Source: Nitrospirales bacterium | GTDB lineage: Bacteria > Nitrospirota > Nitrospiria > Nitrospirales > UBA8639 | Assembly: GCA_021604105.1 (NCBI GenBank) | Contig: BQIW01000022.1 | Span: 1 to 53,602, forward strand | DNA: 53,602 bases | Reading direction: 5' to 3' | Part shown: one piece after another, positions 1-53,602 of the stretch | Numbering within the stretch: position 1 is the stretch's first letter | Layout: every line of letters begins with the position of its first letter | Made by a program: the position numbers and the translations under genes | Notes under the pieces: generated by a model | Database searches by the model: none | What the model was told of the DNA's origin: nothing | The model's input: only the letters and a program-made list of their open reading frames with translations

Positions 1-628
1 CCGGCTGAGGCTCATAGGGAAGGCGGCTTTTAATCCATCCAAATTGAGTCGTATTGACTCCCGGCAAATGCACCATGGAAAGGCGGACCTGACTTCCATC
101 GTGAATCAGCTCCGATCGGAGCGACTCCGTGAATCCTTTGATAGCATGTTTGGCACCACAGTAAGCCGATTGAAGTGGAATCGCACGATACGTCAACGCA
201 CTGCCGACTTGGATAATGACACCCCGATCCCGGGGAAGCATCCGACGAAGCGCTGAAAGGGTTCCGTAAACATATCCGAGATAGGTAACGTTGGTCACAC
301 GCTGGAATTCTGCAGCCGTCATGTCTTTCACCGGCGACAGCACGGAAACCATGGCATTATTTATCCAAATGTCGATCGGGCCAAACGCCTTCTCTACGGT
401 GAATGCGGCCGATTCCACCTGCTCGGGATCGGCCACGTCCGTCGGAACCACGATAGCTTGCCCTCCTAGCTTTTCCACCTCCCGGCGAGCTTCTTCCAAA
501 CCCTCCTGCCCACGGGCCAGCAAACCGAGAGATGCCCCCCGTCGAGCATAAGCCCTTACGGTGGCTCGACCGATACCTGCAGAAGCCCCTGTGATGACTA
601 CCACCTCTGATTGCCGATTTTTATTCAT
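1..628 (-). CDS. SDR-family short-chain dehydrogenase/reductase (partial)
   Basis: The gene runs off the left edge, so only the first 209 codons are present. It starts at an ATG preceded by an AAAGGAAAAG ribosome-binding site. The classical short-chain dehydrogenase pattern is clear: the nucleotide-binding glycine motif TGASAGIG near residues 13-20, the NNA motif near residue 90, a catalytic Ser around residue 143 (IIQVGSALTYR) and the YCGAKHA active-site motif with Tyr and Lys. This makes it an NAD(P)-dependent oxidoreductase, probably cytoplasmic. The substrate cannot be read from the sequence. The region around residues 185-200 (VHLPGVNTTQF) resembles SDRs often annotated only as SDR family oxidoreductase. 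It points the same way as the MscS gene downstream of its start. Confidence 0.93.
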   Translation of the reverse strand, partial: MNKNRQSEVVVITGASAGIGRATVRAYARRGASLGLLARGQEGLEEARREVEKLGGQAIVVPTDVADPEQVESAAFTVEKAFGPIDIWINNAMVSVLSPVKDMTAAEFQRVTNVTYLGYVYGTLSALRRMLPRDRGVIIQVGSALTYRAIPLQSAYCGAKHAIKGFTESLRSELIHDGSQVRLSMVHLPGVNTTQFGWIKSRLPYEPQP

Positions 629-731
629 ATCTTTTCCTTTTGTGTTTGACGCGCTATCAAATGGAGAACGGGGGCGGTGGAGGAGATACTCACGCCAGAG
701 TGACGAGTAGAATGTTCTTCGAAACTCAAAT

Positions 732-2108
732 CTATGAATTCAGTAAATCCCTTTCCTTATGGTCTGCTCGATCATGCGAAATTTGGTCAACAATATGATT
801 ATCTTTGGTGACATCGGCCTGAGAACCTGATGGCACTGCGGGTGATGGAGCATCCTTTGTCTGGTCGGTCGGGTCAAAAACGGCCTGGTCATCAAGAGGG
901 GAATACCCCTGCATCTTCAGACGATAAATGGGTTCGGGCATTTCATAATTTGCCAGATCAAAGGCCTCTTTCACCGCCCGAATCGCTTCACTTTTGACCT
1001 TTCCGAAGTCGTATTGATCCTGAGTCGTCCATGCGAACATTTTCAGGATCACATTCGAATCGCCTAATTTCTCTACCGCGCATCGGACCGGAGGATCAGC
1101 AATCACCCCGCGGGTTTCCTCTAAAGTTTTTATAGCCAATTGCAACGCCGACTCGATATTGACAGCGGTATCGATACCGACCTCAAAGGAGAAACGCCGT
1201 TTGGGGTTCCGGGAATAGTTAAGAATAATGCCTTTGTACACCGTCGCATTGGGTATGCGTACATGATTCCCATCTAGCGTCATGAGAATGGTCTCCCGCG
1301 ATGTCAGTTTCATGACCAAACCTTCATAATTTTCCAGAACAATTTGGTCCAGTGGCCGAAAGGGTTGTCTGATACTCAGCAGAATGCTGGCAATGTAGTT
1401 TTCCACCGTGTCCCGGAGGGCAAAACCTATGGCCAGGCCCATGACTCCGGCTACACCCACGATAGTTCCCAAAAGAGCCGTGGCGTCCAGGATTTCGAGC
1501 ATGACGACAAAGCCAATAAATATGACAGTCCCTTTGACGAGTTGTTTGGCTAATGATTGTAAAAACGCATGTGGAGTAATTTTTTCATACAGGTGATCCC
1601 ATCTGGTCATAAAGGATGCGAGGAACCAGAATATAAGAAATACCGTAAAGCCGATGATTAAGAGTGGCAGATAGGAGATAAAATTATTGAGTTGGTCGAC
1701 CATTTTTTCCTGCACGACGGTTAACCGTTCGCGGACTTCCCGTTTCTGTGTGATTTCATCTGTCACGCTGACCACACCATCCACGCGTTCGGCAAGTTGA
1801 AGAGCCTGTTCGTGGGCTTCTTTGGTGGAAGTATGCCCCGCCAAACGTACCACCCCCGCCTTCACAGCGATATCGACATCGGCAAGCTCCGGCAGATTCT
1901 GGAATACCTCCCTAAGCCGTTGTGTGATAAGCCCGTCTTCAATCTTGTCCGCTCCAACCGCAATTTCCTGTTGTTTCTCAATGGGTCGTGAATCTGTGGG
2001 GACCTCTGGATTATCCACAGGTTCCTGGGACCGCACTGGTTCAACCCGCGCACTCCCAACAACAATGATGAGGAATACGAGGATTAATGAATAGAATCTG
2101 AAGTGCAT
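732..2108 (-). CDS. BON-domain mechanosensitive channel, MscS family
   Basis: This is an inner-membrane mechanosensitive channel with an N-terminal export signal. I place the start at the ATG at 2108 (458 aa) because AGGATGTAATGTT precedes it with good spacing. An in-frame ATG nine codons upstream has only a poorly placed AAGG. After the signal segment (FYSLILVFLIIVVGSA) comes a BON domain (about residues 55-115, with VDIAVKAGVVRLAGHTST). Transmembrane helices follow near residues 145-165 and 190-215, then the MscS pore helix with its Gly/Ala-rich stretch (VGVAGVMGLAIGFALRD) and the beta domain. The BON-plus-MscS combination suggests a periplasmic phospholipid- or envelope-sensing module attached to the channel. 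The C-terminal 50 residues are hydrophilic and look disordered. Confidence 0.93.
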   Translation of the reverse strand: MHFRFYSLILVFLIIVVGSARVEPVRSQEPVDNPEVPTDSRPIEKQQEIAVGADKIEDGLITQRLREVFQNLPELADVDIAVKAGVVRLAGHTSTKEAHEQALQLAERVDGVVSVTDEITQKREVRERLTVVQEKMVDQLNNFISYLPLLIIGFTVFLIFWFLASFMTRWDHLYEKITPHAFLQSLAKQLVKGTVIFIGFVVMLEILDATALLGTIVGVAGVMGLAIGFALRDTVENYIASILLSIRQPFRPLDQIVLENYEGLVMKLTSRETILMTLDGNHVRIPNATVYKGIILNYSRNPKRRFSFEVGIDTAVNIESALQLAIKTLEETRGVIADPPVRCAVEKLGDSNVILKMFAWTTQDQYDFGKVKSEAIRAVKEAFDLANYEMPEPIYRLKMQGYSPLDDQAVFDPTDQTKDAPSPAVPSGSQADVTKDNHIVDQISHDRADHKERDLLNS

Positions 2109-2282
2109 AACATTACATCCTGTCCTTTTTCCCATCCTTGTCTACTTCGAGGGACCGACTAAGACCTCTCCGGAAAAATACGATCACCGTCTCAGGCGAA
2201 ATCCAAATTTATCCAACGATGAAAAAAAGCGGTGCTCCTCTGGGAATAGAAACTTGACATTGCGGCAGAGGAGGAAACAAAC

Positions 2283-2339
2283 ATGAGGTTCAGAATAATC
2301 TCAGAAGAATCGCCCATTGGCGAAAGGATAAATAATTGA
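2283..2339 (+). CDS. Possible 18-residue leader peptide or micro-ORF
   Basis: An ATG follows a strong GAGGAGG Shine-Dalgarno sequence with a spacer of AAACAAAC, and an 18-codon frame ends in TGA. A TTGACAT hexamer lies about 20 bases upstream. The peptide has no hydrophobic segment and matches no family I know. The ribosome-binding site is the only real evidence, so this may be chance. Confidence 0.25.
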   Translation: MRFRIISEESPIGERINN

Positions 2340-2583
2340 AGGCTTGTTGAAATTGTTTTCATAGTTCACTAATCGCTATGAATGCTTCAACAGACAAATT
2401 CAGGTCGTACTATCTGAAAACATCCGTCAAAACCGCCCTCTGAATACGATGGGACTTTAGGAGTGGGAATGTGGATACTTGAGAAGTTCCGCTTAATGAT
2501 TTGTCTATAATAAATCAACGGGCCGGTTCATATCATAAAGAGAAGTGAGATTTGCCTGACGACATTTCAATCTCAGAAGTTTT

Positions 2584-2661
2584 CTAAAATGCAAATACTA
2601 AGAGAACGGTAAGTGTTACACTGCAGAGGCAAAACATGCAGGTACTCCAAATGATGATCAT
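2584..2661 (-). CDS. 25-residue hydrophobic small membrane protein
   Basis: This short gene starts at an ATG directly preceded by GAGGAGGAGGAAATA, one of the strongest ribosome-binding sites in the window. The 25-residue product begins MIIIWSTCMF and is almost entirely hydrophobic, with three cysteines (8, 11, 13), so it should be a single membrane-spanning peptide. It lies just upstream of, and antisense to, the AI-2E transporter gene. No family is recognised. A small regulator or stress peptide is possible, but this is inference. Confidence 0.45.
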   Translation of the reverse strand: MIIIWSTCMFCLCSVTLTVLLVFAF

Positions 2662-2734
2662 TATTTCCTCCTCCTCGACCAAGCGGACGGCTTCAGGTGT
2701 ATCGATACCTTCACCCTTTGCGGCGTCAACATAA

Positions 2735-3856
2735 ATGTCTCCACAAGTACTCTCAGCGGCCTTCCTCGTATTGTGTTCCCTCCTGCTGTACGTGTTGGCC
2801 CTAATTTTTGCCCCATTCATGACACCCATTTTGTGGGCCATGATCCTGGTTCGTCTCTTCTATCCTCTCTATCAGTGGCTGACTCATAAGCTGGGAGACA
2901 GGGCTACGGCCTCGGCGGCTCTCAGCACACTGAGTGTCATGTTACTTGCCGTCTTGCCTGTGGCCTATCTGGTCTTCCTCGTGGTGACAGAGACCCTCAA
3001 CGCCTATCAACTCGCCATGAATTGGGTGCAAGGGGGTGGCCTGCAAAAACTGCCCGATCTTGTCGCAAAACTGCCTCTGATCGGAAATGTGTCTCAAGAA
3101 TTGTTGGGCCGACTTGTTCTGGCCTATGGGGACGTTCAGGGGCACCTGGTTGAAGGAGGGAAAGCCGTCAGCGGGGTCTTGTTGTCCAGTGTCGGTGGGC
3201 TGGCAACAAATACCCTTGATCTCCTCATGGACTTTTTTGTGATCCTGTTTACTCTGTTCTTCCTGTTTCGCGATGGGCATCATCTCTATCGTGCATTTTA
3301 TGAAGCGCTCCCAATCGAAGAAAGCTATAAAGCCGTCATTATGGAGCGCCTTGACAATGTGATGGGGGCTGTCGTTCAGGGCACCCTTCTCACGGCCCTG
3401 GCACAAGGTTTCACGGCAGGGCTTGCCTATTGGGCCTTGGGCGTCCCGTTTTCCATTTTTCTGGGAGCCCTAAGCGCCATTCTTTCTCTGGTACCTTTTG
3501 GCGGCACAGCATTAGTCTGGGCCCCGGTCGCTGCGTATCTGTTATGGACCGGTCCCATTTGGAAAGGGGTAGTCATGATCCTAATCGGGGTCGGATTGGT
3601 CGGTCTCATGGATAATTTACTGAAACCTCTTCTCGTCGGATCCAAAGCGGATTTACCCGTTTTGTTTCTCTTCTTCGCCTCATTAGGAGGCCTCGCGTAT
3701 TTCGGCTTCATCGGATTGTTTCTGGGTCCCATTCTGCTTGGGATCGCGCTGGCGGTCTTCCAAATTTACCGTGAAAATTATCAGGAGCAGGCAGGTCTTT
3801 TAGTAAAAGCAGGATCGGGACACCCACAAGAACCGGAGAACCCAACAATAAAATAG
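2735..3856 (+). CDS. AI-2E family transporter (PerM-like permease)
   Basis: The 373-residue polytopic membrane protein has the layout of the AI-2E/PerM exporter family. There are two N-terminal helices (residues 5-45), a helix near 65-85, a long amphipathic middle region (about 90-150), and a C-terminal group of helices containing the conserved DGHHLYRAF and LVPFGGTALVWAPVAAYLLWTG regions. The family exports small signals or ions; AI-2 itself should not be assumed as substrate. The ATG follows immediately on an in-frame TAA and the ribosome-binding site is weak, so the start is not fully certain. Twelve bases separate it from the GlsB-like gene, so the two are probably co-transcribed. Confidence 0.9.
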   Translation: MSPQVLSAAFLVLCSLLLYVLALIFAPFMTPILWAMILVRLFYPLYQWLTHKLGDRATASAALSTLSVMLLAVLPVAYLVFLVVTETLNAYQLAMNWVQGGGLQKLPDLVAKLPLIGNVSQELLGRLVLAYGDVQGHLVEGGKAVSGVLLSSVGGLATNTLDLLMDFFVILFTLFFLFRDGHHLYRAFYEALPIEESYKAVIMERLDNVMGAVVQGTLLTALAQGFTAGLAYWALGVPFSIFLGALSAILSLVPFGGTALVWAPVAAYLLWTGPIWKGVVMILIGVGLVGLMDNLLKPLLVGSKADLPVLFLFFASLGGLAYFGFIGLFLGPILLGIALAVFQIYRENYQEQAGLLVKAGSGHPQEPENPTIK

Positions 3857-3868
3857 GAGGGATGAGGT

Positions 3869-4123
3869 ATGAGTATCATCGGTTGGATCGTCTTTGGATT
3901 AATTGTGGGAGTAGTTGGAAAAATCTTAATGCCCGGGAAAGATCCTGGAGGGTTTCTTGCCACGGTCGCTATCGGTATCATTGGGGCGCTTTTCGGTGGG
4001 ATGCTCGGGCGAATGATCGGCATGTATGGACAGGACGATCCCGTCGGGTTTGTGATGGCCGTTATCGGAGCCATCCTGTTTCTCTGGCTTTATCGTGTAA
4101 TTACCCGACGTGGGGACACGTGA
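3869..4123 (+). CDS. GlsB/YeaQ/YmgE family stress-response membrane protein
   Basis: This is an 84-residue, three-helix, glycine-rich membrane protein of the transglycosylase-associated family (PF04226). The family signature is visible: a first helix with GWIVFGLIVGVVGKIL, the loop MPGKDPGGFLATVAIGIIGA, then a G-rich second helix ending GGMLGRMIG. The start ATG has an AGGAGGGATGAGGT leader. An overlapping ATG seven bases upstream is in another frame and makes no sensible protein. Members are linked to general stress responses, but their biochemical role is unknown. Confidence 0.92.
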   Translation: MSIIGWIVFGLIVGVVGKILMPGKDPGGFLATVAIGIIGALFGGMLGRMIGMYGQDDPVGFVMAVIGAILFLWLYRVITRRGDT

Positions 4124-4273
4124 CGTGAGCAATTGTCCCCGGATCGTCGGGAACAGTTTTTCCCCTCGCTGACTCGTCATGTTTCCAGCTACCACATGGG
4201 CAGAATAACCAAAGTTGGGATCGTCTCGATTCCGGGTGCAGAAAATCACCTATCGCAGAAAGCCCTCAACTTC

Positions 4274-4930
4274 CTACCTGGCCTCGAATGTAGTGGGAAA
4301 CCCGGATGCCAGAAGCTCTGCACAATCCTGGTATACAGCCACCGCTCCAGCCGAATGGAGTTCCTCTCGACTAAAGGCTCCTCCGGTTCGGACCGCAATC
4401 GTCTGAAGTCCACAACCTTGAGCAGATTGAATATCCCAAATCGTGTCCCCGACCACAATGCTCTCCTGCAGGGAACATCCAGCCCGCTCCAGAGTTAGTT
4501 GAAAAATATCCGGTGCGGGTTTCGCACTGTCTACATCCGCTGACGACACCATCCCGGCCAGCTTATCCTTCGCCTCAAGTGCTTGAACATGATGTTTCAA
4601 TTCTTCAGACTTCGCACTCGTCGCCAGCCAGATGGCGATGTCTTGCGATGAGAGAGTTGCAAGGATTTCTTTGGCTCCAGGCAAAGGATAGGTATGATTT
4701 TTCAACTCCTCAAAAAATTGGCTATGCAACTCATTGGCCCGTCCGTGTAAGGCCTCATCCTTAAAAATCGCACCCAGCATCAGGTCCGATCCCTTACCAA
4801 TCTGACGATGGATCGCGGCACGCGGGACTGGATGTTCGACGGCCGAAAAAGCACGGGCCCAGGCCTCCACGTGTAAATAATTCGTATCCATAAGCGTGCC
4901 ATCAACATCAAAAATTACCACTCGTATCAT
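4274..4930 (-). CDS. HAD-superfamily phosphatase, phosphoglycolate phosphatase-like
   Basis: This 218-residue hydrolase has the HAD motifs in order: motif I DVDGT at residues 8-12 (nucleophile Asp8, acid Asp10), an alpha-helical cap (about 18-85), motif II TSAKSEEL (Thr/Ser), Lys in SADVDSAKPAPD (motif III) and motif IV GDTIWDI. This layout fits phosphoglycolate phosphatase or beta-phosphoglucomutase relatives of subclass I, acting in the cytoplasm. The exact substrate cannot be assigned. The ribosome-binding site is CAGGAGAATGTTTAA. It stands alone on its strand. Confidence 0.9.
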   Translation of the reverse strand: MIRVVIFDVDGTLMDTNYLHVEAWARAFSAVEHPVPRAAIHRQIGKGSDLMLGAIFKDEALHGRANELHSQFFEELKNHTYPLPGAKEILATLSSQDIAIWLATSAKSEELKHHVQALEAKDKLAGMVSSADVDSAKPAPDIFQLTLERAGCSLQESIVVGDTIWDIQSAQGCGLQTIAVRTGGAFSREELHSAGAVAVYQDCAELLASGFPTTFEAR

Positions 4931-5364
4931 TTAAACATTCTCCTGATCATTTAAAAACTTTGCTCTATCGGGGCCTGGGAGTTTCCGTTCGAGATTGTAC
5001 ACATCAGGACAACCAGTCGGCGATACGTTACACCTTTCCGTTCCTGGATGCGTTCTTATTTGGATGTTTCTCAGACTGTAATTGCTATTGAGGATATCCA
5101 TTCCCGGGAGGAGATGCGGGACAACATTACAACAGGCACAAAGAACATTGACTGGCCTGCCTTGCTGCAATTGCCCACGGAACTTCGTGATCTGCTTCAT
5201 GATGCATGCGTATTGGAATTCAGACAGGGGCGAATTGAAAAACCTCCAAGACAGATCCTGGTGTTAGGAATTCGATAACAAACGATTGTGCCCTGGGCCA
5301 CTATGCTCGCGCATTAAGACAATTCCACTTTCCTCTCAACCTGGGATCCTCAATGTCATTGACT
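4931..5364. other. Intergenic region without a convincing gene
   Basis: This 434-base gap contains short open frames on both strands (76 codons plus, 89 codons minus) that overlap each other and match nothing I know. Neither has a good start context. It may hold a decayed gene. Confidence 0.4.
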
Positions 5365-5763
5365 TCACGCTGTAGGAGCTAAGCTCACCACAAGCTGGCG
5401 TTCCCGGGGACCATCCAGTTCAACTAATAAGACTGACTGCCAGGTACCCAAACGCAACTCACCGTCCATCACGGGCAAGGTCAGCGACGCTCCGATTAAA
5501 GATCCCGCCATATGAGACCACGCATGGGAGGGATCATGGGCATGACGAAAATTGATCTGTGGAATAATTTTTTCGGCGACTTCGAGGAGATCTTCCTCCG
5601 TACCTTCTCCTATTTCCCCGGTCGTTAGCGCGGCCGTGGTATGCGGCAAAAAGACGTGGCACAAGCCATTCTGAAAATCCGCATTTTGGATGATTCTATT
5701 CAATTTCGGAGTGAGATTTACAATATCTTTGAGGTTCTTTGTTTTCACCTGTAACGTATCCAT
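5365..5763 (-). CDS. YjbQ/UPF0047 family protein
   Basis: This 132-residue protein is a full-length member of the YjbQ (UPF0047) family. Typical segments are FLPHTTAALTTGE (the conserved HTTAALT region), the H-rich loop FRHAHDPSHAWSHMAGSLIGAS and the C-terminal LGTWQSVLLVELDGPRERQ. The His and Glu residues are thought to bind a metal. Some family members have thiamin-phosphate synthase activity in vitro, but the physiological role is unsettled. The start has AAGGAACTG upstream. DUF3597 lies 59 bases upstream on the same strand. Confidence 0.95.
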   Translation of the reverse strand: MDTLQVKTKNLKDIVNLTPKLNRIIQNADFQNGLCHVFLPHTTAALTTGEIGEGTEEDLLEVAEKIIPQINFRHAHDPSHAWSHMAGSLIGASLTLPVMDGELRLGTWQSVLLVELDGPRERQLVVSLAPTA

Positions 5764-5822
5764 CAGTTCCTTCTCGCTGGAGCCTACGCGGGCAGGTCTC
5801 GTTCCTCTAGTTTCTCACGCCA

Positions 5823-6227
5823 CTAGTCTAAAAGTTCCTTCGGAATATTGCCCCCATTCTCGGCAAGTTTTTGCAACACAGTTTTATGCAACCACATATT
5901 CATCCGGGCGGAATCCCCCATCTTGTCAACCGGGCATCCGAGCTCAGTCGCGAGTTCCTTACGAGCTGTGAAGCTGCTATCGAGATCAAGGAGCTTCAGC
6001 AGGTCCACAATCGACGTTTTCCAATTAAGCTTTTGAGGGTTCGAGGCTGCAAGGCTTTCAAGTTTCCCTTTGACATCCACCACCGTGGTTCCAGGTGAAG
6101 GAGCAGGAGAAGCCGGGGCGGCCTGCGGAGCCTGGGTTTCTGGGGCAGGTGATTGTGGCGCAGGAGCAGCCTGTGCTTCGGAACCGCTGAAACCGAGCTT
6201 ATCAAGGATTTTGCTAAAAAAACTCAT
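5823..6227 (-). CDS. DUF3597 domain-containing protein
   Basis: The 134-residue protein starts MSFFSKILDKLGF, followed by a Pro/Ala/Gln-rich linker (about residues 18-48) and a conserved C-terminal helical domain (about 50-134). That domain includes LNWKTSIVDLLKLLDLDSS and ARKELATELGCP, the pattern of DUF3597, a LysM-associated family of unknown function. A GAGAGGATCTCCC leader supports the start. It lacks a signal peptide. It may be transcribed together with yjbQ downstream. Confidence 0.9.
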   Translation of the reverse strand: MSFFSKILDKLGFSGSEAQAAPAPQSPAPETQAPQAAPASPAPSPGTTVVDVKGKLESLAASNPQKLNWKTSIVDLLKLLDLDSSFTARKELATELGCPVDKMGDSARMNMWLHKTVLQKLAENGGNIPKELLD

Positions 6228-6570
6228 GGGAGATCCTCTCGATTAAAGGTGGTAGTAATGATGGGCAAAAAAATGGCCGTATTCCGATGGCCTACTCAGA
6301 TTTATCAATTCTTTCTTCGTAGCACCTGAGCGTTCATAAAACTTTGGAAAGGACTCCTGTCATCATGAAACATTAACATTCTGAATGGAATGGATACTTT
6401 TCTCTTTTCGACCGGGGATTCGTCTGGTCTCAGAAAATTATGGGGAATCCCTTATGAACAAAATAAGTCGTTGGATTTTGTCCATTTAAAACACCCCCGT
6501 GCTCTTACCCCCTTGGAAGGGCTCTTTTATGGCAATTGCGTGGCGAAGCGGTCCTGTATGGTCTGGGCCA
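6228..6570. other. Intergenic region, no gene seen
   Basis: About 340 bases contain the promoter side of the DUF3597 gene and the tail of the decayed hepT copy. One short plus-strand frame (67 codons from 6390) has no recognisable content or ribosome-binding site. Confidence 0.4.
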
Positions 6571-6915
6571 TCAGGTCATATCTCCAGGAGTGACACGCTC
6601 CAGTTCAGTGATTAGCTGGGGTAGGTCTTCTTGAGCTGTTTTCCAGAGAATACCCAAATCGATGTCGAAATAGACGTGAACCAGGCGGTGGCGCATACCG
6701 ATCATGTCTTCCCATGAAATACCGCAAGTTTGCTGGCGAGCGGCCGGCGTCATTTGGTAGGCCGCTTCACCGATGATCTCGATACTTTTGACTAAGGCCA
6801 ACACCAGCTGGCGATCCCGGTTTAGATCAGAGCGCGTCCGGCCCTGCACGAAACCAACCGCTTCTCATGCAGCATCCAGCATATGACGGAACCGAATGCC
6901 GTCATCCTCGCGCAT
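6571..6915 (-). pseudogene. hepT: Disrupted HepT-like HEPN ribonuclease toxin
   Basis: This is a broken copy of the HEPN-domain (DUF86) toxin found intact at 23976-24320. Read from the ATG at 6915 it gives [16 protein letters not shown], then an in-frame TGA where the intact copy has an Arg codon (CGC). The frame continues afterwards with EAVGFVQGRTRSDLN and stays alignable to the natural stop. The catalytic RX4HXY motif (RHRLVHVY) is still encoded beyond the nonsense codon. A GTG at 6849 could in principle reinitiate a 92-residue product lacking the first helix. In the family, HepT cleaves RNA and is silenced by AMPylation of the motif Tyr by MntA. Here the partner is frameshifted as well. 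Confidence 0.85.
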
Positions 6916-7197
6916 ACTGTACCTCTGCCTCTTCCAAAATTCGCTGACGGAAATAGCGGCTAAGGTCCTGGGGAGTTCGCAAATCGACTTTTCTACCGGC
7001 CAACAGGGAAGACAGCTCCCGTTCCATGCGCGCGATCCCGAAGAGACCCGGCGCCTGGTCAGGTTCAAACTCGACCAGCAAATCGATGTCGCTGTCGGGA
7101 CGAAAATCGGCACGAAGCGCCGAACCGACCGCTTGATTCCATGCTCACGGCAGAAGGCAGCTACGGCCTCCTTGGGAAATGAAATTTTCGGGTTCAT
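6902..7197 (-). pseudogene. mntA: Frameshifted MntA-like nucleotidyltransferase antitoxin
   Basis: The start (ATG at 7197) and first 23 codons match the intact copy at 24307-24612. About 10 bases are then missing near position 7130, relative to that copy, which removes the LAVF part just before the GSALRAD motif and shifts the frame. In the shifted frame the rest is well preserved ([20 protein letters not shown], then ARMEREL and [13 protein letters not shown]). Its natural stop overlaps the start of the hepT copy, as in the intact pair. The original protein is an MNT-family minimal nucleotidyltransferase antitoxin. No functional product is expected. Confidence 0.88.
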
Positions 7198-7337
7198 GTT
7201 TCGACCTCTCTCTGTAAAAAATATTTGATATGAAGGTCGCATCTAACCTGAAACGTTAGGAGCTGGTAGGCATGTATGGGTGTATTTTTCAATACGGTTC
7301 CTTCGAGGTTCCAATATAGGCTCTGAATAGAACAGGG

Positions 7338-7374
7338 AAATTCTTGGTCAATTGAGAGGATAAGTCAAGTTGCG
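7338..7374 (-). promoter_or_regulatory. Conserved promoter-like element upstream of decayed mntA-hepT
   Basis: Read on the minus strand this segment has TTGACT (7363-7368), a 17-base spacer containing the palindrome TCAATTGA, and AAGAAT (7340-7345). It matches the element upstream of the intact mntA-hepT pair at 33 of 37 positions or better. It lies about 140 bases before the start codon. A sigma-70 type promoter with a built-in operator is the simplest reading. Confidence 0.5.
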
Positions 7375-7605
7375 CGTCTGCGAAAATAAACCAGTGGAAA
7401 TTGATCCCCCTCGTTGATAATTCGGCGACATCCAACGAAAATCACCACGGTTTTGGATGAAACTCTTTATTTCCTACCTTTTGGCAAGAAATCGTTCGCC
7501 TGAAAGCCTCAAACAGACCTATTTCTGTCAATCGATTTTTTTGAGTTTAGCCGCTGTATAGCCGCTGATCAGAGTGCAGCTTGTAAGGTGGCCGGCCGAG
7601 CGGGC
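7375..7605. other. Spacer between the decayed toxin module and the cupin gene
   Basis: This AT-rich stretch, together with the 140 bases leading to the decayed mntA, makes a gap of about 400 bases. Apart from the promoter-like element I see no gene, repeat or hairpin of note. Confidence 0.4.
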
Positions 7606-8049
7606 TCAAATCACGACGGTCACGCCGTTTTGTTTAAGAACCTCCAACACCTTGGGAATGTCCGGAGGACCTGGAGGGATCTCATTGCTGATGGCGGTGA
7701 ACATCTGTGTGGCCAGGCTGCCCTGACCGGTGAGTTCGAACATCTCCCCCCCGCCTGCGCCGTAGCGAAAGCCGTGCATGGTGCCGGCGGGCACGTGGAC
7801 CAGCGTACCCGGCAGGCACGTGACCGTCTTGTCTGCACACCTGAACTCAATCTGACCCTTCAGGACATAGAAAGACTCGTCCCAGTCGTGATAATGCAGG
7901 GGCGGACCCATTCCATCGTCGCCCTGCTGGATGGTGATCTCATAAGCCTGAGTTGCTGCGCTTGACGCAAGCACAGTCACCTTCGTGCCGAGCACATTCA
8001 ACGGAGGATCGTAGTCGTTGGGTGTCACAATAAACGGTTGGAGCTTCAT
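7606..8049 (-). CDS. Cupin-domain protein
   Basis: The 147-residue protein has one cupin barrel. Motif 1 is visible as PLHYHDWDESFYVLKGQIEF (metal-binding His, His and Glu) and motif 2 as PGTLVHVPAGTMHGFRYG with the second His. This suggests a metal-binding small enzyme or sensor of the quercetinase-like or storage-like cupins; the ligand is unknown. I chose the ATG at 8049, which follows a GGGGAAGACACC leader. An upstream in-frame start at 8103 would add a non-conserved 18-residue tail. It is monocistronic. Confidence 0.88.
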   Translation of the reverse strand: MKLQPFIVTPNDYDPPLNVLGTKVTVLASSAATQAYEITIQQGDDGMGPPLHYHDWDESFYVLKGQIEFRCADKTVTCLPGTLVHVPAGTMHGFRYGAGGGEMFELTGQGSLATQMFTAISNEIPPGPPDIPKVLEVLKQNGVTVVI

Positions 8050-8118
8050 GGTGTCTTCCCCCCCCAGTGGACTAAATTGAGTGATTGACCTATCCGATAT
8101 CATACGATTTCACAGCTG

Positions 8119-8150
8119 ATTTTTCGTCAATTGACCAAATTAGTCAAGCA
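8119..8150 (-). promoter_or_regulatory. TTGACT-N17-AAAAAT promoter-like element before the cupin gene
   Basis: On the minus strand TTGACT (8142-8147) and AAAAAT (8119-8124) are separated by 17 bases that contain TCAATTGA, the same arrangement as upstream of both mntA-hepT pairs. It lies about 70 bases before the cupin start codon, a normal promoter distance. Confidence 0.5.
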
Positions 8151-8306
8151 GTGGGACTGAAAATTAGAAAAGGCGATTATGGAGACCTTTTGCATTTGAA
8201 TGATTCGACTCGTCCCTCATGGAACAAACGTAATCGCGCGCTTAGCCCTAGCAGGCTCTTGGAAAACCCGGAATTCTTTTAAAAGCTTATCGGGATTAAA
8301 AATTTT

Positions 8307-8453
8307 ACGTTTCTCCATGAGCGAAGCGGCGTGTTCAAAAAGGCCCGTCCAGCAAGGCCGCAGCGGCTTGGACGGGCGGAGCGTACAGAGAAGTACGTGA
8401 GCCCGGCCTAGAGGCGAGAACGCCGCTGGCGGACTTTTTCAAAACCCTGCTAG
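8307..8453 (+). repeat. Dispersed palindromic repeat, family A, copy 1
   Basis: This non-coding element has the core arrangement CAGCAAGGCCGCAGC, then GGAGCGTAC and GTACGTGAG, then GAACGCCGCTGGCGG and a CTTTTT tail. It contains a perfect 9-base stem (GCCCGTCCA with TGGACGGGC). Copies lie at 17323, 33617, 40865 and 49221. It shares an extended left flank (CTCCATGAGCGAA) and the right end CCCTGCTAG with copy 4. It overlaps the stop codon of the histidine kinase gene. Confidence 0.85.
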
Positions 8454-9913
8454 GTTTGATCCTCGGCCTGTTGAAGCGGCAATGCCGGCAGATGGATCGT
8501 CACCATCAAGCCCCCGCCCGGGGTGTTGGTTAAACTGATGTCCCCGCCATGATTGCGAACGATGGATCGTGCGATGGCCATGCCGAGGCCGATGCCCCCC
8601 GTTTGTTTATTACGGGATTCCTCCAATCGCACAAACGGCTGAAAGACCCGTTCAAAATCCTGCTCCGGAATTCCCGGACCCTTATCTTGAATCATAATCT
8701 GAAATTCCGTGTCATTTTGTCGAAGCTTGGCCTCGACCTGTCCTCCATAGCTCACGGCGTTTTCAAGGAGGTTTCGAACGGCCCGCTTGAGACTGATGGG
8801 GCGGCAGGTGTACGGCGTTTTTTTCGCGCTCTCGAATTGCACCTCCATCTCCATATCGGCCAGATCCTGACAAAGACTATCGATTAAGGCGCTGAGGTCG
8901 ACTGAACGCGTTTCCTCCGTCGAGGCCTCATCCCGGGAAAAAGCCAGCGTGGCTTCGGTCATCCGTTGCATGTCTTCCAATGTATCCAGCATCTTGCCTC
9001 TCGCTTCCTGATCCTTCATCAATTCGACTTGCAGTCGTAGAGAAGTAATGGGAGAGCGTAAATCGTGACTGATGGCCGCCAGCATTCCGGTTCGATCCTG
9101 AACAAACCGTTGCAGTCGTTCGTACATGCGGTTAAAGGCGTGGATAGTTTGCTGAATATCAACTGGACCTTCTTCCGGAATGGGAGTGATAGATTCCCCG
9201 CGACCAACCCGCTCCGCAACTTCCGTGAGTTGTTGAAGGGGACGGGTGAGACGTTGCACCATGAACACCACAATCAGGCAGATACTGCCCCCCGTGAACA
9301 CCATCGAAATCAGCGTGGGCAGAGCCCATCGGCCCAGGGATGGGGTGATCCCCATGCCGACATTCAGCCACCGGCCATCCTGAAGACGCGCAGAAATCAG
9401 CAGGCCCGGGGCGTCAAACTCCGAGAGCGGAAGAGGAAAGGACGATCCGGACTTTTCACTTTGTAAAATGGAACGTCGGACGTCTTCCGGCGCCTCCCCT
9501 ATGGTCTTTTTCCATAACCCGTCCTGTTGCGGAAGCATGAACCGCAGTTCAGATACATCCTTCTTGTTCAGCAAATCCTTGAGACGGCTGATCCACTCAT
9601 GGTCGCCCTGTTGCAAACCTTGAGGAATCTGACTGGTATCCGACAACCAGTAATACAACTTTCGTGAACTGGCGGCCTGGACCATGCGATTGTGCAAACC
9701 CGATGGGCTGTGTGCAATGAGATCGATAAGAGAAGCCGTTCGCTCAAGAATTTGGGTCCGCTCGACAGATCGAATAGCCGCACGACGTTCATCGGTAAAA
9801 ATAAGAAAGTTGGCCACTTGCGCAAGGACGAGGGCCACGAGCAGAAGGGCAATCATCTGGCTGGTCAGCCGTTGCGGCCACACCCGCCGGAAAATGGGCA
9901 TGCCCGGTTTCAT
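8450..9913 (-). CDS. Sensor histidine kinase (EnvZ-like)
   Basis: This 487-residue membrane kinase has a transmembrane helix at about 20-40, a periplasmic sensor region (about 45-195), a second helix (about 200-220), a HAMP linker and a HisKA domain with the phospho-accepting His283 in the motif ISHDLRSPIT. The HATPase_c domain shows the N box RNLLENAVSYG, the G1 box DKGPGIPE and the G2 box GGIGLGMAIARSIV. It forms an operon with the OmpR-type regulator, whose stop codon it overlaps by ATGA. It faces the RND efflux operon, so a role in controlling that pump in response to an envelope or drug signal is likely. Its own stop codon lies within repeat A copy 1. Confidence 0.95.
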   Translation of the reverse strand: MKPGMPIFRRVWPQRLTSQMIALLLVALVLAQVANFLIFTDERRAAIRSVERTQILERTASLIDLIAHSPSGLHNRMVQAASSRKLYYWLSDTSQIPQGLQQGDHEWISRLKDLLNKKDVSELRFMLPQQDGLWKKTIGEAPEDVRRSILQSEKSGSSFPLPLSEFDAPGLLISARLQDGRWLNVGMGITPSLGRWALPTLISMVFTGGSICLIVVFMVQRLTRPLQQLTEVAERVGRGESITPIPEEGPVDIQQTIHAFNRMYERLQRFVQDRTGMLAAISHDLRSPITSLRLQVELMKDQEARGKMLDTLEDMQRMTEATLAFSRDEASTEETRSVDLSALIDSLCQDLADMEMEVQFESAKKTPYTCRPISLKRAVRNLLENAVSYGGQVEAKLRQNDTEFQIMIQDKGPGIPEQDFERVFQPFVRLEESRNKQTGGIGLGMAIARSIVRNHGGDISLTNTPGGGLMVTIHLPALPLQQAEDQT

Positions 9914-10629
9914 TGAAAGGAGACCTCAGCGGTGAACGTGTAACCGCCGCCCCACACCGTTTTAATCAAGGAGGGTAGCTTGGGATCGACTTCAATTTTT
10001 TTTCGCAACCGGCTGACCTGATTGTCGATACTGCGATCAAACACATCGCCCGTGCGATGCCGGGTGAGGTCCAGCAATTGATCACGAGTCAACACCATGT
10101 GTGGATGATTCAGGAACACCGTCAACAGCACAAATTCGCCGGTGCTGAGCGGAATGGCCACGCCATCTTCTCCGATGAGCTCTCGTTGCGAAACCTGCAA
10201 GACCCATCGGTCGAATCGAATGGTTTTTTCAGCTATTCGCCGTTCCTTCCACGGCAGACTATTCGCACGCCGGAGCACGGACTTGATTCGTGCCAACAAT
10301 TCCCTCGGATTAAACGGTTTCACAACATAATCATCCGCGCCCATTTCCAACCCGATCACGCGGTCCGTTTCTTCGGCCATGGCCGTGAGCAAAATAATGG
10401 GAATTTCCTTCGTTTCGCGTAAATGACGACAAAGAGAGAGACCGTCTTCTCCCGGCATCATGATATCCAGGACAACGAGATCGATGGCGCTGTTTTCGAG
10501 AGTTTTTCGGGCTTCAGCCGCGCTTCCGGCCGCACTCAGTCGAAAGCCTTTTTGCGTGAGATAGGTGGCGAGCGGATTGCGAATATCCGGTTGATCATCA
10601 ACAACAAGTAGATGCGGTAAAGAATCCAT
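9910..10629 (-). CDS. OmpR-family response regulator
   Basis: This 239-residue DNA-binding regulator has a receiver domain with the acidic pair Asp11/Asp12, the phosphorylation site Asp55 (VVLDIMMPG), Thr83 and Lys104 (VVKPFNPREL). A winged-helix Trans_reg_C domain (about 130-235) follows, with FVLLTVFLNHPHMVLTRDQLL and the recognition region RSIDNQVSRLRKKIE. An AGGAGCCTT leader precedes the ATG. It is cotranscribed with the kinase (four-base overlap) and divergent from the efflux operon, which makes the shared intergenic region its probable target. Confidence 0.95.
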   Translation of the reverse strand: MDSLPHLLVVDDQPDIRNPLATYLTQKGFRLSAAGSAAEARKTLENSAIDLVVLDIMMPGEDGLSLCRHLRETKEIPIILLTAMAEETDRVIGLEMGADDYVVKPFNPRELLARIKSVLRRANSLPWKERRIAEKTIRFDRWVLQVSQRELIGEDGVAIPLSTGEFVLLTVFLNHPHMVLTRDQLLDLTRHRTGDVFDRSIDNQVSRLRKKIEVDPKLPSLIKTVWGGGYTFTAEVSFQ

Positions 10630-10946
10630 AAGGCTCCTGAAGATTACCCTCCTCCATTATTATGACGCCGGGACCGAAAGTGGGGGAAGAAAAATTGTAT
10701 CAAAGTTTGTCAAAACGGAATTCTGGCAGGTTTTCTTACAAAAAAGAAGGATGTGGATAAATTTCAGGGAAATATCCTGGGTATACTGACCGAACAGAGA
10801 AAGATCGTGGCCAAACGCCTGGATGAATCGCTTTCGTCAGCAACTTGGAACAAAAAGACATTTTCCCTCTCCGGTCATTTAAAGGACGACAAACATTATC
10901 CATAACAAAATTGACATATATTTTCCTTTGTCACTCTGAACATCGC
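10630..10946. promoter_or_regulatory. Divergent control region between the two-component system and RND operon
   Basis: These 317 bases hold both promoters. At 10700-10719 the pentamer TCAAA occurs twice with a 10-base period (TCAAAGTTTG then TCAAAACGGA), the spacing used by OmpR-family dimers on direct repeats. This is a candidate operator for the adjacent regulator. No extra gene is evident. Confidence 0.4.
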
Positions 10947-12377
10947 ATGATCACCTTCCGTTATTGGCCCCCCATCCTCACAGGCATTTTCCTTATGCTG
11001 ATAACCGGTTGTCTGTTCGACCCACAACCCATTGAATTGAAAATCCATCCGCCCGATTCGTTTTCCCATTCCGGCCAGCATGCGTTGCCGGACAAATGGT
11101 GGGAAGCTTTTGAAGACGAGGCCCTTGACCGGTTGATTGAACGCGCAATGGAGGACAATCCGACTCTGTTGGCCACCTGGGACCGCCTGCGGCAGGCGGA
11201 AGCCATCGCCGTGCGTGACGGAGCTCCCCGGTTTCCTTTTTTAAACGCGAACAGTAATGCCAGCCGGAGTCGTACTGATTTAGGCACGCAGACGGATCGT
11301 TTCGCAATGGGATTATCAGTGGCCTATGAGCTGGACCTGTGGGGACGGGTACGAGCCTTCGGAAGCGCGGCGGAATTTGAGGCGCAGGCCAGTCAGGCCG
11401 ACCTAACGGTTGCCGCGATCACCTTATCAAGTCAGATGGCGAAAACCTGGTATAACCTGCTTGAACAACGAGGCCAACTGACTTTACTGGAGAAACAGAT
11501 CTCGACCAACGAGAAAGTTCTTCAATTGGTCACCTTGCGGTTCCGACAGGGCGTCGCCGCTGCGGCCGACGTTCTGCGACAGAAACAATTAGTGGAGCAA
11601 ACGCGGGGAAACACCAAAGACGTCCGCGCGCAAATCGGCACGCTCACCCATCAACTCGCCATACTTCTTGGGAAACCTCCCAAGTCTTTGGTTATCCCCG
11701 ACGATCCTGTGCTGATACACCTTCCCCCATTGCCCAGTACCGGCCTGCCCGGAGATCTCATTCAACGGCGTCCTGACGTGCAGGCCACGTTTTACCAGGT
11801 ACAGGCCGCCGATGCGCGTGTCGCGGCCGCCATTGCGGAACGTTTCCCGCGCATAGATCTTGGCGGAGCGCTGACCACAAATCTCACCCCAACCCTGACC
11901 AGCGGAGCCTTTGCGACTGCTCCGGGAGGACTATTTGCCAATTGGTTAGCCACCGTCTCGGCACAAATCGTGGCACCGATCTTTAATGCCGGGGCGCGGG
12001 CAGCGCAAGTTGATCTCAGCAAAGCCGCTCGCTCCGAGGTCCTTCACAACTACGAATCCACGGTACTCCAAGCCTTCCAGGAGGTCGAAAATGCCTTGAT
12101 TCGAGAAACACAGCAACGGGCAAAAACAACCAGTCTGGAAGATCAGCTTCACATCGCCACCCAGGTGATCGAACGCTTACGGGCCCGTTATCTTAATGGT
12201 GCAACCGCCTACCTGGACGTGCTCAATGCTCTGAACAGCCAACAGGAGCTTGAACGCGAGATCCTGACTTCCAGACGGACGCTCATCGATTTCCGCGTTG
12301 ATCTAGCCAAGGCTTTGGCCGGTGGTTGGCCCATGACTAAACCTGAAATTCGGGGATTAACCATTTCCAACGGATAA
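10947..12377 (+). CDS. RND efflux outer-membrane factor (NodT/OprM family lipoprotein)
   Basis: The 476-residue protein is a TolC-type outer-membrane channel. The chosen ATG at 10947 gives a clean lipoprotein signal with lipobox LITGC (Cys22); an in-frame start 34 codons upstream would bury it. Two outer-membrane efflux repeats follow: WWEAFEDEALDRLIERAMEDNPTL near the start, coiled-coil helices such as VLRQKQLVEQTRG, and the second copy with FQEVENALI and LDVLNALNSQQEL. It is first in a three-gene operon with the adaptor and pump, completing a tripartite exporter across both membranes. Confidence 0.93.
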   Translation: MITFRYWPPILTGIFLMLITGCLFDPQPIELKIHPPDSFSHSGQHALPDKWWEAFEDEALDRLIERAMEDNPTLLATWDRLRQAEAIAVRDGAPRFPFLNANSNASRSRTDLGTQTDRFAMGLSVAYELDLWGRVRAFGSAAEFEAQASQADLTVAAITLSSQMAKTWYNLLEQRGQLTLLEKQISTNEKVLQLVTLRFRQGVAAAADVLRQKQLVEQTRGNTKDVRAQIGTLTHQLAILLGKPPKSLVIPDDPVLIHLPPLPSTGLPGDLIQRRPDVQATFYQVQAADARVAAAIAERFPRIDLGGALTTNLTPTLTSGAFATAPGGLFANWLATVSAQIVAPIFNAGARAAQVDLSKAARSEVLHNYESTVLQAFQEVENALIRETQQRAKTTSLEDQLHIATQVIERLRARYLNGATAYLDVLNALNSQQELEREILTSRRTLIDFRVDLAKALAGGWPMTKPEIRGLTISNG

Positions 12378-12404
12378 AAATTCCTCCCGAAACTCTACCA
12401 AACC

Positions 12405-13628
12405 ATGTCATCCCCCTCCTTTTCCAAAAAATGCCTGATGGTCTTGAAGGCTGTACTGCCGATTCTGATCCTGGTACTGGCCGGAGGCATCGCGTTTTCG
12501 ATTGTCAAGAGCGCCCCACAGCCTGAACGTCATTCCAAACCCAGAGAACCACGACTGGTGGAAACGATTGAGATCGATGTGACCAAACAGATGCTGACCA
12601 TAGAGGCTTGGGGACAAGTCCAACCTGTTCATCAAATCACACTCCGATCACAGGTGAACGGAAAAATCATCGCGGTCAACCCGGAACTGGTTCCCGGCGG
12701 TCGTTTCGCTGCGCAGGAAACTATTCTTCGTTTGGAACCAGCGGATTATGTGCTGGCTGTCCGCCAGCGACAATCCGATCTGGCGAAAGCCCGTGTGGCT
12801 CTTCTCCTCGAAGAGGGTAATCAGGTCGTCGCCAAACAAGAGTTCGATTTATTGGGTGCCACGATCAACGAGCAGGAAAAATCTCTGGTCCTTCGTCTGC
12901 CGCAGCTAAACGCGATGAAAGCCGACGTGGATGCCGCCGCGGCTGCCCTTCAATCCGCGAAGCTCGCGTTGGCCCGCACCGTCATCAAAGCTCCGTTTGA
13001 GGCAACCGTCGTTCGCCGTCACATTGATCTGGGGACCTATGTGACGACCACCTCAGATCTCGTGACGATTGCGGGAACGAAAGAGTATTGGGTTGAGGTA
13101 GCGGTCCCCATGTCTCAGTTACGTTGGATCACGATTCCTCGCACACCTGATGAACCAGGGTCCGCCGTCAAACTCTTTCAAGAAAATGTGTGGGGGAAAG
13201 ACAAATTCCGGACGGGCCGGGTGGTCCGGTTGCTGACCGATCTTGAACCCAACGGGCGAATGGCCAGGCTTCTGGTGGCCATACAAGATCCGCTTAATCT
13301 TGAAGAACAGCATGGGCGGTTGCCTCGCGTGCTGCTCGGCTCGTATCTTCGCGCGGAAATTCAAGGGCAGGAACTCGCCAGGCTTGCCAAAGTGGATCGT
13401 CGCTGGATCCATGATCAGAATACCGTCTGGCTGATGAATACAGACAATACGCTGGCCATTCGTCAAGTGACGATCGCCTATCGTGGCCAACATGAGGTTT
13501 TTATTTCAGAAGGCTTGGAAACGGGAGATCGCTTAGTGATCACCGACATTTCCGCTCCCACGGATGGGATGCCCGTTCGCTTGAATAACAGCCGTTCCGA
13601 CACACCAGTGACTCCCCATGGAACCTAA
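12405..13628 (+). CDS. RND efflux periplasmic adaptor (HlyD/MFP family)
   Basis: The 407-residue membrane-fusion protein has an N-terminal anchor (about residues 13-34), a split biotinyl-lipoyl domain (VQPVHQITLRSQVNGKI, then AKARVA... and TVIKAPFEATVVRRHIDLG), an alpha hairpin (about 125-185) and beta-barrel and membrane-proximal domains near the C-terminus (EGLETGDRLVIT). It couples the inner-membrane pump to the outer-membrane factor. It starts 27 bases after the outer-membrane gene and its 3' end overlaps the pump gene by 11 bases, so translation is probably coupled. Confidence 0.93.
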   Translation: MSSPSFSKKCLMVLKAVLPILILVLAGGIAFSIVKSAPQPERHSKPREPRLVETIEIDVTKQMLTIEAWGQVQPVHQITLRSQVNGKIIAVNPELVPGGRFAAQETILRLEPADYVLAVRQRQSDLAKARVALLLEEGNQVVAKQEFDLLGATINEQEKSLVLRLPQLNAMKADVDAAAAALQSAKLALARTVIKAPFEATVVRRHIDLGTYVTTTSDLVTIAGTKEYWVEVAVPMSQLRWITIPRTPDEPGSAVKLFQENVWGKDKFRTGRVVRLLTDLEPNGRMARLLVAIQDPLNLEEQHGRLPRVLLGSYLRAEIQGQELARLAKVDRRWIHDQNTVWLMNTDNTLAIRQVTIAYRGQHEVFISEGLETGDRLVITDISAPTDGMPVRLNNSRSDTPVTPHGT

Positions 13629-16600
13629 CCCCCCTCACCGGGAATCCGGCCCTTTGGCCTGGATGGTGCACAACCGGATCACGCCCAACCTGCTCATGCT
13701 GACGTTACTGCTGGGTGGATTGTTTATGGCCTCCCAAATTAAACAGGAGGTCTTTCCCGAGTTCGAAGAAGACACGGTCACCATCACCGTCCCCTTTCCC
13801 GGCGCAAGTCCCGAAGAAGTCGAACAAGGGGTGATTCTGGCGATTGAAGAAGGTGTGCGCGGCCTTGAAGGGGTGAACGAGATCCGGGCCACCGCCGGGG
13901 AAAACCAGGGAACGGTCATCGTTGAACTCCTCGCCAACTCCAACAATCAAAAAGTCTATCAGGACATTCAGCAGGCGGTCAGCCGCATCGTGACGTTTCC
14001 CGAGGATACGGAAAAGCCGAGTGTCACATTGGATACCCGTCGTCGCGACGTCCTGACTCTTCAAATGTATGGTGACGTCTCGGAATGGACCCTTCGTGAG
14101 GTCGCGGAACAAGTTCGGGATCGCCTCTTACAAGAACCCGGCATTACACAAATCGACCTTGAAGGCGCGCGAGCGTATGAAATCCATGTGGAGGTGTCCC
14201 AAGAAGACCTCCGGGCTTATGGGCTCTCATTGGAGGGCATCGCACAAACCATTCGCGCAACCGCGCTCGACCGATCCGGTGGAAGCGTGGAAACCTCCAG
14301 CGGAGAAATTTTGTTGCGGGTGCAGGAACGACGGGATTGGGCCTCGGACTTTGCCGACATTCCCATCATCGCCAACCAAACGGGAACGCTCTTGCGTCTC
14401 GGGGATCTCGCACACGTGTCGGAAGGGTTCCAGGAAAGCGAAACGTATGCCACGTTTAACGGGGTACGTGCCATTGGCATCGAAATCTTTCGAGTGGGAG
14501 ACCAAACCCCGATCGGCGTGTCGGAAAGGGTACGCGCCGCGATGGCCCATATTGTTCCCGATCTGCCGGCTTCCATCTATTACACCATTCTCAAGGATCG
14601 GTCAGAAATCTATTATCAACGGCTCACCCTTCTGTTGAAGAATGGATTTCTCGGGTTGTTACTGGTCCTGGCCATTCTTACCCTTTTTTTGGAATATAAA
14701 CTGGCCTTTTGGGTGACGGTAGGGATCCCGACATCATTTCTGGGGGCCATGCTTTTCCTGCCGGCCATGGACGTGTCCATCAATATGGTGTCCCTCTTTG
14801 CCTTCATTATTGCGCTTGGGATTGTGGTTGATGACGCCATTATTTCCGGGGAAAACATTTTTGAATACCGGAAACGCGGCAAATCCTTCAGCGAGGCGGC
14901 CATCCTGGGGGCACGGGATATTGCCATTCCCATCAGTTTCAGCATTTTGACGAATATCGTGGCCTTCCTGCCGCTGATGTTCATACCCGGATCCTTCGGG
15001 AAAATCTGGGCCGTGATTCCCGTGGTGGTCTCGACAGCCTTCATTATTTCCTGGGTCGAAGCGTTGTTTATCCTTCCAGCCCATCTGGCGCATTCGGGCA
15101 CCAATCCGACCGGCGCTATCGGCATGACCCTGCATCACACCCAACAACGGTTCAGCGCATGGTTTTCCCGATTTGTCGAACGGACATATGGTCCGTTTCT
15201 CCGCCGGGCCGTTGCTCACCGCTATCTGACTATTGCCATTGGATTCGGAATTTTTGCCATCGTGCTGGCCTACCCATTCAGCGGACGCATGGGCTTTATT
15301 CTCATGCCCACCGTTGAGGCGGATTATGCTAAAGCCACAGCCGTGCTTCCTTTCGGAAGTCCGTCCAGTGAAATAATCCGGATCCGTGACGGGTTGATCC
15401 GTTCCGTGCAGGACGTGATCGACCTGTATCCGGGACAACAGATTTCCAACGGCACCTTCGCGCTGGTGGTGGAAAACATCATCGACGTTCGTGCGTATTT
15501 GCCGGATGCAAACCATCGTCCGCTCAGCACAAGCGAGTTGACCTCCCTCTGGCGGGAACATACTCCGGATTTCACGGGAGTGGAATACTTGCGGTTTGAG
15601 GCGGATAGCGGGGGACCGGGGCGCGGGCCCGGAATCAGTGTTGAACTCAGCCATCGGAATATTGCCATGCTCGATAGGGCCAGCACCGATCTGGCCGACC
15701 GTCTGGCTGAATTCGGAAGCGTCAAAGACGTGGATGACGGATATTCTCCAGGAAAACCCCAGCTGGACTTCCGGATCAAAGAAGAGGCCCGCAGCCTCGG
15801 CCTCACCGCCGGGGATATCGCGAGACAAGCCCGCAACGCCTTTTACGGATCGGAAGCCCTTCGCCAGCAACGAGGGCGTAACGAGATTAAGGTGTTGGTG
15901 CGATTCCCCGAGTCGGAACGCTCAAGCGAATACCACGTGGAAAATCTGGTGATTCGAACGCCTGCCGGTCCACACGTGCCGTTGTATCAGGTTGCGACGG
16001 TCGAAAAGGGCCGGGCGTTTCGGGAAATCACCCGTCGAGATGGACACCGCACCGTGACCGTCACCGCGAATGTTCAACCCACAAAGGATACCAACCTTGT
16101 CCTGAGTAAACTAAAAAGCGACGTGCTTCCGGCCTTGCTTAGTGATTATCCCGGCCTCAGTTACACCTTCGAAGGCCGCCAGGCCGATATGCGTGATGCG
16201 CTTCAAAGTTTTATCTTTAGTTCAACCCTGGCATTGATCATAATATATGTCTTGCTTGCCGTGCCGTTTCGTAGTTACCTGCAACCAGCCATTGTGATGA
16301 CATCCATTCCGTTCGGGCTGGTTGGTGCGGTGATCGGGCATATGATCATGGGCTACAACATCAGCATCATCAGTATGATGGGAATCATTGCGCTTGGCGG
16401 AGTAGTCGTCAATGATTCTTTAATCATGATCGACTATGCCAATACCAAATGCCGGGAAGGACATCATCCATTTGAGGCCATCTGCAAAGCCGGCATTCGC
16501 CGGTTCCGCCCCATACTGTTGACCACCCTCACCACCTTCGGCGGATTGGGTCCGATGATTTTCGAAACGTCCCGTCAGGCGCGATTCATGATTCCCATGG

Positions 16601-16767
16601 CCATTTCCTTGGGATTTGGAATTCTCTTTGCCACTGCCATCATGCTCATACTCATTCCCTGTCTCTATCTGGTCGTGGAGGATGTGTTGAGCCTGTTCAC
16701 CGTTCGCGTCAACAGGCCTACCCCTAAAAAAGTTCAGAATGAACCGGAAACCATCGTTGCGGAGTGA
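13618..16767 (+). CDS. RND efflux pump, AcrB/HAE family permease
   Basis: At 1049 residues this has the full length of an AcrB-type proton-driven exporter. It has a first transmembrane helix (ITPNLLMLTLLLGGLFM), two large periplasmic loops, and helices 2-6 and 8-12. The proton-relay pair Asp405-Asp406 lies in GIVVDDAIISGENIFEY. The second half has GGVVVNDSLIMIDYAN in the equivalent place. The N-terminal half carries the periplasmic porter motif FPGASPEEVEQGV. The lack of other specificity motifs prevents choosing between drugs, metals and lipids. It is the last gene of the operon and is probably controlled by the divergent two-component system. Confidence 0.95.
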   Translation: MEPNPPHRESGPLAWMVHNRITPNLLMLTLLLGGLFMASQIKQEVFPEFEEDTVTITVPFPGASPEEVEQGVILAIEEGVRGLEGVNEIRATAGENQGTVIVELLANSNNQKVYQDIQQAVSRIVTFPEDTEKPSVTLDTRRRDVLTLQMYGDVSEWTLREVAEQVRDRLLQEPGITQIDLEGARAYEIHVEVSQEDLRAYGLSLEGIAQTIRATALDRSGGSVETSSGEILLRVQERRDWASDFADIPIIANQTGTLLRLGDLAHVSEGFQESETYATFNGVRAIGIEIFRVGDQTPIGVSERVRAAMAHIVPDLPASIYYTILKDRSEIYYQRLTLLLKNGFLGLLLVLAILTLFLEYKLAFWVTVGIPTSFLGAMLFLPAMDVSINMVSLFAFIIALGIVVDDAIISGENIFEYRKRGKSFSEAAILGARDIAIPISFSILTNIVAFLPLMFIPGSFGKIWAVIPVVVSTAFIISWVEALFILPAHLAHSGTNPTGAIGMTLHHTQQRFSAWFSRFVERTYGPFLRRAVAHRYLTIAIGFGIFAIVLAYPFSGRMGFILMPTVEADYAKATAVLPFGSPSSEIIRIRDGLIRSVQDVIDLYPGQQISNGTFALVVENIIDVRAYLPDANHRPLSTSELTSLWREHTPDFTGVEYLRFEADSGGPGRGPGISVELSHRNIAMLDRASTDLADRLAEFGSVKDVDDGYSPGKPQLDFRIKEEARSLGLTAGDIARQARNAFYGSEALRQQRGRNEIKVLVRFPESERSSEYHVENLVIRTPAGPHVPLYQVATVEKGRAFREITRRDGHRTVTVTANVQPTKDTNLVLSKLKSDVLPALLSDYPGLSYTFEGRQADMRDALQSFIFSSTLALIIIYVLLAVPFRSYLQPAIVMTSIPFGLVGAVIGHMIMGYNISIISMMGIIALGGVVVNDSLIMIDYANTKCREGHHPFEAICKAGIRRFRPILLTTLTTFGGLGPMIFETSRQARFMIPMAISLGFGILFATAIMLILIPCLYLVVEDVLSLFTVRVNRPTPKKVQNEPETIVAE

Positions 16768-17054
16768 GAAAAACTATTGAGTTAGCCAAAGAACATTCCC
16801 TTGATCAGCACATTTCTAAAAGGAAAATTGTGGAAATGCGTTCATGACTCAACTACCAGGTCAAATTTTTTCAGTAACTACCATCTACAATTACAATCAG
16901 ATTATCCACTCTCCCCTTCACTCATCTGTACCCCTGCGGGACAATCCGTTGCCCTAAGCCAAAACTTTCCACCGGGTTCAATCTCAGATTAAATACCGGG
17001 TGTCGGCCCGGCAGCCCATGGGCCGATTTAAAGGAAAATGTAGGAAAAATCTGT

Positions 17055-17146
17055 GGGGTCTTGCCTGTTTATGACGAAATCTCCATGGGGCTTCACTCAG
17101 CTATTCCAAAGCGGGACAATCCAATGACCCATGGCAAACTGACCCC
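17055..17146 (+). repeat. Repeat C, copy 3 (diverged)
   Basis: This 92-base element opens with GGGGTC and closes with TGACCCC. It shares the middle GGGCTTCACTCAGCTATTCC and AAAGCGGGACAATCC with the copies at 19062 and 20891, which read CGGCTT, CTCGATTACCC and AAAGCGTGAC there. It has no coding capacity. It is the most diverged copy. Confidence 0.6.
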
Positions 17147-17322
17147 AAGCATGACCCCAAACCCATTTCCTCTCCATAATGGTTTTTTGCCTGTCTGATC
17201 ATTTCCGAGTAGACTGGGGCACAGTCCAAAATCAGAATGTTCCTGTTGAATATTTTCTGAAAAAACGCACGTATTCACTCAACAGGGATTCGATATCATT
17301 GGTCGACGGGAATGATTAAAAC

Positions 17323-17425
17323 AGCTGTCCAGCAAGGCCGCAGCCATTTTGGCGCGCGGAGCGTACTTTTAGTACGTGAGCTCGGCAAAATGGCGAGAAC
17401 GCCGCTGGCGGCTTTTTTCAGCATT
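17323..17425 (+). repeat. Dispersed palindromic repeat, family A, copy 2
   Basis: The element reads CTGTCCAGCAAGGCCGCAGC, then GCGGAGCGTACTTTTAGTAC, then GAACGCCGCTGGCGGCTTTT. It is in the same orientation as copy 1 and shorter, about 103 bases. It sits 60 bases upstream of the RNA helicase start. Confidence 0.85.
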
Positions 17426-17485
17426 CCCGGAATGATCCACCCCTATTGTTCCGGATTTGATGAGAAAAAGAGGTATTGAAACGCC

Positions 17486-18739
17486 ATGAAGTTTGAAAAA
17501 TATCCCATTTCAGATGCTTTGAAAAACAACTTGTCCCGACTCGGGTTTGTGAAAACCACGGACATCCAATTTAAAGCCATGCCCTCGATCATGGCGGGGG
17601 AAGATGTTCTGGCCATCGCGCAAACAGGGACGGGGAAAACGGCAGCATTTGCCATCCCGATCATCAATCACCTTGACCAGTGGAAAAGGAGTCAACGCTC
17701 CAATGGTATCCAATGTATTGTCATGGTGCCGACGCACGAACTGGCGATGCAGATTGGAGAGGTCTTTGCCCAGCTTTCCAAACAGACCAAGGTCAAGGTG
17801 TTTGCCATGTATGGCGGCGTGGAGCAGGACCCGCAGATACAAACACTTCAGAAAGGCATCGATGTGCTCATTGCGACACCCGGCCGCCTGTTTGATCTAA
17901 TCAGTCAGGGGTATGTTCGGCTGGAACGGGTCCAAACCCTTGTGCTGGATGAAGCTGATCACATGCTGGATCTCGGATTTATCGGTGATATTCATGCGAT
18001 CAAAAAAAAGCTGCCACACAATCATCAAACGCTCTTTTTTTCGGCAACCATTAATACCGAAATCAAAAAACTGGCATATTCTCAGGTGAGGCATTCGGCT
18101 ATCCGGATTCAAATCTCGCCGGACAATCGTGTCTCCAAAAATGTCTCTCACTATGTGATGTTCGTTGAAATGGACGATAAACGGTTTTTCCTGGAGCGGT
18201 TCCTAAGCGATAATCCTGAGAGCCGGGTGATCGTGTTTGTCCGGACCCGAGTGCGCGCTGAACGGGTTGCCAAGGCGATGGGGCGTGTCGGAAAAGCCAC
18301 GCTGACCATTCATGGGGAAAAGGATCAGCGTGACCGGGCTGCGGTCATGAACGCCTTTAAAACAGGGGCCTGTCAGGTTTTAATTGCCACAGATGTCAGC
18401 GCACGCGGGATCGACATTCCGGATGTTCATTATGTGCTGAACTATGACTTACCGGATAAAGCAGAAAACTACGTGCATCGTGTGGGAAGAACCGGGCGTG
18501 GCGTCAAAAAGGGGATTGCGATTTCGTTCTGCAGCAAAGAAGAAAAGGTCCGACTTGAGGAGATTCAGGTGTTTTTAGATCAAGAGATCGAGGTCGTCAA
18601 AATCACAAAAAAGGATTATGCATTTACGGTGACGCATCCCAGCGGGGAACTCAGCTTGGAAGAGCTGATAAAAGAAATTGAGGAGGAAGAGAACCATAAA
18701 AAAAAGAAAAAAAGAAAGCCTGAAAAGAGGAAAAAATAG
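17486..18739 (+). CDS. DEAD-box ATP-dependent RNA helicase
   Basis: All core motifs of a DEAD-box helicase are present in 417 residues: the Q motif with Gln28, Walker A AQTGTGKT (45-52), PTHELA, TPGRLFD, DEAD at 155-158, SAT, then ARGIDIP and HRVGRTGRG of the second RecA domain. A short C-terminal extension is very rich in Lys and Glu, typical of RhlE/SrmB-like bacterial helicases and likely to bind RNA. It probably acts on ribosome assembly or RNA decay. It is monocistronic and close to the minimal size for the family. Confidence 0.95.
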   Translation: MKFEKYPISDALKNNLSRLGFVKTTDIQFKAMPSIMAGEDVLAIAQTGTGKTAAFAIPIINHLDQWKRSQRSNGIQCIVMVPTHELAMQIGEVFAQLSKQTKVKVFAMYGGVEQDPQIQTLQKGIDVLIATPGRLFDLISQGYVRLERVQTLVLDEADHMLDLGFIGDIHAIKKKLPHNHQTLFFSATINTEIKKLAYSQVRHSAIRIQISPDNRVSKNVSHYVMFVEMDDKRFFLERFLSDNPESRVIVFVRTRVRAERVAKAMGRVGKATLTIHGEKDQRDRAAVMNAFKTGACQVLIATDVSARGIDIPDVHYVLNYDLPDKAENYVHRVGRTGRGVKKGIAISFCSKEEKVRLEEIQVFLDQEIEVVKITKKDYAFTVTHPSGELSLEELIKEIEEEENHKKKKKRKPEKRKK

Positions 18740-18840
18740 ATCCAAGAACTCGCTTCCCACTCAGGAAGCCTTGAAATCAAGTACCAATCTTCAAGCAACT
18801 TGCTCAACGCCATATTGGGCGCTCCCCGCTCATTGCGCCT

Positions 18841-19036
18841 ATCGCAGGGTTTCGGCCCTGCAGCCGAGGTCCTTTTGTTTCGGCAAAAGGACCCAAAACC
18901 ATTGACGCCCAGTTCGGCCTCTTTAGATTAAGCAGACGCAGGCAACCGGAGGGCGGGCCAACTCGCCAGGCTCAAACAAGGCCGCCAATGCTTGAAGAGC
19001 GTCCGCCATTAAGGCCGAACAGCAGGCGTCGGGTTA
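18841..19036 (-). repeat. Repeat B, copy 1
   Basis: Read on the minus strand this element aligns with 21215-21412: GACGCCTG, CGGACGCTCTTCAAGCATTG, GAGTTGGCCCG, GGCGTCA, TGGTTTTGG and TTTTGCCGAAACAAAAG follow in the same order. It contains self-complementary arms around the GCCGAAACAAAAG centre. It is in inverted orientation to copy 2, and the pair encloses the 476-residue membrane protein gene. Confidence 0.85.
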
Positions 19037-19061
19037 AAGGAAAGGGAACGAAGTATATAAT

Positions 19062-19156
19062 GGGGTCTGGTCGTGCTATCACGCAATCCACTTTCGGCTT
19101 TACTCGATTACCCACAAAGCGTGACTACCCGCTATCATATTACAAGACCTGACCCC
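19062..19156 (+). repeat. Repeat C, copy 1
   Basis: This 95-base element starts GGGGTCTGGTC and ends GACCTGACCCC, which are mutually complementary at the ends. Its centre carries ATCACGCAATCC, CTTTCGGCTT and AAAGCGTGAC. Copy 2 lies on the far side of the accessory gene in the same orientation. Confidence 0.75.
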
Positions 19157-19404
19157 GCACACCGACACATCGACAACATCCTGACCTACTACCAGCATCC
19201 AGTGGCCAACGCGATAAGCGAGGAACTCAACAGCCAGATTCAGAAGATCAAGAGCATGGCCTGCGGATTCCAAAACCTGGAGAATTTCAAGGCGGCTATC
19301 TACTTCCACTGCAGAGACCTTGATCTGTACCCATGCTATAGCCGGAAGCGCCAATTTGTTTGTACCAATGAAGGTCCCGACCTCCAATCTATTTATCCAA
19401 TGGC

Positions 19405-20835
19405 TTACCGTCTGACTCTCATGCGAATTGCTAGGACGAAAAGACCAATTTGCAAAGGCGACCAGATGGATTGAATCACTTGAGTCCATTTGGAAACATT
19501 TCCAGTGGGAACTAATTCTGGACGCTGAAGCGTGCCAACCTGGATACTATGGAGTAACCAATAGGACCAGCCGTGACCGGGATCGTATATATCATTTAAC
19601 CAATATATAACTGATGCCAGCAAAGTTCCGAATATTAATATTCCGACTGCTCGACCCCATCCAAGTCCGTATCCGCTGAACAACCAATACAAAAATTCCA
19701 GGGAGAAATACCGACGTCTCCTGCCTTCCTCACGTCGTCTCATTTCCATTTCCCCGTAGTGGAAATAACCCGCCTGCAATTGGTTACCTTTCCGTTGGTA
19801 CTGTTCTTTCAAAATTTGATAAGACTCCCTTAAATTTTTTATTTTTAAGGAATTTCCCGTCTTGCGAACATGAACCTCATCTTTGAGTATGTCTCTTCCA
19901 AACCAAGATAGTCCCATAGGATTCCAATGCAGCCATTGAATATTGGCCAGACTGAATTTTTCAAAATTATTCCCTAATAAACAGCATTCACTCAAATCGC
20001 AATTTTTAATCGAAATCTGTTCTTCACTTGCCAACAACTGGAGTGGCTTTGTCTCTGCGAAAATTTTCATAGGAGGATGTGAGAATGGACTGGCGAAAAT
20101 TACTTGGCCAGCAACTATTAATCCATTAATCCGAAGGATTGGGGGAACAGAACTGCCAGCAAGGGAAATTCCGCAGTCTCTAAGATACGAGGAATTAAGA
20201 TTAATCTCAGACTCAGGAGAGAATTTCGTATTTTCTAGATCAAACTGTGCACCAAACATACAATCTTGAATGTCTAGAATAGAAGAAATTGTGCTTGCAT
20301 TTGCTCTGAAATTAGAAATAAATTTTGCCTGAATATTAAGCTTCCCCCTAATCTCGGTTTCCTCAATAGAAATTACTCCAATTGCATCTGGGCTCTTTAT
20401 GTTTAGGTCATTGTGAAAAATTGATCCCTTAGACATTATTTGGCCGCAACGCCCTCTGCATTCAATTTCTACAAGACCTACAACGGTACAATGTTCCAGA
20501 ATATTGATGCCACCTAGGTCTTGGGACTCAATAAGAAAACCTTTTTGAAATGTAACGTTCTTAAATTCCAAAATCCCTTTATTTTCAATAACGGTTTTTC
20601 TCAAATCCAATACATCAAGAAATTCTTTGGCTTTAATTTCAAACCCGCGAGGGAATATCACCTTTTGAAAGTTAGTGTGGCCCTTCCCAGTCAAATGATC
20701 GAATATTTGTTGAAAGACAAGCCTGGCTTCCCCACCAGTTTTCGATTGGGAGGAATGAAGGATGCAATGGCCCTCATTCTCCTTACGCTCTAGGCCACAA
20801 ATATCCCAATGTTGACAACGTTCTTCAGGATTCAT
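19405..20835 (-). CDS. Pentapeptide-like beta-helix protein with Cys/His cluster and channel-like membrane tail
   Basis: The 476-residue protein has three parts. Residues 1-30 hold a putative zinc knuckle (Cys7, Cys13, Cys24, His27). About 55-300 is a series of irregular repeats with alternating hydrophobic residues (such as ILEFKNVTFQKGFLI and LNIKSPDAIGVISIEETEI), typical of degenerate pentapeptide or right-handed beta-helix proteins. About 330-375 has YQILKEQYQRKGNQLQAGYFHYGEME and then a basic stretch. Two membrane helices (394-412 and 458-470) flank a pore-loop-like segment without the TVGYG filter. It is clearly more AT-rich than its neighbours and is enclosed by repeats B and C, suggesting horizontal acquisition. 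Function is unknown; an effector or channel in stress or defence is possible. Confidence 0.8.
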   Translation of the reverse strand: MNPEERCQHWDICGLERKENEGHCILHSSQSKTGGEARLVFQQIFDHLTGKGHTNFQKVIFPRGFEIKAKEFLDVLDLRKTVIENKGILEFKNVTFQKGFLIESQDLGGINILEHCTVVGLVEIECRGRCGQIMSKGSIFHNDLNIKSPDAIGVISIEETEIRGKLNIQAKFISNFRANASTISSILDIQDCMFGAQFDLENTKFSPESEINLNSSYLRDCGISLAGSSVPPILRINGLIVAGQVIFASPFSHPPMKIFAETKPLQLLASEEQISIKNCDLSECCLLGNNFEKFSLANIQWLHWNPMGLSWFGRDILKDEVHVRKTGNSLKIKNLRESYQILKEQYQRKGNQLQAGYFHYGEMEMRRREEGRRRRYFSLEFLYWLFSGYGLGWGRAVGILIFGTLLASVIYWLNDIYDPGHGWSYWLLHSIQVGTLQRPELVPTGNVSKWTQVIQSIWSPLQIGLFVLAIRMRVRR

Positions 20836-20890
20836 AAATCTTTACCAATTTTTTTAAAGAACCCAGTGAACCTTAAAAAGAAAAACTTCT

Positions 20891-20997
20891 GGGGTCACTT
20901 CTGGGATCAGGTATTGCAATCACGCAAACCGCTTTCGGCTTCGCTCAACTATCCCAAAGCGTGACCATCCGCGGTCACATTGAAATATCTGTGACCC
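20891..20997 (+). repeat. Repeat C, copy 2
   Basis: This 107-base element starts GGGGTCACTTCTGGGATCAG and ends TCTGTGACCC. The core ATCACGCAAACC, GCTTTCGGCTTCGCTC and AAAGCGTGAC matches copy 1 closely. It lies just upstream of the 476-residue gene. Confidence 0.75.
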
Positions 20998-21118
20998 AAG
21001 CATATTAGACGCCATTCAATGGCGACTTCGGCCGGCCATCATCCTCGAAATATAAGAGGCTTCCACAGTTTTTGTCTTTTTCTAAGGTTTCTTATGCGGA
21101 TGGGCATAAGACAGGCGG

Positions 21119-21149
21119 ATTCTTGTTCAACGAGCGAAATTAGTCAAGC
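21119..21149 (-). promoter_or_regulatory. TTGACT-N17-AAGAAT element upstream of the accessory gene
   Basis: On the minus strand TTGACT (21142-21147) and AAGAAT (21119-21124) are separated by 17 bases, beginning AATTTC. The arrangement is as in the elements before the two mntA-hepT pairs and the cupin gene, but the TCAATTGA palindrome is changed here. It lies about 285 bases upstream of the 476-residue gene start, so a link to that gene is possible but not certain. Confidence 0.4.
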
Positions 21150-21214
21150 TGTGAGGCCCACTGCAAGTTGAAAAATTTCAAGAAGAAATTCGCATCTGGA
21201 AATCTTCCTTTTTT

Positions 21215-21412
21215 TCCGGTCCGACGCCTGCCGTCCGGCCATCGGGTCGGACGCTCTTCAAGCATTGGCGGGCCTTGTCTGAGCGCAGAGAGTTGGCCCG
21301 CTCCCCACTTCTTGGCGTCCGTCCCATCCAATGAGGCCGGACGGGGCGTCACTGGTTTTGGTCACTTTTGCCGAAACAAAAGTGACTCGGCTGCCGGTCC
21401 GAAAACCGGCAA
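21215..21412 (+). repeat. Repeat B, copy 2
   Basis: This roughly 198-base element has GACGCCTGCCGTCCGG, CGGACGCTCTTCAAGCATTG, GAGTTGGCCCG, GGCGTCACTGGTTTTGG and TTTTGCCGAAACAAAAG. It is inverted relative to copy 1 at 18841. GGTCACTTTTG and CAAAAGTGAC form a hairpin arm in its right part, and CCGGTCC/CCGG arms are near its end. Confidence 0.85.
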
Positions 21413-21711
21413 GAAAATTCATTGAGGCATACAACCACTTTTCTCTAAAACATAGAGACTGTGAACCTGCAAACGACACGGCATTCGGCCAACCTTCCAT
21501 CAAGAGAACAAAAGGCTCAACAAAAGATTTGATCACTTTTCAATCCCATTTCCCTTTCAAATTTTTCAGGAATATGACTCCGAGATAGAAAAATTATCCT
21601 TGCATAGATTTTCTCAATAACCCCAAAGGTGAGAAAAATTCTCACATGAGTTTAGAAAATTCGGGTGAAATGATTATTGAAATTCGAGGGCGGTCGCTCA
21701 TGAGAGCATGC

Positions 21712-21748
21712 GTATCTGATTCGATACCACGTGTATCGTCATTGATAC
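21712..21748. promoter_or_regulatory. Twin GTATC-N6-GATAC palindromes, 21 bp apart
   Basis: GTATCTGATTCGATAC (21712-21727) and GTATCGTCATTGATAC (21733-21748) share identical arms and are offset by exactly 21 bases, two helical turns. A further half-site, GATACGTATG, sits at about 21938. The nearest gene is the hemopexin-cytochrome gene starting 218 bases downstream. They look like tandem operators for a dimeric regulator that I cannot name. Confidence 0.55.
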
Positions 21749-21966
21749 GCGCAACGCATGTGGAATTGAGAGCAGCAGTATCAGCAAGGATGTGAAGTCT
21801 AGTGCCAGTAGGAGCTATTAATCCGTTCCCGAAAATGTCTCTTTCCCACCGTTTATGAGTAGGAATGTGTCTTGCTTATACATCCGAACGACATCGAGTA
21901 TGGCTCGAACTGAGGAACGTAGTGGATGTACGCAATTGATACGTATGATGAGAAAGGGATCACGCT

Positions 21967-23700
21967 ATGAGAATGTCACGTGAAATTTTCCTGTCGACAC
22001 TCTGCGGAATATTCATCGCAGTGAGCTTCTGTGGGACAGTGGACGTTTGGGCTCAGTTGACCGGTTCAGGAAAGCTGGTGCCGGTGGTATGGAATAACGG
22101 CAAGGTCTATTTCTTCCAGGGAAATGAGTATGCCCGATACGATATCGCCCAGGATAGGGCGGACAGTGACGATGGGGTAGGCAACCCCTACCCTCGCCCT
22201 ATCCGGAACATCTGGCCTGGACTCTTTCAGTCGAACATGGACGCGGCAGTCTTCTGGCCTGCGCCTCCTCCGGGTGGTACAGAAAACAAGACGGTCGCCT
22301 ATTTCTTCAAAGGCCATCAGTTCATGAGATATGACGTTGAGGCTGATCGGGCTGATGCGGCAGATGGTGCCGGCCGGGCTTACCCACAGCCGATCTCGTT
22401 GAAGTGGCCTGGGATCTGGACAGATCGGGTGGATGCCGTTGTGATTTGGCCTGTCCCGAGAAACGGCAGGACCGTCGCGTACTTTTTCCGGGATGATCAG
22501 TACATCCGCTTTGACGTGAGGAGGCATCGGGCTGACCCTGGCTACCCGAAACCCATTGCGGGCAATTGGCCAAATTTCAAGTTTCCAGGTGGAATCGACG
22601 GTGCGGTGGCCTGGCCGACGAGGATTGAGGGAAAGTCGGTTGTCTATTTCTTTAAAGGCAATCAGTATATGCGGTATGACGTTGTGGCTGATCGTGCCGA
22701 CGATCAAACCGGGGGAGGGCTCGGCTATCCTGCGCCTGTTGCCGGGAATTGGCCCGGGCTTCTCCTAACCTCACCGGGCGGGACGGATGCCCTTGCAGCC
22801 TTTGCACAGGAGTGCGATCAGGCCATCGGCGCGTCTGTTCCCGATTTCGATGTCGATAGCCCGTTGGGGACAACGGTTCCGACCGATCATCTCACTCCGG
22901 CTAGCGCGACCTATCCGGACGGCATCTGTGATCGTCCGAATGTGCTCAATGGAAAATGCGATCGTGGCAGCCGTTTTCGGGTACTGGTCAATACGCCAGA
23001 CGCATACGTAGTGGCGCATGCCCGAAAGATGGGCCTCCCCCAAGGGCAGTATGGCGACGTGGCAATCATCCAGCACAATACAGTCAATGGCAAAACGTGT
23101 TTCTACCAGGGAGCACTGGAAGACTTTCACTTGAGCCATGATGGTAAGGTCAAGGCACCTTCCAAGGGGGTGGGCAATCCACCTTTCTGGATGACACCGT
23201 CACAAATTGTCAACAGCGAATTCCCCTGCGTCAGTTGCCATGACAATGGGCCAATCATCCGATCACCGTATCTCGCCCAGATATCCGGCCCCAACCAGTT
23301 GCCCGGTGCGGGTGATGTCACCTTCAACAGCGACCCCGAGCCCTATTCCTTTGTCGGCGCTGATTTCGCCTCATGGAAAGCTTATAAGGTCGAGGTCCGG
23401 GACAACCTATGCAACAACTGTCATCGCATGGGGGTCAACAACGTGAGTAACACCGGCAACGTCGGTAACAATGGCACGGCCCTCGATCTAGGCATCAAGG
23501 CCACGGCCCATTCACAGAAGAGTAAGCACCCCCACTCAGTCACATCGCCGATATGGATGACGCCCGGGCAGATCACCTTCGACCAGGCGACGGCTGATGC
23601 TGCACTTGCAATCAAGCAATGCGCCGAGCAGTTCCGTGCAGGAATGCCATTCCTGCCCAATTCGCCAAGTTGTAAAATTACGCAATTTACTACGCCGTAG
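21967..23700 (+). CDS. Exported four-repeat hemopexin propeller fused to a di-haem cytochrome c module
   Basis: The 577-residue protein begins with a signal peptide (residues 1-29, cleavage after VDVWA). Four hemopexin-like repeats follow (about 37-85, 92-150, 154-201, 209-264), each with the pattern YFFKGxQYMRYD and a closing WPG or WPN, as in a four-bladed propeller. After a linker with several Cys (283, 321, 331, 378) two haem c motifs appear, CVSCH at 421-425 and CNNCH at 482-486. Each is paired with a WMTPxQI segment (408-414 and 530-536). Hemopexin repeats mediate ligand or protein binding, and CxxCH motifs attach haem covalently in the periplasm. The combined protein is likely a periplasmic or surface electron-transfer or haem-handling protein. 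AAGGGATCACGCT supports the start; a second ATG lies two codons on. Confidence 0.88.
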   Translation: MRMSREIFLSTLCGIFIAVSFCGTVDVWAQLTGSGKLVPVVWNNGKVYFFQGNEYARYDIAQDRADSDDGVGNPYPRPIRNIWPGLFQSNMDAAVFWPAPPPGGTENKTVAYFFKGHQFMRYDVEADRADAADGAGRAYPQPISLKWPGIWTDRVDAVVIWPVPRNGRTVAYFFRDDQYIRFDVRRHRADPGYPKPIAGNWPNFKFPGGIDGAVAWPTRIEGKSVVYFFKGNQYMRYDVVADRADDQTGGGLGYPAPVAGNWPGLLLTSPGGTDALAAFAQECDQAIGASVPDFDVDSPLGTTVPTDHLTPASATYPDGICDRPNVLNGKCDRGSRFRVLVNTPDAYVVAHARKMGLPQGQYGDVAIIQHNTVNGKTCFYQGALEDFHLSHDGKVKAPSKGVGNPPFWMTPSQIVNSEFPCVSCHDNGPIIRSPYLAQISGPNQLPGAGDVTFNSDPEPYSFVGADFASWKAYKVEVRDNLCNNCHRMGVNNVSNTGNVGNNGTALDLGIKATAHSQKSKHPHSVTSPIWMTPGQITFDQATADAALAIKQCAEQFRAGMPFLPNSPSCKITQFTTP

Positions 23701-23975
23701 AGATCATATCGTTGACGATTGAAAGGAGGACAAAAGGAATATCGCAGGGACGGTAAGAATAATTCTTGTCTGTTCTGTTCAGAATCGTAAGAGACAGCAT
23801 TCGTTCTACTTCTTGGGCGGGCCGTTAACCCCCTAGACACAATGCGGTTATGGCCTACGATCATCTCCTTTTTCTTTTCCACGTATGATGTGGTCTCGGT
23901 GCTCACACTCCCACTGGCAACAGGACCTGCTTTATGACGATTTATTGGGGGACCGGACGAGTGCCGTCCGAGCTA
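23701..23975. other. Spacer with a strong orphan SD and an mtgA fragment
   Basis: The cytochrome gene is followed 20 bases later by GAAAGGAGGACAAAAGG with no ATG at a useful distance. At 23867-23901 lies a 35-base sequence matching the 3' end of mtgA. No gene is seen. Confidence 0.5.
23850..23906 (-). pseudogene. Fragment matching the 3' end of mtgA
   Basis: In the minus-strand frame this stretch reads TETTSYVEKKKEMIVGHN, against PTETTAYVEKKKELILRR at the C-terminus of the full mtgA gene 1 kb away. At the DNA level 32 of 35 bases match between 23867-23901 and 24884-24918. It is a direct-orientation remnant on the far side of the mntA-hepT pair and has no start codon of its own. Confidence 0.7.
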
Positions 23976-24320
23976 TCAGCTTAGATCTACCGAAGTGACG
24001 CGTTCCAGTTCTGCGATTAGCGGTGGAAGGTCTTCTTGCGCGGTTTTCCAGAGAATATCCAGGTCGATGTCGAAATAAGCATGAACCAACCGGTGGCGCA
24101 TGCCGACCATGTCGTCCCATGGTATTCCGCAGGTTTGATCTCGAGTGTCCGTTGTCACTTGGTAGGCCGCCTCCCCAATAATCTCAATAGCTTTGACCAT
24201 AGCCAACACCAATTGACGATCACTGTTTAAGTCAAAGCGGGTCCGACCACGCACAAATTCAACGGCTTCGCGGGCGGCATCCAACATATGTCGGAACCGG
24301 ATGAGGTCATCCTCCCTCAT
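23976..24320 (-). CDS. hepT: HepT-like HEPN ribonuclease toxin
   Basis: The 114-residue protein is a full-length HEPN-domain toxin of the DUF86/HepT family. It has the RX4HXY motif (RHRLVHAYF) and the conserved [11 protein letters not shown] helix. In the family HepT cleaves RNA and is neutralised when the MNT antitoxin adds AMP units to the motif Tyr. Its start overlaps the end of mntA by 14 bases, so translation is coupled. The paralogous copy at 6571-6915 has the same length but a nonsense codon at residue 17, so only this copy is expected to work. Confidence 0.92.
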
Positions 24321-24612
24321 ATTGGACCTCTGCTTCTTCCAGGATTCGCTGACGGAAATACCGGCTCAAGTCCTGAGGCGTGCGAAGATCAACCTTCCGA
24401 CCTCCCAGCAGCACTGAAAGCTCTCGTTCCATACGCGCGATCCCGAAGAGGCCAGGGACCTGGTCGGGTTCAAACTCGACCAGCAAATCAATGTCGCTGT
24501 CGGGACGAAAATCAGCACGGAGCGCCGACCCGAAAACCGCCAACCGCTGGATACTATGCTCACGGCAAAATGCAGCTATGGCGTCTTTAGGTATTGAAAT
24601 TTCAGAATTCAT
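24307..24612 (-). CDS. mntA: MntA-like nucleotidyltransferase antitoxin
   Basis: This 101-residue MNT-family nucleotidyltransferase carries the active-site motif [20 protein letters not shown] with the two metal-binding Asp residues. The substrate region [11 protein letters not shown] follows. It is thought to AMPylate HepT and so act as antitoxin. The ATG at 24612 follows GGAGGTAGAGGA, a strong ribosome-binding site; an upstream in-frame start would add 28 unrelated residues. It forms an operon with hepT. Confidence 0.92.
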
Positions 24613-24721
24613 TCCTCTACCTCCATAACTATCCAGCTTTCGATTTCCCGATTCGTCAACGCACTTGAACGCGATGCCGGAGCTTAGGTGGACCATCCTT
24701 CACATGCGAAATAGGAAAGCC

Positions 24722-24758
24722 AAATTCTTCGTCAATTGAGTAGATAAGTCAAGTTGCG
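24722..24758 (-). promoter_or_regulatory. Promoter-like element upstream of intact mntA-hepT
   Basis: TTGACT (24747-24752) and AAGAAT (24724-24729) on the minus strand are 17 bases apart, with TCAATTGA in the spacer. It is nearly identical to the element at 7338-7374, while the 110 to 140 bases between element and start codon differ between the two loci. It therefore seems conserved on its own account. Confidence 0.5.
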
Positions 24759-24851
24759 AAAAAGGTGGAAGGGAAAAGAATGTATTGTGAGTTCCTTAAG
24801 CGAAATTTCACAATCGCCTGCCCGTATGGCATAGGGAGCAGAGGAGCTCGC

Positions 24852-25637
24852 TCACCGGGTGGACATCCGACGGAGGATGAGTTCTTTTTTCTTTTCCACG
24901 TATGCTGTGGTCTCTGTGGGCTGATGCCGAAGCGGGCTGGGAATGACCGCTGCCAGGCGGGCACCCTCATCCATAGAAAGCCGCGAGGCCGGCTTGTGGA
25001 AATAGCGTTGGGCCGCGGCCTCAATGCCGAACACCCCTGGTCCCCATTCAATGATATTGAGATAGAGTTCCAGGATACGTTTTTTACTCAAGGTCGATTC
25101 CAACATCCAGGTGATGAGAAGTTCTTTGCCTTTGCGAATCGGATCCCGGGAGGTTGAGAGGTATAAATTCTTGGCCAATTGCTGGGTAATGGTCGAGCCC
25201 CCCCGAACAATCCGTCCTTTCTCCAAATTGGTTTCAATTGATTCCAGGACCTCATGCCAATCCACGCCGGCATGAGAATAAAAGGTTCCATCCTCGGATA
25301 CCAGAATAGCCATCCGAACATGACGCGGGACGTTTGAAAGCGCGGTCCATCGGTAGTCGATTTTCAGCGTGGTGCCTTGAGCGTGTGCTTCGTCGATGCG
25401 CTGCCGCATCAGCGCGGATTCTCTGGGATTCTCCGTGGGCAACCGGGCGATTGAAAGAAAGGGAAATGTGAAAATCTCAAACAAAACATAAAGGCCCAGG
25501 AGCACAAATATCGTTTTGAATGGAATGATGCGAATCCACCTGAATCGTCGAACACGGGGCTTCCGATGCGAACCGATATTCCAGAGCGGTTTGGGGGAAC
25601 GGGGGTTTTTTGTAGCTTTCGCTCTTGCTCGCTTCAT
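24852..25637 (-). CDS. mtgA: Monofunctional biosynthetic peptidoglycan transglycosylase
   Basis: The 261-residue inner-membrane enzyme polymerises lipid II into glycan strands. After a basic N-terminus and one membrane helix (about residues 40-62) it has a GT51 domain with the catalytic Glu115 in VSEDGTFYSHAGVDW. The motif RGGSTITQQLAKNLYL follows, then RKGKELLITWMLE and the second conserved region (KKRILELYLNIIEWG). No penicillin-binding transpeptidase domain follows, so it is monofunctional and of normal MtgA length. A 35-base part of its 3' end recurs beyond the mntA-hepT pair, which therefore lies between two copies of this sequence. Confidence 0.95.
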   Translation of the reverse strand: MKRARAKATKNPRSPKPLWNIGSHRKPRVRRFRWIRIIPFKTIFVLLGLYVLFEIFTFPFLSIARLPTENPRESALMRQRIDEAHAQGTTLKIDYRWTALSNVPRHVRMAILVSEDGTFYSHAGVDWHEVLESIETNLEKGRIVRGGSTITQQLAKNLYLSTSRDPIRKGKELLITWMLESTLSKKRILELYLNIIEWGPGVFGIEAAAQRYFHKPASRLSMDEGARLAAVIPSPLRHQPTETTAYVEKKKELILRRMSTR

Positions 25638-25839
25638 GCTGGTGTTCTTGACTGACCTTCACCTGTCCCAACGGATAGGCTATGATGCTTACCTGATGAG
25701 ATCACAGGCTCAATGATGCCCGAAGTAAGTATCAATTTCGCGAGACGGTTGTCCAATGATTTTTCGAAACAGTGCGATCCCATCTAACACAAACACGAGG
25801 AAGGTAAAACTCGGACCGGATTGGGTTTTATGATATCGT

Positions 25840-25890
25840 GGCTCCACCCGGGCACAGATTCTCCGCCATTGGCTCAGAACGACAACTCTG
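25840..25890 (+). repeat. Direct repeat D, copy 1
   Basis: The sequence GGCTCCACCCGGGCACAGAT with GCCATTGGCTCAGAACGACA and ACTCTG following matches 26030-26080 at about 43 of 51 positions. The phrase resembles dispersed non-coding repeats seen in many environmental genomes; I cannot tell its origin. Confidence 0.75.
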
Positions 25891-26029
25891 CCGTCATCAC
25901 CGGGTCGCTGGCCGGGATCTATCCGAAATAGGATCAAAATGAATTCCCGATCACGAAAGTGGGGCATGACGAGAAGGAACAGGAATGCAGAACTCGATCC
26001 ACAAAGACGACTTTGTTTTCTGATGCGGC

Positions 26030-26080
26030 GGCTTCACCTGGGCACAGATTCTTCGCCGCTGGCTCAGAATGACAATTCTG
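26030..26080 (+). repeat. Direct repeat D, copy 2
   Basis: Second copy in the same orientation, 190 bases from the first. It reads GGCTTCACCTGGGCACAGAT, then TCGCCGCTGGCTCAGAATGA and CAATTCTG. Confidence 0.75.
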
Positions 26081-26153
26081 GATAGATTATCATCACCAGT
26101 TCGTCCAATGCCTGAATGGGACAATCTACATTTTCACCGTATAGGAGGGCATG

Positions 26154-27155
26154 ATGAATGCCATGATCCTCGAACAGGACGCCGATGTCGCGACGGGTCC
26201 TTTACGGGCTCGCGATATCCCCAAACCTGAGCCGGGTCCCGGACAAGTTCGGGTCAAGGTTCATGTCTGCGGAGTGTGCCGCACTGATCTGCACGTCGTC
26301 GAAGGCGAACTGCCCCCGGCTACACGTCCCATTGTCCCTGGACATGAAACCGTCGGCATCGTGGATCGAGTGGGACACGGGGTCAAACAGGTCAAAGAAG
26401 GTGACCGAGTAGGAATCGCATGGCTCCAGGGAACCTGCGGTGCCTGTGAATTCTGCAAGGCAGGGCGGGAAAATCTGTGCGCACAAGCCACCTTCACCGG
26501 TTATCACGTCCACGGTGGGTATGCCGAATACGCACTGGTCTCTGAACAATTCGCCTACCCTATTCCATCCGTGTTTACGGACGAAGAGGCCGCCCCGCTA
26601 TTGTGTGCCGGTATCATCGGCTTTCGTGCCTTACGCCGCAGTCAGGTGAAACCCGGACAGCGCCTGGGTTTGTACGGATTCGGTGGCTCCGCCCATATTA
26701 CGATTCAAATCGCACGGCATTGGGGTTGTGAAGTCTATGTGTGTTCCTTACGGGAGGAACATCGCACACTGGCTCGTCAACTGGGAGCGGTGTGGGTCGG
26801 GACGGCCTCAGAGATGCCACCAAACTCTCTTCACTCAGCGATCATGTTTGCTCCGGCAGGTGAACTGGTGCCTCCGGCACTTCGGGCATTGGAAAAAGGC
26901 GGCACTCTCGCCTTGGCCGGCATCTATATGACACCCATTCCATCTTTGGACTATACACTCGATCTGTTTCAGGAGCGGACACTCCAAAGCGTCACGGCCA
27001 ACACCCGCCAGGATGGATTGGACCTGTTGAAGGAGGCCGCCACCATTCCCATTCACCCCCACACGGTTCCCTTTCAATTAGAGGAAGCCAATCTGGCACT
27101 CCAACAATTGAAGGCCGGAACCATCCAGGGCGCGGGAGTCCTTCATGTGCTGTAA
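26154..27155 (+). CDS. Zinc-dependent alcohol dehydrogenase
   Basis: The 333-residue medium-chain dehydrogenase carries both zinc sites. The catalytic ligands are Cys42 in CGVCRTDLH and His64/Glu65 in PGHETVG. The structural zinc Cys are 95, 98, 101 and 109 in GTCGACEFCKAGRENLC. The NAD(P)-binding Gly motif is GLYGFGGSAHIT. It is most like the AdhP-type class that oxidises simple alcohols and aldehydes. Upstream AGGAGGG is too close to the ATG at 26151, so the ATG at 26154 is preferred. It ends five bases from the convergent CBS gene. Confidence 0.92.
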   Translation: MNAMILEQDADVATGPLRARDIPKPEPGPGQVRVKVHVCGVCRTDLHVVEGELPPATRPIVPGHETVGIVDRVGHGVKQVKEGDRVGIAWLQGTCGACEFCKAGRENLCAQATFTGYHVHGGYAEYALVSEQFAYPIPSVFTDEEAAPLLCAGIIGFRALRRSQVKPGQRLGLYGFGGSAHITIQIARHWGCEVYVCSLREEHRTLARQLGAVWVGTASEMPPNSLHSAIMFAPAGELVPPALRALEKGGTLALAGIYMTPIPSLDYTLDLFQERTLQSVTANTRQDGLDLLKEAATIPIHPHTVPFQLEEANLALQQLKAGTIQGAGVLHVL

Positions 27156-27159
27156 AAGC

Positions 27160-27606
27160 CTAGGAGCCTCGTTCGAAAAACAGTCCGCGATTGATATCGC
27201 CGATACTGACCATCCCCCTCAGTTTGCCGTTTTCCGCGACAGGGATTCTCCGGAAATTCTTCACACCCATGTAGGATGCGGCTTCTAAAATCGGCGTGGA
27301 AGGGGAGACCGTCAAAGGATTCCGGCTCATCACATCCTCAACCTTTTTTTTCAGGGCATCCGGATATCCTTCCTCCATTTCGGTGAAATCCCGGCTGTGC
27401 ACATTGTCATGGATATAATCACCAAAATTCGGGAAAAGGGGTAATATGACATCCCGAAGAGCCACCAATCCGATCAGATTTTCCTGTTGATCAATGACCG
27501 GGATCGCCCCGCAATGCCGACTCAACATTTTGATCACAACCGTTCGAACCGAGTCCGCTGGAAACGCCGTCAACACTCCTGTGGACATCACTTCACGAAC
27601 AAGCAT
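27160..27606 (-). CDS. Double CBS-domain protein
   Basis: The 148-residue cytoplasmic protein contains two CBS motifs, about residues 5-60 (VREVMSTGVLTAFPAD to GLVALRDVILPLF) and about 88-145 (VEDVMSRNPLTVSPS to GMVSIGDINRGLF). Such pairs bind adenine nucleotides and regulate partner proteins. The partner is unknown. AGGAGGTGGGT directly before the ATG sets the start, instead of the GTG two codons upstream. Confidence 0.92.
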   Translation of the reverse strand: MLVREVMSTGVLTAFPADSVRTVVIKMLSRHCGAIPVIDQQENLIGLVALRDVILPLFPNFGDYIHDNVHSRDFTEMEEGYPDALKKKVEDVMSRNPLTVSPSTPILEAASYMGVKNFRRIPVAENGKLRGMVSIGDINRGLFFERGS

Positions 27607-27673
27607 ACCCACCTCCTGGGTTGAGGGTGATCGAGATAAAATACTCTACTCCCCTCAAATTGACGTTGTCAGC

Positions 27674-29452
27674 TTAATACCCGGCCGCCAGGGAGTCCGG
27701 TTTGCGAGGATCGGATGCCCCATAAAACCCCTGCCGCCCTTTCAGAATGCTTTGAGCCCCGCCCATGGTTTCCCCGACCGTGATGGTGTGACCCCATTGT
27801 TTAAGAAGGCTTAAGGTGTCGGGACTGAATCCGCGTTCAACCCGGACTTCGTCGGGCATCCATTGATGATGGACACGGGGAGCGGCGGTGGCAGAGGCCA
27901 GATTCCTGTCATGGTCAATGACATTTAAAAGAAGTTGAAGTGTCGTGGTGATGATGTGACTTCCTCCGGGGCTTCCGGTGGCCAGGAACGGTTTTTCTTT
28001 GTGTAAAACCAAGGTGGGGGTCATTGAGGAGAGAGGGCGCTTTCCGGGTTCAATCGCATTGGCGGCCGATCCCATCAGGCCGTAGGCATTGGGCGTTCCG
28101 GGCTTCGCTACAAAATCATCCATTTCATTGTTCAACAGAATTCCGGTTCCTTCAGCCACAATGCCGCTACCAAAGCTGAAATTGATGGTATAGGTGTTCG
28201 ACACGACATTGCCGTCTTTATCCATGACCGAAAAGTGCGTGGTATCCCGCCCCTCGTAAGGCAAAGGGTTGGAGGACCGAATACTTGATGAAGGGCGAGC
28301 CTTCTGCGGATCGATGGAAGCATGTAAGTGTTTCGCATAGGCCTTGGAGATCAGACCGTGCACGGGCACCTCGACGAATTCAGGATCGCCCAGCCATCGG
28401 CTCCGGTCTGCATAAGCCAGCTTCATACTCTCAACCAGCCAGTGAATAGTCCTGGCGCTATTGTGGCCGAATATCTTGAGTGGTTCGTGTTCCAGGATGT
28501 TCAGCATTTGTATCAAATGAACGCCCCCGGAACTGGGCGGGGGCATCGACACAATGTCGTATCCGCGATACGTTCCCCGCAGCGGTTGCCGCCAGACCGC
28601 ACGATAGCGACCCAAGTCTTCTTTGGTCATCAATCCTCCCTGGGCACGCATCTCGGCGTTCACACGCTCCGCGATTGGACCGTCATAAAAAGCACCTGTC
28701 CCCTGTTCGGAAATTTGTTGAAGCGACCACGCCAGATCGTTCTGGATCAACCGATCCCCGGACCGGTACATCGTCCCATCCGGCTGAAAAAAAATACGGC
28801 GAGTGGAGGGCCACCGAGAAAGGTGTGTCGCATGCTCTTGTATCGCTGCGGCCAAATCAGAGGAGACGATGATTCCTTCCCTGGCAAGTTGGACTGCCGG
28901 AGCCAGCACGGCCTGAAGAGAAAGAGTGCCATATGTTTCAAGCGCTTCCACCAATCCCGCAACCGTGCCGGGAACGCCGACAGATTGATGGCTGTAGCGA
29001 AGACGTGACTGGTCTACCGTGCCTTCCTCATCAATATACAGCTCCGGCCATGAGGCGGCAGGAGCGACTTCACGGTAATCGAGTGCCCTAGCGACAGACT
29101 TTTCTGCTATGTAAATCAGCATAAACCCGCCGCCCCCGAGATTCCCGGCCTGGGGAAGCGTAACAGCCAGCGCAAATCCTACTCCCACCGCGGCATCAAT
29201 CGCATTGCCTCCGGCTTTGAGTATGTCCACACCTACCCGGGTTGCCAGAGGCTCCTGACTGACGACCATTCCGTGTTCAGCATAAACGGGATGAAAGATT
29301 TCCCGGTGGGAAAAGATGGGCGTATCTTGCGCCAACCCATCATCCACCACACCCCCCACCAATACACAAGAACACACGATCCATGAAAGGTATGCCCTGC
29401 TTATCAGTGCCCAATGAGGTATATTATTAAGAGGGGGAATCTTGATCCTCAT
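27674..29452 (-). CDS. ggt: Gamma-glutamyltransferase (autoprocessing, periplasmic)
   Basis: The 592-residue enzyme has a hydrophobic signal segment (about residues 20-42) and the two-subunit gamma-glutamyltransferase layout. The autocleavage Thr is Thr404 in EGRDTTHFSVMDKDGN, which becomes the catalytic N-terminal residue of the small subunit. Upstream are the GNLGGGGFM region and GGVHLIQMLNILE, and later the small-subunit motifs PGKRPLSSMTPT and GSPGGSHII. It probably hydrolyses glutathione and transfers the gamma-glutamyl group in the periplasm. The first codon is GTG at 29455 or ATG at 29452; I use the ATG. Confidence 0.93.
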   Translation of the reverse strand: MRIKIPPLNNIPHWALISRAYLSWIVCSCVLVGGVVDDGLAQDTPIFSHREIFHPVYAEHGMVVSQEPLATRVGVDILKAGGNAIDAAVGVGFALAVTLPQAGNLGGGGFMLIYIAEKSVARALDYREVAPAASWPELYIDEEGTVDQSRLRYSHQSVGVPGTVAGLVEALETYGTLSLQAVLAPAVQLAREGIIVSSDLAAAIQEHATHLSRWPSTRRIFFQPDGTMYRSGDRLIQNDLAWSLQQISEQGTGAFYDGPIAERVNAEMRAQGGLMTKEDLGRYRAVWRQPLRGTYRGYDIVSMPPPSSGGVHLIQMLNILEHEPLKIFGHNSARTIHWLVESMKLAYADRSRWLGDPEFVEVPVHGLISKAYAKHLHASIDPQKARPSSSIRSSNPLPYEGRDTTHFSVMDKDGNVVSNTYTINFSFGSGIVAEGTGILLNNEMDDFVAKPGTPNAYGLMGSAANAIEPGKRPLSSMTPTLVLHKEKPFLATGSPGGSHIITTTLQLLLNVIDHDRNLASATAAPRVHHQWMPDEVRVERGFSPDTLSLLKQWGHTITVGETMGGAQSILKGRQGFYGASDPRKPDSLAAGY

Positions 29453-29761
29453 CACGCCGGATAGCCCTTGAGATCTTTCACAGAGCCAACAAAAAAATAC
29501 GTGGAATGGTGGGATGCCTTCATGGTTTTTTGAACCTTCAGATCTATGGAGGAAACGGAGCTCAGGATACCTTGAAAAGCTCTGAAAACAAAACCGGGAC
29601 TTTCACCAACCAGGTACCATTCCATCGCCGACGAGGCATTTTCAATTGAGCCCGTTTCTTGCTTCTCACATCATATTGAGTGAGTATTGAGTGAACAGCA
29701 AAGAAATGAAGAGTCGTCATTCTTTTTCTTTAGCTTCCGGTTTCAATAGGATCTGACCTTG
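29453..29761. other. Divergent promoter region
   Basis: These 309 bases separate the divergent gamma-glutamyltransferase and DUF4010 genes. I see no ORF, repeat or clear promoter hexamers. Confidence 0.4.
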
Positions 29762-31054
29762 ATGACCATTGAAGAATCTTTTCTCGGCTTTCTCGTGGCC
29801 CTCGCCGCAGGAGCATTGATTGGTTTGGAACGCCAGCAGGATCTGAGCGTGGAGGGCAAAACCGGCATCGGCGGCGTACGGACCTTTCCCTTAATCGCCC
29901 TTGCCGGCGCCATGTCGGCATTTATCTCGCAGACTCTTGGCGTGTGGCCCATTATCGCCACGCTCCTGATTCTTGGCGGTCTCCTGGCCGTGGCGTACGA
30001 GAAGGAATGGGGTCGGAAGGATCCACGGGGAATCATTACTCCGCTGGCAGCCTTGATTACATTTCTCCTGGGAGTTCTCGCCTTACTCCCTGCCCTCCCG
30101 CTTGATGCCCCTCAACGGTATCTTCTCATCGTCGGAAGCGCGGGGGTCGTCATGGCCTTGTTGTCGTTAAAAGAACGACTGCACCATGTAGTGCAACAGG
30201 TATCCGATGATGATATCTATGCCACCGCCAAATTTGTCATTTTAGCCCTCGTCGTCCTGCCTCTCCTCCCCAACCGTACCTTCGGTCCTTTAAATGTTCT
30301 CAACCCCTTTCATACCGGCATCATGGTCGTTCTCATTGCGGGCATCAGTTTTTTGGGTTATCTCTGCACTCGCATCATCGGCTCCAATAAAGGCCTTGCC
30401 ACGACAGGCATCGTGGGAGGCTTCATCTCATCCACCGCCGTCTCCATCAGCATGGCCACACAAGCGGGAGAACATCCGCGTCTGGCCCTGCCGGGAGCGA
30501 TGGCCATCCTTGGCGCATCCAGCACCATGTTTGCCAGAATGCTGGTAATCGTGAGCCTCCTGCAACCGGATCTGTTCCTGATGCTTCTTATGCCCTTGGG
30601 GGGCATGGCCGTCTGCGGGTATGTCATGAGTTTCCTCTTATATGGCAAAGCGCAACGCACACCGGCGGATGGTCCGGACGTCTCCCACCGCAATCCATTT
30701 GAGCTACGTCCGGCGTTGGGATTTGGTGTATTGTATGCCGGAGTCCTATTCATCTCAAAAGCCGCTCAAACTTACCTGGGCGATCAAGGGTTATATGCGT
30801 CCAGTCTCTTAGCCGGCACCACCGACGTGGATGCCATCATGTTGTCAATCGTCCGGCTACGGCAGGACGGGCTGCAGGCCTGGACAGCCGCCACGGCCAT
30901 CACTCTTGCGGCCATGACCAATACAATCATCAAGCTTTTGTTAGCAGGATGGTTCGGAGGAAAACCCCTCATGAAATATGTGGCACCTGGAATGATCGCC
31001 ATTATGGTAACCGGTGGTCTCATCCTGACCGTCTTTGGGTTTACACACCCTTAA
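29762..31054 (+). CDS. MgtC/SapB and DUF4010 family membrane protein
   Basis: The 430-residue polytopic protein begins with an MgtC-like segment (LGFLVALAAGALIGLERQ, then GGVRTFPLIALAGAMSAFIS), followed by the longer DUF4010 membrane domain. The C-terminal half has LRPALGFGVLYAGVLFISKA, SSLLAGTTDVDAIMLSI and MTNTIIKLLLAGWFGG. About eleven helices are predicted. MgtC-like proteins are linked to Mg homeostasis and stress, but the activity of the DUF4010 group is unknown. The downstream nucleotidyltransferase gene starts 20 bases after, so they may form an operon. Confidence 0.88.
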   Translation: MTIEESFLGFLVALAAGALIGLERQQDLSVEGKTGIGGVRTFPLIALAGAMSAFISQTLGVWPIIATLLILGGLLAVAYEKEWGRKDPRGIITPLAALITFLLGVLALLPALPLDAPQRYLLIVGSAGVVMALLSLKERLHHVVQQVSDDDIYATAKFVILALVVLPLLPNRTFGPLNVLNPFHTGIMVVLIAGISFLGYLCTRIIGSNKGLATTGIVGGFISSTAVSISMATQAGEHPRLALPGAMAILGASSTMFARMLVIVSLLQPDLFLMLLMPLGGMAVCGYVMSFLLYGKAQRTPADGPDVSHRNPFELRPALGFGVLYAGVLFISKAAQTYLGDQGLYASSLLAGTTDVDAIMLSIVRLRQDGLQAWTAATAITLAAMTNTIIKLLLAGWFGGKPLMKYVAPGMIAIMVTGGLILTVFGFTHP

Positions 31055-31073
31055 GGATGTTGATTCGAAACGA

Positions 31074-31760
31074 ATGATCATGAATCCTCACGCAGACGAT
31101 CGTACACATACTCTTCTCAAAGTTCTCGTGGGCTCCCATGCCCATGGCTTGGCATCCGACGAGAGCGACCGGGATTACCGTCGGGTCTATGTCATTCCGA
31201 CGGAGGAGATGTTTCAGTTGGGATTTAAATATACCGGCTCGCAGTGGACCAAAAATAATGGGGATGAAACGGCTTGGGAGGTCGGACAATTTCTTCTGCT
31301 GGGGACCCAGGCCCATCCGCTTATTCTTGAGACGTTGCTGGCCCCCGTCATTACAGCTGATGCCTGGGGAGAACAACTGCGCTTGCTGCTGCCGTCGCTT
31401 TGGTCGCCTCAAAAAGCCTTTGAGGCCTTTACCAACTATGCCAACAATCAACGCACCAAATTGCTGGATAAGAAAGATGGACGTCCGGCAAAGTATGCCG
31501 CCGCCTATATCCGTGTTCTCTACAATCTGTGTGAATTGCTCAATTCAGGTCGCTTTCAGATCCGCATTGCAGACACGTCGGCAGGGGAACGACTGACTCA
31601 CATCAAAAATGGGAAGTACCGGTTAGGAGACGTGATGGATTGGGGGGAGGAACTTACCGCGCAGGCGCAGCAATTCATTCCCGCATGCCGGAATGAAATC
31701 GATCTGCCACGCATCAATAACTTCCTGGTCGCCATTCGCCGGTCATTTCTGACCTCTTAG
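31074..31760 (+). CDS. Predicted nucleotidyltransferase (PF10127/RlaP-like)
   Basis: The 228-residue protein has the nucleotidyltransferase motif GSHAHGLASDESDRDYR near residue 20, with the two catalytic Asp residues in SDRDYR. A helical C-terminal domain follows (KYAAAYIRVLYNLCELL, then LGDVMDWGEELTAQ). This is the pattern of the predicted nucleotidyltransferase family PF10127, of unknown substrate. The start could be 31074 or 31080; neither has a strong ribosome-binding site. A bidirectional terminator follows. Confidence 0.85.
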   Translation: MIMNPHADDRTHTLLKVLVGSHAHGLASDESDRDYRRVYVIPTEEMFQLGFKYTGSQWTKNNGDETAWEVGQFLLLGTQAHPLILETLLAPVITADAWGEQLRLLLPSLWSPQKAFEAFTNYANNQRTKLLDKKDGRPAKYAAAYIRVLYNLCELLNSGRFQIRIADTSAGERLTHIKNGKYRLGDVMDWGEELTAQAQQFIPACRNEIDLPRINNFLVAIRRSFLTS

Positions 31761-31830
31761 CTGGGAGGCGGAAAACATCCCCTTCCCATCGGAGCCTTTC
31801 AGCTTCCGGTTCCTTTGGATAATTCTTTAC

Positions 31831-31865
31831 AAAAAGAGGGGACCCTTGGATCCCCTCTTTCTTTG
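31831..31865. terminator. Rho-independent terminator, bidirectional
   Basis: A perfect stem AAAGAGGGGA/TCCCCTCTTT (31833-31842 with 31851-31860) has an 8-base loop and a T-rich 3' side, with A-rich sequence on the 5' side. It can stop both the nucleotidyltransferase operon and the convergent 105-residue gene. Confidence 0.85.
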
Positions 31866-31923
31866 AATACCCCTGGTCCCGGCTCCGAGTTGAGGGTTAC
31901 ATGGGAGAGCATCATGACGCCAT

Positions 31924-32241
31924 TTACTTTTTACTCTTATCATTGTTACCAGATCCCATAGGGACTGTCTTCTGCACGTCATACACGACATTTGGTCGAG
32001 TCTCATTCATGGGGTTGGTGGCATGAGCATCATGAAACGCTCCGGCTTGTTTCAATGACTCTTCAAGTGATGGTGGACTCTCTCCCGGGTCATTCGCCGT
32101 CGGTATGCCTAAAACGGGGTCTTTAAAGTCACCCATGGGATAGCCCGGATGCTTTGGAAGTAGACCGGGATTTCCGAATGCCAGTGACCCGATCAACACC
32201 AGATTAATAACTAACGTTGCAACAACAATAAATCGTTTCAT
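31924..32241 (-). CDS. Small secreted protein of unknown function
   Basis: The 105-residue protein has a good signal peptide (about residues 1-22, MKRFIVVATLVINLVLIGSL, cleavage near AFG). The mature part is hydrophilic and rich in Pro, Asn and Gly. No domain is recognised. The ribosome-binding site AAAGGAGGATTTCAATT is strong. It lies downstream of the 55-residue membrane protein gene on the same strand, with a terminator between them. Confidence 0.75.
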   Translation of the reverse strand: MKRFIVVATLVINLVLIGSLAFGNPGLLPKHPGYPMGDFKDPVLGIPTANDPGESPPSLEESLKQAGAFHDAHATNPMNETRPNVVYDVQKTVPMGSGNNDKSKK

Positions 32242-32295
32242 AATTGAAATCCTCCTTTCTCTCTTGGCCGAAGCAGGAACAGGGACAAGAAAAAA

Positions 32296-32330
32296 AGAAA
32301 ATCAATAAAGGCCCGCTAATAAGCGGGCCT
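32296..32330 (-). terminator. Terminator after the 55-residue membrane protein gene
   Basis: A perfect 9-base stem AGGCCCGCT/AGCGGGCCT (32309-32317 with 32322-32330) has a 4-base loop and is followed on the minus strand by TTATTGATTTTC and more T residues. It terminates the small gene at 32344-32511. Confidence 0.85.
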
Positions 32331-32343
32331 GAGAATCTCTGCG

Positions 32344-32511
32344 TTAAGCAGCAACCCGCTCATCACTGGGGAGAATGGTACGGGATTTTCGGTAAGGCCC
32401 TTTCAGCTCTGATGAGCTTGGAGCATCTCCAACTAACAAAGCCGTGAGGGCCACGATCACACCCGCCGTTAATCCCATAATGGCAAGCACGCCTTCAATA
32501 ATACCACCCAT
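32344..32511 (-). CDS. 55-residue small membrane protein
   Basis: This short gene starts at ATG 32511 after AAAGGAGGTGAATGTT, an excellent ribosome-binding site, and ends in TAA 14 bases before a perfect terminator. The product begins MGGIIEGVLAIMGLTAGVIV and continues with one long hydrophobic helix (about residues 4-27), followed by a hydrophilic tail with KGPYRKSR. A complete transcription unit is visible, which makes this gene likely real although no family is known. Confidence 0.8.
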   Translation of the reverse strand: MGGIIEGVLAIMGLTAGVIVALTALLVGDAPSSSELKGPYRKSRTILPSDERVAA

Positions 32512-32830
32512 AACATTCACCTCCTTTCAGGGGAACTTTTCAATCATTTCTTATGGTTGATTTTTAAATAATCTCGGGTCCCAAAAAGTCAAGAGAGATA
32601 AAATGGATAGTGCATTCTATGCCCCACCGGACTTGATGGTCCTGGCATCCTACCCCCTTCCAAAGACTTGACTTTGTTGAAAGATGAATTAGCTCTTTAT
32701 GTATAAGCTAGTGGGACTGAACACATAACAGATGCCCGCGCCTCAATATTTCACCGTGCGGTTTTAACCGGCAAGGCAGTAAAGAAACACCTTTAATGAA
32801 AATCGTTTAGACGAAAGGAGGACATGAATT
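32512..32830. promoter_or_regulatory. Upstream region of hsp20
   Basis: These 319 bases hold the promoters of the divergent 55-residue gene and hsp20. On the plus strand TTGAAA (32677-32682) and TATAAG (32702-32707) are 19 bases apart, and CTTGACT is 12 bases before the former. Both are weak fits and the heat-shock promoter type cannot be decided. Confidence 0.3.
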
Positions 32831-33367
32831 ATGGAACTCAAAAATCTTCTGACTCCATGGAATTGGTTCAAAAAAGAAGAAGAACAATCTCAATCAGCGC
32901 GAAGTCAAAACGTATCCAGGTCGATCGACCATCCTCTGGCTCGGTTCCATCGCGACCTCGACCAACTGTTTGACAACGTTTTTCAAGGATTCCCTCTATG
33001 GGCAGGAGGAAGGGAAAACGGAAGTCGGGGAAGTGGTTTAATTTTACCTCAGGTGGATATTGGGGAAGGAGAAAAGGAGTACATCATTACGTTGGAGGTG
33101 CCAGGCGTTGCTGAGAAGGATATTCATCTGACGCTCGCGGATGGCACCCTGATGATTCAGGGCGAAAAGCGATCTGAACAAGAAGATAGGAATAAACACT
33201 ATCATCGGATCGAACGTTCGTACGGTTCGTTTCAACGAATGCTGTCTTTTCCAACGGATGCGGATGAAAATAACGTTGAGGCAAAATTTAAGAATGGCGT
33301 CTTGACCATCACTATCGCGAAAGATCCCGCCGCAAAACCGGCTGTACGAAAAATTGCCATAACGTAA
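32831..33367 (+). CDS. Hsp20/alpha-crystallin small heat-shock protein
   Basis: The 178-residue chaperone has a 65-residue N-terminal arm and an alpha-crystallin domain (about 68-165) with the strands PQVDIGEGEKEYIITLEVPGV and LTIQGEKR-like segment LMIQGEKRSEQ. The closing motif is FKNGVLTITIAKDP, followed by a short tail ending RKIAIT with the I-x-I anchor. It holds unfolding proteins in a refoldable state. The ribosome-binding site AAGGAGGACATGAATT is strong. The HtrA, CbpA and CbpM genes nearby serve the same stress. Confidence 0.95.
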   Translation: MELKNLLTPWNWFKKEEEQSQSARSQNVSRSIDHPLARFHRDLDQLFDNVFQGFPLWAGGRENGSRGSGLILPQVDIGEGEKEYIITLEVPGVAEKDIHLTLADGTLMIQGEKRSEQEDRNKHYHRIERSYGSFQRMLSFPTDADENNVEAKFKNGVLTITIAKDPAAKPAVRKIAIT

Positions 33368-33398
33368 GGCTTTCCACCCTGGTTCAGTTTGTGGCCCG

Positions 33399-33424
33399 GC
33401 AGTGGGCAAAACAACGCCCACTGC
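33399..33424 (+). terminator. Hairpin after hsp20
   Basis: A perfect 9-base stem GCAGTGGGC/GCCCACTGC with an 8-base loop lies 32 bases after the hsp20 stop. There is no T run after it, so it may be an RNA stabiliser instead of a terminator. Confidence 0.5.
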
Positions 33425-34001
33425 AGGACCTCGCACACATGAGTTCCCCTGGGTATTTCTCTTCCGGCATCAACGGGCATTTTTGCATGATCCCCTCTTC
33501 AGACGTATGGCCCACTCGATGTGGTTCAGTTTCACCTGACATTTAATTGTCTCCCGTTTTTCCGTAATTTCAGAAGAAGTTTTTCCGTGTTGCCGTAGGA
33601 CTTAAACGGCCATAATGAGGCTGTTGAAAAAAGCCGCCAGCGGCGTTCTCGCCATTTTTCCGTACTCACGTACTAGTAGTACGCTCTGCGCGCAAAAATG
33701 ACTGCAGCCTGGCTGGACAACTTTTTTGAACAGCCCCGAGGCCTCTAATATGCAACGTGCCTGTGAGTCAATATGCCCTTGGAGATAATTTTTATTCAAC
33801 ACTCCAAAAATTAGGAAGCATGGATTGAATTTTTCGATTCCGATTAAAAGTTTTTTCAATTTGTCTCTATGCATTTCAAGGCTTATCTTGTCTTATAGAA
33901 CGAAAGACAAATGTGTAGTCGAACCAAAAATGCCAGACAACATGGCATGGGTAATGACATTAAGCATTCAGATCCTCAACTCAAAGGAAGGAGGCCATAC
34001 G
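33425..34001. other. Intergenic region with a family A repeat
   Basis: The 577 bases between the hsp20 hairpin and the next gene contain repeat A copy 3. The frame that opens upstream of 34002 continues the next gene in phase but lacks a suitable start. Confidence 0.5.
33617..33743 (-). repeat. Dispersed palindromic repeat, family A, copy 3
   Basis: The ends are GGCTGTTGAAAAAAG and CTTTTTTGAACAGCC, which are inverted repeats at 14 of 15 positions, flanked by GAGGC and GGCCTC. The core (GCCGCCAGCGGCGTTCTCGC, then GTACTCACGTACTAG) is inverted relative to copies 1, 2 and 4. This copy shows the terminal inverted repeats most clearly. Confidence 0.88.
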
Positions 34002-34460
34002 ATGAAGAACATTATGATGTTATTCGCAACATTGGTCTTCATGGTTGGAGCAGTGGGTCATACGTCCGCCGACACGACGAAACCTGCATTTCATGGTGAC
34101 CCGATAGAATTGTCAATCAATTCAGCCGAGTTTCACCTGACCCAGGCCCAAAAACTCGAACAAGAGGCCGCAGACTTGGCGGCTAAAGTGAGGGAGTTAA
34201 CTCAAAAAGTCGCCAGGTATGAGAAGAAACCCTACCTGGATACCAAGGGATTTTACCGGGATGGTCTCAAGAGGATTATTGGGACAACTTTACAAAAGGC
34301 AAGTTCCCTTCGGGAACAAATGGCCTGGCATCGTGAGGAGGCCTCACGGTTGGCAGCTCTAGAAGACGTGCCTCAAGAGAGTGCCGCTGATTCGGAAGAC
34401 ACTCCTACAATGATGAATGATACTTCTCACTTATGGTCGCAGAGTGAGGGTTCATCATGA
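34002..34460 (+). CDS. Small secreted coiled-coil protein
   Basis: The 152-residue protein starts at ATG 34002 after GGAAGGAGGCCATACG. A signal peptide (about residues 1-24, ending TSADT) leads to a helical region with heptad-like repeats (about 40-75, EFHLTQAQKLEQEAADLAAK, then RELTQKVARYEKK) and a second helix (about 95-120). The acidic C-terminus is disordered. No family is recognised. It is probably periplasmic and co-transcribed with the 43-residue membrane protein 126 bases downstream. Confidence 0.8.
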   Translation: MKNIMMLFATLVFMVGAVGHTSADTTKPAFHGDPIELSINSAEFHLTQAQKLEQEAADLAAKVRELTQKVARYEKKPYLDTKGFYRDGLKRIIGTTLQKASSLREQMAWHREEASRLAALEDVPQESAADSEDTPTMMNDTSHLWSQSEGSS

Positions 34461-34586
34461 ATCGACCGTGATGAAGGAAGAGACTTTCGTTGCCAGGAGT
34501 ATTGGAAACTGATTGAAAAAACGAGATATACCTATTCATAAAACAGGAGCAGTTGAAATCATGATGAAATCGAAAGGAGGATGAGC

Positions 34587-34718
34587 ATGTTAGGAGAAGC
34601 CATCATCGCAATGCTGACACTCATGTTTCTGATGTGGGGTTTCGCCATTTGGGCTTCCTTCAAGGAGGATACCGCCCAAAAAACCGGCTCCCTTCATAAA
34701 AAGAGAAAAGTGGCATAA
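34587..34718 (+). CDS. 43-residue small membrane protein
   Basis: The ATG at 34587 lies six bases after AAAGGAGG, and an ATG two codons earlier directly abuts the ribosome-binding site. The product has one hydrophobic helix (about residues 5-25, with LTLMFLMWGFAIWA) and a basic tail (LHKKRKVA), so the tail should face the cytoplasm. The size and layout are typical of small bacterial stress peptides; no name can be given. Confidence 0.65.
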   Translation: MLGEAIIAMLTLMFLMWGFAIWASFKEDTAQKTGSLHKKRKVA

Positions 34719-34807
34719 TCGGATGAGAGAGGGAGCCGGACCTCATGTTGGGAACGGAGCATTTCTCTTGGAAGAAGGGATAACGTCATCTCCACAAAAA
34801 TAATTTT

Positions 34808-35752
34808 TTAAGAGCGGTCCGGTTCTCTCTCGTCATTCCCTTTTTTTCTAGCCAATCCAAAGGTCCTTTGTTTGGCGAATTCTGAAATTGCCAGAACTGA
34901 CGGGTGCTTGATCCGGCGATCGACTGTGTGCGCATAGAATCGTTGCTTGACGTAACCCGCATTTCCCACTACCTCAACCTGATATTGGCGACAAATTTCA
35001 GCCTTCATGATTGAGGAACCGGGGAAAATCCCCTTTCCTGCTTGCCCAAAGGCCTTTTGCATTGCACTATCGTCAAACTCTCCCACCAGGTGAGGATGAA
35101 TATCATGAAGAGCAAACCAACTTTCTAAATCCTGGCGAAGGACTGTATTGGTTTTTGGTAATAAGAACGGTGCTGAATTTAAGGACTTCGGATAGCCCGT
35201 TCGATAAACCCTGGCCAAATCTGACGTCGCAAAAAAACACACGCCGGACTCCCCAAGAAGATGATTGTAGGCTTGAACACGAAGGGTCGAAGGAATCGGG
35301 GTATCGGCCAGAACCACATCAAGTTTATGAATGATTAAATCCGCCAGGAGTCGATCAAGCTTTCCTTCTTCGCAAACAATCTGAGTCGGACGTTCTAACT
35401 TGAGAGCCGAGGCCAGGAGTTCATAGACCACCATTTTGGGCAGGGAGTCTATCACGCCCACCATGAGCCGGATCGGCCGATCAGGTAGTTGCCCGCTCAG
35501 CGCCTGGGTCATCTCGCGACCCAGCGAGAAAATTTCATCGGCATAGCGAAACACCAGACGACCGGCTTCCGTGAGAAGGAGGCGACGCGGCCGTCGAATA
35601 AAGAGTTGTTGCCCGAGTGACTCTTCCAATGCTTGCAGTTGGCTGCTGATCGTGGGTTGCGTGACGTGCAGTTCTTCGCAGGCCTCTTTAATGCTCCCCT
35701 TTCGAGCGACCTCCCAAAAATACAGAAGGTGGTGATAATTAAGCCAATCCAT
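34808..35752 (-). CDS. nhaR: LysR-family regulator, NhaR-like
   Basis: The 314-residue regulator starts MDWLNYHHLLYFWEVARKGS, very close to the NhaR N-terminus. A winged helix-turn-helix (about residues 18-62, CEELHVTQPTISSQLQALEE) follows, then the LysR substrate-binding domain. NhaR activates the sodium/proton antiporter gene in enterics, but no antiporter is visible here, so the target is open. The start has little ribosome-binding sequence. The gene stands alone. Confidence 0.9.
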   Translation of the reverse strand: MDWLNYHHLLYFWEVARKGSIKEACEELHVTQPTISSQLQALEESLGQQLFIRRPRRLLLTEAGRLVFRYADEIFSLGREMTQALSGQLPDRPIRLMVGVIDSLPKMVVYELLASALKLERPTQIVCEEGKLDRLLADLIIHKLDVVLADTPIPSTLRVQAYNHLLGESGVCFFATSDLARVYRTGYPKSLNSAPFLLPKTNTVLRQDLESWFALHDIHPHLVGEFDDSAMQKAFGQAGKGIFPGSSIMKAEICRQYQVEVVGNAGYVKQRFYAHTVDRRIKHPSVLAISEFAKQRTFGLARKKGNDEREPDRS

Positions 35753-36025
35753 CGGTTCACGATCACTCGCTCAAGAATTGTTCAGGCAATATCACGCCTC
35801 TTTTCCACAGTTAATCCGTATGCTCTCTGGTCGACACATCTGACGAGGGGTATAGATCCTCCAAATTTTCCCAACCAATTCGGGTTGGGACAAACATCTT
35901 CTCAGAATTCTCATAAGAGAGTATAGAAAGAACAAAGAAGCCGGAGCAAAAGATAATTGAAAGAAGGTGTTTCCCGCCAGACTCAGTCAATCACATCGAG
36001 TAGGAATTCATGCATTACACGGGCG

Positions 36026-36472
36026 TTAGCTACCCATTTTTCTTTGAAATACTTTGTCATCTCCATACGGAGCAAAATCGATGTGATGAGCCGGTGGATG
36101 AAATTTCCCTCCGCTCTGGTGCTGGATGGGGCAGAATACTTTTTCTGTTTCAGCTGCAATTCGAGAGGCATAGTGGAGTAATCCATTGGCATATCCACAA
36201 TACAAACAACCGGCTTTCTGAAACGGATTCAGATAGGGATGACGATGCCGGTCAAGCCGGATATACTCTCGACGCGACAGGAGCGGGAGTCCGAGTAAAG
36301 GGAAAACCACCCGCTGATACAATTCCACACAGAAATCAAAAACCAATAGAGGGATGATCATCGCATAGATAAAGGGCGTGGCCACAAGAGTGGTCCCTTG
36401 GGAAACAAGGTTCAACCAGGGCCGGCTTTTATATTTCCTATAGCATTGAAATCGAGACAAATCCTTGTCCAT
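36026..36472 (-). CDS. Cys-rich membrane-associated protein of unknown function
   Basis: The 148-residue protein has a hydrophobic helix pair near residues 30-55 (ATPFIYAMIIPLLVFDFCVE). A conserved-looking C-terminal segment follows, with GCLYCGYANGLLHYASRIAA and CPIQH, giving three Cys and a His that could bind a metal. The sequence after RREYIRLDRHRHPYLNPFQK resembles a small family seen in several environmental bacteria, but I cannot name it. The ATG at 36472 is preceded by AAGGTGTCTGACGTT. A TTG start at 36499 after GGGGGTGATGTT is the alternative (157 aa). Confidence 0.65.
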   Translation of the reverse strand: MDKDLSRFQCYRKYKSRPWLNLVSQGTTLVATPFIYAMIIPLLVFDFCVELYQRVVFPLLGLPLLSRREYIRLDRHRHPYLNPFQKAGCLYCGYANGLLHYASRIAAETEKVFCPIQHQSGGKFHPPAHHIDFAPYGDDKVFQRKMGS

Positions 36473-37240
36473 AACGTCAGACACCTTTTCAATTTCCAAA
36501 ACATCACCCCCAACCCTCTTGCCACTGCCAATTCAACGTATACTTTTACTTCCAACATCCCCTTTTTTCCTGGGGTTACGTGAACTCGGATCTTTGAAAA
36601 GCAAAAGATATCATGGCTTTAAATATCTGAATAATCATGGTTTTTTATGAAGTCAAGTCACCTTCCTCCCCTCATCCATCCGGGATTCGTGTAGGAGAGT
36701 TTCATAAATCCCCCATAAATAATTACTTTTCCATGGCCTTCAGAGATCGCACAACGCGCGTATTTGTTGGTGTTTGAGACCTCACAATTTTCCTCCCGGC
36801 AGAGCATCAATCTTCAGATTTTGGACTTCGAGAAACTGGAAGCCTCACTACTGGTTTCAATAAATCCACCAGTCTGAGCAATGGAGCGCCATTTCCATGA
36901 AACATCCTCATACTCGAAAATGATTCCGAAAAGAGTGAAAGTCAAAACCCCTCACGGCCTTCTAGTCTTGTCGCCTTAAGACGGCATGTCTTCATTAATC
37001 CATTCTCTAGGAGGAATTTCGACAATCTCCTAATAAGCTTCCCATTCAATTCCCCTTGAAGCCAAGTATCGGATCAAGAACATTCCCGAGTAACGGGATT
37101 CCCATAGCGTCGGCCTCTTGACTCCAGGATTGATTGGTCTTATTTCAGAAATATTCAGGAGCGTTTCACCGGTTCAACAGCGTGGCATCCGGCATCCTAT
37201 TGACTCGACCCCCTACGCGGGAAATGACAGGAGATGCCCC
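36473..37240. other. Long intergenic region, nothing recognisable
   Basis: These 768 bases are AT-rich and hold no believable ORF, repeat or terminator. They must include the promoter of the Cys-rich gene. TAGGAGGAATTTCG at about 37008 has no start codon after it. Confidence 0.5.
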
Positions 37241-37330
37241 ATGTTCGAATTGCTTATCATTGGGTGTATTGGAGTCATCATATTTATCGACGCGCTGATT
37301 CTGAAATGGTTCATTGGATTTTTTGAATGA
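37241..37330 (+). CDS. 29-residue small membrane protein
   Basis: ATG 37241 follows GACAGGAGATGCCCC, a good ribosome-binding site. The 29 residues begin MFELLIIGCIGVII and form a single membrane span with one Asp and one Lys in the middle. A frame 123 bases longer exists upstream but is not needed and lacks hydrophobic features. No family is known. Confidence 0.5.
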   Translation: MFELLIIGCIGVIIFIDALILKWFIGFFE

Positions 37331-37461
37331 ACCCTCCCGGAAACAGACACAAACATTTGAATAGTTCGGAGCCTTAAGGCTTGGTCGTGCTTGCTGTGAA
37401 ACAAGGCTGTTTGGATGAGAGTTCTTTTCACAGAATCGAATCTACCTCGTGAGGTCCAAAG

Positions 37462-38997
37462 ATGAGTCAATCCCAACTAAGTCAAAGATGGAATGGACAG
37501 CGAATAGCCATTTTCACCTTCATTGGTATAGCACTGCTGATCGCTGGCATATGTTTGGGCTTGGGAATCGCCGGGGAGACAAGTTTCCTGCCGGGACTCT
37601 CACCACAATTAAAGGTTACCGCTACGCCCGTTTCAGATTCCTCAACACACCCCGTGCTGACGGGTGGACTTTCCTTTGGGCAACAAGATGCCCAGACTCA
37701 AAGCACCAACCTGATTGAGGTGGCCAAATTGGCGCGTCCCGCTGTGGTGAACATTTCCACAACCGGCACCGCCAAAACCCCGGAATCGCTACGATCACCA
37801 TTTTTTGATGATCCCTTCTTTCGTCGATTTTTTGGAGATGAATTTGAGCGACGGTTCGAACCTCCTCCCTCCCCTCGCCAGGAAGGAGGAGGTTCCGGAG
37901 TCATCGTCAGTGACGATGGGTATATCATCACGAATAATCATGTGATTGAAAATAGTGAGGCCATTCAGGTGCTGTTATCCGATAAACGAACCTTTACAGC
38001 CGAGGTTATCGGGACTGATCCCAAAACGGATCTGGCTTTGCTCAAAATAGATGCCAACGATCTGCCTGTCTTGTCATGGGGAGATTCCCGCCAATTGCAG
38101 GTCGGTGAAATTGTGATGGCTGTTGGTAATCCATTTGGGCTAAGCCAGACCGTGACCATGGGGATTGTCAGTGCGGTAGGTCGGGCTAATGTGGGGATTG
38201 TCGATTATGAAGACTTTATTCAAACCGATGCGGCAATTAATCCCGGCAATTCTGGTGGGGCCTTAGTGAATCTCCAGGGCGAGTTGATCGGTATTAATAC
38301 GGCCATTTTCAGCCGTTCGGGAGGATATATGGGCATTGGGTTTGCCATTCCCAGCAACATGGCCAAGTCCATTCAAGCCAGCCTTATAGAACATGGAAAT
38401 GTGGTCCGAGGTTGGCTGGGCGTCTCAATTCAGGACCTCACTCCGGACCTCCAGGCCCAATTTGACACCCCTGATACGCAGGGAGCCCTGGTCAGTGAAG
38501 TGATGGAAGACAGCCCTGCGAAAAAGGCAGGAATCCAACGAGGAGATATCATTCGAATATATGATTCGCAGACCGTGGCCGACACCCGGCATCTCCGATC
38601 TTTGGTGGCAGAAAGTGTGCCCAATTCCCCAGTAAAATTACAGGTCCTCCGGGATGGAACCCCTCGTGAAATAGACGTGACCCTTTCGGAAATGCCCAAA
38701 GATCTCAGGGCATTCGCCTCGACAGGGGAATTGAGAGGAAATCATGCTTTAGCGGGGATCAGCGTGGAATCCATGCCCATAGGGGAACGGGGCGTGAAAG
38801 TGACAAAGGTTGAGCCGGAGAATGCCGCTACCAGGGCGGGCATACGGGAAGGGGACATTATTCTCGAGATCAACCGTGAGGCCGTCGACAACGCGGATGA
38901 CTTTCAACGGTTAACAGGGGAACTCGGATCCAAGGATAGAATTCTGCTGCTCATCCAACGCGGGCGGAGCACGATCTTTCTCTCGGTTACCCCCTAA
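37462..38997 (+). CDS. HtrA/DegP family serine protease (Do)
   Basis: The 511-residue periplasmic protease has an N-terminal membrane anchor or signal (about residues 15-37), a Pro-rich linker, and a trypsin-like domain with the triad His160 (NNHVI), Asp190 (DPKTDLALLKI) and Ser264 (NPGNSGGALVN). Two PDZ domains follow (about 310-400 and 415-505). It degrades or refolds damaged envelope proteins. The ORF starts 123 bases after the 29-residue gene, and the next stress genes (CbpA, CbpM) follow after an intergenic gap. Confidence 0.95.
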   Translation: MSQSQLSQRWNGQRIAIFTFIGIALLIAGICLGLGIAGETSFLPGLSPQLKVTATPVSDSSTHPVLTGGLSFGQQDAQTQSTNLIEVAKLARPAVVNISTTGTAKTPESLRSPFFDDPFFRRFFGDEFERRFEPPPSPRQEGGGSGVIVSDDGYIITNNHVIENSEAIQVLLSDKRTFTAEVIGTDPKTDLALLKIDANDLPVLSWGDSRQLQVGEIVMAVGNPFGLSQTVTMGIVSAVGRANVGIVDYEDFIQTDAAINPGNSGGALVNLQGELIGINTAIFSRSGGYMGIGFAIPSNMAKSIQASLIEHGNVVRGWLGVSIQDLTPDLQAQFDTPDTQGALVSEVMEDSPAKKAGIQRGDIIRIYDSQTVADTRHLRSLVAESVPNSPVKLQVLRDGTPREIDVTLSEMPKDLRAFASTGELRGNHALAGISVESMPIGERGVKVTKVEPENAATRAGIREGDIILEINREAVDNADDFQRLTGELGSKDRILLLIQRGRSTIFLSVTP

Positions 38998-39408
38998 TGT
39001 TGAATGGGTGAAGGTTTCTATATTCCTGGAAAACGGGGGCACCACTGTAGTGCCCCCAAACCGGAAAACTAAGCCACCACAAATGTCGTCATGACATTTA
39101 GTGTCATATTTTGGTAGAAAAATTTCGTATTGACTGTCAGTGGATTTTTCTCCAAAAAGAAGTTGAGATCCCGCCCTATTGTGATATCAGAGACTGAAAT
39201 ACGTTGAGCGAGCGAATCCTGCTTCGTACATGACGAACGCCCATCTGAGCCCCTCCAACCCTATAGCCATCCGCTACGAAATTTTCTCAAAGAAGCGTTA
39301 CGACATCATCCTGGGCTCTTGTATTCTTTTAGGGAAACACGCTAGCTTTACACCTTGTTGGTCTTTATGAACCTGGCCCTTTCTTAAATTAGTCAAGGAT
39401 TGAAATCT
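38998..39408. terminator. Hairpin and spacer after the HtrA gene
   Basis: Within this 411-base gap a perfect stem GGGGGCAC/GTGCCCCC (39035-39042 with 39050-39057, loop 7) lies 38 bases after the htrA stop; it is a likely terminator without a T run. The remaining bases are AT-rich and hold no gene. Confidence 0.5.
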
Positions 39409-40368
39409 ATGGCAGCCGCACAACGCGATCTTTACGACATACTGGGGGTCAAAAAAACCGTTGACGCCAAAGAGCTCAAAAAAGCTTATCGTCGACTGGC
39501 ACGCCAATATCATCCGGATTTACATCCCGGTGAAAAAAAGGCAGAAATGGAAAAGAAATTCAAAGAGCTGAATGAAGCCTATGAAGTCCTTGGGAATGAG
39601 GAAACCAGAAAAAAGTACGACCAATACGGCATGAACTGGAAGGAAGCCGAGGCCTATGAACGGGCCCGCCAACAGGGCGGTGGAGCGTATCCGGGAGGAG
39701 GTCCTGGTGGATTTACTCAGGGAGGAGCGGATTTCAGTGATATTTTTGAGAGCATGTTCCGGCAGGGGGCTCAACGGGAAGGGGCCGGATTTCGCGGCTT
39801 CGCGATGGCGGGGGCCGACCTGGAAGCCAATCTCCCGATTTCACTCCGGGAAGCCTTCACCGGCACGCGCCGGGCCTTAAATCTTCCTGATGCCGGGGGA
39901 ACACCTCGTTCAATCGAAGTTCGCATCCCAGCCGGAGTGCGAGATGGCGAACGTCTTCGGGTGAAAGGAAAAGGCGCGCCCGGCCGCGGAGGAGGACCAC
40001 CGGGGGATTTATTCTTTTATGTACAAATTGCCCCTCATCCCGTGTTTCAACGCAAAGATTCAGATATTGTGGTCACGCTCCCGCTTTGGCCGTGGGAGGC
40101 CGTATTAGGCACCGACATACCGGTGCCCACCTTATCAGGAACGGTCCGGCTGAAAGTTCCTGCCGGCAGCCAATCCCAACAACGAATGCGATTAAAGGGT
40201 AAGGGACTGCCTAAACGAACCGGGGGGCATGGAGATCAGTTTGTGGTTCTCGACATTGTCACCCCTCAAACTCCTTCTCCCGATGAACAACTGCTCTATG
40301 AGCAATTAGCTAAGTTCGATCATCCTGATCCCCGTTCAACCCTTCTTCGTGAGGCCGCCAATGAATGA
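39409..40368 (+). CDS. CbpA-like DnaJ co-chaperone
   Basis: The 319-residue protein has a J domain (about residues 5-70) with HPD at 35-37, a Gly/Phe-rich linker (GGGAYPGGGPGGF) and a C-terminal peptide-binding double domain (IRIPAGVRDGERLRVKGKG, then LKVPAGSQSQQRMRLKGKGL). It lacks the zinc-finger domain of DnaJ, as CbpA does. It probably stimulates DnaK. The start at ATG 39409 has AAGGATTGAAATCT upstream. It overlaps the CbpM-like gene. Confidence 0.94.
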   Translation: MAAAQRDLYDILGVKKTVDAKELKKAYRRLARQYHPDLHPGEKKAEMEKKFKELNEAYEVLGNEETRKKYDQYGMNWKEAEAYERARQQGGGAYPGGGPGGFTQGGADFSDIFESMFRQGAQREGAGFRGFAMAGADLEANLPISLREAFTGTRRALNLPDAGGTPRSIEVRIPAGVRDGERLRVKGKGAPGRGGGPPGDLFFYVQIAPHPVFQRKDSDIVVTLPLWPWEAVLGTDIPVPTLSGTVRLKVPAGSQSQQRMRLKGKGLPKRTGGHGDQFVVLDIVTPQTPSPDEQLLYEQLAKFDHPDPRSTLLREAANE

Positions 40369-40687
40369 CGACTCAGAACCAGCTTTAGAACAGGTTACCG
40401 CGGAAATCATCACCTTCGGGAGAATTCGCCGTGAAGAAGTCTGTACCCGATTAGGGATCGGCGAGGACATGCTGGAGGTTTGCTTGCAATGGGAAATCAT
40501 TCAACCGCCGGAACCGGACCCGGAGGGGATGGTGTTTTTTCCCGAAGATGCCATTGACCGGTTAAGCCGGGGGCTCCGGCTACATCGAGACTTGGGGATT
40601 AACTGGCCGGGAGTTAGCGTGGCTTTGGAATTGTTGGACCGCATCGAAGAACTGGAACAACAGATCCATAATCTTTCCAACCAGTAA
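40361..40687 (+). CDS. CbpM-like chaperone modulator
   Basis: The 108-residue protein is a small MerR-like modulator. An N-terminal helix-turn-helix-like region (FGRIRREEVCTRLGIGEDM, then VCLQWEIIQ) and two later helices, the last amphipathic (VALELLDRIEELEQQI), match CbpM proteins. CbpM binds the J domain of CbpA and blocks it. The start overlaps the end of the CbpA-like gene by eight bases, so the pair is translated together. Confidence 0.88.
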   Translation: MNDDSEPALEQVTAEIITFGRIRREEVCTRLGIGEDMLEVCLQWEIIQPPEPDPEGMVFFPEDAIDRLSRGLRLHRDLGINWPGVSVALELLDRIEELEQQIHNLSNQ

Positions 40688-41231
40688 GCTCAAGCGGTCC
40701 CTCTGTTCTCAAGAACAACCTTCGAGAACAACCCACCAGCGCCTCCGCTCATAACCGCCGATCAGAAAACTCTCAGGTCTTGTTCCCAACCCTCTTCGCA
40801 AATATCCAACGAGAGATTGCCCGATGGAGAGGCCCGTCGGAGAGGTTGTCCGGATCACAATTTCACGTTCTTCCATGAGCGAATCAGAATGGTCAAACCT
40901 GTAAAGCAAGGCGGCAGCCGCTTGGACGGAGGAAGCGTACAGAGGAGTGCGCGAGCAAAGCCAAGAGGCGGGAACGCCACTGGCGGGCTTTTTCAACACC
41001 CTGCTAGACACCTCACCGGACTCCTCACCCGGCACACGAGACCTTAATTCCCCACCTTTTGAGGCATGTTCATGTCAGTCTCACCCCAGCTATAAATTGA
41101 AACCGCTACGGCGCTCTATTGAATCGCAAATCATTTGGATTTCTGGTCTAGTGGCATTCAAGACAATGATGGAAAAGTCCAATGAGATCATCCAACTATC
41201 GACGGCAAACATCAGAATAAAAAGCCCTTCA
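40688..41231. other. Intergenic region with a family A repeat
   Basis: This 544-base gap contains repeat A copy 4. No other gene or clear structure is seen before the 42-residue ORF. Confidence 0.5.
40865..41007 (+). repeat. Dispersed palindromic repeat, family A, copy 4
   Basis: The copy reads TCCATGAGCGAATCAGAATG, then GCAAGGCGGCAGCCGCTTGG, GGAACGCCACTGGCGGGC and TTTTTCAACACCCTGCTAG. It shares both flanks with copy 1 (CCATGAGCGAA at the left and CCCTGCTAG at the right), forming a subfamily. Confidence 0.85.
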
Positions 41232-41360
41232 TGAGATTTCTCTTCATCATTTTCATCGGCTTCCTGTTGTCAGCACTGGTGGCAACAGCCATCGGTTTCC
41301 TATCGGGTGAACTGATTAATCGACTTTTTTCAACCGTGAACGGGACATTGATCCAATAAC
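41232..41360 (+). CDS. 42-residue small membrane protein
   Basis: The frame begins MRFLFIIFIGFLLSALVATA and forms one membrane helix followed by a short hydrophilic tail. There is no good Shine-Dalgarno sequence, only AAAAAGCCCTTC, so it is weaker than the other small genes here. It may encode a single-span peptide. Confidence 0.4.
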
Positions 41361-41818
41361 ATTGAGCCTTTCTCCCCACTCAAGACACCGCATATATCAG
41401 CACCACACTCCACAACGCCCTGGTGATAGTTTTCACCCCAAATCCTGACACCCCCTACCATGCTGGACGCTGGAACCCAAGGCGACGGTGGACAGATCAT
41501 CCTATTGGAAAAATGACTGATGGGACATTTCCCTATTCAAGTTCAACAAACGTCGATTGAAAGATCATCACTCCCCACTCACTATGTGGATTGGGGCAAA
41601 GTGGGACTGATGATCTCTTTCACTATGCGGCGGAATGGGACACTTTCAACCTGACTTCCCATTCAATACAAATTCAACCCCACCAAAATTTTTCGTGTGG
41701 GTGACATTTTCGTTCTTTCTTATTACATAAAGATTTGATCACAAACGGCGGCATGAATCTTGGACTAATTAAAGATTGGCGTCACACCGCGAATGGATTC
41801 AAAAGCGAGGCACTGATA
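41361..41818. other. Intergenic region, no gene seen
   Basis: These 458 bases have no good ORF, repeat or hairpin. The promoter of the BCAM0308-like gene must lie near the end. Confidence 0.4.
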
Positions 41819-42421
41819 ATGGCAATATCAAAACGGCAAGGTTATTCCCCATCGTACAAGAAGAAAGAACTGACAGGGGATGATCCCTATTCAATGAAAG
41901 CGGCCCCCAAGGGATTCCTTCAATGTCCGGATTGTCATGCCGTGTATCACCGAAAACGTTGGATCCTTCCAGGAACCTCCTCCACCGGTTCCTCCCGATC
42001 AACCGCAGGTGCCCCCAAAAAACCAACCAGGCAAGTCATGGTGCCACAGAATTTTGTCTGTCCTGCCTGCCGGAAACTACGAGACGGCTACGCGGAAGGA
42101 TACCTCGCCATTCACTGGCCAGACTGGGGCACCCACAAAGCTGAGATCTTAGGTCTCCTTCATAACGAGGAAAGTCAGGCGAGGCATAACAATCCTCTGG
42201 AACGGATCATGGCCATTCGTACACGTCCTGACGGAGCGGATATCGAAACAACCACCGAACACTTTGCACAACGTCTGGGGAAACATCTCGATCGGGCATT
42301 CAAAGGAAGGATCACCTACCAATGGTCACATAAAGACAAACTGGCTAGAGTCGAGTGGCAAGGCCCCAAACGCTCTGTACGTCCGCGCCAAAAATCCAAA
42401 ACATCACAACCTAAAAAATAA
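41819..42421 (+). CDS. BCAM0308-like Cys-motif protein
   Basis: The 200-residue protein has two CxxC pairs (CPDCHAVYHRKRW and CPACRKLRDGY). The KNPLERI-like segment (NNPLERIMAIRTRPDGADIETTTEHFAQRLGK) and a basic C-terminal tail match the BCAM0308 family of unknown function. It probably binds zinc in the cytoplasm and could bind nucleic acid. The ATG at 41819 follows GCGAGGCACTGATA; a 28-residue upstream extension is unlikely. A monohaem cytochrome gene starts 70 bases downstream. Confidence 0.85.
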   Translation: MAISKRQGYSPSYKKKELTGDDPYSMKAAPKGFLQCPDCHAVYHRKRWILPGTSSTGSSRSTAGAPKKPTRQVMVPQNFVCPACRKLRDGYAEGYLAIHWPDWGTHKAEILGLLHNEESQARHNNPLERIMAIRTRPDGADIETTTEHFAQRLGKHLDRAFKGRITYQWSHKDKLARVEWQGPKRSVRPRQKSKTSQPKK

Positions 42422-42491
42422 GGCGGACCGCCTTCGCATCCAGGGCCTTAACCGATTATTCCCTATCGACACTGGCAAGGAGAGACATCTC

Positions 42492-42857
42492 ATGAAATCC
42501 CGCATCATGATTTGGAGTCTGATACTGCTGATCGGATGGGCCCTACCCACCGGAGGCCAGGAACCGCAAGTCGATCCCTTACAAGGCGAGGTCGTCTATC
42601 AAGCCCACTGCGTGAAGTGCCACGGTATTCAGGGAAAAGGCGATGGACCAGACGCTGACAGGCTCGTCGTCCCGCCCGCCAATTTTCAACGCATGGAATC
42701 CCGTGCCAAATCGGAGACGGACCTTCGTTCTGCCATCATCTGGGGACTGGCCTTCAGTCCTATGCACGGGTGGTGGGACAAACTCAGTGTCGAAGAAATT
42801 CGTGCCGTCACCGCCTACATCAGACGAATCGCGCCTTATGAGCCTTCGGTGCCTTAG
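42492..42857 (+). CDS. Periplasmic monohaem cytochrome c
   Basis: The 121-residue protein has a signal peptide (residues 1-22, cleaved near GGQ) and one haem motif, CVKCH at 40-44. A distal Met lies in SPMHGWWDKLS. This gives a class I cytochrome c of small size that carries electrons in the periplasm. AAGGAGAGACATCTC supports the start. It shares the rare MHGW segment with the cytochrome at 43545, so the two are related. Confidence 0.92.
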   Translation: MKSRIMIWSLILLIGWALPTGGQEPQVDPLQGEVVYQAHCVKCHGIQGKGDGPDADRLVVPPANFQRMESRAKSETDLRSAIIWGLAFSPMHGWWDKLSVEEIRAVTAYIRRIAPYEPSVP

Positions 42858-42982
42858 ATGGGGAAAGGACCGCCATGAATCTTTCATAGAGGGCTAGCTT
42901 TAGGGTATTCGCTCAGGGTTAAATACAACATCTTTGAAGCAGGTATGGCTTATTTTCATTTTTATACCAGAGAGGAATTCCG

Positions 42983-43417
42983 ATGAGACTTTTAATTCTA
43001 CTCTTTATCTTGATGGGACCCCTTCCCGGATTCGACCACCTATGGATGACTGAGGCAAAAGCCCAATCAGGTCCTGCCTCCCAAATGGCTACCACCGAAC
43101 CACCTTCGGTGTCTAGTGATGAAACGATCAAAGCGGATCCGGTTTGCGACCCGAGCCGCCGGCCAAAAATTACAAAAATTGAACCCGACGAGTTTCAAGC
43201 AGGTGCTAAAGTAGTCATTATTGGAGAAAATTTTGGACAAAAAAAGGAATGCCTCCACACGGTCACGTTCGGATACGAAAATGCAAAGGAATTCACACTT
43301 AAGGGCAATGAGAGAATAGAAGCGACGGCGCCCGACAACCTTTCACCAGGAATGGTTTTTGTGAATGTGGAGACCGGTGGTGGTTCCGTAAGGTCCGCGG
43401 TACTCATCAAGAAATAA
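42983..43417 (+). CDS. IPT/TIG-domain secreted protein
   Basis: The 144-residue protein has a signal peptide (about residues 1-28, ending AKAQ) and one IPT/TIG immunoglobulin-like domain (about 60-144, KITKIEPDEFQAGAKVVIIG with GENFG, then TAPDNLSPGMVFVNVET). Two Cys in the mature protein could form a disulfide. A partner is suggested by its place between the two related cytochromes. GAGAGGAATTCCG precedes the ATG. Confidence 0.85.
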   Translation: MRLLILLFILMGPLPGFDHLWMTEAKAQSGPASQMATTEPPSVSSDETIKADPVCDPSRRPKITKIEPDEFQAGAKVVIIGENFGQKKECLHTVTFGYENAKEFTLKGNERIEATAPDNLSPGMVFVNVETGGGSVRSAVLIKK

Positions 43418-43544
43418 GGAATAGATCCTACCCGTGGCGGATGAGAAGTGACCAAGGGCAAAAGATACACGGGAGAACAGAAGATCTCAATTGGCATCAA
43501 CACCCCCTCATGATGATAGGCAGGCCCCCTAGGTTTTTGAAAAT

Positions 43545-43931
43545 ATGCGTCCCAAAGCATTCATCATGATTACCACCAAAATAAAACAATTGAACTTATC
43601 CGTGAGAGCGGTCATCGTCTCGACAGTCATGGGCCTGATACCTTTCCTCCCGGCTTTCGCCATAGAAGAGCAGGCCCAATCCGGCAAAGCGCTTTTCCAA
43701 CAATATTGCCAAGATTGCCATGGTACTCAGAGGGACGGAAGAGGCCCCCTCCGTCCTTTCCTGGAACAGGATCCTGCCAATTTGACCTCGCAAATGACAC
43801 AGGACAAAACCGACCAGGAACTCTTTTCCATGATCAAAACAGGTGGAGGCGAAATGCATGGTTGGACGGACACCTTCACTGATGAACAGGTCCTGGACCT
43901 AGTGCAATACATCCGTGCGTTCTCCCCGTAA
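43545..43931 (+). CDS. Periplasmic monohaem cytochrome c
   Basis: The 128-residue protein has a hydrophobic signal segment (about residues 20-40) and one haem site, CQDCH at 55-59, with the axial Met in GEMHGWTD. It resembles the cytochrome at 42492 in layout and the MHGW segment. The ribosome-binding site is weak; the ATG at 43566 is an alternative start. It probably relays electrons in the periplasm with the other cytochrome. Confidence 0.9.
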   Translation: MRPKAFIMITTKIKQLNLSVRAVIVSTVMGLIPFLPAFAIEEQAQSGKALFQQYCQDCHGTQRDGRGPLRPFLEQDPANLTSQMTQDKTDQELFSMIKTGGGEMHGWTDTFTDEQVLDLVQYIRAFSP

Positions 43932-43980
43932 CATCTTCTTCGCACAGCATCGCTGTACAGGATGGAGCGTGTGGCAGCAC

Positions 43981-44247
43981 TCACCTACCCCAACCCCAAT
44001 CAAGATACACGACGTTGAGGAGCGTTGAGAGAGTCGTCAACGTCACCCCGATCCAAGCAAAATTCCTGAAACTCAAAGGGTAACCTTCCTGCTCCGCCCC
44101 CCGGAAATAAATCATCACATGACTAGGCGCAGCAAGAATCCTCGGATTACCCGCAATCCTACTTCCGACAACCAAAGCCAGTAAGCCCGTAAGGGCACCA
44201 CCGGCCTTGGACACCAGAGGTCGCTGAGAATTCCCGATTGTGCTCAA
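43981..44247 (-). CDS. Hypothetical 88-residue protein with two hydrophobic segments
   Basis: This minus-strand frame, starting at TTG 44247 just after an in-frame stop, has two hydrophobic segments (ALTGLLALVVGSRIAG and WIGVTLTTLSTLLNVVYLDW). No ribosome-binding site is seen and no family is recognised. It may be a fragment or chance ORF, but its composition is protein-like. Confidence 0.35.
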   Translation of the reverse strand: MSTIGNSQRPLVSKAGGALTGLLALVVGSRIAGNPRILAAPSHVMIYFRGAEQEGYPLSFRNFAWIGVTLTTLSTLLNVVYLDWGWGR

Positions 44248-44408
44248 GAATTATTCAGAGAATAGGAAATTATGCAAACGAAACGTCATTGGAAAACCTA
44301 GCAGAATGCCACGCATCGCTCACCCTCTCTGCCTCGTTGATGAGGATGCGCGCGAACCGAATAGATTGCCGGTGGGGCACGATTTTTTGTCCACGATTCT
44401 CTGGTGTC

Positions 44409-45686
44409 CTACCATCTATCGAGAAATTTTATGATATCGTCTTGGATATCCGGGGTCGTGACCAAGTCGGTATGTCCAACCTCATAGTTCCGTATGGTGG
44501 GTTGCAAGCTCTGACGAAAGGCTTCCGGAAGCCAAGCGGATGACACCGTCACTGTTCCATCTCCATCCGCAAAGACAGTGGGATGATTCCCTGCAGGACC
44601 TCCAGCTATCGGGTCGGGATCCTCAAACAACAGGGAATCAGAACCCTTACCAGGCTTTCCCGTCCACACCCCTTTGGCCAATGTCGATGTGCCTTTCGCA
44701 TACAGGTACAAAAAGGAGAGTTGATGCGGGCTTCGCATAGAGAGAGGTGCGTGAAGACGTTCCAAAAATTGTTCCGATCGATGAAGCCAAAAGGACAGGT
44801 AGGCGGCACGCCCATCAACGATTTCTTTGGGTAAGGAGTATTTTTTCTTGAGCAGTCCCCATTCGGACTGTCGCCACTGTCCGGCATTTCTGATCACCCC
44901 GTGCAAGGGCTTCAGTTCCGGAGTAAGCAGTTCATCAGACTCGGCAATCGGTAAAAGATAGTAACTGGCCGGGAAAGACGCATAAGCCTCGTAGCTAAGC
45001 AGAGAGGAGTTCCAACCGAAGGTCGCCCCATAGTTCATGTTTCGAAACGAGTTCATGGCTCCAAGGAATGGCACACCGGCCATCACCACGCGGCGGATCT
45101 CCCCTGCTCCCTCCCAGGTCTCCACGGCAGTGTCAATATTCTGTGTGCCATACCGTAAATAGTAGCTGACAATCAGGCCACCCATACTATGGGCGACAAC
45201 GGAAAGATCTTTTTTCCCTTGGTCCCGAAGCCTGCGGATAAGGCGATCAAAACTTCGCACCGCGTCCATCAGGTCCCCCCGCCAATCATACGTAAAAGGA
45301 ATCACCTCCCCGCCCGGTTGGTTGGAGTCCCGCAATCGGACCAGCAGGGAGCCATACACGTCAATGGAGTAGAAAGGCGGGACGACGCGAAACGTATCAA
45401 AGATGCCATCAGGCTGCAGATCCATCGATCCTTTTAATCCCAACCCGGGCACAGGAATGGTTAACGACTGATCTCCAAACAGCACCTCGCTGAGCGTAAT
45501 AAACACCAGTCTGCCATCCGACTCTCGAACCAACCGCGTCCCATAATAGCCAGGTACGACAATGACTGCTGAATCCACATTTTCCGTATGATCAGGCGTG
45601 AAGTCTGATTTCAGACTACAGCCTGATAACATCATGATCCCCATTAGTAACGGCAGACCTTTCATGAAGAATTTGATATTTCGCAT
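44409..45686 (-). CDS. LCAT-like alpha/beta-hydrolase lipoprotein
   Basis: The 425-residue protein starts MRNIKFFMKG and carries a lipobox LSGC (Cys23), so it should be a lipoprotein. The alpha/beta hydrolase fold has an oxyanion region VIVVPGYYGTRLV, a nucleophile elbow VVAHSMGGLIVSYYL and the late Asp and His in FADGDGTVTVSSAW and NYEVGHTDLV. The layout and the PFTYDWRGDL segment resemble lecithin:cholesterol acyltransferase relatives (LCAT family), which act on lipid esters. A longer start at 45749 would bury the lipobox. Confidence 0.85.
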   Translation of the reverse strand: MRNIKFFMKGLPLLMGIMMLSGCSLKSDFTPDHTENVDSAVIVVPGYYGTRLVRESDGRLVFITLSEVLFGDQSLTIPVPGLGLKGSMDLQPDGIFDTFRVVPPFYSIDVYGSLLVRLRDSNQPGGEVIPFTYDWRGDLMDAVRSFDRLIRRLRDQGKKDLSVVAHSMGGLIVSYYLRYGTQNIDTAVETWEGAGEIRRVVMAGVPFLGAMNSFRNMNYGATFGWNSSLLSYEAYASFPASYYLLPIAESDELLTPELKPLHGVIRNAGQWRQSEWGLLKKKYSLPKEIVDGRAAYLSFWLHRSEQFLERLHAPLSMRSPHQLSFLYLYAKGTSTLAKGVWTGKPGKGSDSLLFEDPDPIAGGPAGNHPTVFADGDGTVTVSSAWLPEAFRQSLQPTIRNYEVGHTDLVTTPDIQDDIIKFLDRW

Positions 45687-45840
45687 ACAGTTAGAGGAAC
45701 CCCCGAAACATCCCGGGCGAAAAGAAAGTGAATCGAAGCGGATCACCAAGGGTGGACCAAAAGCAGTAGGCGGGAGGAAACGATCTTCAGCACCACCATG
45801 ATGTAAGGGTTTCGTTGATGGCCTTTACACCAGAAATCAG

Positions 45841-48732
45841 CTAATCCAACCCGTTATGACGGCTTTTGAATAGAGCACAAATGGCTTGATAGAGTTCCGT
45901 GACGGTGCCATTTTTCTGCAGATACTCGACCGCACCGGCATCGAGCATCGCCGCTCGAATCTCCGTCTCATCATTCATGGACAAACCAATGACTTTAATA
46001 GCCGGCCATTGCCGACAAATCTCCCTGGTGGCCTCGATGCCGTTGAGGTTTGGCATATTGTTATCCATCACGACGACATCCGGTTTGAGTTGAGAGACAA
46101 CCATCACCGCTTCCTCTCCGTCATTGGCATCTCCCACCATCTCCAAATCCTGATATTGCTCCAGCAATTTTTGCATGCCTTTTCGAAACATCACATGGTC
46201 GTCGACTAACAACACCCGGATTCGTGGTTTTTCTGATGTGTGTCCGGGACTAGGGATCTTTTCAAATTGTGAATGGATGGCCCCTTGTTCAGCCCAAGTC
46301 GCCTGTTCAGAAAATGCTTTGCGCGGCGGCGTGTTCACCTTTGCCGGGATCGATCCATGAGTGGGCAACACCAGCTTCACACAGGTGCCTTTCCCTGAAG
46401 CCGAAGTAAGCTCCACCCGTCCACCCATTGCTTCCATCCGCTCCTGCACCGCGAATAATCCCAGATGACCGGGTTCCATGCCTTGCTGCAACGCATCGGC
46501 ATGCATTCCCGTTCCGCGATCCTCCACCGCAATCCACACCTCGCCCCCCTGTCCCGAAGACATTCGAACAGTCGCCTCATACACGCCCGCATGCTTGAGC
46601 ACGTTAAATAATAATTCGCGGACCGACTGGAACAACAGGATCACCCGGTCCTCGGACAGATGGCTGGCCTGATAATCACTGATATGGACCTCCACCCGTA
46701 GACCATGTTTTTCCATTCTCTCGGCCAGCCACTTCAATGACACCGCCAAACCGGTTTCATACAGGGCGGGGGGACTCAGTTCCGCGATGGTCGTTCGCGA
46801 ATAGGTCAACGCCTGCTGCAGCACGTCTTCCAATTCCCCGGTCAGAATCTCTGCCTCCGGTGAGAGCGGTACATGCTCCTTCAATTCACGTAATTTCATT
46901 CTTCCCACCACCAGCAATTGTACGAGATAATCATGTAAATCACTCGCCAGCTTTCGACGCTGATGCTCTTCCGTCAAACTGAGTTGTGAGGCCAAAGAAC
47001 GCAGCCGATTCTTGGAAGACAGCAACTCTCGGGTTCGTGTTTGCACACGGTCTTCCAACTCATCCTTCCATCGGCGCAATTCCTGCTCAGCCTGCTTACG
47101 CTGGGTAATATCCTGAAAAACGATGACGACTCCCACAATTTTGTCGTGTTGGTCACGCAGGGGTGAGGAGGAAAAAGATACCGGGAAGTAGCTCCCGTCT
47201 TTTCTGATAAAGGTATCCTCGAAGTCTCTCAAGACGTTGCCGTTGCGTAAGACTTGAAAGCCTGCACATTCTTCTATGGGAAATGGTGACCCGTCCGGAT
47301 ACTTGTAATGTGCCATCTGGTGCATCGAGCGCCCCAACAATTCTCCGGATGTCCATCCCAATAATCGTTCCGCCTCCGGATTCACATAAGTGACGAGACC
47401 CTTCGAGTCGATGGTGTACAGACCCTCCCCCATATTCATCATAATGGTTTGATTCAGCGCTAAAAGGCGGCGCGCCTCACTCTCGCTCTCCAGGAGCAAC
47501 TGCTCAGCCTGCTTCCGTGCGGTGATGTCAATAGCCATTCCACCGATCAGGGCTGGCCGGCCATCGGACCCCAGTATGGGAAATTTACTCACGATCGAAT
47601 GATGGAGCATCCCATCCTGATGCTTGAGCGTCTCGACCACCTGCACACCCGATTCGCTGATTAACGCCTGTCGGTCGTTCTCTTTAAATCGAGCAGCGAC
47701 GTCACGGGGAAATATGTCTTCGTCGGTTTTTCCATAGAGTCGTTCACGTGGAGTTTGAAACACCAATTCCGCAGGCTCATTGGCGTACACATAATGTCCC
47801 TGTAAATCCTTGATCCAGGCCAGACCGGGCATATGTTGCATGAATTTGTTGAAACGGTGTTCGCTCTCCCGCAAGGCTTGCTCGGCTTGCGTACGGTCTT
47901 CCACATCAATACACCTGCCGATCCATTCCCGCACCGTACCGTCCGCACTCCGGATCGGCACACCCCGCGCTTCGACATGACGATAGGCATTGCTTGAGGC
48001 ATGCCACAACCGGCCGAAAAATTCAAAGAGCGTTTCAGAAACGCACGCCGCATTCCACATATGTTGAATGGTCTCCCGGTCATCGGGATGAATAGCCTTG
48101 CTCCAGCCGAATTCCCGCAGTTGTTCCCAGGACTGGCCGGTATAGGCGGTCCAGGCCTGTTGGGGCGTCACGAACCGGCCCTTGGCATCGGTGGTCCAGA
48201 CCATAGACGTGATCGCCGCCGTCAGCGAACGGTATCGCTCCTCGCTTTCGCGCAGAGCCTCTTCCGCACGTTTTCGTTGAGTAATGTCCGTCAGGGTTAC
48301 CACTATGCGATCAAACGATTGATCAGGGGGAGGAAAGGTGATGGAGAACAAGACATGGAGACGGACACCCCGCAGCGTTTTCAGAACCGTTTCCGATTCA
48401 AAAAACTGTTGATGTTCAGCAATGCTGACCAATTCCTCAAGAAAGACCAGGTGGGTCTCCGGCAGAAAAATGTGATGAAGCGATTGCAAGAGTTCCACAC
48501 GGCTTGTCGCACCAAACATCGTGACAGAAGCCGGGTTCACATCGAGAATACTGACAAGTCCAATCGCTCGCTCCACCACATCCGGATGTTCAATAAAATA
48601 GCCTCGAAAATCTCTCACGCCTTCCGCAGCAAGGCCATCGATCAAGGCTTTGACGCGGCTGAAATCTTCCTCCCAGATGGAAATTCCCACTCCCTCAATA
48701 ATTTTGCGGCAATGCTCTTCAATCATGGGCAA
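45841..48732 (-). CDS. Hybrid sensor kinase with multiple PAS domains and C-terminal receiver
   Basis: The 963-residue cytoplasmic protein has an N-terminal degenerate PAS-like region (about residues 1-150), then three PAS/PAC modules (about 165-290, 292-415 and 430-550, each ending DITxRKQAEQ-like). A coiled-coil leads to a NarX-type HisKA_3 dimerisation domain with the phospho-His in RRKLASDLHDYLVQLLVVGR. The HATPase domain has SVRELLFNVLKHAG and EDRGTGMHAD. A receiver domain (about 838-958) carries the phosphorylated Asp in VVVMDNNMPNLNG. No DNA-binding output follows. The start may be TTG 48732 (AAGGGCTACG upstream) or ATG 48726. Confidence 0.92.
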   Translation of the reverse strand: MPMIEEHCRKIIEGVGISIWEEDFSRVKALIDGLAAEGVRDFRGYFIEHPDVVERAIGLVSILDVNPASVTMFGATSRVELLQSLHHIFLPETHLVFLEELVSIAEHQQFFESETVLKTLRGVRLHVLFSITFPPPDQSFDRIVVTLTDITQRKRAEEALRESEERYRSLTAAITSMVWTTDAKGRFVTPQQAWTAYTGQSWEQLREFGWSKAIHPDDRETIQHMWNAACVSETLFEFFGRLWHASSNAYRHVEARGVPIRSADGTVREWIGRCIDVEDRTQAEQALRESEHRFNKFMQHMPGLAWIKDLQGHYVYANEPAELVFQTPRERLYGKTDEDIFPRDVAARFKENDRQALISESGVQVVETLKHQDGMLHHSIVSKFPILGSDGRPALIGGMAIDITARKQAEQLLLESESEARRLLALNQTIMMNMGEGLYTIDSKGLVTYVNPEAERLLGWTSGELLGRSMHQMAHYKYPDGSPFPIEECAGFQVLRNGNVLRDFEDTFIRKDGSYFPVSFSSSPLRDQHDKIVGVVIVFQDITQRKQAEQELRRWKDELEDRVQTRTRELLSSKNRLRSLASQLSLTEEHQRRKLASDLHDYLVQLLVVGRMKLRELKEHVPLSPEAEILTGELEDVLQQALTYSRTTIAELSPPALYETGLAVSLKWLAERMEKHGLRVEVHISDYQASHLSEDRVILLFQSVRELLFNVLKHAGVYEATVRMSSGQGGEVWIAVEDRGTGMHADALQQGMEPGHLGLFAVQERMEAMGGRVELTSASGKGTCVKLVLPTHGSIPAKVNTPPRKAFSEQATWAEQGAIHSQFEKIPSPGHTSEKPRIRVLLVDDHVMFRKGMQKLLEQYQDLEMVGDANDGEEAVMVVSQLKPDVVVMDNNMPNLNGIEATREICRQWPAIKVIGLSMNDETEIRAAMLDAGAVEYLQKNGTVTELYQAICALFKSRHNGLD

Positions 48733-49220
48733 ACGTAGCCCTTACCAGTTGTGAACTTGTACGGGTTCATCTCGACAGACTTTCCACAGACGATACGTCC
48801 GGAAAAAGATGGCAAGAAAGATTCGAGCGTTTTGGGAAAATTGGAAGGAAGGACTGCCAGGCTTGGAGTGGGAGGAGATCTTGCAGAGTACCATCCATGG
48901 CTATGCTTCCTACAGGAATCTGGCCGTACTCCGGAAATGCCCTTTCAAGATGTTGTCACGGACGCCTAAATCAGGGAGATCTCACAACACTGCCCGTTCG
49001 CCTTTTCAATGATGGGGGATGCGCGGATATTGTAAAATGTTCCCGCTATTAAACACAATCTGCGTTGATCCGGGAATTCCAACGAACACGGTCAAATTAG
49101 GAGGGACCAAGTGGCGGAATGAAAGGAAAAATCGCTATGGAATCCCAATCAAAACGAAGAGCGGCAACAGGTTCGACCCGATACATCCTGCGTCAACACA
49201 TCAAAGCGCAAACACCTTTT
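48733..49220. other. Intergenic region, weak ORFs only
   Basis: These 488 bases hold short frames at 48751, 48809 and 49119 with no known family. The frame at 49119 (MKGKIAMESQ) has AGGAGGG at some distance and runs into repeat A copy 5, which would truncate it. I do not assign a gene. Confidence 0.4.
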
Positions 49221-49366
49221 GGGTCTGTTGAAAAAAGCCGCCAGCGGCGTTCTCGCCATTTTCCCGTGCTCACGTACTCAGCGTACGCTCCGCGCGTACA
49301 AACGGCTGCGGCCTTACTGGACCGACCCTTCGGGAAGACTCAGGGCATGCTTTTTTGAACCGACCC
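49221..49366 (-). repeat. Dispersed palindromic repeat, family A, copy 5
   Basis: The 146-base copy has terminal inverted repeats GGGTCTGTTGAAAAAAG and CTTTTTTGAACCGACCC (15 of 17 match). The core GCCGCCAGCGGCGTTCTCGC and GTGCTCACGTACTCAGCG is inverted relative to copy 1. About 25 extra bases (GACCCTTCGGGAAGACTCAG) are inserted near its right end compared with copy 3. Confidence 0.85.
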
Positions 49367-49466
49367 GGAGCCTTTGAGGAGGAATCTCATCCTAAGCAAA
49401 TTTGCTCTTGAACATCCTTATTATTCAACACTCCCCTTTTCTGCCTGTGACATCCTGATCGACCGA

Positions 49467-49634
49467 CTAGGTTTCTTCATCGCCCTCGAGACAATTGGTA
49501 CATTCATCCAATTTTGGGTCGCCATGACGGCTACAAAAATGACGGGCGCATTGCCGGCAGGTCATAAAACTCATTCGGATTAACTCAGCATCTTCACACA
49601 CATAACAATTCTTTTCTCGTTTCGCTTTTGGCAT
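49467..49634 (-). CDS. 55-residue Cys-rich zinc-binding-like protein (paralogue 1)
   Basis: The ATG at 49634 has GGAAGGAGAAAAGCA upstream. The product begins MPKAKREKNCYVCEDAEL and has seven Cys and two adjacent His positions in CYVC, CRQC, RHFC, HGDP and DECTNCLEG, an arrangement like a treble-clef or cross-brace zinc site. It is 36/55 identical to the gene at 53428-53595. The two genes share direction and bracket the helicase-GTPase segment. No known family is assigned. Confidence 0.85.
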   Translation of the reverse strand: MPKAKREKNCYVCEDAELIRMSFMTCRQCARHFCSRHGDPKLDECTNCLEGDEET

Positions 49635-49929
49635 TGCTTTTCTCCTTCCATGGCAATCGGCTCAAAGAATTTCAGACATGGGGCGCACGCGCAACGCCCC
49701 GAAGACACAAATACGGCGCCAGCACTTTTAGTGTGTCATGGCCAGGAGTGGCCTTAGACCATCTTCATACAATTGGCATGAGTGTCAGGGAGGGCGTGCA
49801 TCTCGCAATGACGAGGGGAGCGGACGCTGATCCGTAACAGGGAGGGGGAGCCTACCGCATGATCGAACCTTCTGGCAATGCTTAACAACCGTTGACAGCT
49901 CTTCCCCCTACAAGATGGAGGGGAGGCAA

Positions 49930-50133
49930 AATTCCCCGAGGCCTTGGCCTCGTGCAGAGAATGGGTTTATAATCCATTATCCCCGTTCGAAAGACATCTC
50001 AGCCCTTCTGCGGCATCTCGATTGGGATTGCGATCCAACGGATCGCTTAATTTTTCAGGCAGCGCGTCATTTTCGATTGCAAATTGTCGACATTTTGGGT
50101 ATGTCTATCCATCCTGAACGGATGCCTGTTTGA
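49930..50133 (+). pseudogene. Remnant of a VapC-like PIN-domain toxin
   Basis: In one plus-strand frame the segment reads LLRHLDWDCDPTDRLIFQAA, then RHFRLQIVD. This matches the C-terminal PIN motif of VapC toxins, where DP.DRL..A.A with the metal-binding Asp is conserved. The N-terminal part of the domain and the antitoxin gene are absent, so this looks like a decayed fragment. The match is short, hence moderate confidence. Confidence 0.45.
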
Positions 50134-50251
50134 AAACGTTCAACCTTGTTTATAGATATTCAGGAAAGGCAAAGACAGAAATTAATACAAACCAGGTAAT
50201 TCCCCTACGGTGGCCTTAACGAGTATGGCCACATGCCGGAAAAGAGCGTGA

Positions 50252-50278
50252 CATGGACCCGTTGTTTCCGGGTCCATG
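50252..50278. terminator. Perfect 10-base inverted repeat
   Basis: CATGGACCCG (50252-50261) and CGGGTCCATG (50269-50278) enclose a 7-base loop. No T run follows, so it could be an RNA hairpin or operator. It lies about 300 bases upstream of the zinc-ribbon gene. Confidence 0.5.
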
Positions 50279-50571
50279 CCAGCAATAGTTGGATCCCCGA
50301 GAGAGGGAAAACCGCTTCGCTCTCCATGTGCATTTCACAATCATCAATTGCAATTTTCTCAATGGTTCACAGAAGAGTCGGGAACAGGAAACCTTCCGGT
50401 ACAGCTCTGTCACCTGTGTATCGGTGGCTTTTTTCTCAATAGGAGTGATCTCGAGCTTCAGTCGTCGGTTATGCCCGACAGCAGATCAGGGAAGATCTCA
50501 GGGAAGGACTCGACCAGCATGAGACACCACCCTGTCACAACACATGTTTTTTCCAAGAAAGGAAGTTCTTT

Positions 50572-50796
50572 ATGGCCTGTAAGCGATGTGGGGGACTGAT
50601 TGTGAAAGAGTCCGTCTATGATAGAGAGGGCAGCAGTCAGTTAGTCCTCATGGACCGTTGCCTCCAATGCGGCAACATTGAGGATCCCGTGAGTGCGAGG
50701 AATCGTTCAAAATCGCCCGTTCCTTCATCACAAAAGGGTAAAGCCCGTCGGATCCCTGAGCATCCCAGGACTCCACTGGAGATGGCCGAAGGGTAA
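50572..50796 (+). CDS. Small zinc-ribbon protein
   Basis: The 74-residue protein has a two-CxxC zinc-ribbon: Cys3/Cys6 in CKRCGG and Cys30/Cys33 in CLQCGN. A basic, Pro-rich tail follows. The start has AAAGGAAGTTCTTT. It ends two bases before the SF2 helicase gene, so the two are almost certainly transcribed together. A role in nucleic-acid binding is likely from the fold, but the target is unknown. Confidence 0.75.
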   Translation: MACKRCGGLIVKESVYDREGSSQLVLMDRCLQCGNIEDPVSARNRSKSPVPSSQKGKARRIPEHPRTPLEMAEG

Positions 50797-50798
50797 AT

Positions 50799-52406
50799 AT
50801 GGAGCTCCGGCGACACCAGAAGGAATTAGCGGACATCTGCGACCAAATTCTAGACGGGCGAGGGCTGACAGACATTGTCTGTGCAGTTACACCCGGTGGC
50901 GGCAAAAGCCTGCTGCCTCAGATCCTGGCCTCCCGCTTGATTCCGGCCATTGCCGACGCCCTATGCTGGATTGTCCCTCGCAGCGTCTTACAGGACCAGG
51001 GTGCGCGAGGGTTTCAGGATCCCAGCCACCGGATGCTCTTAGGCCATCGGCTGGAGGCCATGATGACTACCAACCAGGAACATCCAACACGAGGTTGTGC
51101 GGCCTATGTCACGACCTATCAGGCCCTGGCTGCCGATACCCGCAAGATCAACGCCAAAGAATTCCGCCGCAAGCGGTATATCCTCGTTCTGGATGAACCA
51201 CATCATCTCGAGGAGGGTGGACTGTGGCATGAGGCCGTTCAGCCACTCTATGACCGGGCGGTTCTGCGGGTGTTGATGAGCGGGACATTCGAACGTGGTG
51301 AAGGCACACCGATAGCCTTCCTTCCCTATTCAACCACCGACCGGGGAAACCGGCTTGACTGGGACAGCACGGAATCGCGAGCCGTTATCCACTACACCTT
51401 AGCCGATGCTCTGCGCGAACATGCCTGCATTGATTTGACCGTCCATTACGCGAACTGTCAGGCAACCTGGTTAGACGCTCAGGGAACCGAGCACCATGTC
51501 GAAAGCCTGGCGCATGCGGGGAAACAGACCGCAGCAGCACTCCTGACGGCGCTGAAGACGGAAGCCGCTCTGGAGCTCTTGAGCACGGGCGTGAAGGATT
51601 GGCAGATCCATCGCACCACCCATTCCCGATCGAAGCTACTGGTGGTGGCCGCGAATATTGATCAAGCGCAAAAGTATACGGCATGGCTTCAGGAACGAGG
51701 GGTGCCGGCCAGAATTGCCACGAGTGAGGATTCCACGGCCGCCTATCAGGCAATCAAAGCGTTTAAACGACAGGGAAGCGGAGCCGTGGACTGCCTGATT
51801 ACAGTGGCCATGGCCTATGAAGGCCTGGATGTGCCGGCCATAACCCATCTGATCTGCTTGACCCATATCCGGACCAAGCCCTGGATCGAACAGGTCGTTC
51901 ATCGAGCCACACGCATGGATCCGCTGGCGGGACCTTATGCCGAGCAACGGGCCTATATTTACGCTCCGGACGACCGACCATTCCGGGAATGTCTGGGATA
52001 CATCCTGGACCAACGCACAACCGTGATCGCCGACAGCCCCTCATCGACACAGGTTCTTGGAGAAGGGGCCTATCCCGATGCACAGGGCCTCCTCCCGACG
52101 GATCGGGCGGAATCAAGTATCCAACCCCTGCGGTCCGGCGTTCTTGAAATGCGGAATCAGGGATTGTGGGCGAACCTGGCCACACAGGGCCAAACAGAAT
52201 TCCACCAGGAGACTCCGAAAGAACGATTAGATCGATTACGGAAAAAAATCGAACAGCATGTCCGCGCACACGAGCAATCGCGAAAACTATCACATGGGAC
52301 GGTCAACCGGGCGGTCTATTCGAAGTTTCGGAAATCCCGAACCGCCATGACCGAATCTGAACTCCATAAAGTCATGCAATGGGTCCATAAGATCTATCCG
52401 CTCTGA
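50799..52406 (+). CDS. Phage-style superfamily 2 DEAD/DEAH helicase
   Basis: The 535-residue helicase has Walker A TPGGGKS (31-37) and a DEPH box (132-135, LDEPHHL). MSGTFERG (motif III) precedes an inter-domain linker, then VAMAYEGLDVPAITHLI and EQVVHRATRMD (motifs V and VI). A basic C-terminal domain of about 130 residues follows. The short type with DEPH is common in phages and mobile elements. Its tight coupling to a zinc-ribbon gene suggests a DNA-handling module. It may be the most recently acquired functional gene pair in this end of the window. Confidence 0.88.
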   Translation: MELRRHQKELADICDQILDGRGLTDIVCAVTPGGGKSLLPQILASRLIPAIADALCWIVPRSVLQDQGARGFQDPSHRMLLGHRLEAMMTTNQEHPTRGCAAYVTTYQALAADTRKINAKEFRRKRYILVLDEPHHLEEGGLWHEAVQPLYDRAVLRVLMSGTFERGEGTPIAFLPYSTTDRGNRLDWDSTESRAVIHYTLADALREHACIDLTVHYANCQATWLDAQGTEHHVESLAHAGKQTAAALLTALKTEAALELLSTGVKDWQIHRTTHSRSKLLVVAANIDQAQKYTAWLQERGVPARIATSEDSTAAYQAIKAFKRQGSGAVDCLITVAMAYEGLDVPAITHLICLTHIRTKPWIEQVVHRATRMDPLAGPYAEQRAYIYAPDDRPFRECLGYILDQRTTVIADSPSSTQVLGEGAYPDAQGLLPTDRAESSIQPLRSGVLEMRNQGLWANLATQGQTEFHQETPKERLDRLRKKIEQHVRAHEQSRKLSHGTVNRAVYSKFRKSRTAMTESELHKVMQWVHKIYPL

Positions 52407-52435
52407 GATCATTTTTCCCAGAAAGCCTCTTCCCC

Positions 52436-53293
52436 ATGTCCATACAATGGTTTCCCGGCCACATGAACGTCGCCCGCAAAGAAGCGGCCAAAGCGATGGA
52501 AGCCATTGATGTCCTCGTCGAAATACTGGATGCCCGCATGCCGGACGCCAGCAGCAACCCGTTGATCACCGAACTACGGCTGCACCGCCGGCGCCCCTGC
52601 TTGAAGGTACTCAACAAAGCCGACCTCGCCGACCCCGCCGTCACTCAAACCTGGTTGAACGAATTCAACAGGGAACCGGACGTCAACGCCGTCTCCCTTT
52701 CCTGTCACCAAACCGGCCAGGCCGCCAAAGTGCCCGGCCTCTGTCAGCTCCTGGCTCCGCATCGTCACAGCTCCAGTAAGCCGCTTCGCATGCTGATTAT
52801 GGGCATCCCCAACGTCGGGAAATCCACGCTCATGAATAGTCTGCTCAAACGCCGCCTCGCCAAAGTCGGCAACGAACCCGCCGTGACGAAAGTCCAGCAA
52901 CGCCACACCTTGAACGACCACATGACACTCATCGACTCACCCGGCCTCTTGTGGCCAAAAATCGAACATCCTGTCGTGGGACTCCTGCTCGCGACCATCC
53001 ACGCGGTCACCGCCAAGGTGATGGTCGAGGAAGAAATCGCCGAGTTCCTTGTCACCATCCTACTCGCACGCTACCCTACCCTGCTGACGAAACGCTACGG
53101 CTTCCTCACAGACGGGCTGGATAGCACGGGCGTACTCGAAGCCATCGCCACCAAACGCGGATGTCTGCGGAAAGGAAAGGGCGGAGAATTGGATCGGGAA
53201 AAAGCGGCGAAAATTCTCTTGACGGAATTCCGCAATGGCACGCTAGGCCGGATTAGCCTGGAGACGCCGGAAACTCGTGACGCTCGCCTCTAA
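52436..53293 (+). CDS. YlqF/RbgA-like circularly permuted GTPase
   Basis: The 285-residue protein shows the permuted order of G motifs typical of YlqF/RbgA: G4 NKAD (60-63) and G5-like region first, then G1 GIPNVGKST (123-131), G2 and G3 DSPG (167-170). This GTPase takes part in assembling the 50S ribosomal subunit. The FPGHMNVARKEAAKAM start is diagnostic. It starts 30 bases after the helicase gene and may be read from the same transcript. Confidence 0.94.
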   Translation: MSIQWFPGHMNVARKEAAKAMEAIDVLVEILDARMPDASSNPLITELRLHRRRPCLKVLNKADLADPAVTQTWLNEFNREPDVNAVSLSCHQTGQAAKVPGLCQLLAPHRHSSSKPLRMLIMGIPNVGKSTLMNSLLKRRLAKVGNEPAVTKVQQRHTLNDHMTLIDSPGLLWPKIEHPVVGLLLATIHAVTAKVMVEEEIAEFLVTILLARYPTLLTKRYGFLTDGLDSTGVLEAIATKRGCLRKGKGGELDREKAAKILLTEFRNGTLGRISLETPETRDARL

Positions 53294-53406
53294 TGTCAGA
53301 CTGCATTACGGGCTTAGGGGTGTAACCGCTGTTCGTACTGCGCACCCTGCCTCGCTCTGAATAGATCTTTCGAAGCCCTCTTCAGGTCCAGCTATTGTGA
53401 AAGCCC

Positions 53407-53427
53407 GGCTTTTTTCAACCGCCCCCT
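53407..53427. repeat. Possible terminal remnant of repeat A
   Basis: The sequence CCCGGCTTTTTTCAACCG resembles the CTTTTTTGAACCG end of copy 5. It lies immediately downstream of the second Cys-rich gene. A short match only. Confidence 0.3.
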
Positions 53428-53595
53428 CTAGGTTTCTTCGTTGCCTTCCAGGCATTTGATGCATTCATCCAACTGCGGGTCACCATGAAGACGACAAAAA
53501 TGCCTGGAGCATTGTATACATACCAAAAAACTTAGACGTTCCGAACCTGCTTCCTTACACAAATAGCAGGGCTTTTCCCGTTTCGCATTGGGCAT
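53428..53595 (-). CDS. 55-residue Cys-rich zinc-binding-like protein (paralogue 2)
   Basis: Identical length and Cys pattern to the gene at 49467-49634: MPNAKREKPCYLCKEAGS, then CIQC, RHFC, HGDP and DECIKCLEG. Thirty-six of 55 residues are identical. The start ATG lies 7 bases from the window end, and the upstream sequence GAAAGAT shows the start of a ribosome-binding site. A recent duplication is indicated, but the two copies have diverged enough to be functionally distinct. Confidence 0.85.
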   Translation of the reverse strand: MPNAKREKPCYLCKEAGSERLSFLVCIQCSRHFCRLHGDPQLDECIKCLEGNEET

Positions 53596-53602
53596 ATCTT
53601 TC

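Follow-up and report, generated by a model that had tools for sequence, protein, structure and literature searches.

A hemopexin propeller joined to a putative di-haem electron carrier in two genera of Nitrospirales

We describe here a gene in a 53.6-kb stretch of Nitrospirales DNA (the window) whose product joins a four-bladed hemopexin propeller to a C-terminal half with two CxxCH motifs. The product is tentatively read as an exported two-haem electron carrier that would be docked by its propeller, expressed conditionally and work together with a pair of ~520-aa proteins, although we hold this reading at somewhat less than an even chance. If it is correct, the protein combines a propeller famous from animals with a haem electron carrier. 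In addition, the analysis exposes a putative di-haem family that is not listed in Pfam or NCBIfam and accompanies molybdenum hydroxylases in other phyla, and the function can be approached both through a precise signature of regulation and through the two unknown proteins that co-occur. Nitrospirales include important nitrifiers, and their surface redox proteins are poorly known. The features discussed below are collected in Table 1.

Table 1. Position and basis of the features of the hemopexin / di-haem gene, its upstream region, its partner pair and its relatives in Nitrospira (positions refer to the window unless a locus is given)
Feature	Position	Strand	Basis or remark
Hemopexin / di-haem cytochrome gene	21967..23700	+	577 aa; ORF bounds exact
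Signal peptide, residues 1-29	21967..22053	+	judged by eye; fastest-diverging part of the protein
Four hemopexin repeats / four-bladed propeller, residues 38-266	22078..22764	+	Pfam PF00045, AF2, Foldseek
Di-haem module, residues 274-577	22786..23697	+	relatives in Burkholderia, Salipiger, Rhizobium and two further Nitrospira contexts
First haem-attachment motif CVSCH, residues 421-425	23227..23241	+	sequence, alignment with relatives
Second haem-attachment motif CNNCH, residues 482-486	23410..23424	+	sequence, alignment with relatives
His370, candidate distal haem ligand (putative role)	23074..23076	+	invariant in module alignment; absent in remote G359 relative
Met531 in second WMTP, candidate distal haem ligand (putative role)	23557..23559	+	recurs in relatives, manual reading
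Tandem palindrome GTATC-N6-GATAC, twice, 21 bp apart	21712..21748	.	all orthologues with upstream region
Sigma-54-type -24/-12 element AGGAATGTGTCTTGCT (GG-N10-GC)	21861..21876	+	conserved in ten orthologues
Partner pair of the window's genome, two tandem ~520-aa genes	G000:C57:4815-8054 (L096)		unlinked to the hemopexin / di-haem gene
Di-haem plus tectonin-like protein, Nitrospira G230	L042:8492-10081	-	61% identical di-haem module
Remote di-haem relative, 688 aa, Nitrospira G359	L069:733-2796	-	extra C-terminal region of unknown kind

Architecture of the protein

An earlier note on this DNA had described an exported protein in which a signal peptide and hemopexin repeats are fused to two CxxCH motifs, and had proposed a Pfam search and a predicted four-blade propeller as checks. 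This description was borne out. A Sec-type signal peptide could be read by eye at the N-terminus (MRMSREIFLSTLCGIFIAVSFCGTVDVWA followed by QL), which supports export of the fusion protein. The Pfam search of the protein matched PF00045 over four stretches (89.4 bits, E = 1.4e-25), and in the genome search each of the four repeats was above the gathering cut-off of this family. The AlphaFold (AF2) model contained the expected propeller, with pLDDT mostly 60-88, and Foldseek matched it to the hemopexin domains of vitronectin and MMP proteins (E = 3e-12), the best folds being vitronectin 7rj9 (target TM 0.82) and MMP-14 3c7x.

By contrast with the propeller, the C-terminal half had no match over the curated cut-off in Pfam or NCBIfam, cytochrome families included; judged from its sequence, it is a di-haem family of its own that lacks a model in either collection. 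Every orthologue and every relative of this half has both CxxCH motifs, and thus their presence is not due to chance. An alignment with rows from Nitrospirales, Burkholderia, Salipiger and Rhizobium showed six non-haem cysteines, His370 and both CxxCH motifs to be invariant. On manual reading, the relatives also have a Met past the second CxxCH, in the form of IWM, HWMP, HAMP or HPWM; the alignment program does not put it in one column. The earlier note had further taken a WMTPxQI stretch for a repeated neighbour of the haem sites. The literal stretches are real, but the first lies 12 residues ahead of the first CxxCH and the second 45 residues past the second CxxCH, and in relatives the first reads WISP, WWKP, WEAP or WNTP while of the second only the Met recurs. 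A repeated haem-site unit was therefore rejected, since the positions differ and the first stretch is not conserved. The haem domain had a pLDDT of about 30 in AlphaFold, modelled with and without the propeller, and a search for a solved structural relative of this domain found none. As in c-type cytochromes, the CxxCH motifs (two) are conserved and the protein carries an export signal by eye, and the module is considered a putative c-type haem electron carrier.

Distribution, conservation and gene neighbourhood

Full-length orthologues (76-94% identical) were found in two Nitrospirales genera, to which matches were confined among 296 genomes of the phylum. The gene was present in 8 of 21 genomes of the window's genus. 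In the second genus, some relative of the haem module occurred in 8 of 79 genomes: five had the intact hemopexin form, G338 had a copy interrupted by an apparent IS30-type transposase (by eye), G230 had a tectonin-like form and G359 a remote one. Wherever dS was estimable, dN/dS was about 0.07-0.18 in the propeller and the haem half alike, indicating purifying selection. Outside Nitrospirota, the search covered plasmids, viral contigs and one close-relative scan, and thus other fusions may exist. A literature query for a hemopexin-cytochrome fusion in Nitrospira returned only an unrelated review, which does not by itself prove absence. Viral origin was rejected because viral contigs had no relative of the di-haem module and just a weak PHROG match to the hemopexin region, and membership in a defence system was rejected as no credible PADLOC match was obtained.

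In the window's genus, the gene is located between a helicase and a transglycosylase. These flanking genes are syntenic in the genus but unrelated, and a local operon was therefore rejected; the two genera have no conserved gene neighbour in common. It should be noted that a HepT/MNT-like toxin-antitoxin pair (by eye; window 23976-24696, minus strand) lies between the hemopexin / di-haem gene and the transglycosylase, and was also observed in L025 and not in the other syntenic loci examined. Moreover, the start of an ORF on the minus strand (window 23421-23906) is similar to the C-terminus of that transglycosylase (TTSYVEKKKEMIV versus TTAYVEKKKELIL) and is perhaps a remnant duplication.

Relatives of the di-haem module

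By using tblastn in plasmids, free-standing relatives of the module were identified in Burkholderia, Salipiger and Rhizobium (E = 1e-14 to 3e-10; 26-31% identity by tblastn, and about 25-30% across the di-haem module). Three neighbourhoods were examined, and in each of them the relative was directly 3' of MoCoBD_1/2 and Fer2/Fer2_2 genes; neighbours were taken from annotation for Burkholderia pyrrocinia and Salipiger, and for Rhizobium from ORFs, with the Mo subunit recognised by Pfam. The relatives are thus the third gene, right after the [2Fe-2S] gene, of a xanthine-oxidase-family molybdenum hydroxylase operon. Such a gene order is that of periplasmic molybdenum hydroxylases which pass electrons out via cytochrome c. 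Judging by operon position, the free-standing relatives most likely receive their electrons from the [2Fe-2S] subunit. A gene of this kind adjacent to MoCoBD and Fer2 genes was found in Burkholderia, Salipiger and Rhizobium, and not in Nitrospirales.

A different context was observed in G230, whose haem module is N-terminal and precedes five tectonin-like repeats that have one cysteine pair each. These repeats reached 22 bits with Pfam Tectonin, under its cut-off of 30, and similar ones also occur in proteins of Cupriavidus and Azospirillum. The finding of the same haem module with tectonin-like repeats suggested that the module is the constant core, to which the propeller is attached as a docking part that can be exchanged. 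The role of docking module that the earlier note had given to the propeller thus gains indirect support, in that one relative has tectonin-like repeats instead, at its other end; this swap of propeller type between relatives also makes the docking idea directly testable. A Nostoc plasmid protein was considered as a second fusion and rejected, as it combines hemopexin with an unrelated tail.

Upstream signature and partner pair

The tandem palindrome was present upstream of every orthologue with upstream sequence, with a spacing of 21 bp (22 bp in two genomes) and at about 250 bp from the ATG in most of them (366-380 bp in G035 and G230). It occurs as a single copy in the window, and 2 Mb of simulated sequence gave 0 chance matches per Mb at ≤2 mismatches. 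All 10 hemopexin-form orthologues compared have a GG-N10-GC element (consensus RGGAATNNGTNTTGCT) between the palindrome and the ATG, at -101 to -107 relative to the latter; the element was not found upstream of the G230 gene, though the tandem palindrome is there. In 317 kb of loci, the GG-N10-GC pattern occurred only before the hemopexin / di-haem gene or its partner pair. A slightly looser pattern detected the promoter of the pair and one other, weaker site in a 1.2-Mb sample of G019, in which the palindrome had one marginal match only. A GG-N10-GC element combined with a conserved upstream palindrome is the sequence arrangement expected under sigma-54 control, and spacing and position appear to match those of a sigma-54 promoter served by an activator further upstream; the palindrome is a probable site for such an activator (enhancer-binding protein).

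In G035, another tandem palindrome of this type was observed upstream of a TIR / nSTAND1 / FGE-sulfatase protein (L034:12490-15350, plus strand), and a palindrome pair was observed in G011 (L036:852-888). The latter genome also encodes a ~788-aa protein (L036:3451-5814, plus strand) whose hemopexin repeats flank an apparent metalloprotease site (FSHETGHIFGAPDEY, by eye).

The partner pair came into view in the second genus, as two neighbouring ~520-aa genes transcribed divergently from the hemopexin / di-haem gene. The pair is not linked to that gene in the window's genus, where the same GGGAATAAGTYTTGCT element precedes it along with a tandem palindrome in degraded form; this combination was found before the unlinked pair in four genomes. 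The first gene of the pair occurred in all 13 hemopexin-haem genomes versus 2 of 65 others (G009 and G013, fragmented assemblies; Fisher p = 5e-13, kinship among genomes ignored). Since this co-occurrence is confined to two genera, few independent events are behind it. The same gene was absent from G230, G359 and G338. No recognised domain was found in either protein and, by eye, neither a signal peptide nor another export signal; the two have weak mutual similarity and a common C-terminal PK(S/C)PDP tail. On the basis of the shared upstream elements, the pair is apparently co-regulated with the hemopexin / di-haem gene. Its own sigma-54-type promoter and near-constant co-occurrence with an unlinked pair suggest that the gene and the pair form a small, undescribed, conditionally expressed redox system.

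Proposed function and alternatives

How such a carrier might have arisen and work can be outlined as follows. The di-haem module may have been recruited from the cytochrome family of molybdenum hydroxylase operons. In Nitrospirales it is fused to a hemopexin propeller (one genome has tectonin-like repeats in its place) and would function without the hydroxylase. Instead of docking to the enzyme, the carrier would be held outside the cytoplasm by its propeller, on a partner that may be a glycan or a protein. Transcription would be conditional and depend on RNA polymerase with sigma-54 and on an activator bound to the tandem palindrome. The co-occurring pair may supply a substrate, a structure or an export step.

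The first alternative is that the protein mainly serves adhesion or the matrix, with the propeller and the pair building a surface structure in which the haem module is structural or electron-conducting. The exchange of propeller types (hemopexin, tectonin-like) would agree with such a role, and the single-gene unit, long upstream region and sigma-54 site resemble those of exopolysaccharide-linked PEP-CTERM genes, but the palindrome differs from their TTTACA motif (PMC1569441). In addition, no PEP-CTERM or anchor was seen, the pair has no export signal by eye, and conserved haem motifs together with six non-haem cysteines favour redox work. Thus, we consider a mainly structural role somewhat unlikely. 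An extended form of the electron-carrier reading is unlikely as well: a dedicated three-gene sigma-54 regulon of nitrifying-type Nitrospirales, in which an exported cytochrome that is aimed by an exchangeable lectin-like propeller and two proteins of an undescribed family make up a conditional redox system at or beyond the cell surface. If true, it might serve, for example, electron exchange with the matrix, a mineral or another cell.

It is improbable that the protein is a propeller-tethered di-haem peroxidase of the CcpA/MauG type or another catalytic di-haem enzyme. Two c-type haem motifs do occur in one exported domain, but they are 61 residues apart, no Pfam or NCBIfam match to such families was found, and the relatives sit in a dehydrogenase operon. 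Still less probable is a bacterial analogue of serum hemopexin, in which the propeller would scavenge haem or metal and the cytochrome module would reduce the catch or hand it on. Serum hemopexin has two propellers and holds haem between them by His ligands. The hemopexin fold and the CxxCH sites beside it would be in line with such a scavenger, but the protein has a single propeller with two His, of which 117 is Asn in most orthologues and 187 alone is conserved. Haem capture by the propeller, which the earlier note had allowed for, is therefore unlikely; moreover, no transport gene lies alongside, and the tectonin swap is ill-suited to haem capture. The least probable idea is, finally, that the protein has kept its link to a molybdenum hydroxylase, with the genes of the enzyme lying at another locus; the free-standing relatives do serve such an enzyme by position. 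A single MoCoBD_1 gene is present in G019, at a distance of about 1 Mb from the hemopexin / di-haem gene, but none was found in the other carriers tested or in the 96%-complete genome of the window, for which this idea is largely refuted, although the unassembled 4% could hide one.

Comparison with known systems

Sigma-54-controlled PEP-CTERM genes also stand as units of a single gene; they have a -24/-12 element, a site for an activator and a long upstream region (PMC1569441). Their activator motif differs from the palindrome described here, for which reason their regulator PrsR was rejected as the activator, and their tail was not seen on the hemopexin / di-haem protein. With other PF00045 proteins (vitronectin, MMP, Streptomyces, Nostoc), the likeness consists of four repeats over the cut-off and the propeller fold. 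The closest propeller sequences in the plasmid collection were from Streptomyces (43-46% identical); however, all of these proteins have other domains attached to the repeats and not c-type haem modules.

In cytochrome-linked molybdenum hydroxylases such as NicAB and AldFGH, c-type haem outside the cytoplasm accepts the electrons of a molybdenum/[2Fe-2S] enzyme; these systems are likened to the present protein by electron route alone, not by cytochrome sequence. The di-haem proteins of Burkholderia, Salipiger and Rhizobium have both CxxCH motifs and six other cysteines in common with it, whereas they have no propeller and belong to a hydroxylase operon, which the Nitrospirales gene does not. 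The G230 variant shares the di-haem module and the upstream tandem palindrome and has no ~520-aa pair, and it carries five tectonin-like repeats at its C-terminus in contrast with the N-terminal hemopexin propeller of the protein described here.
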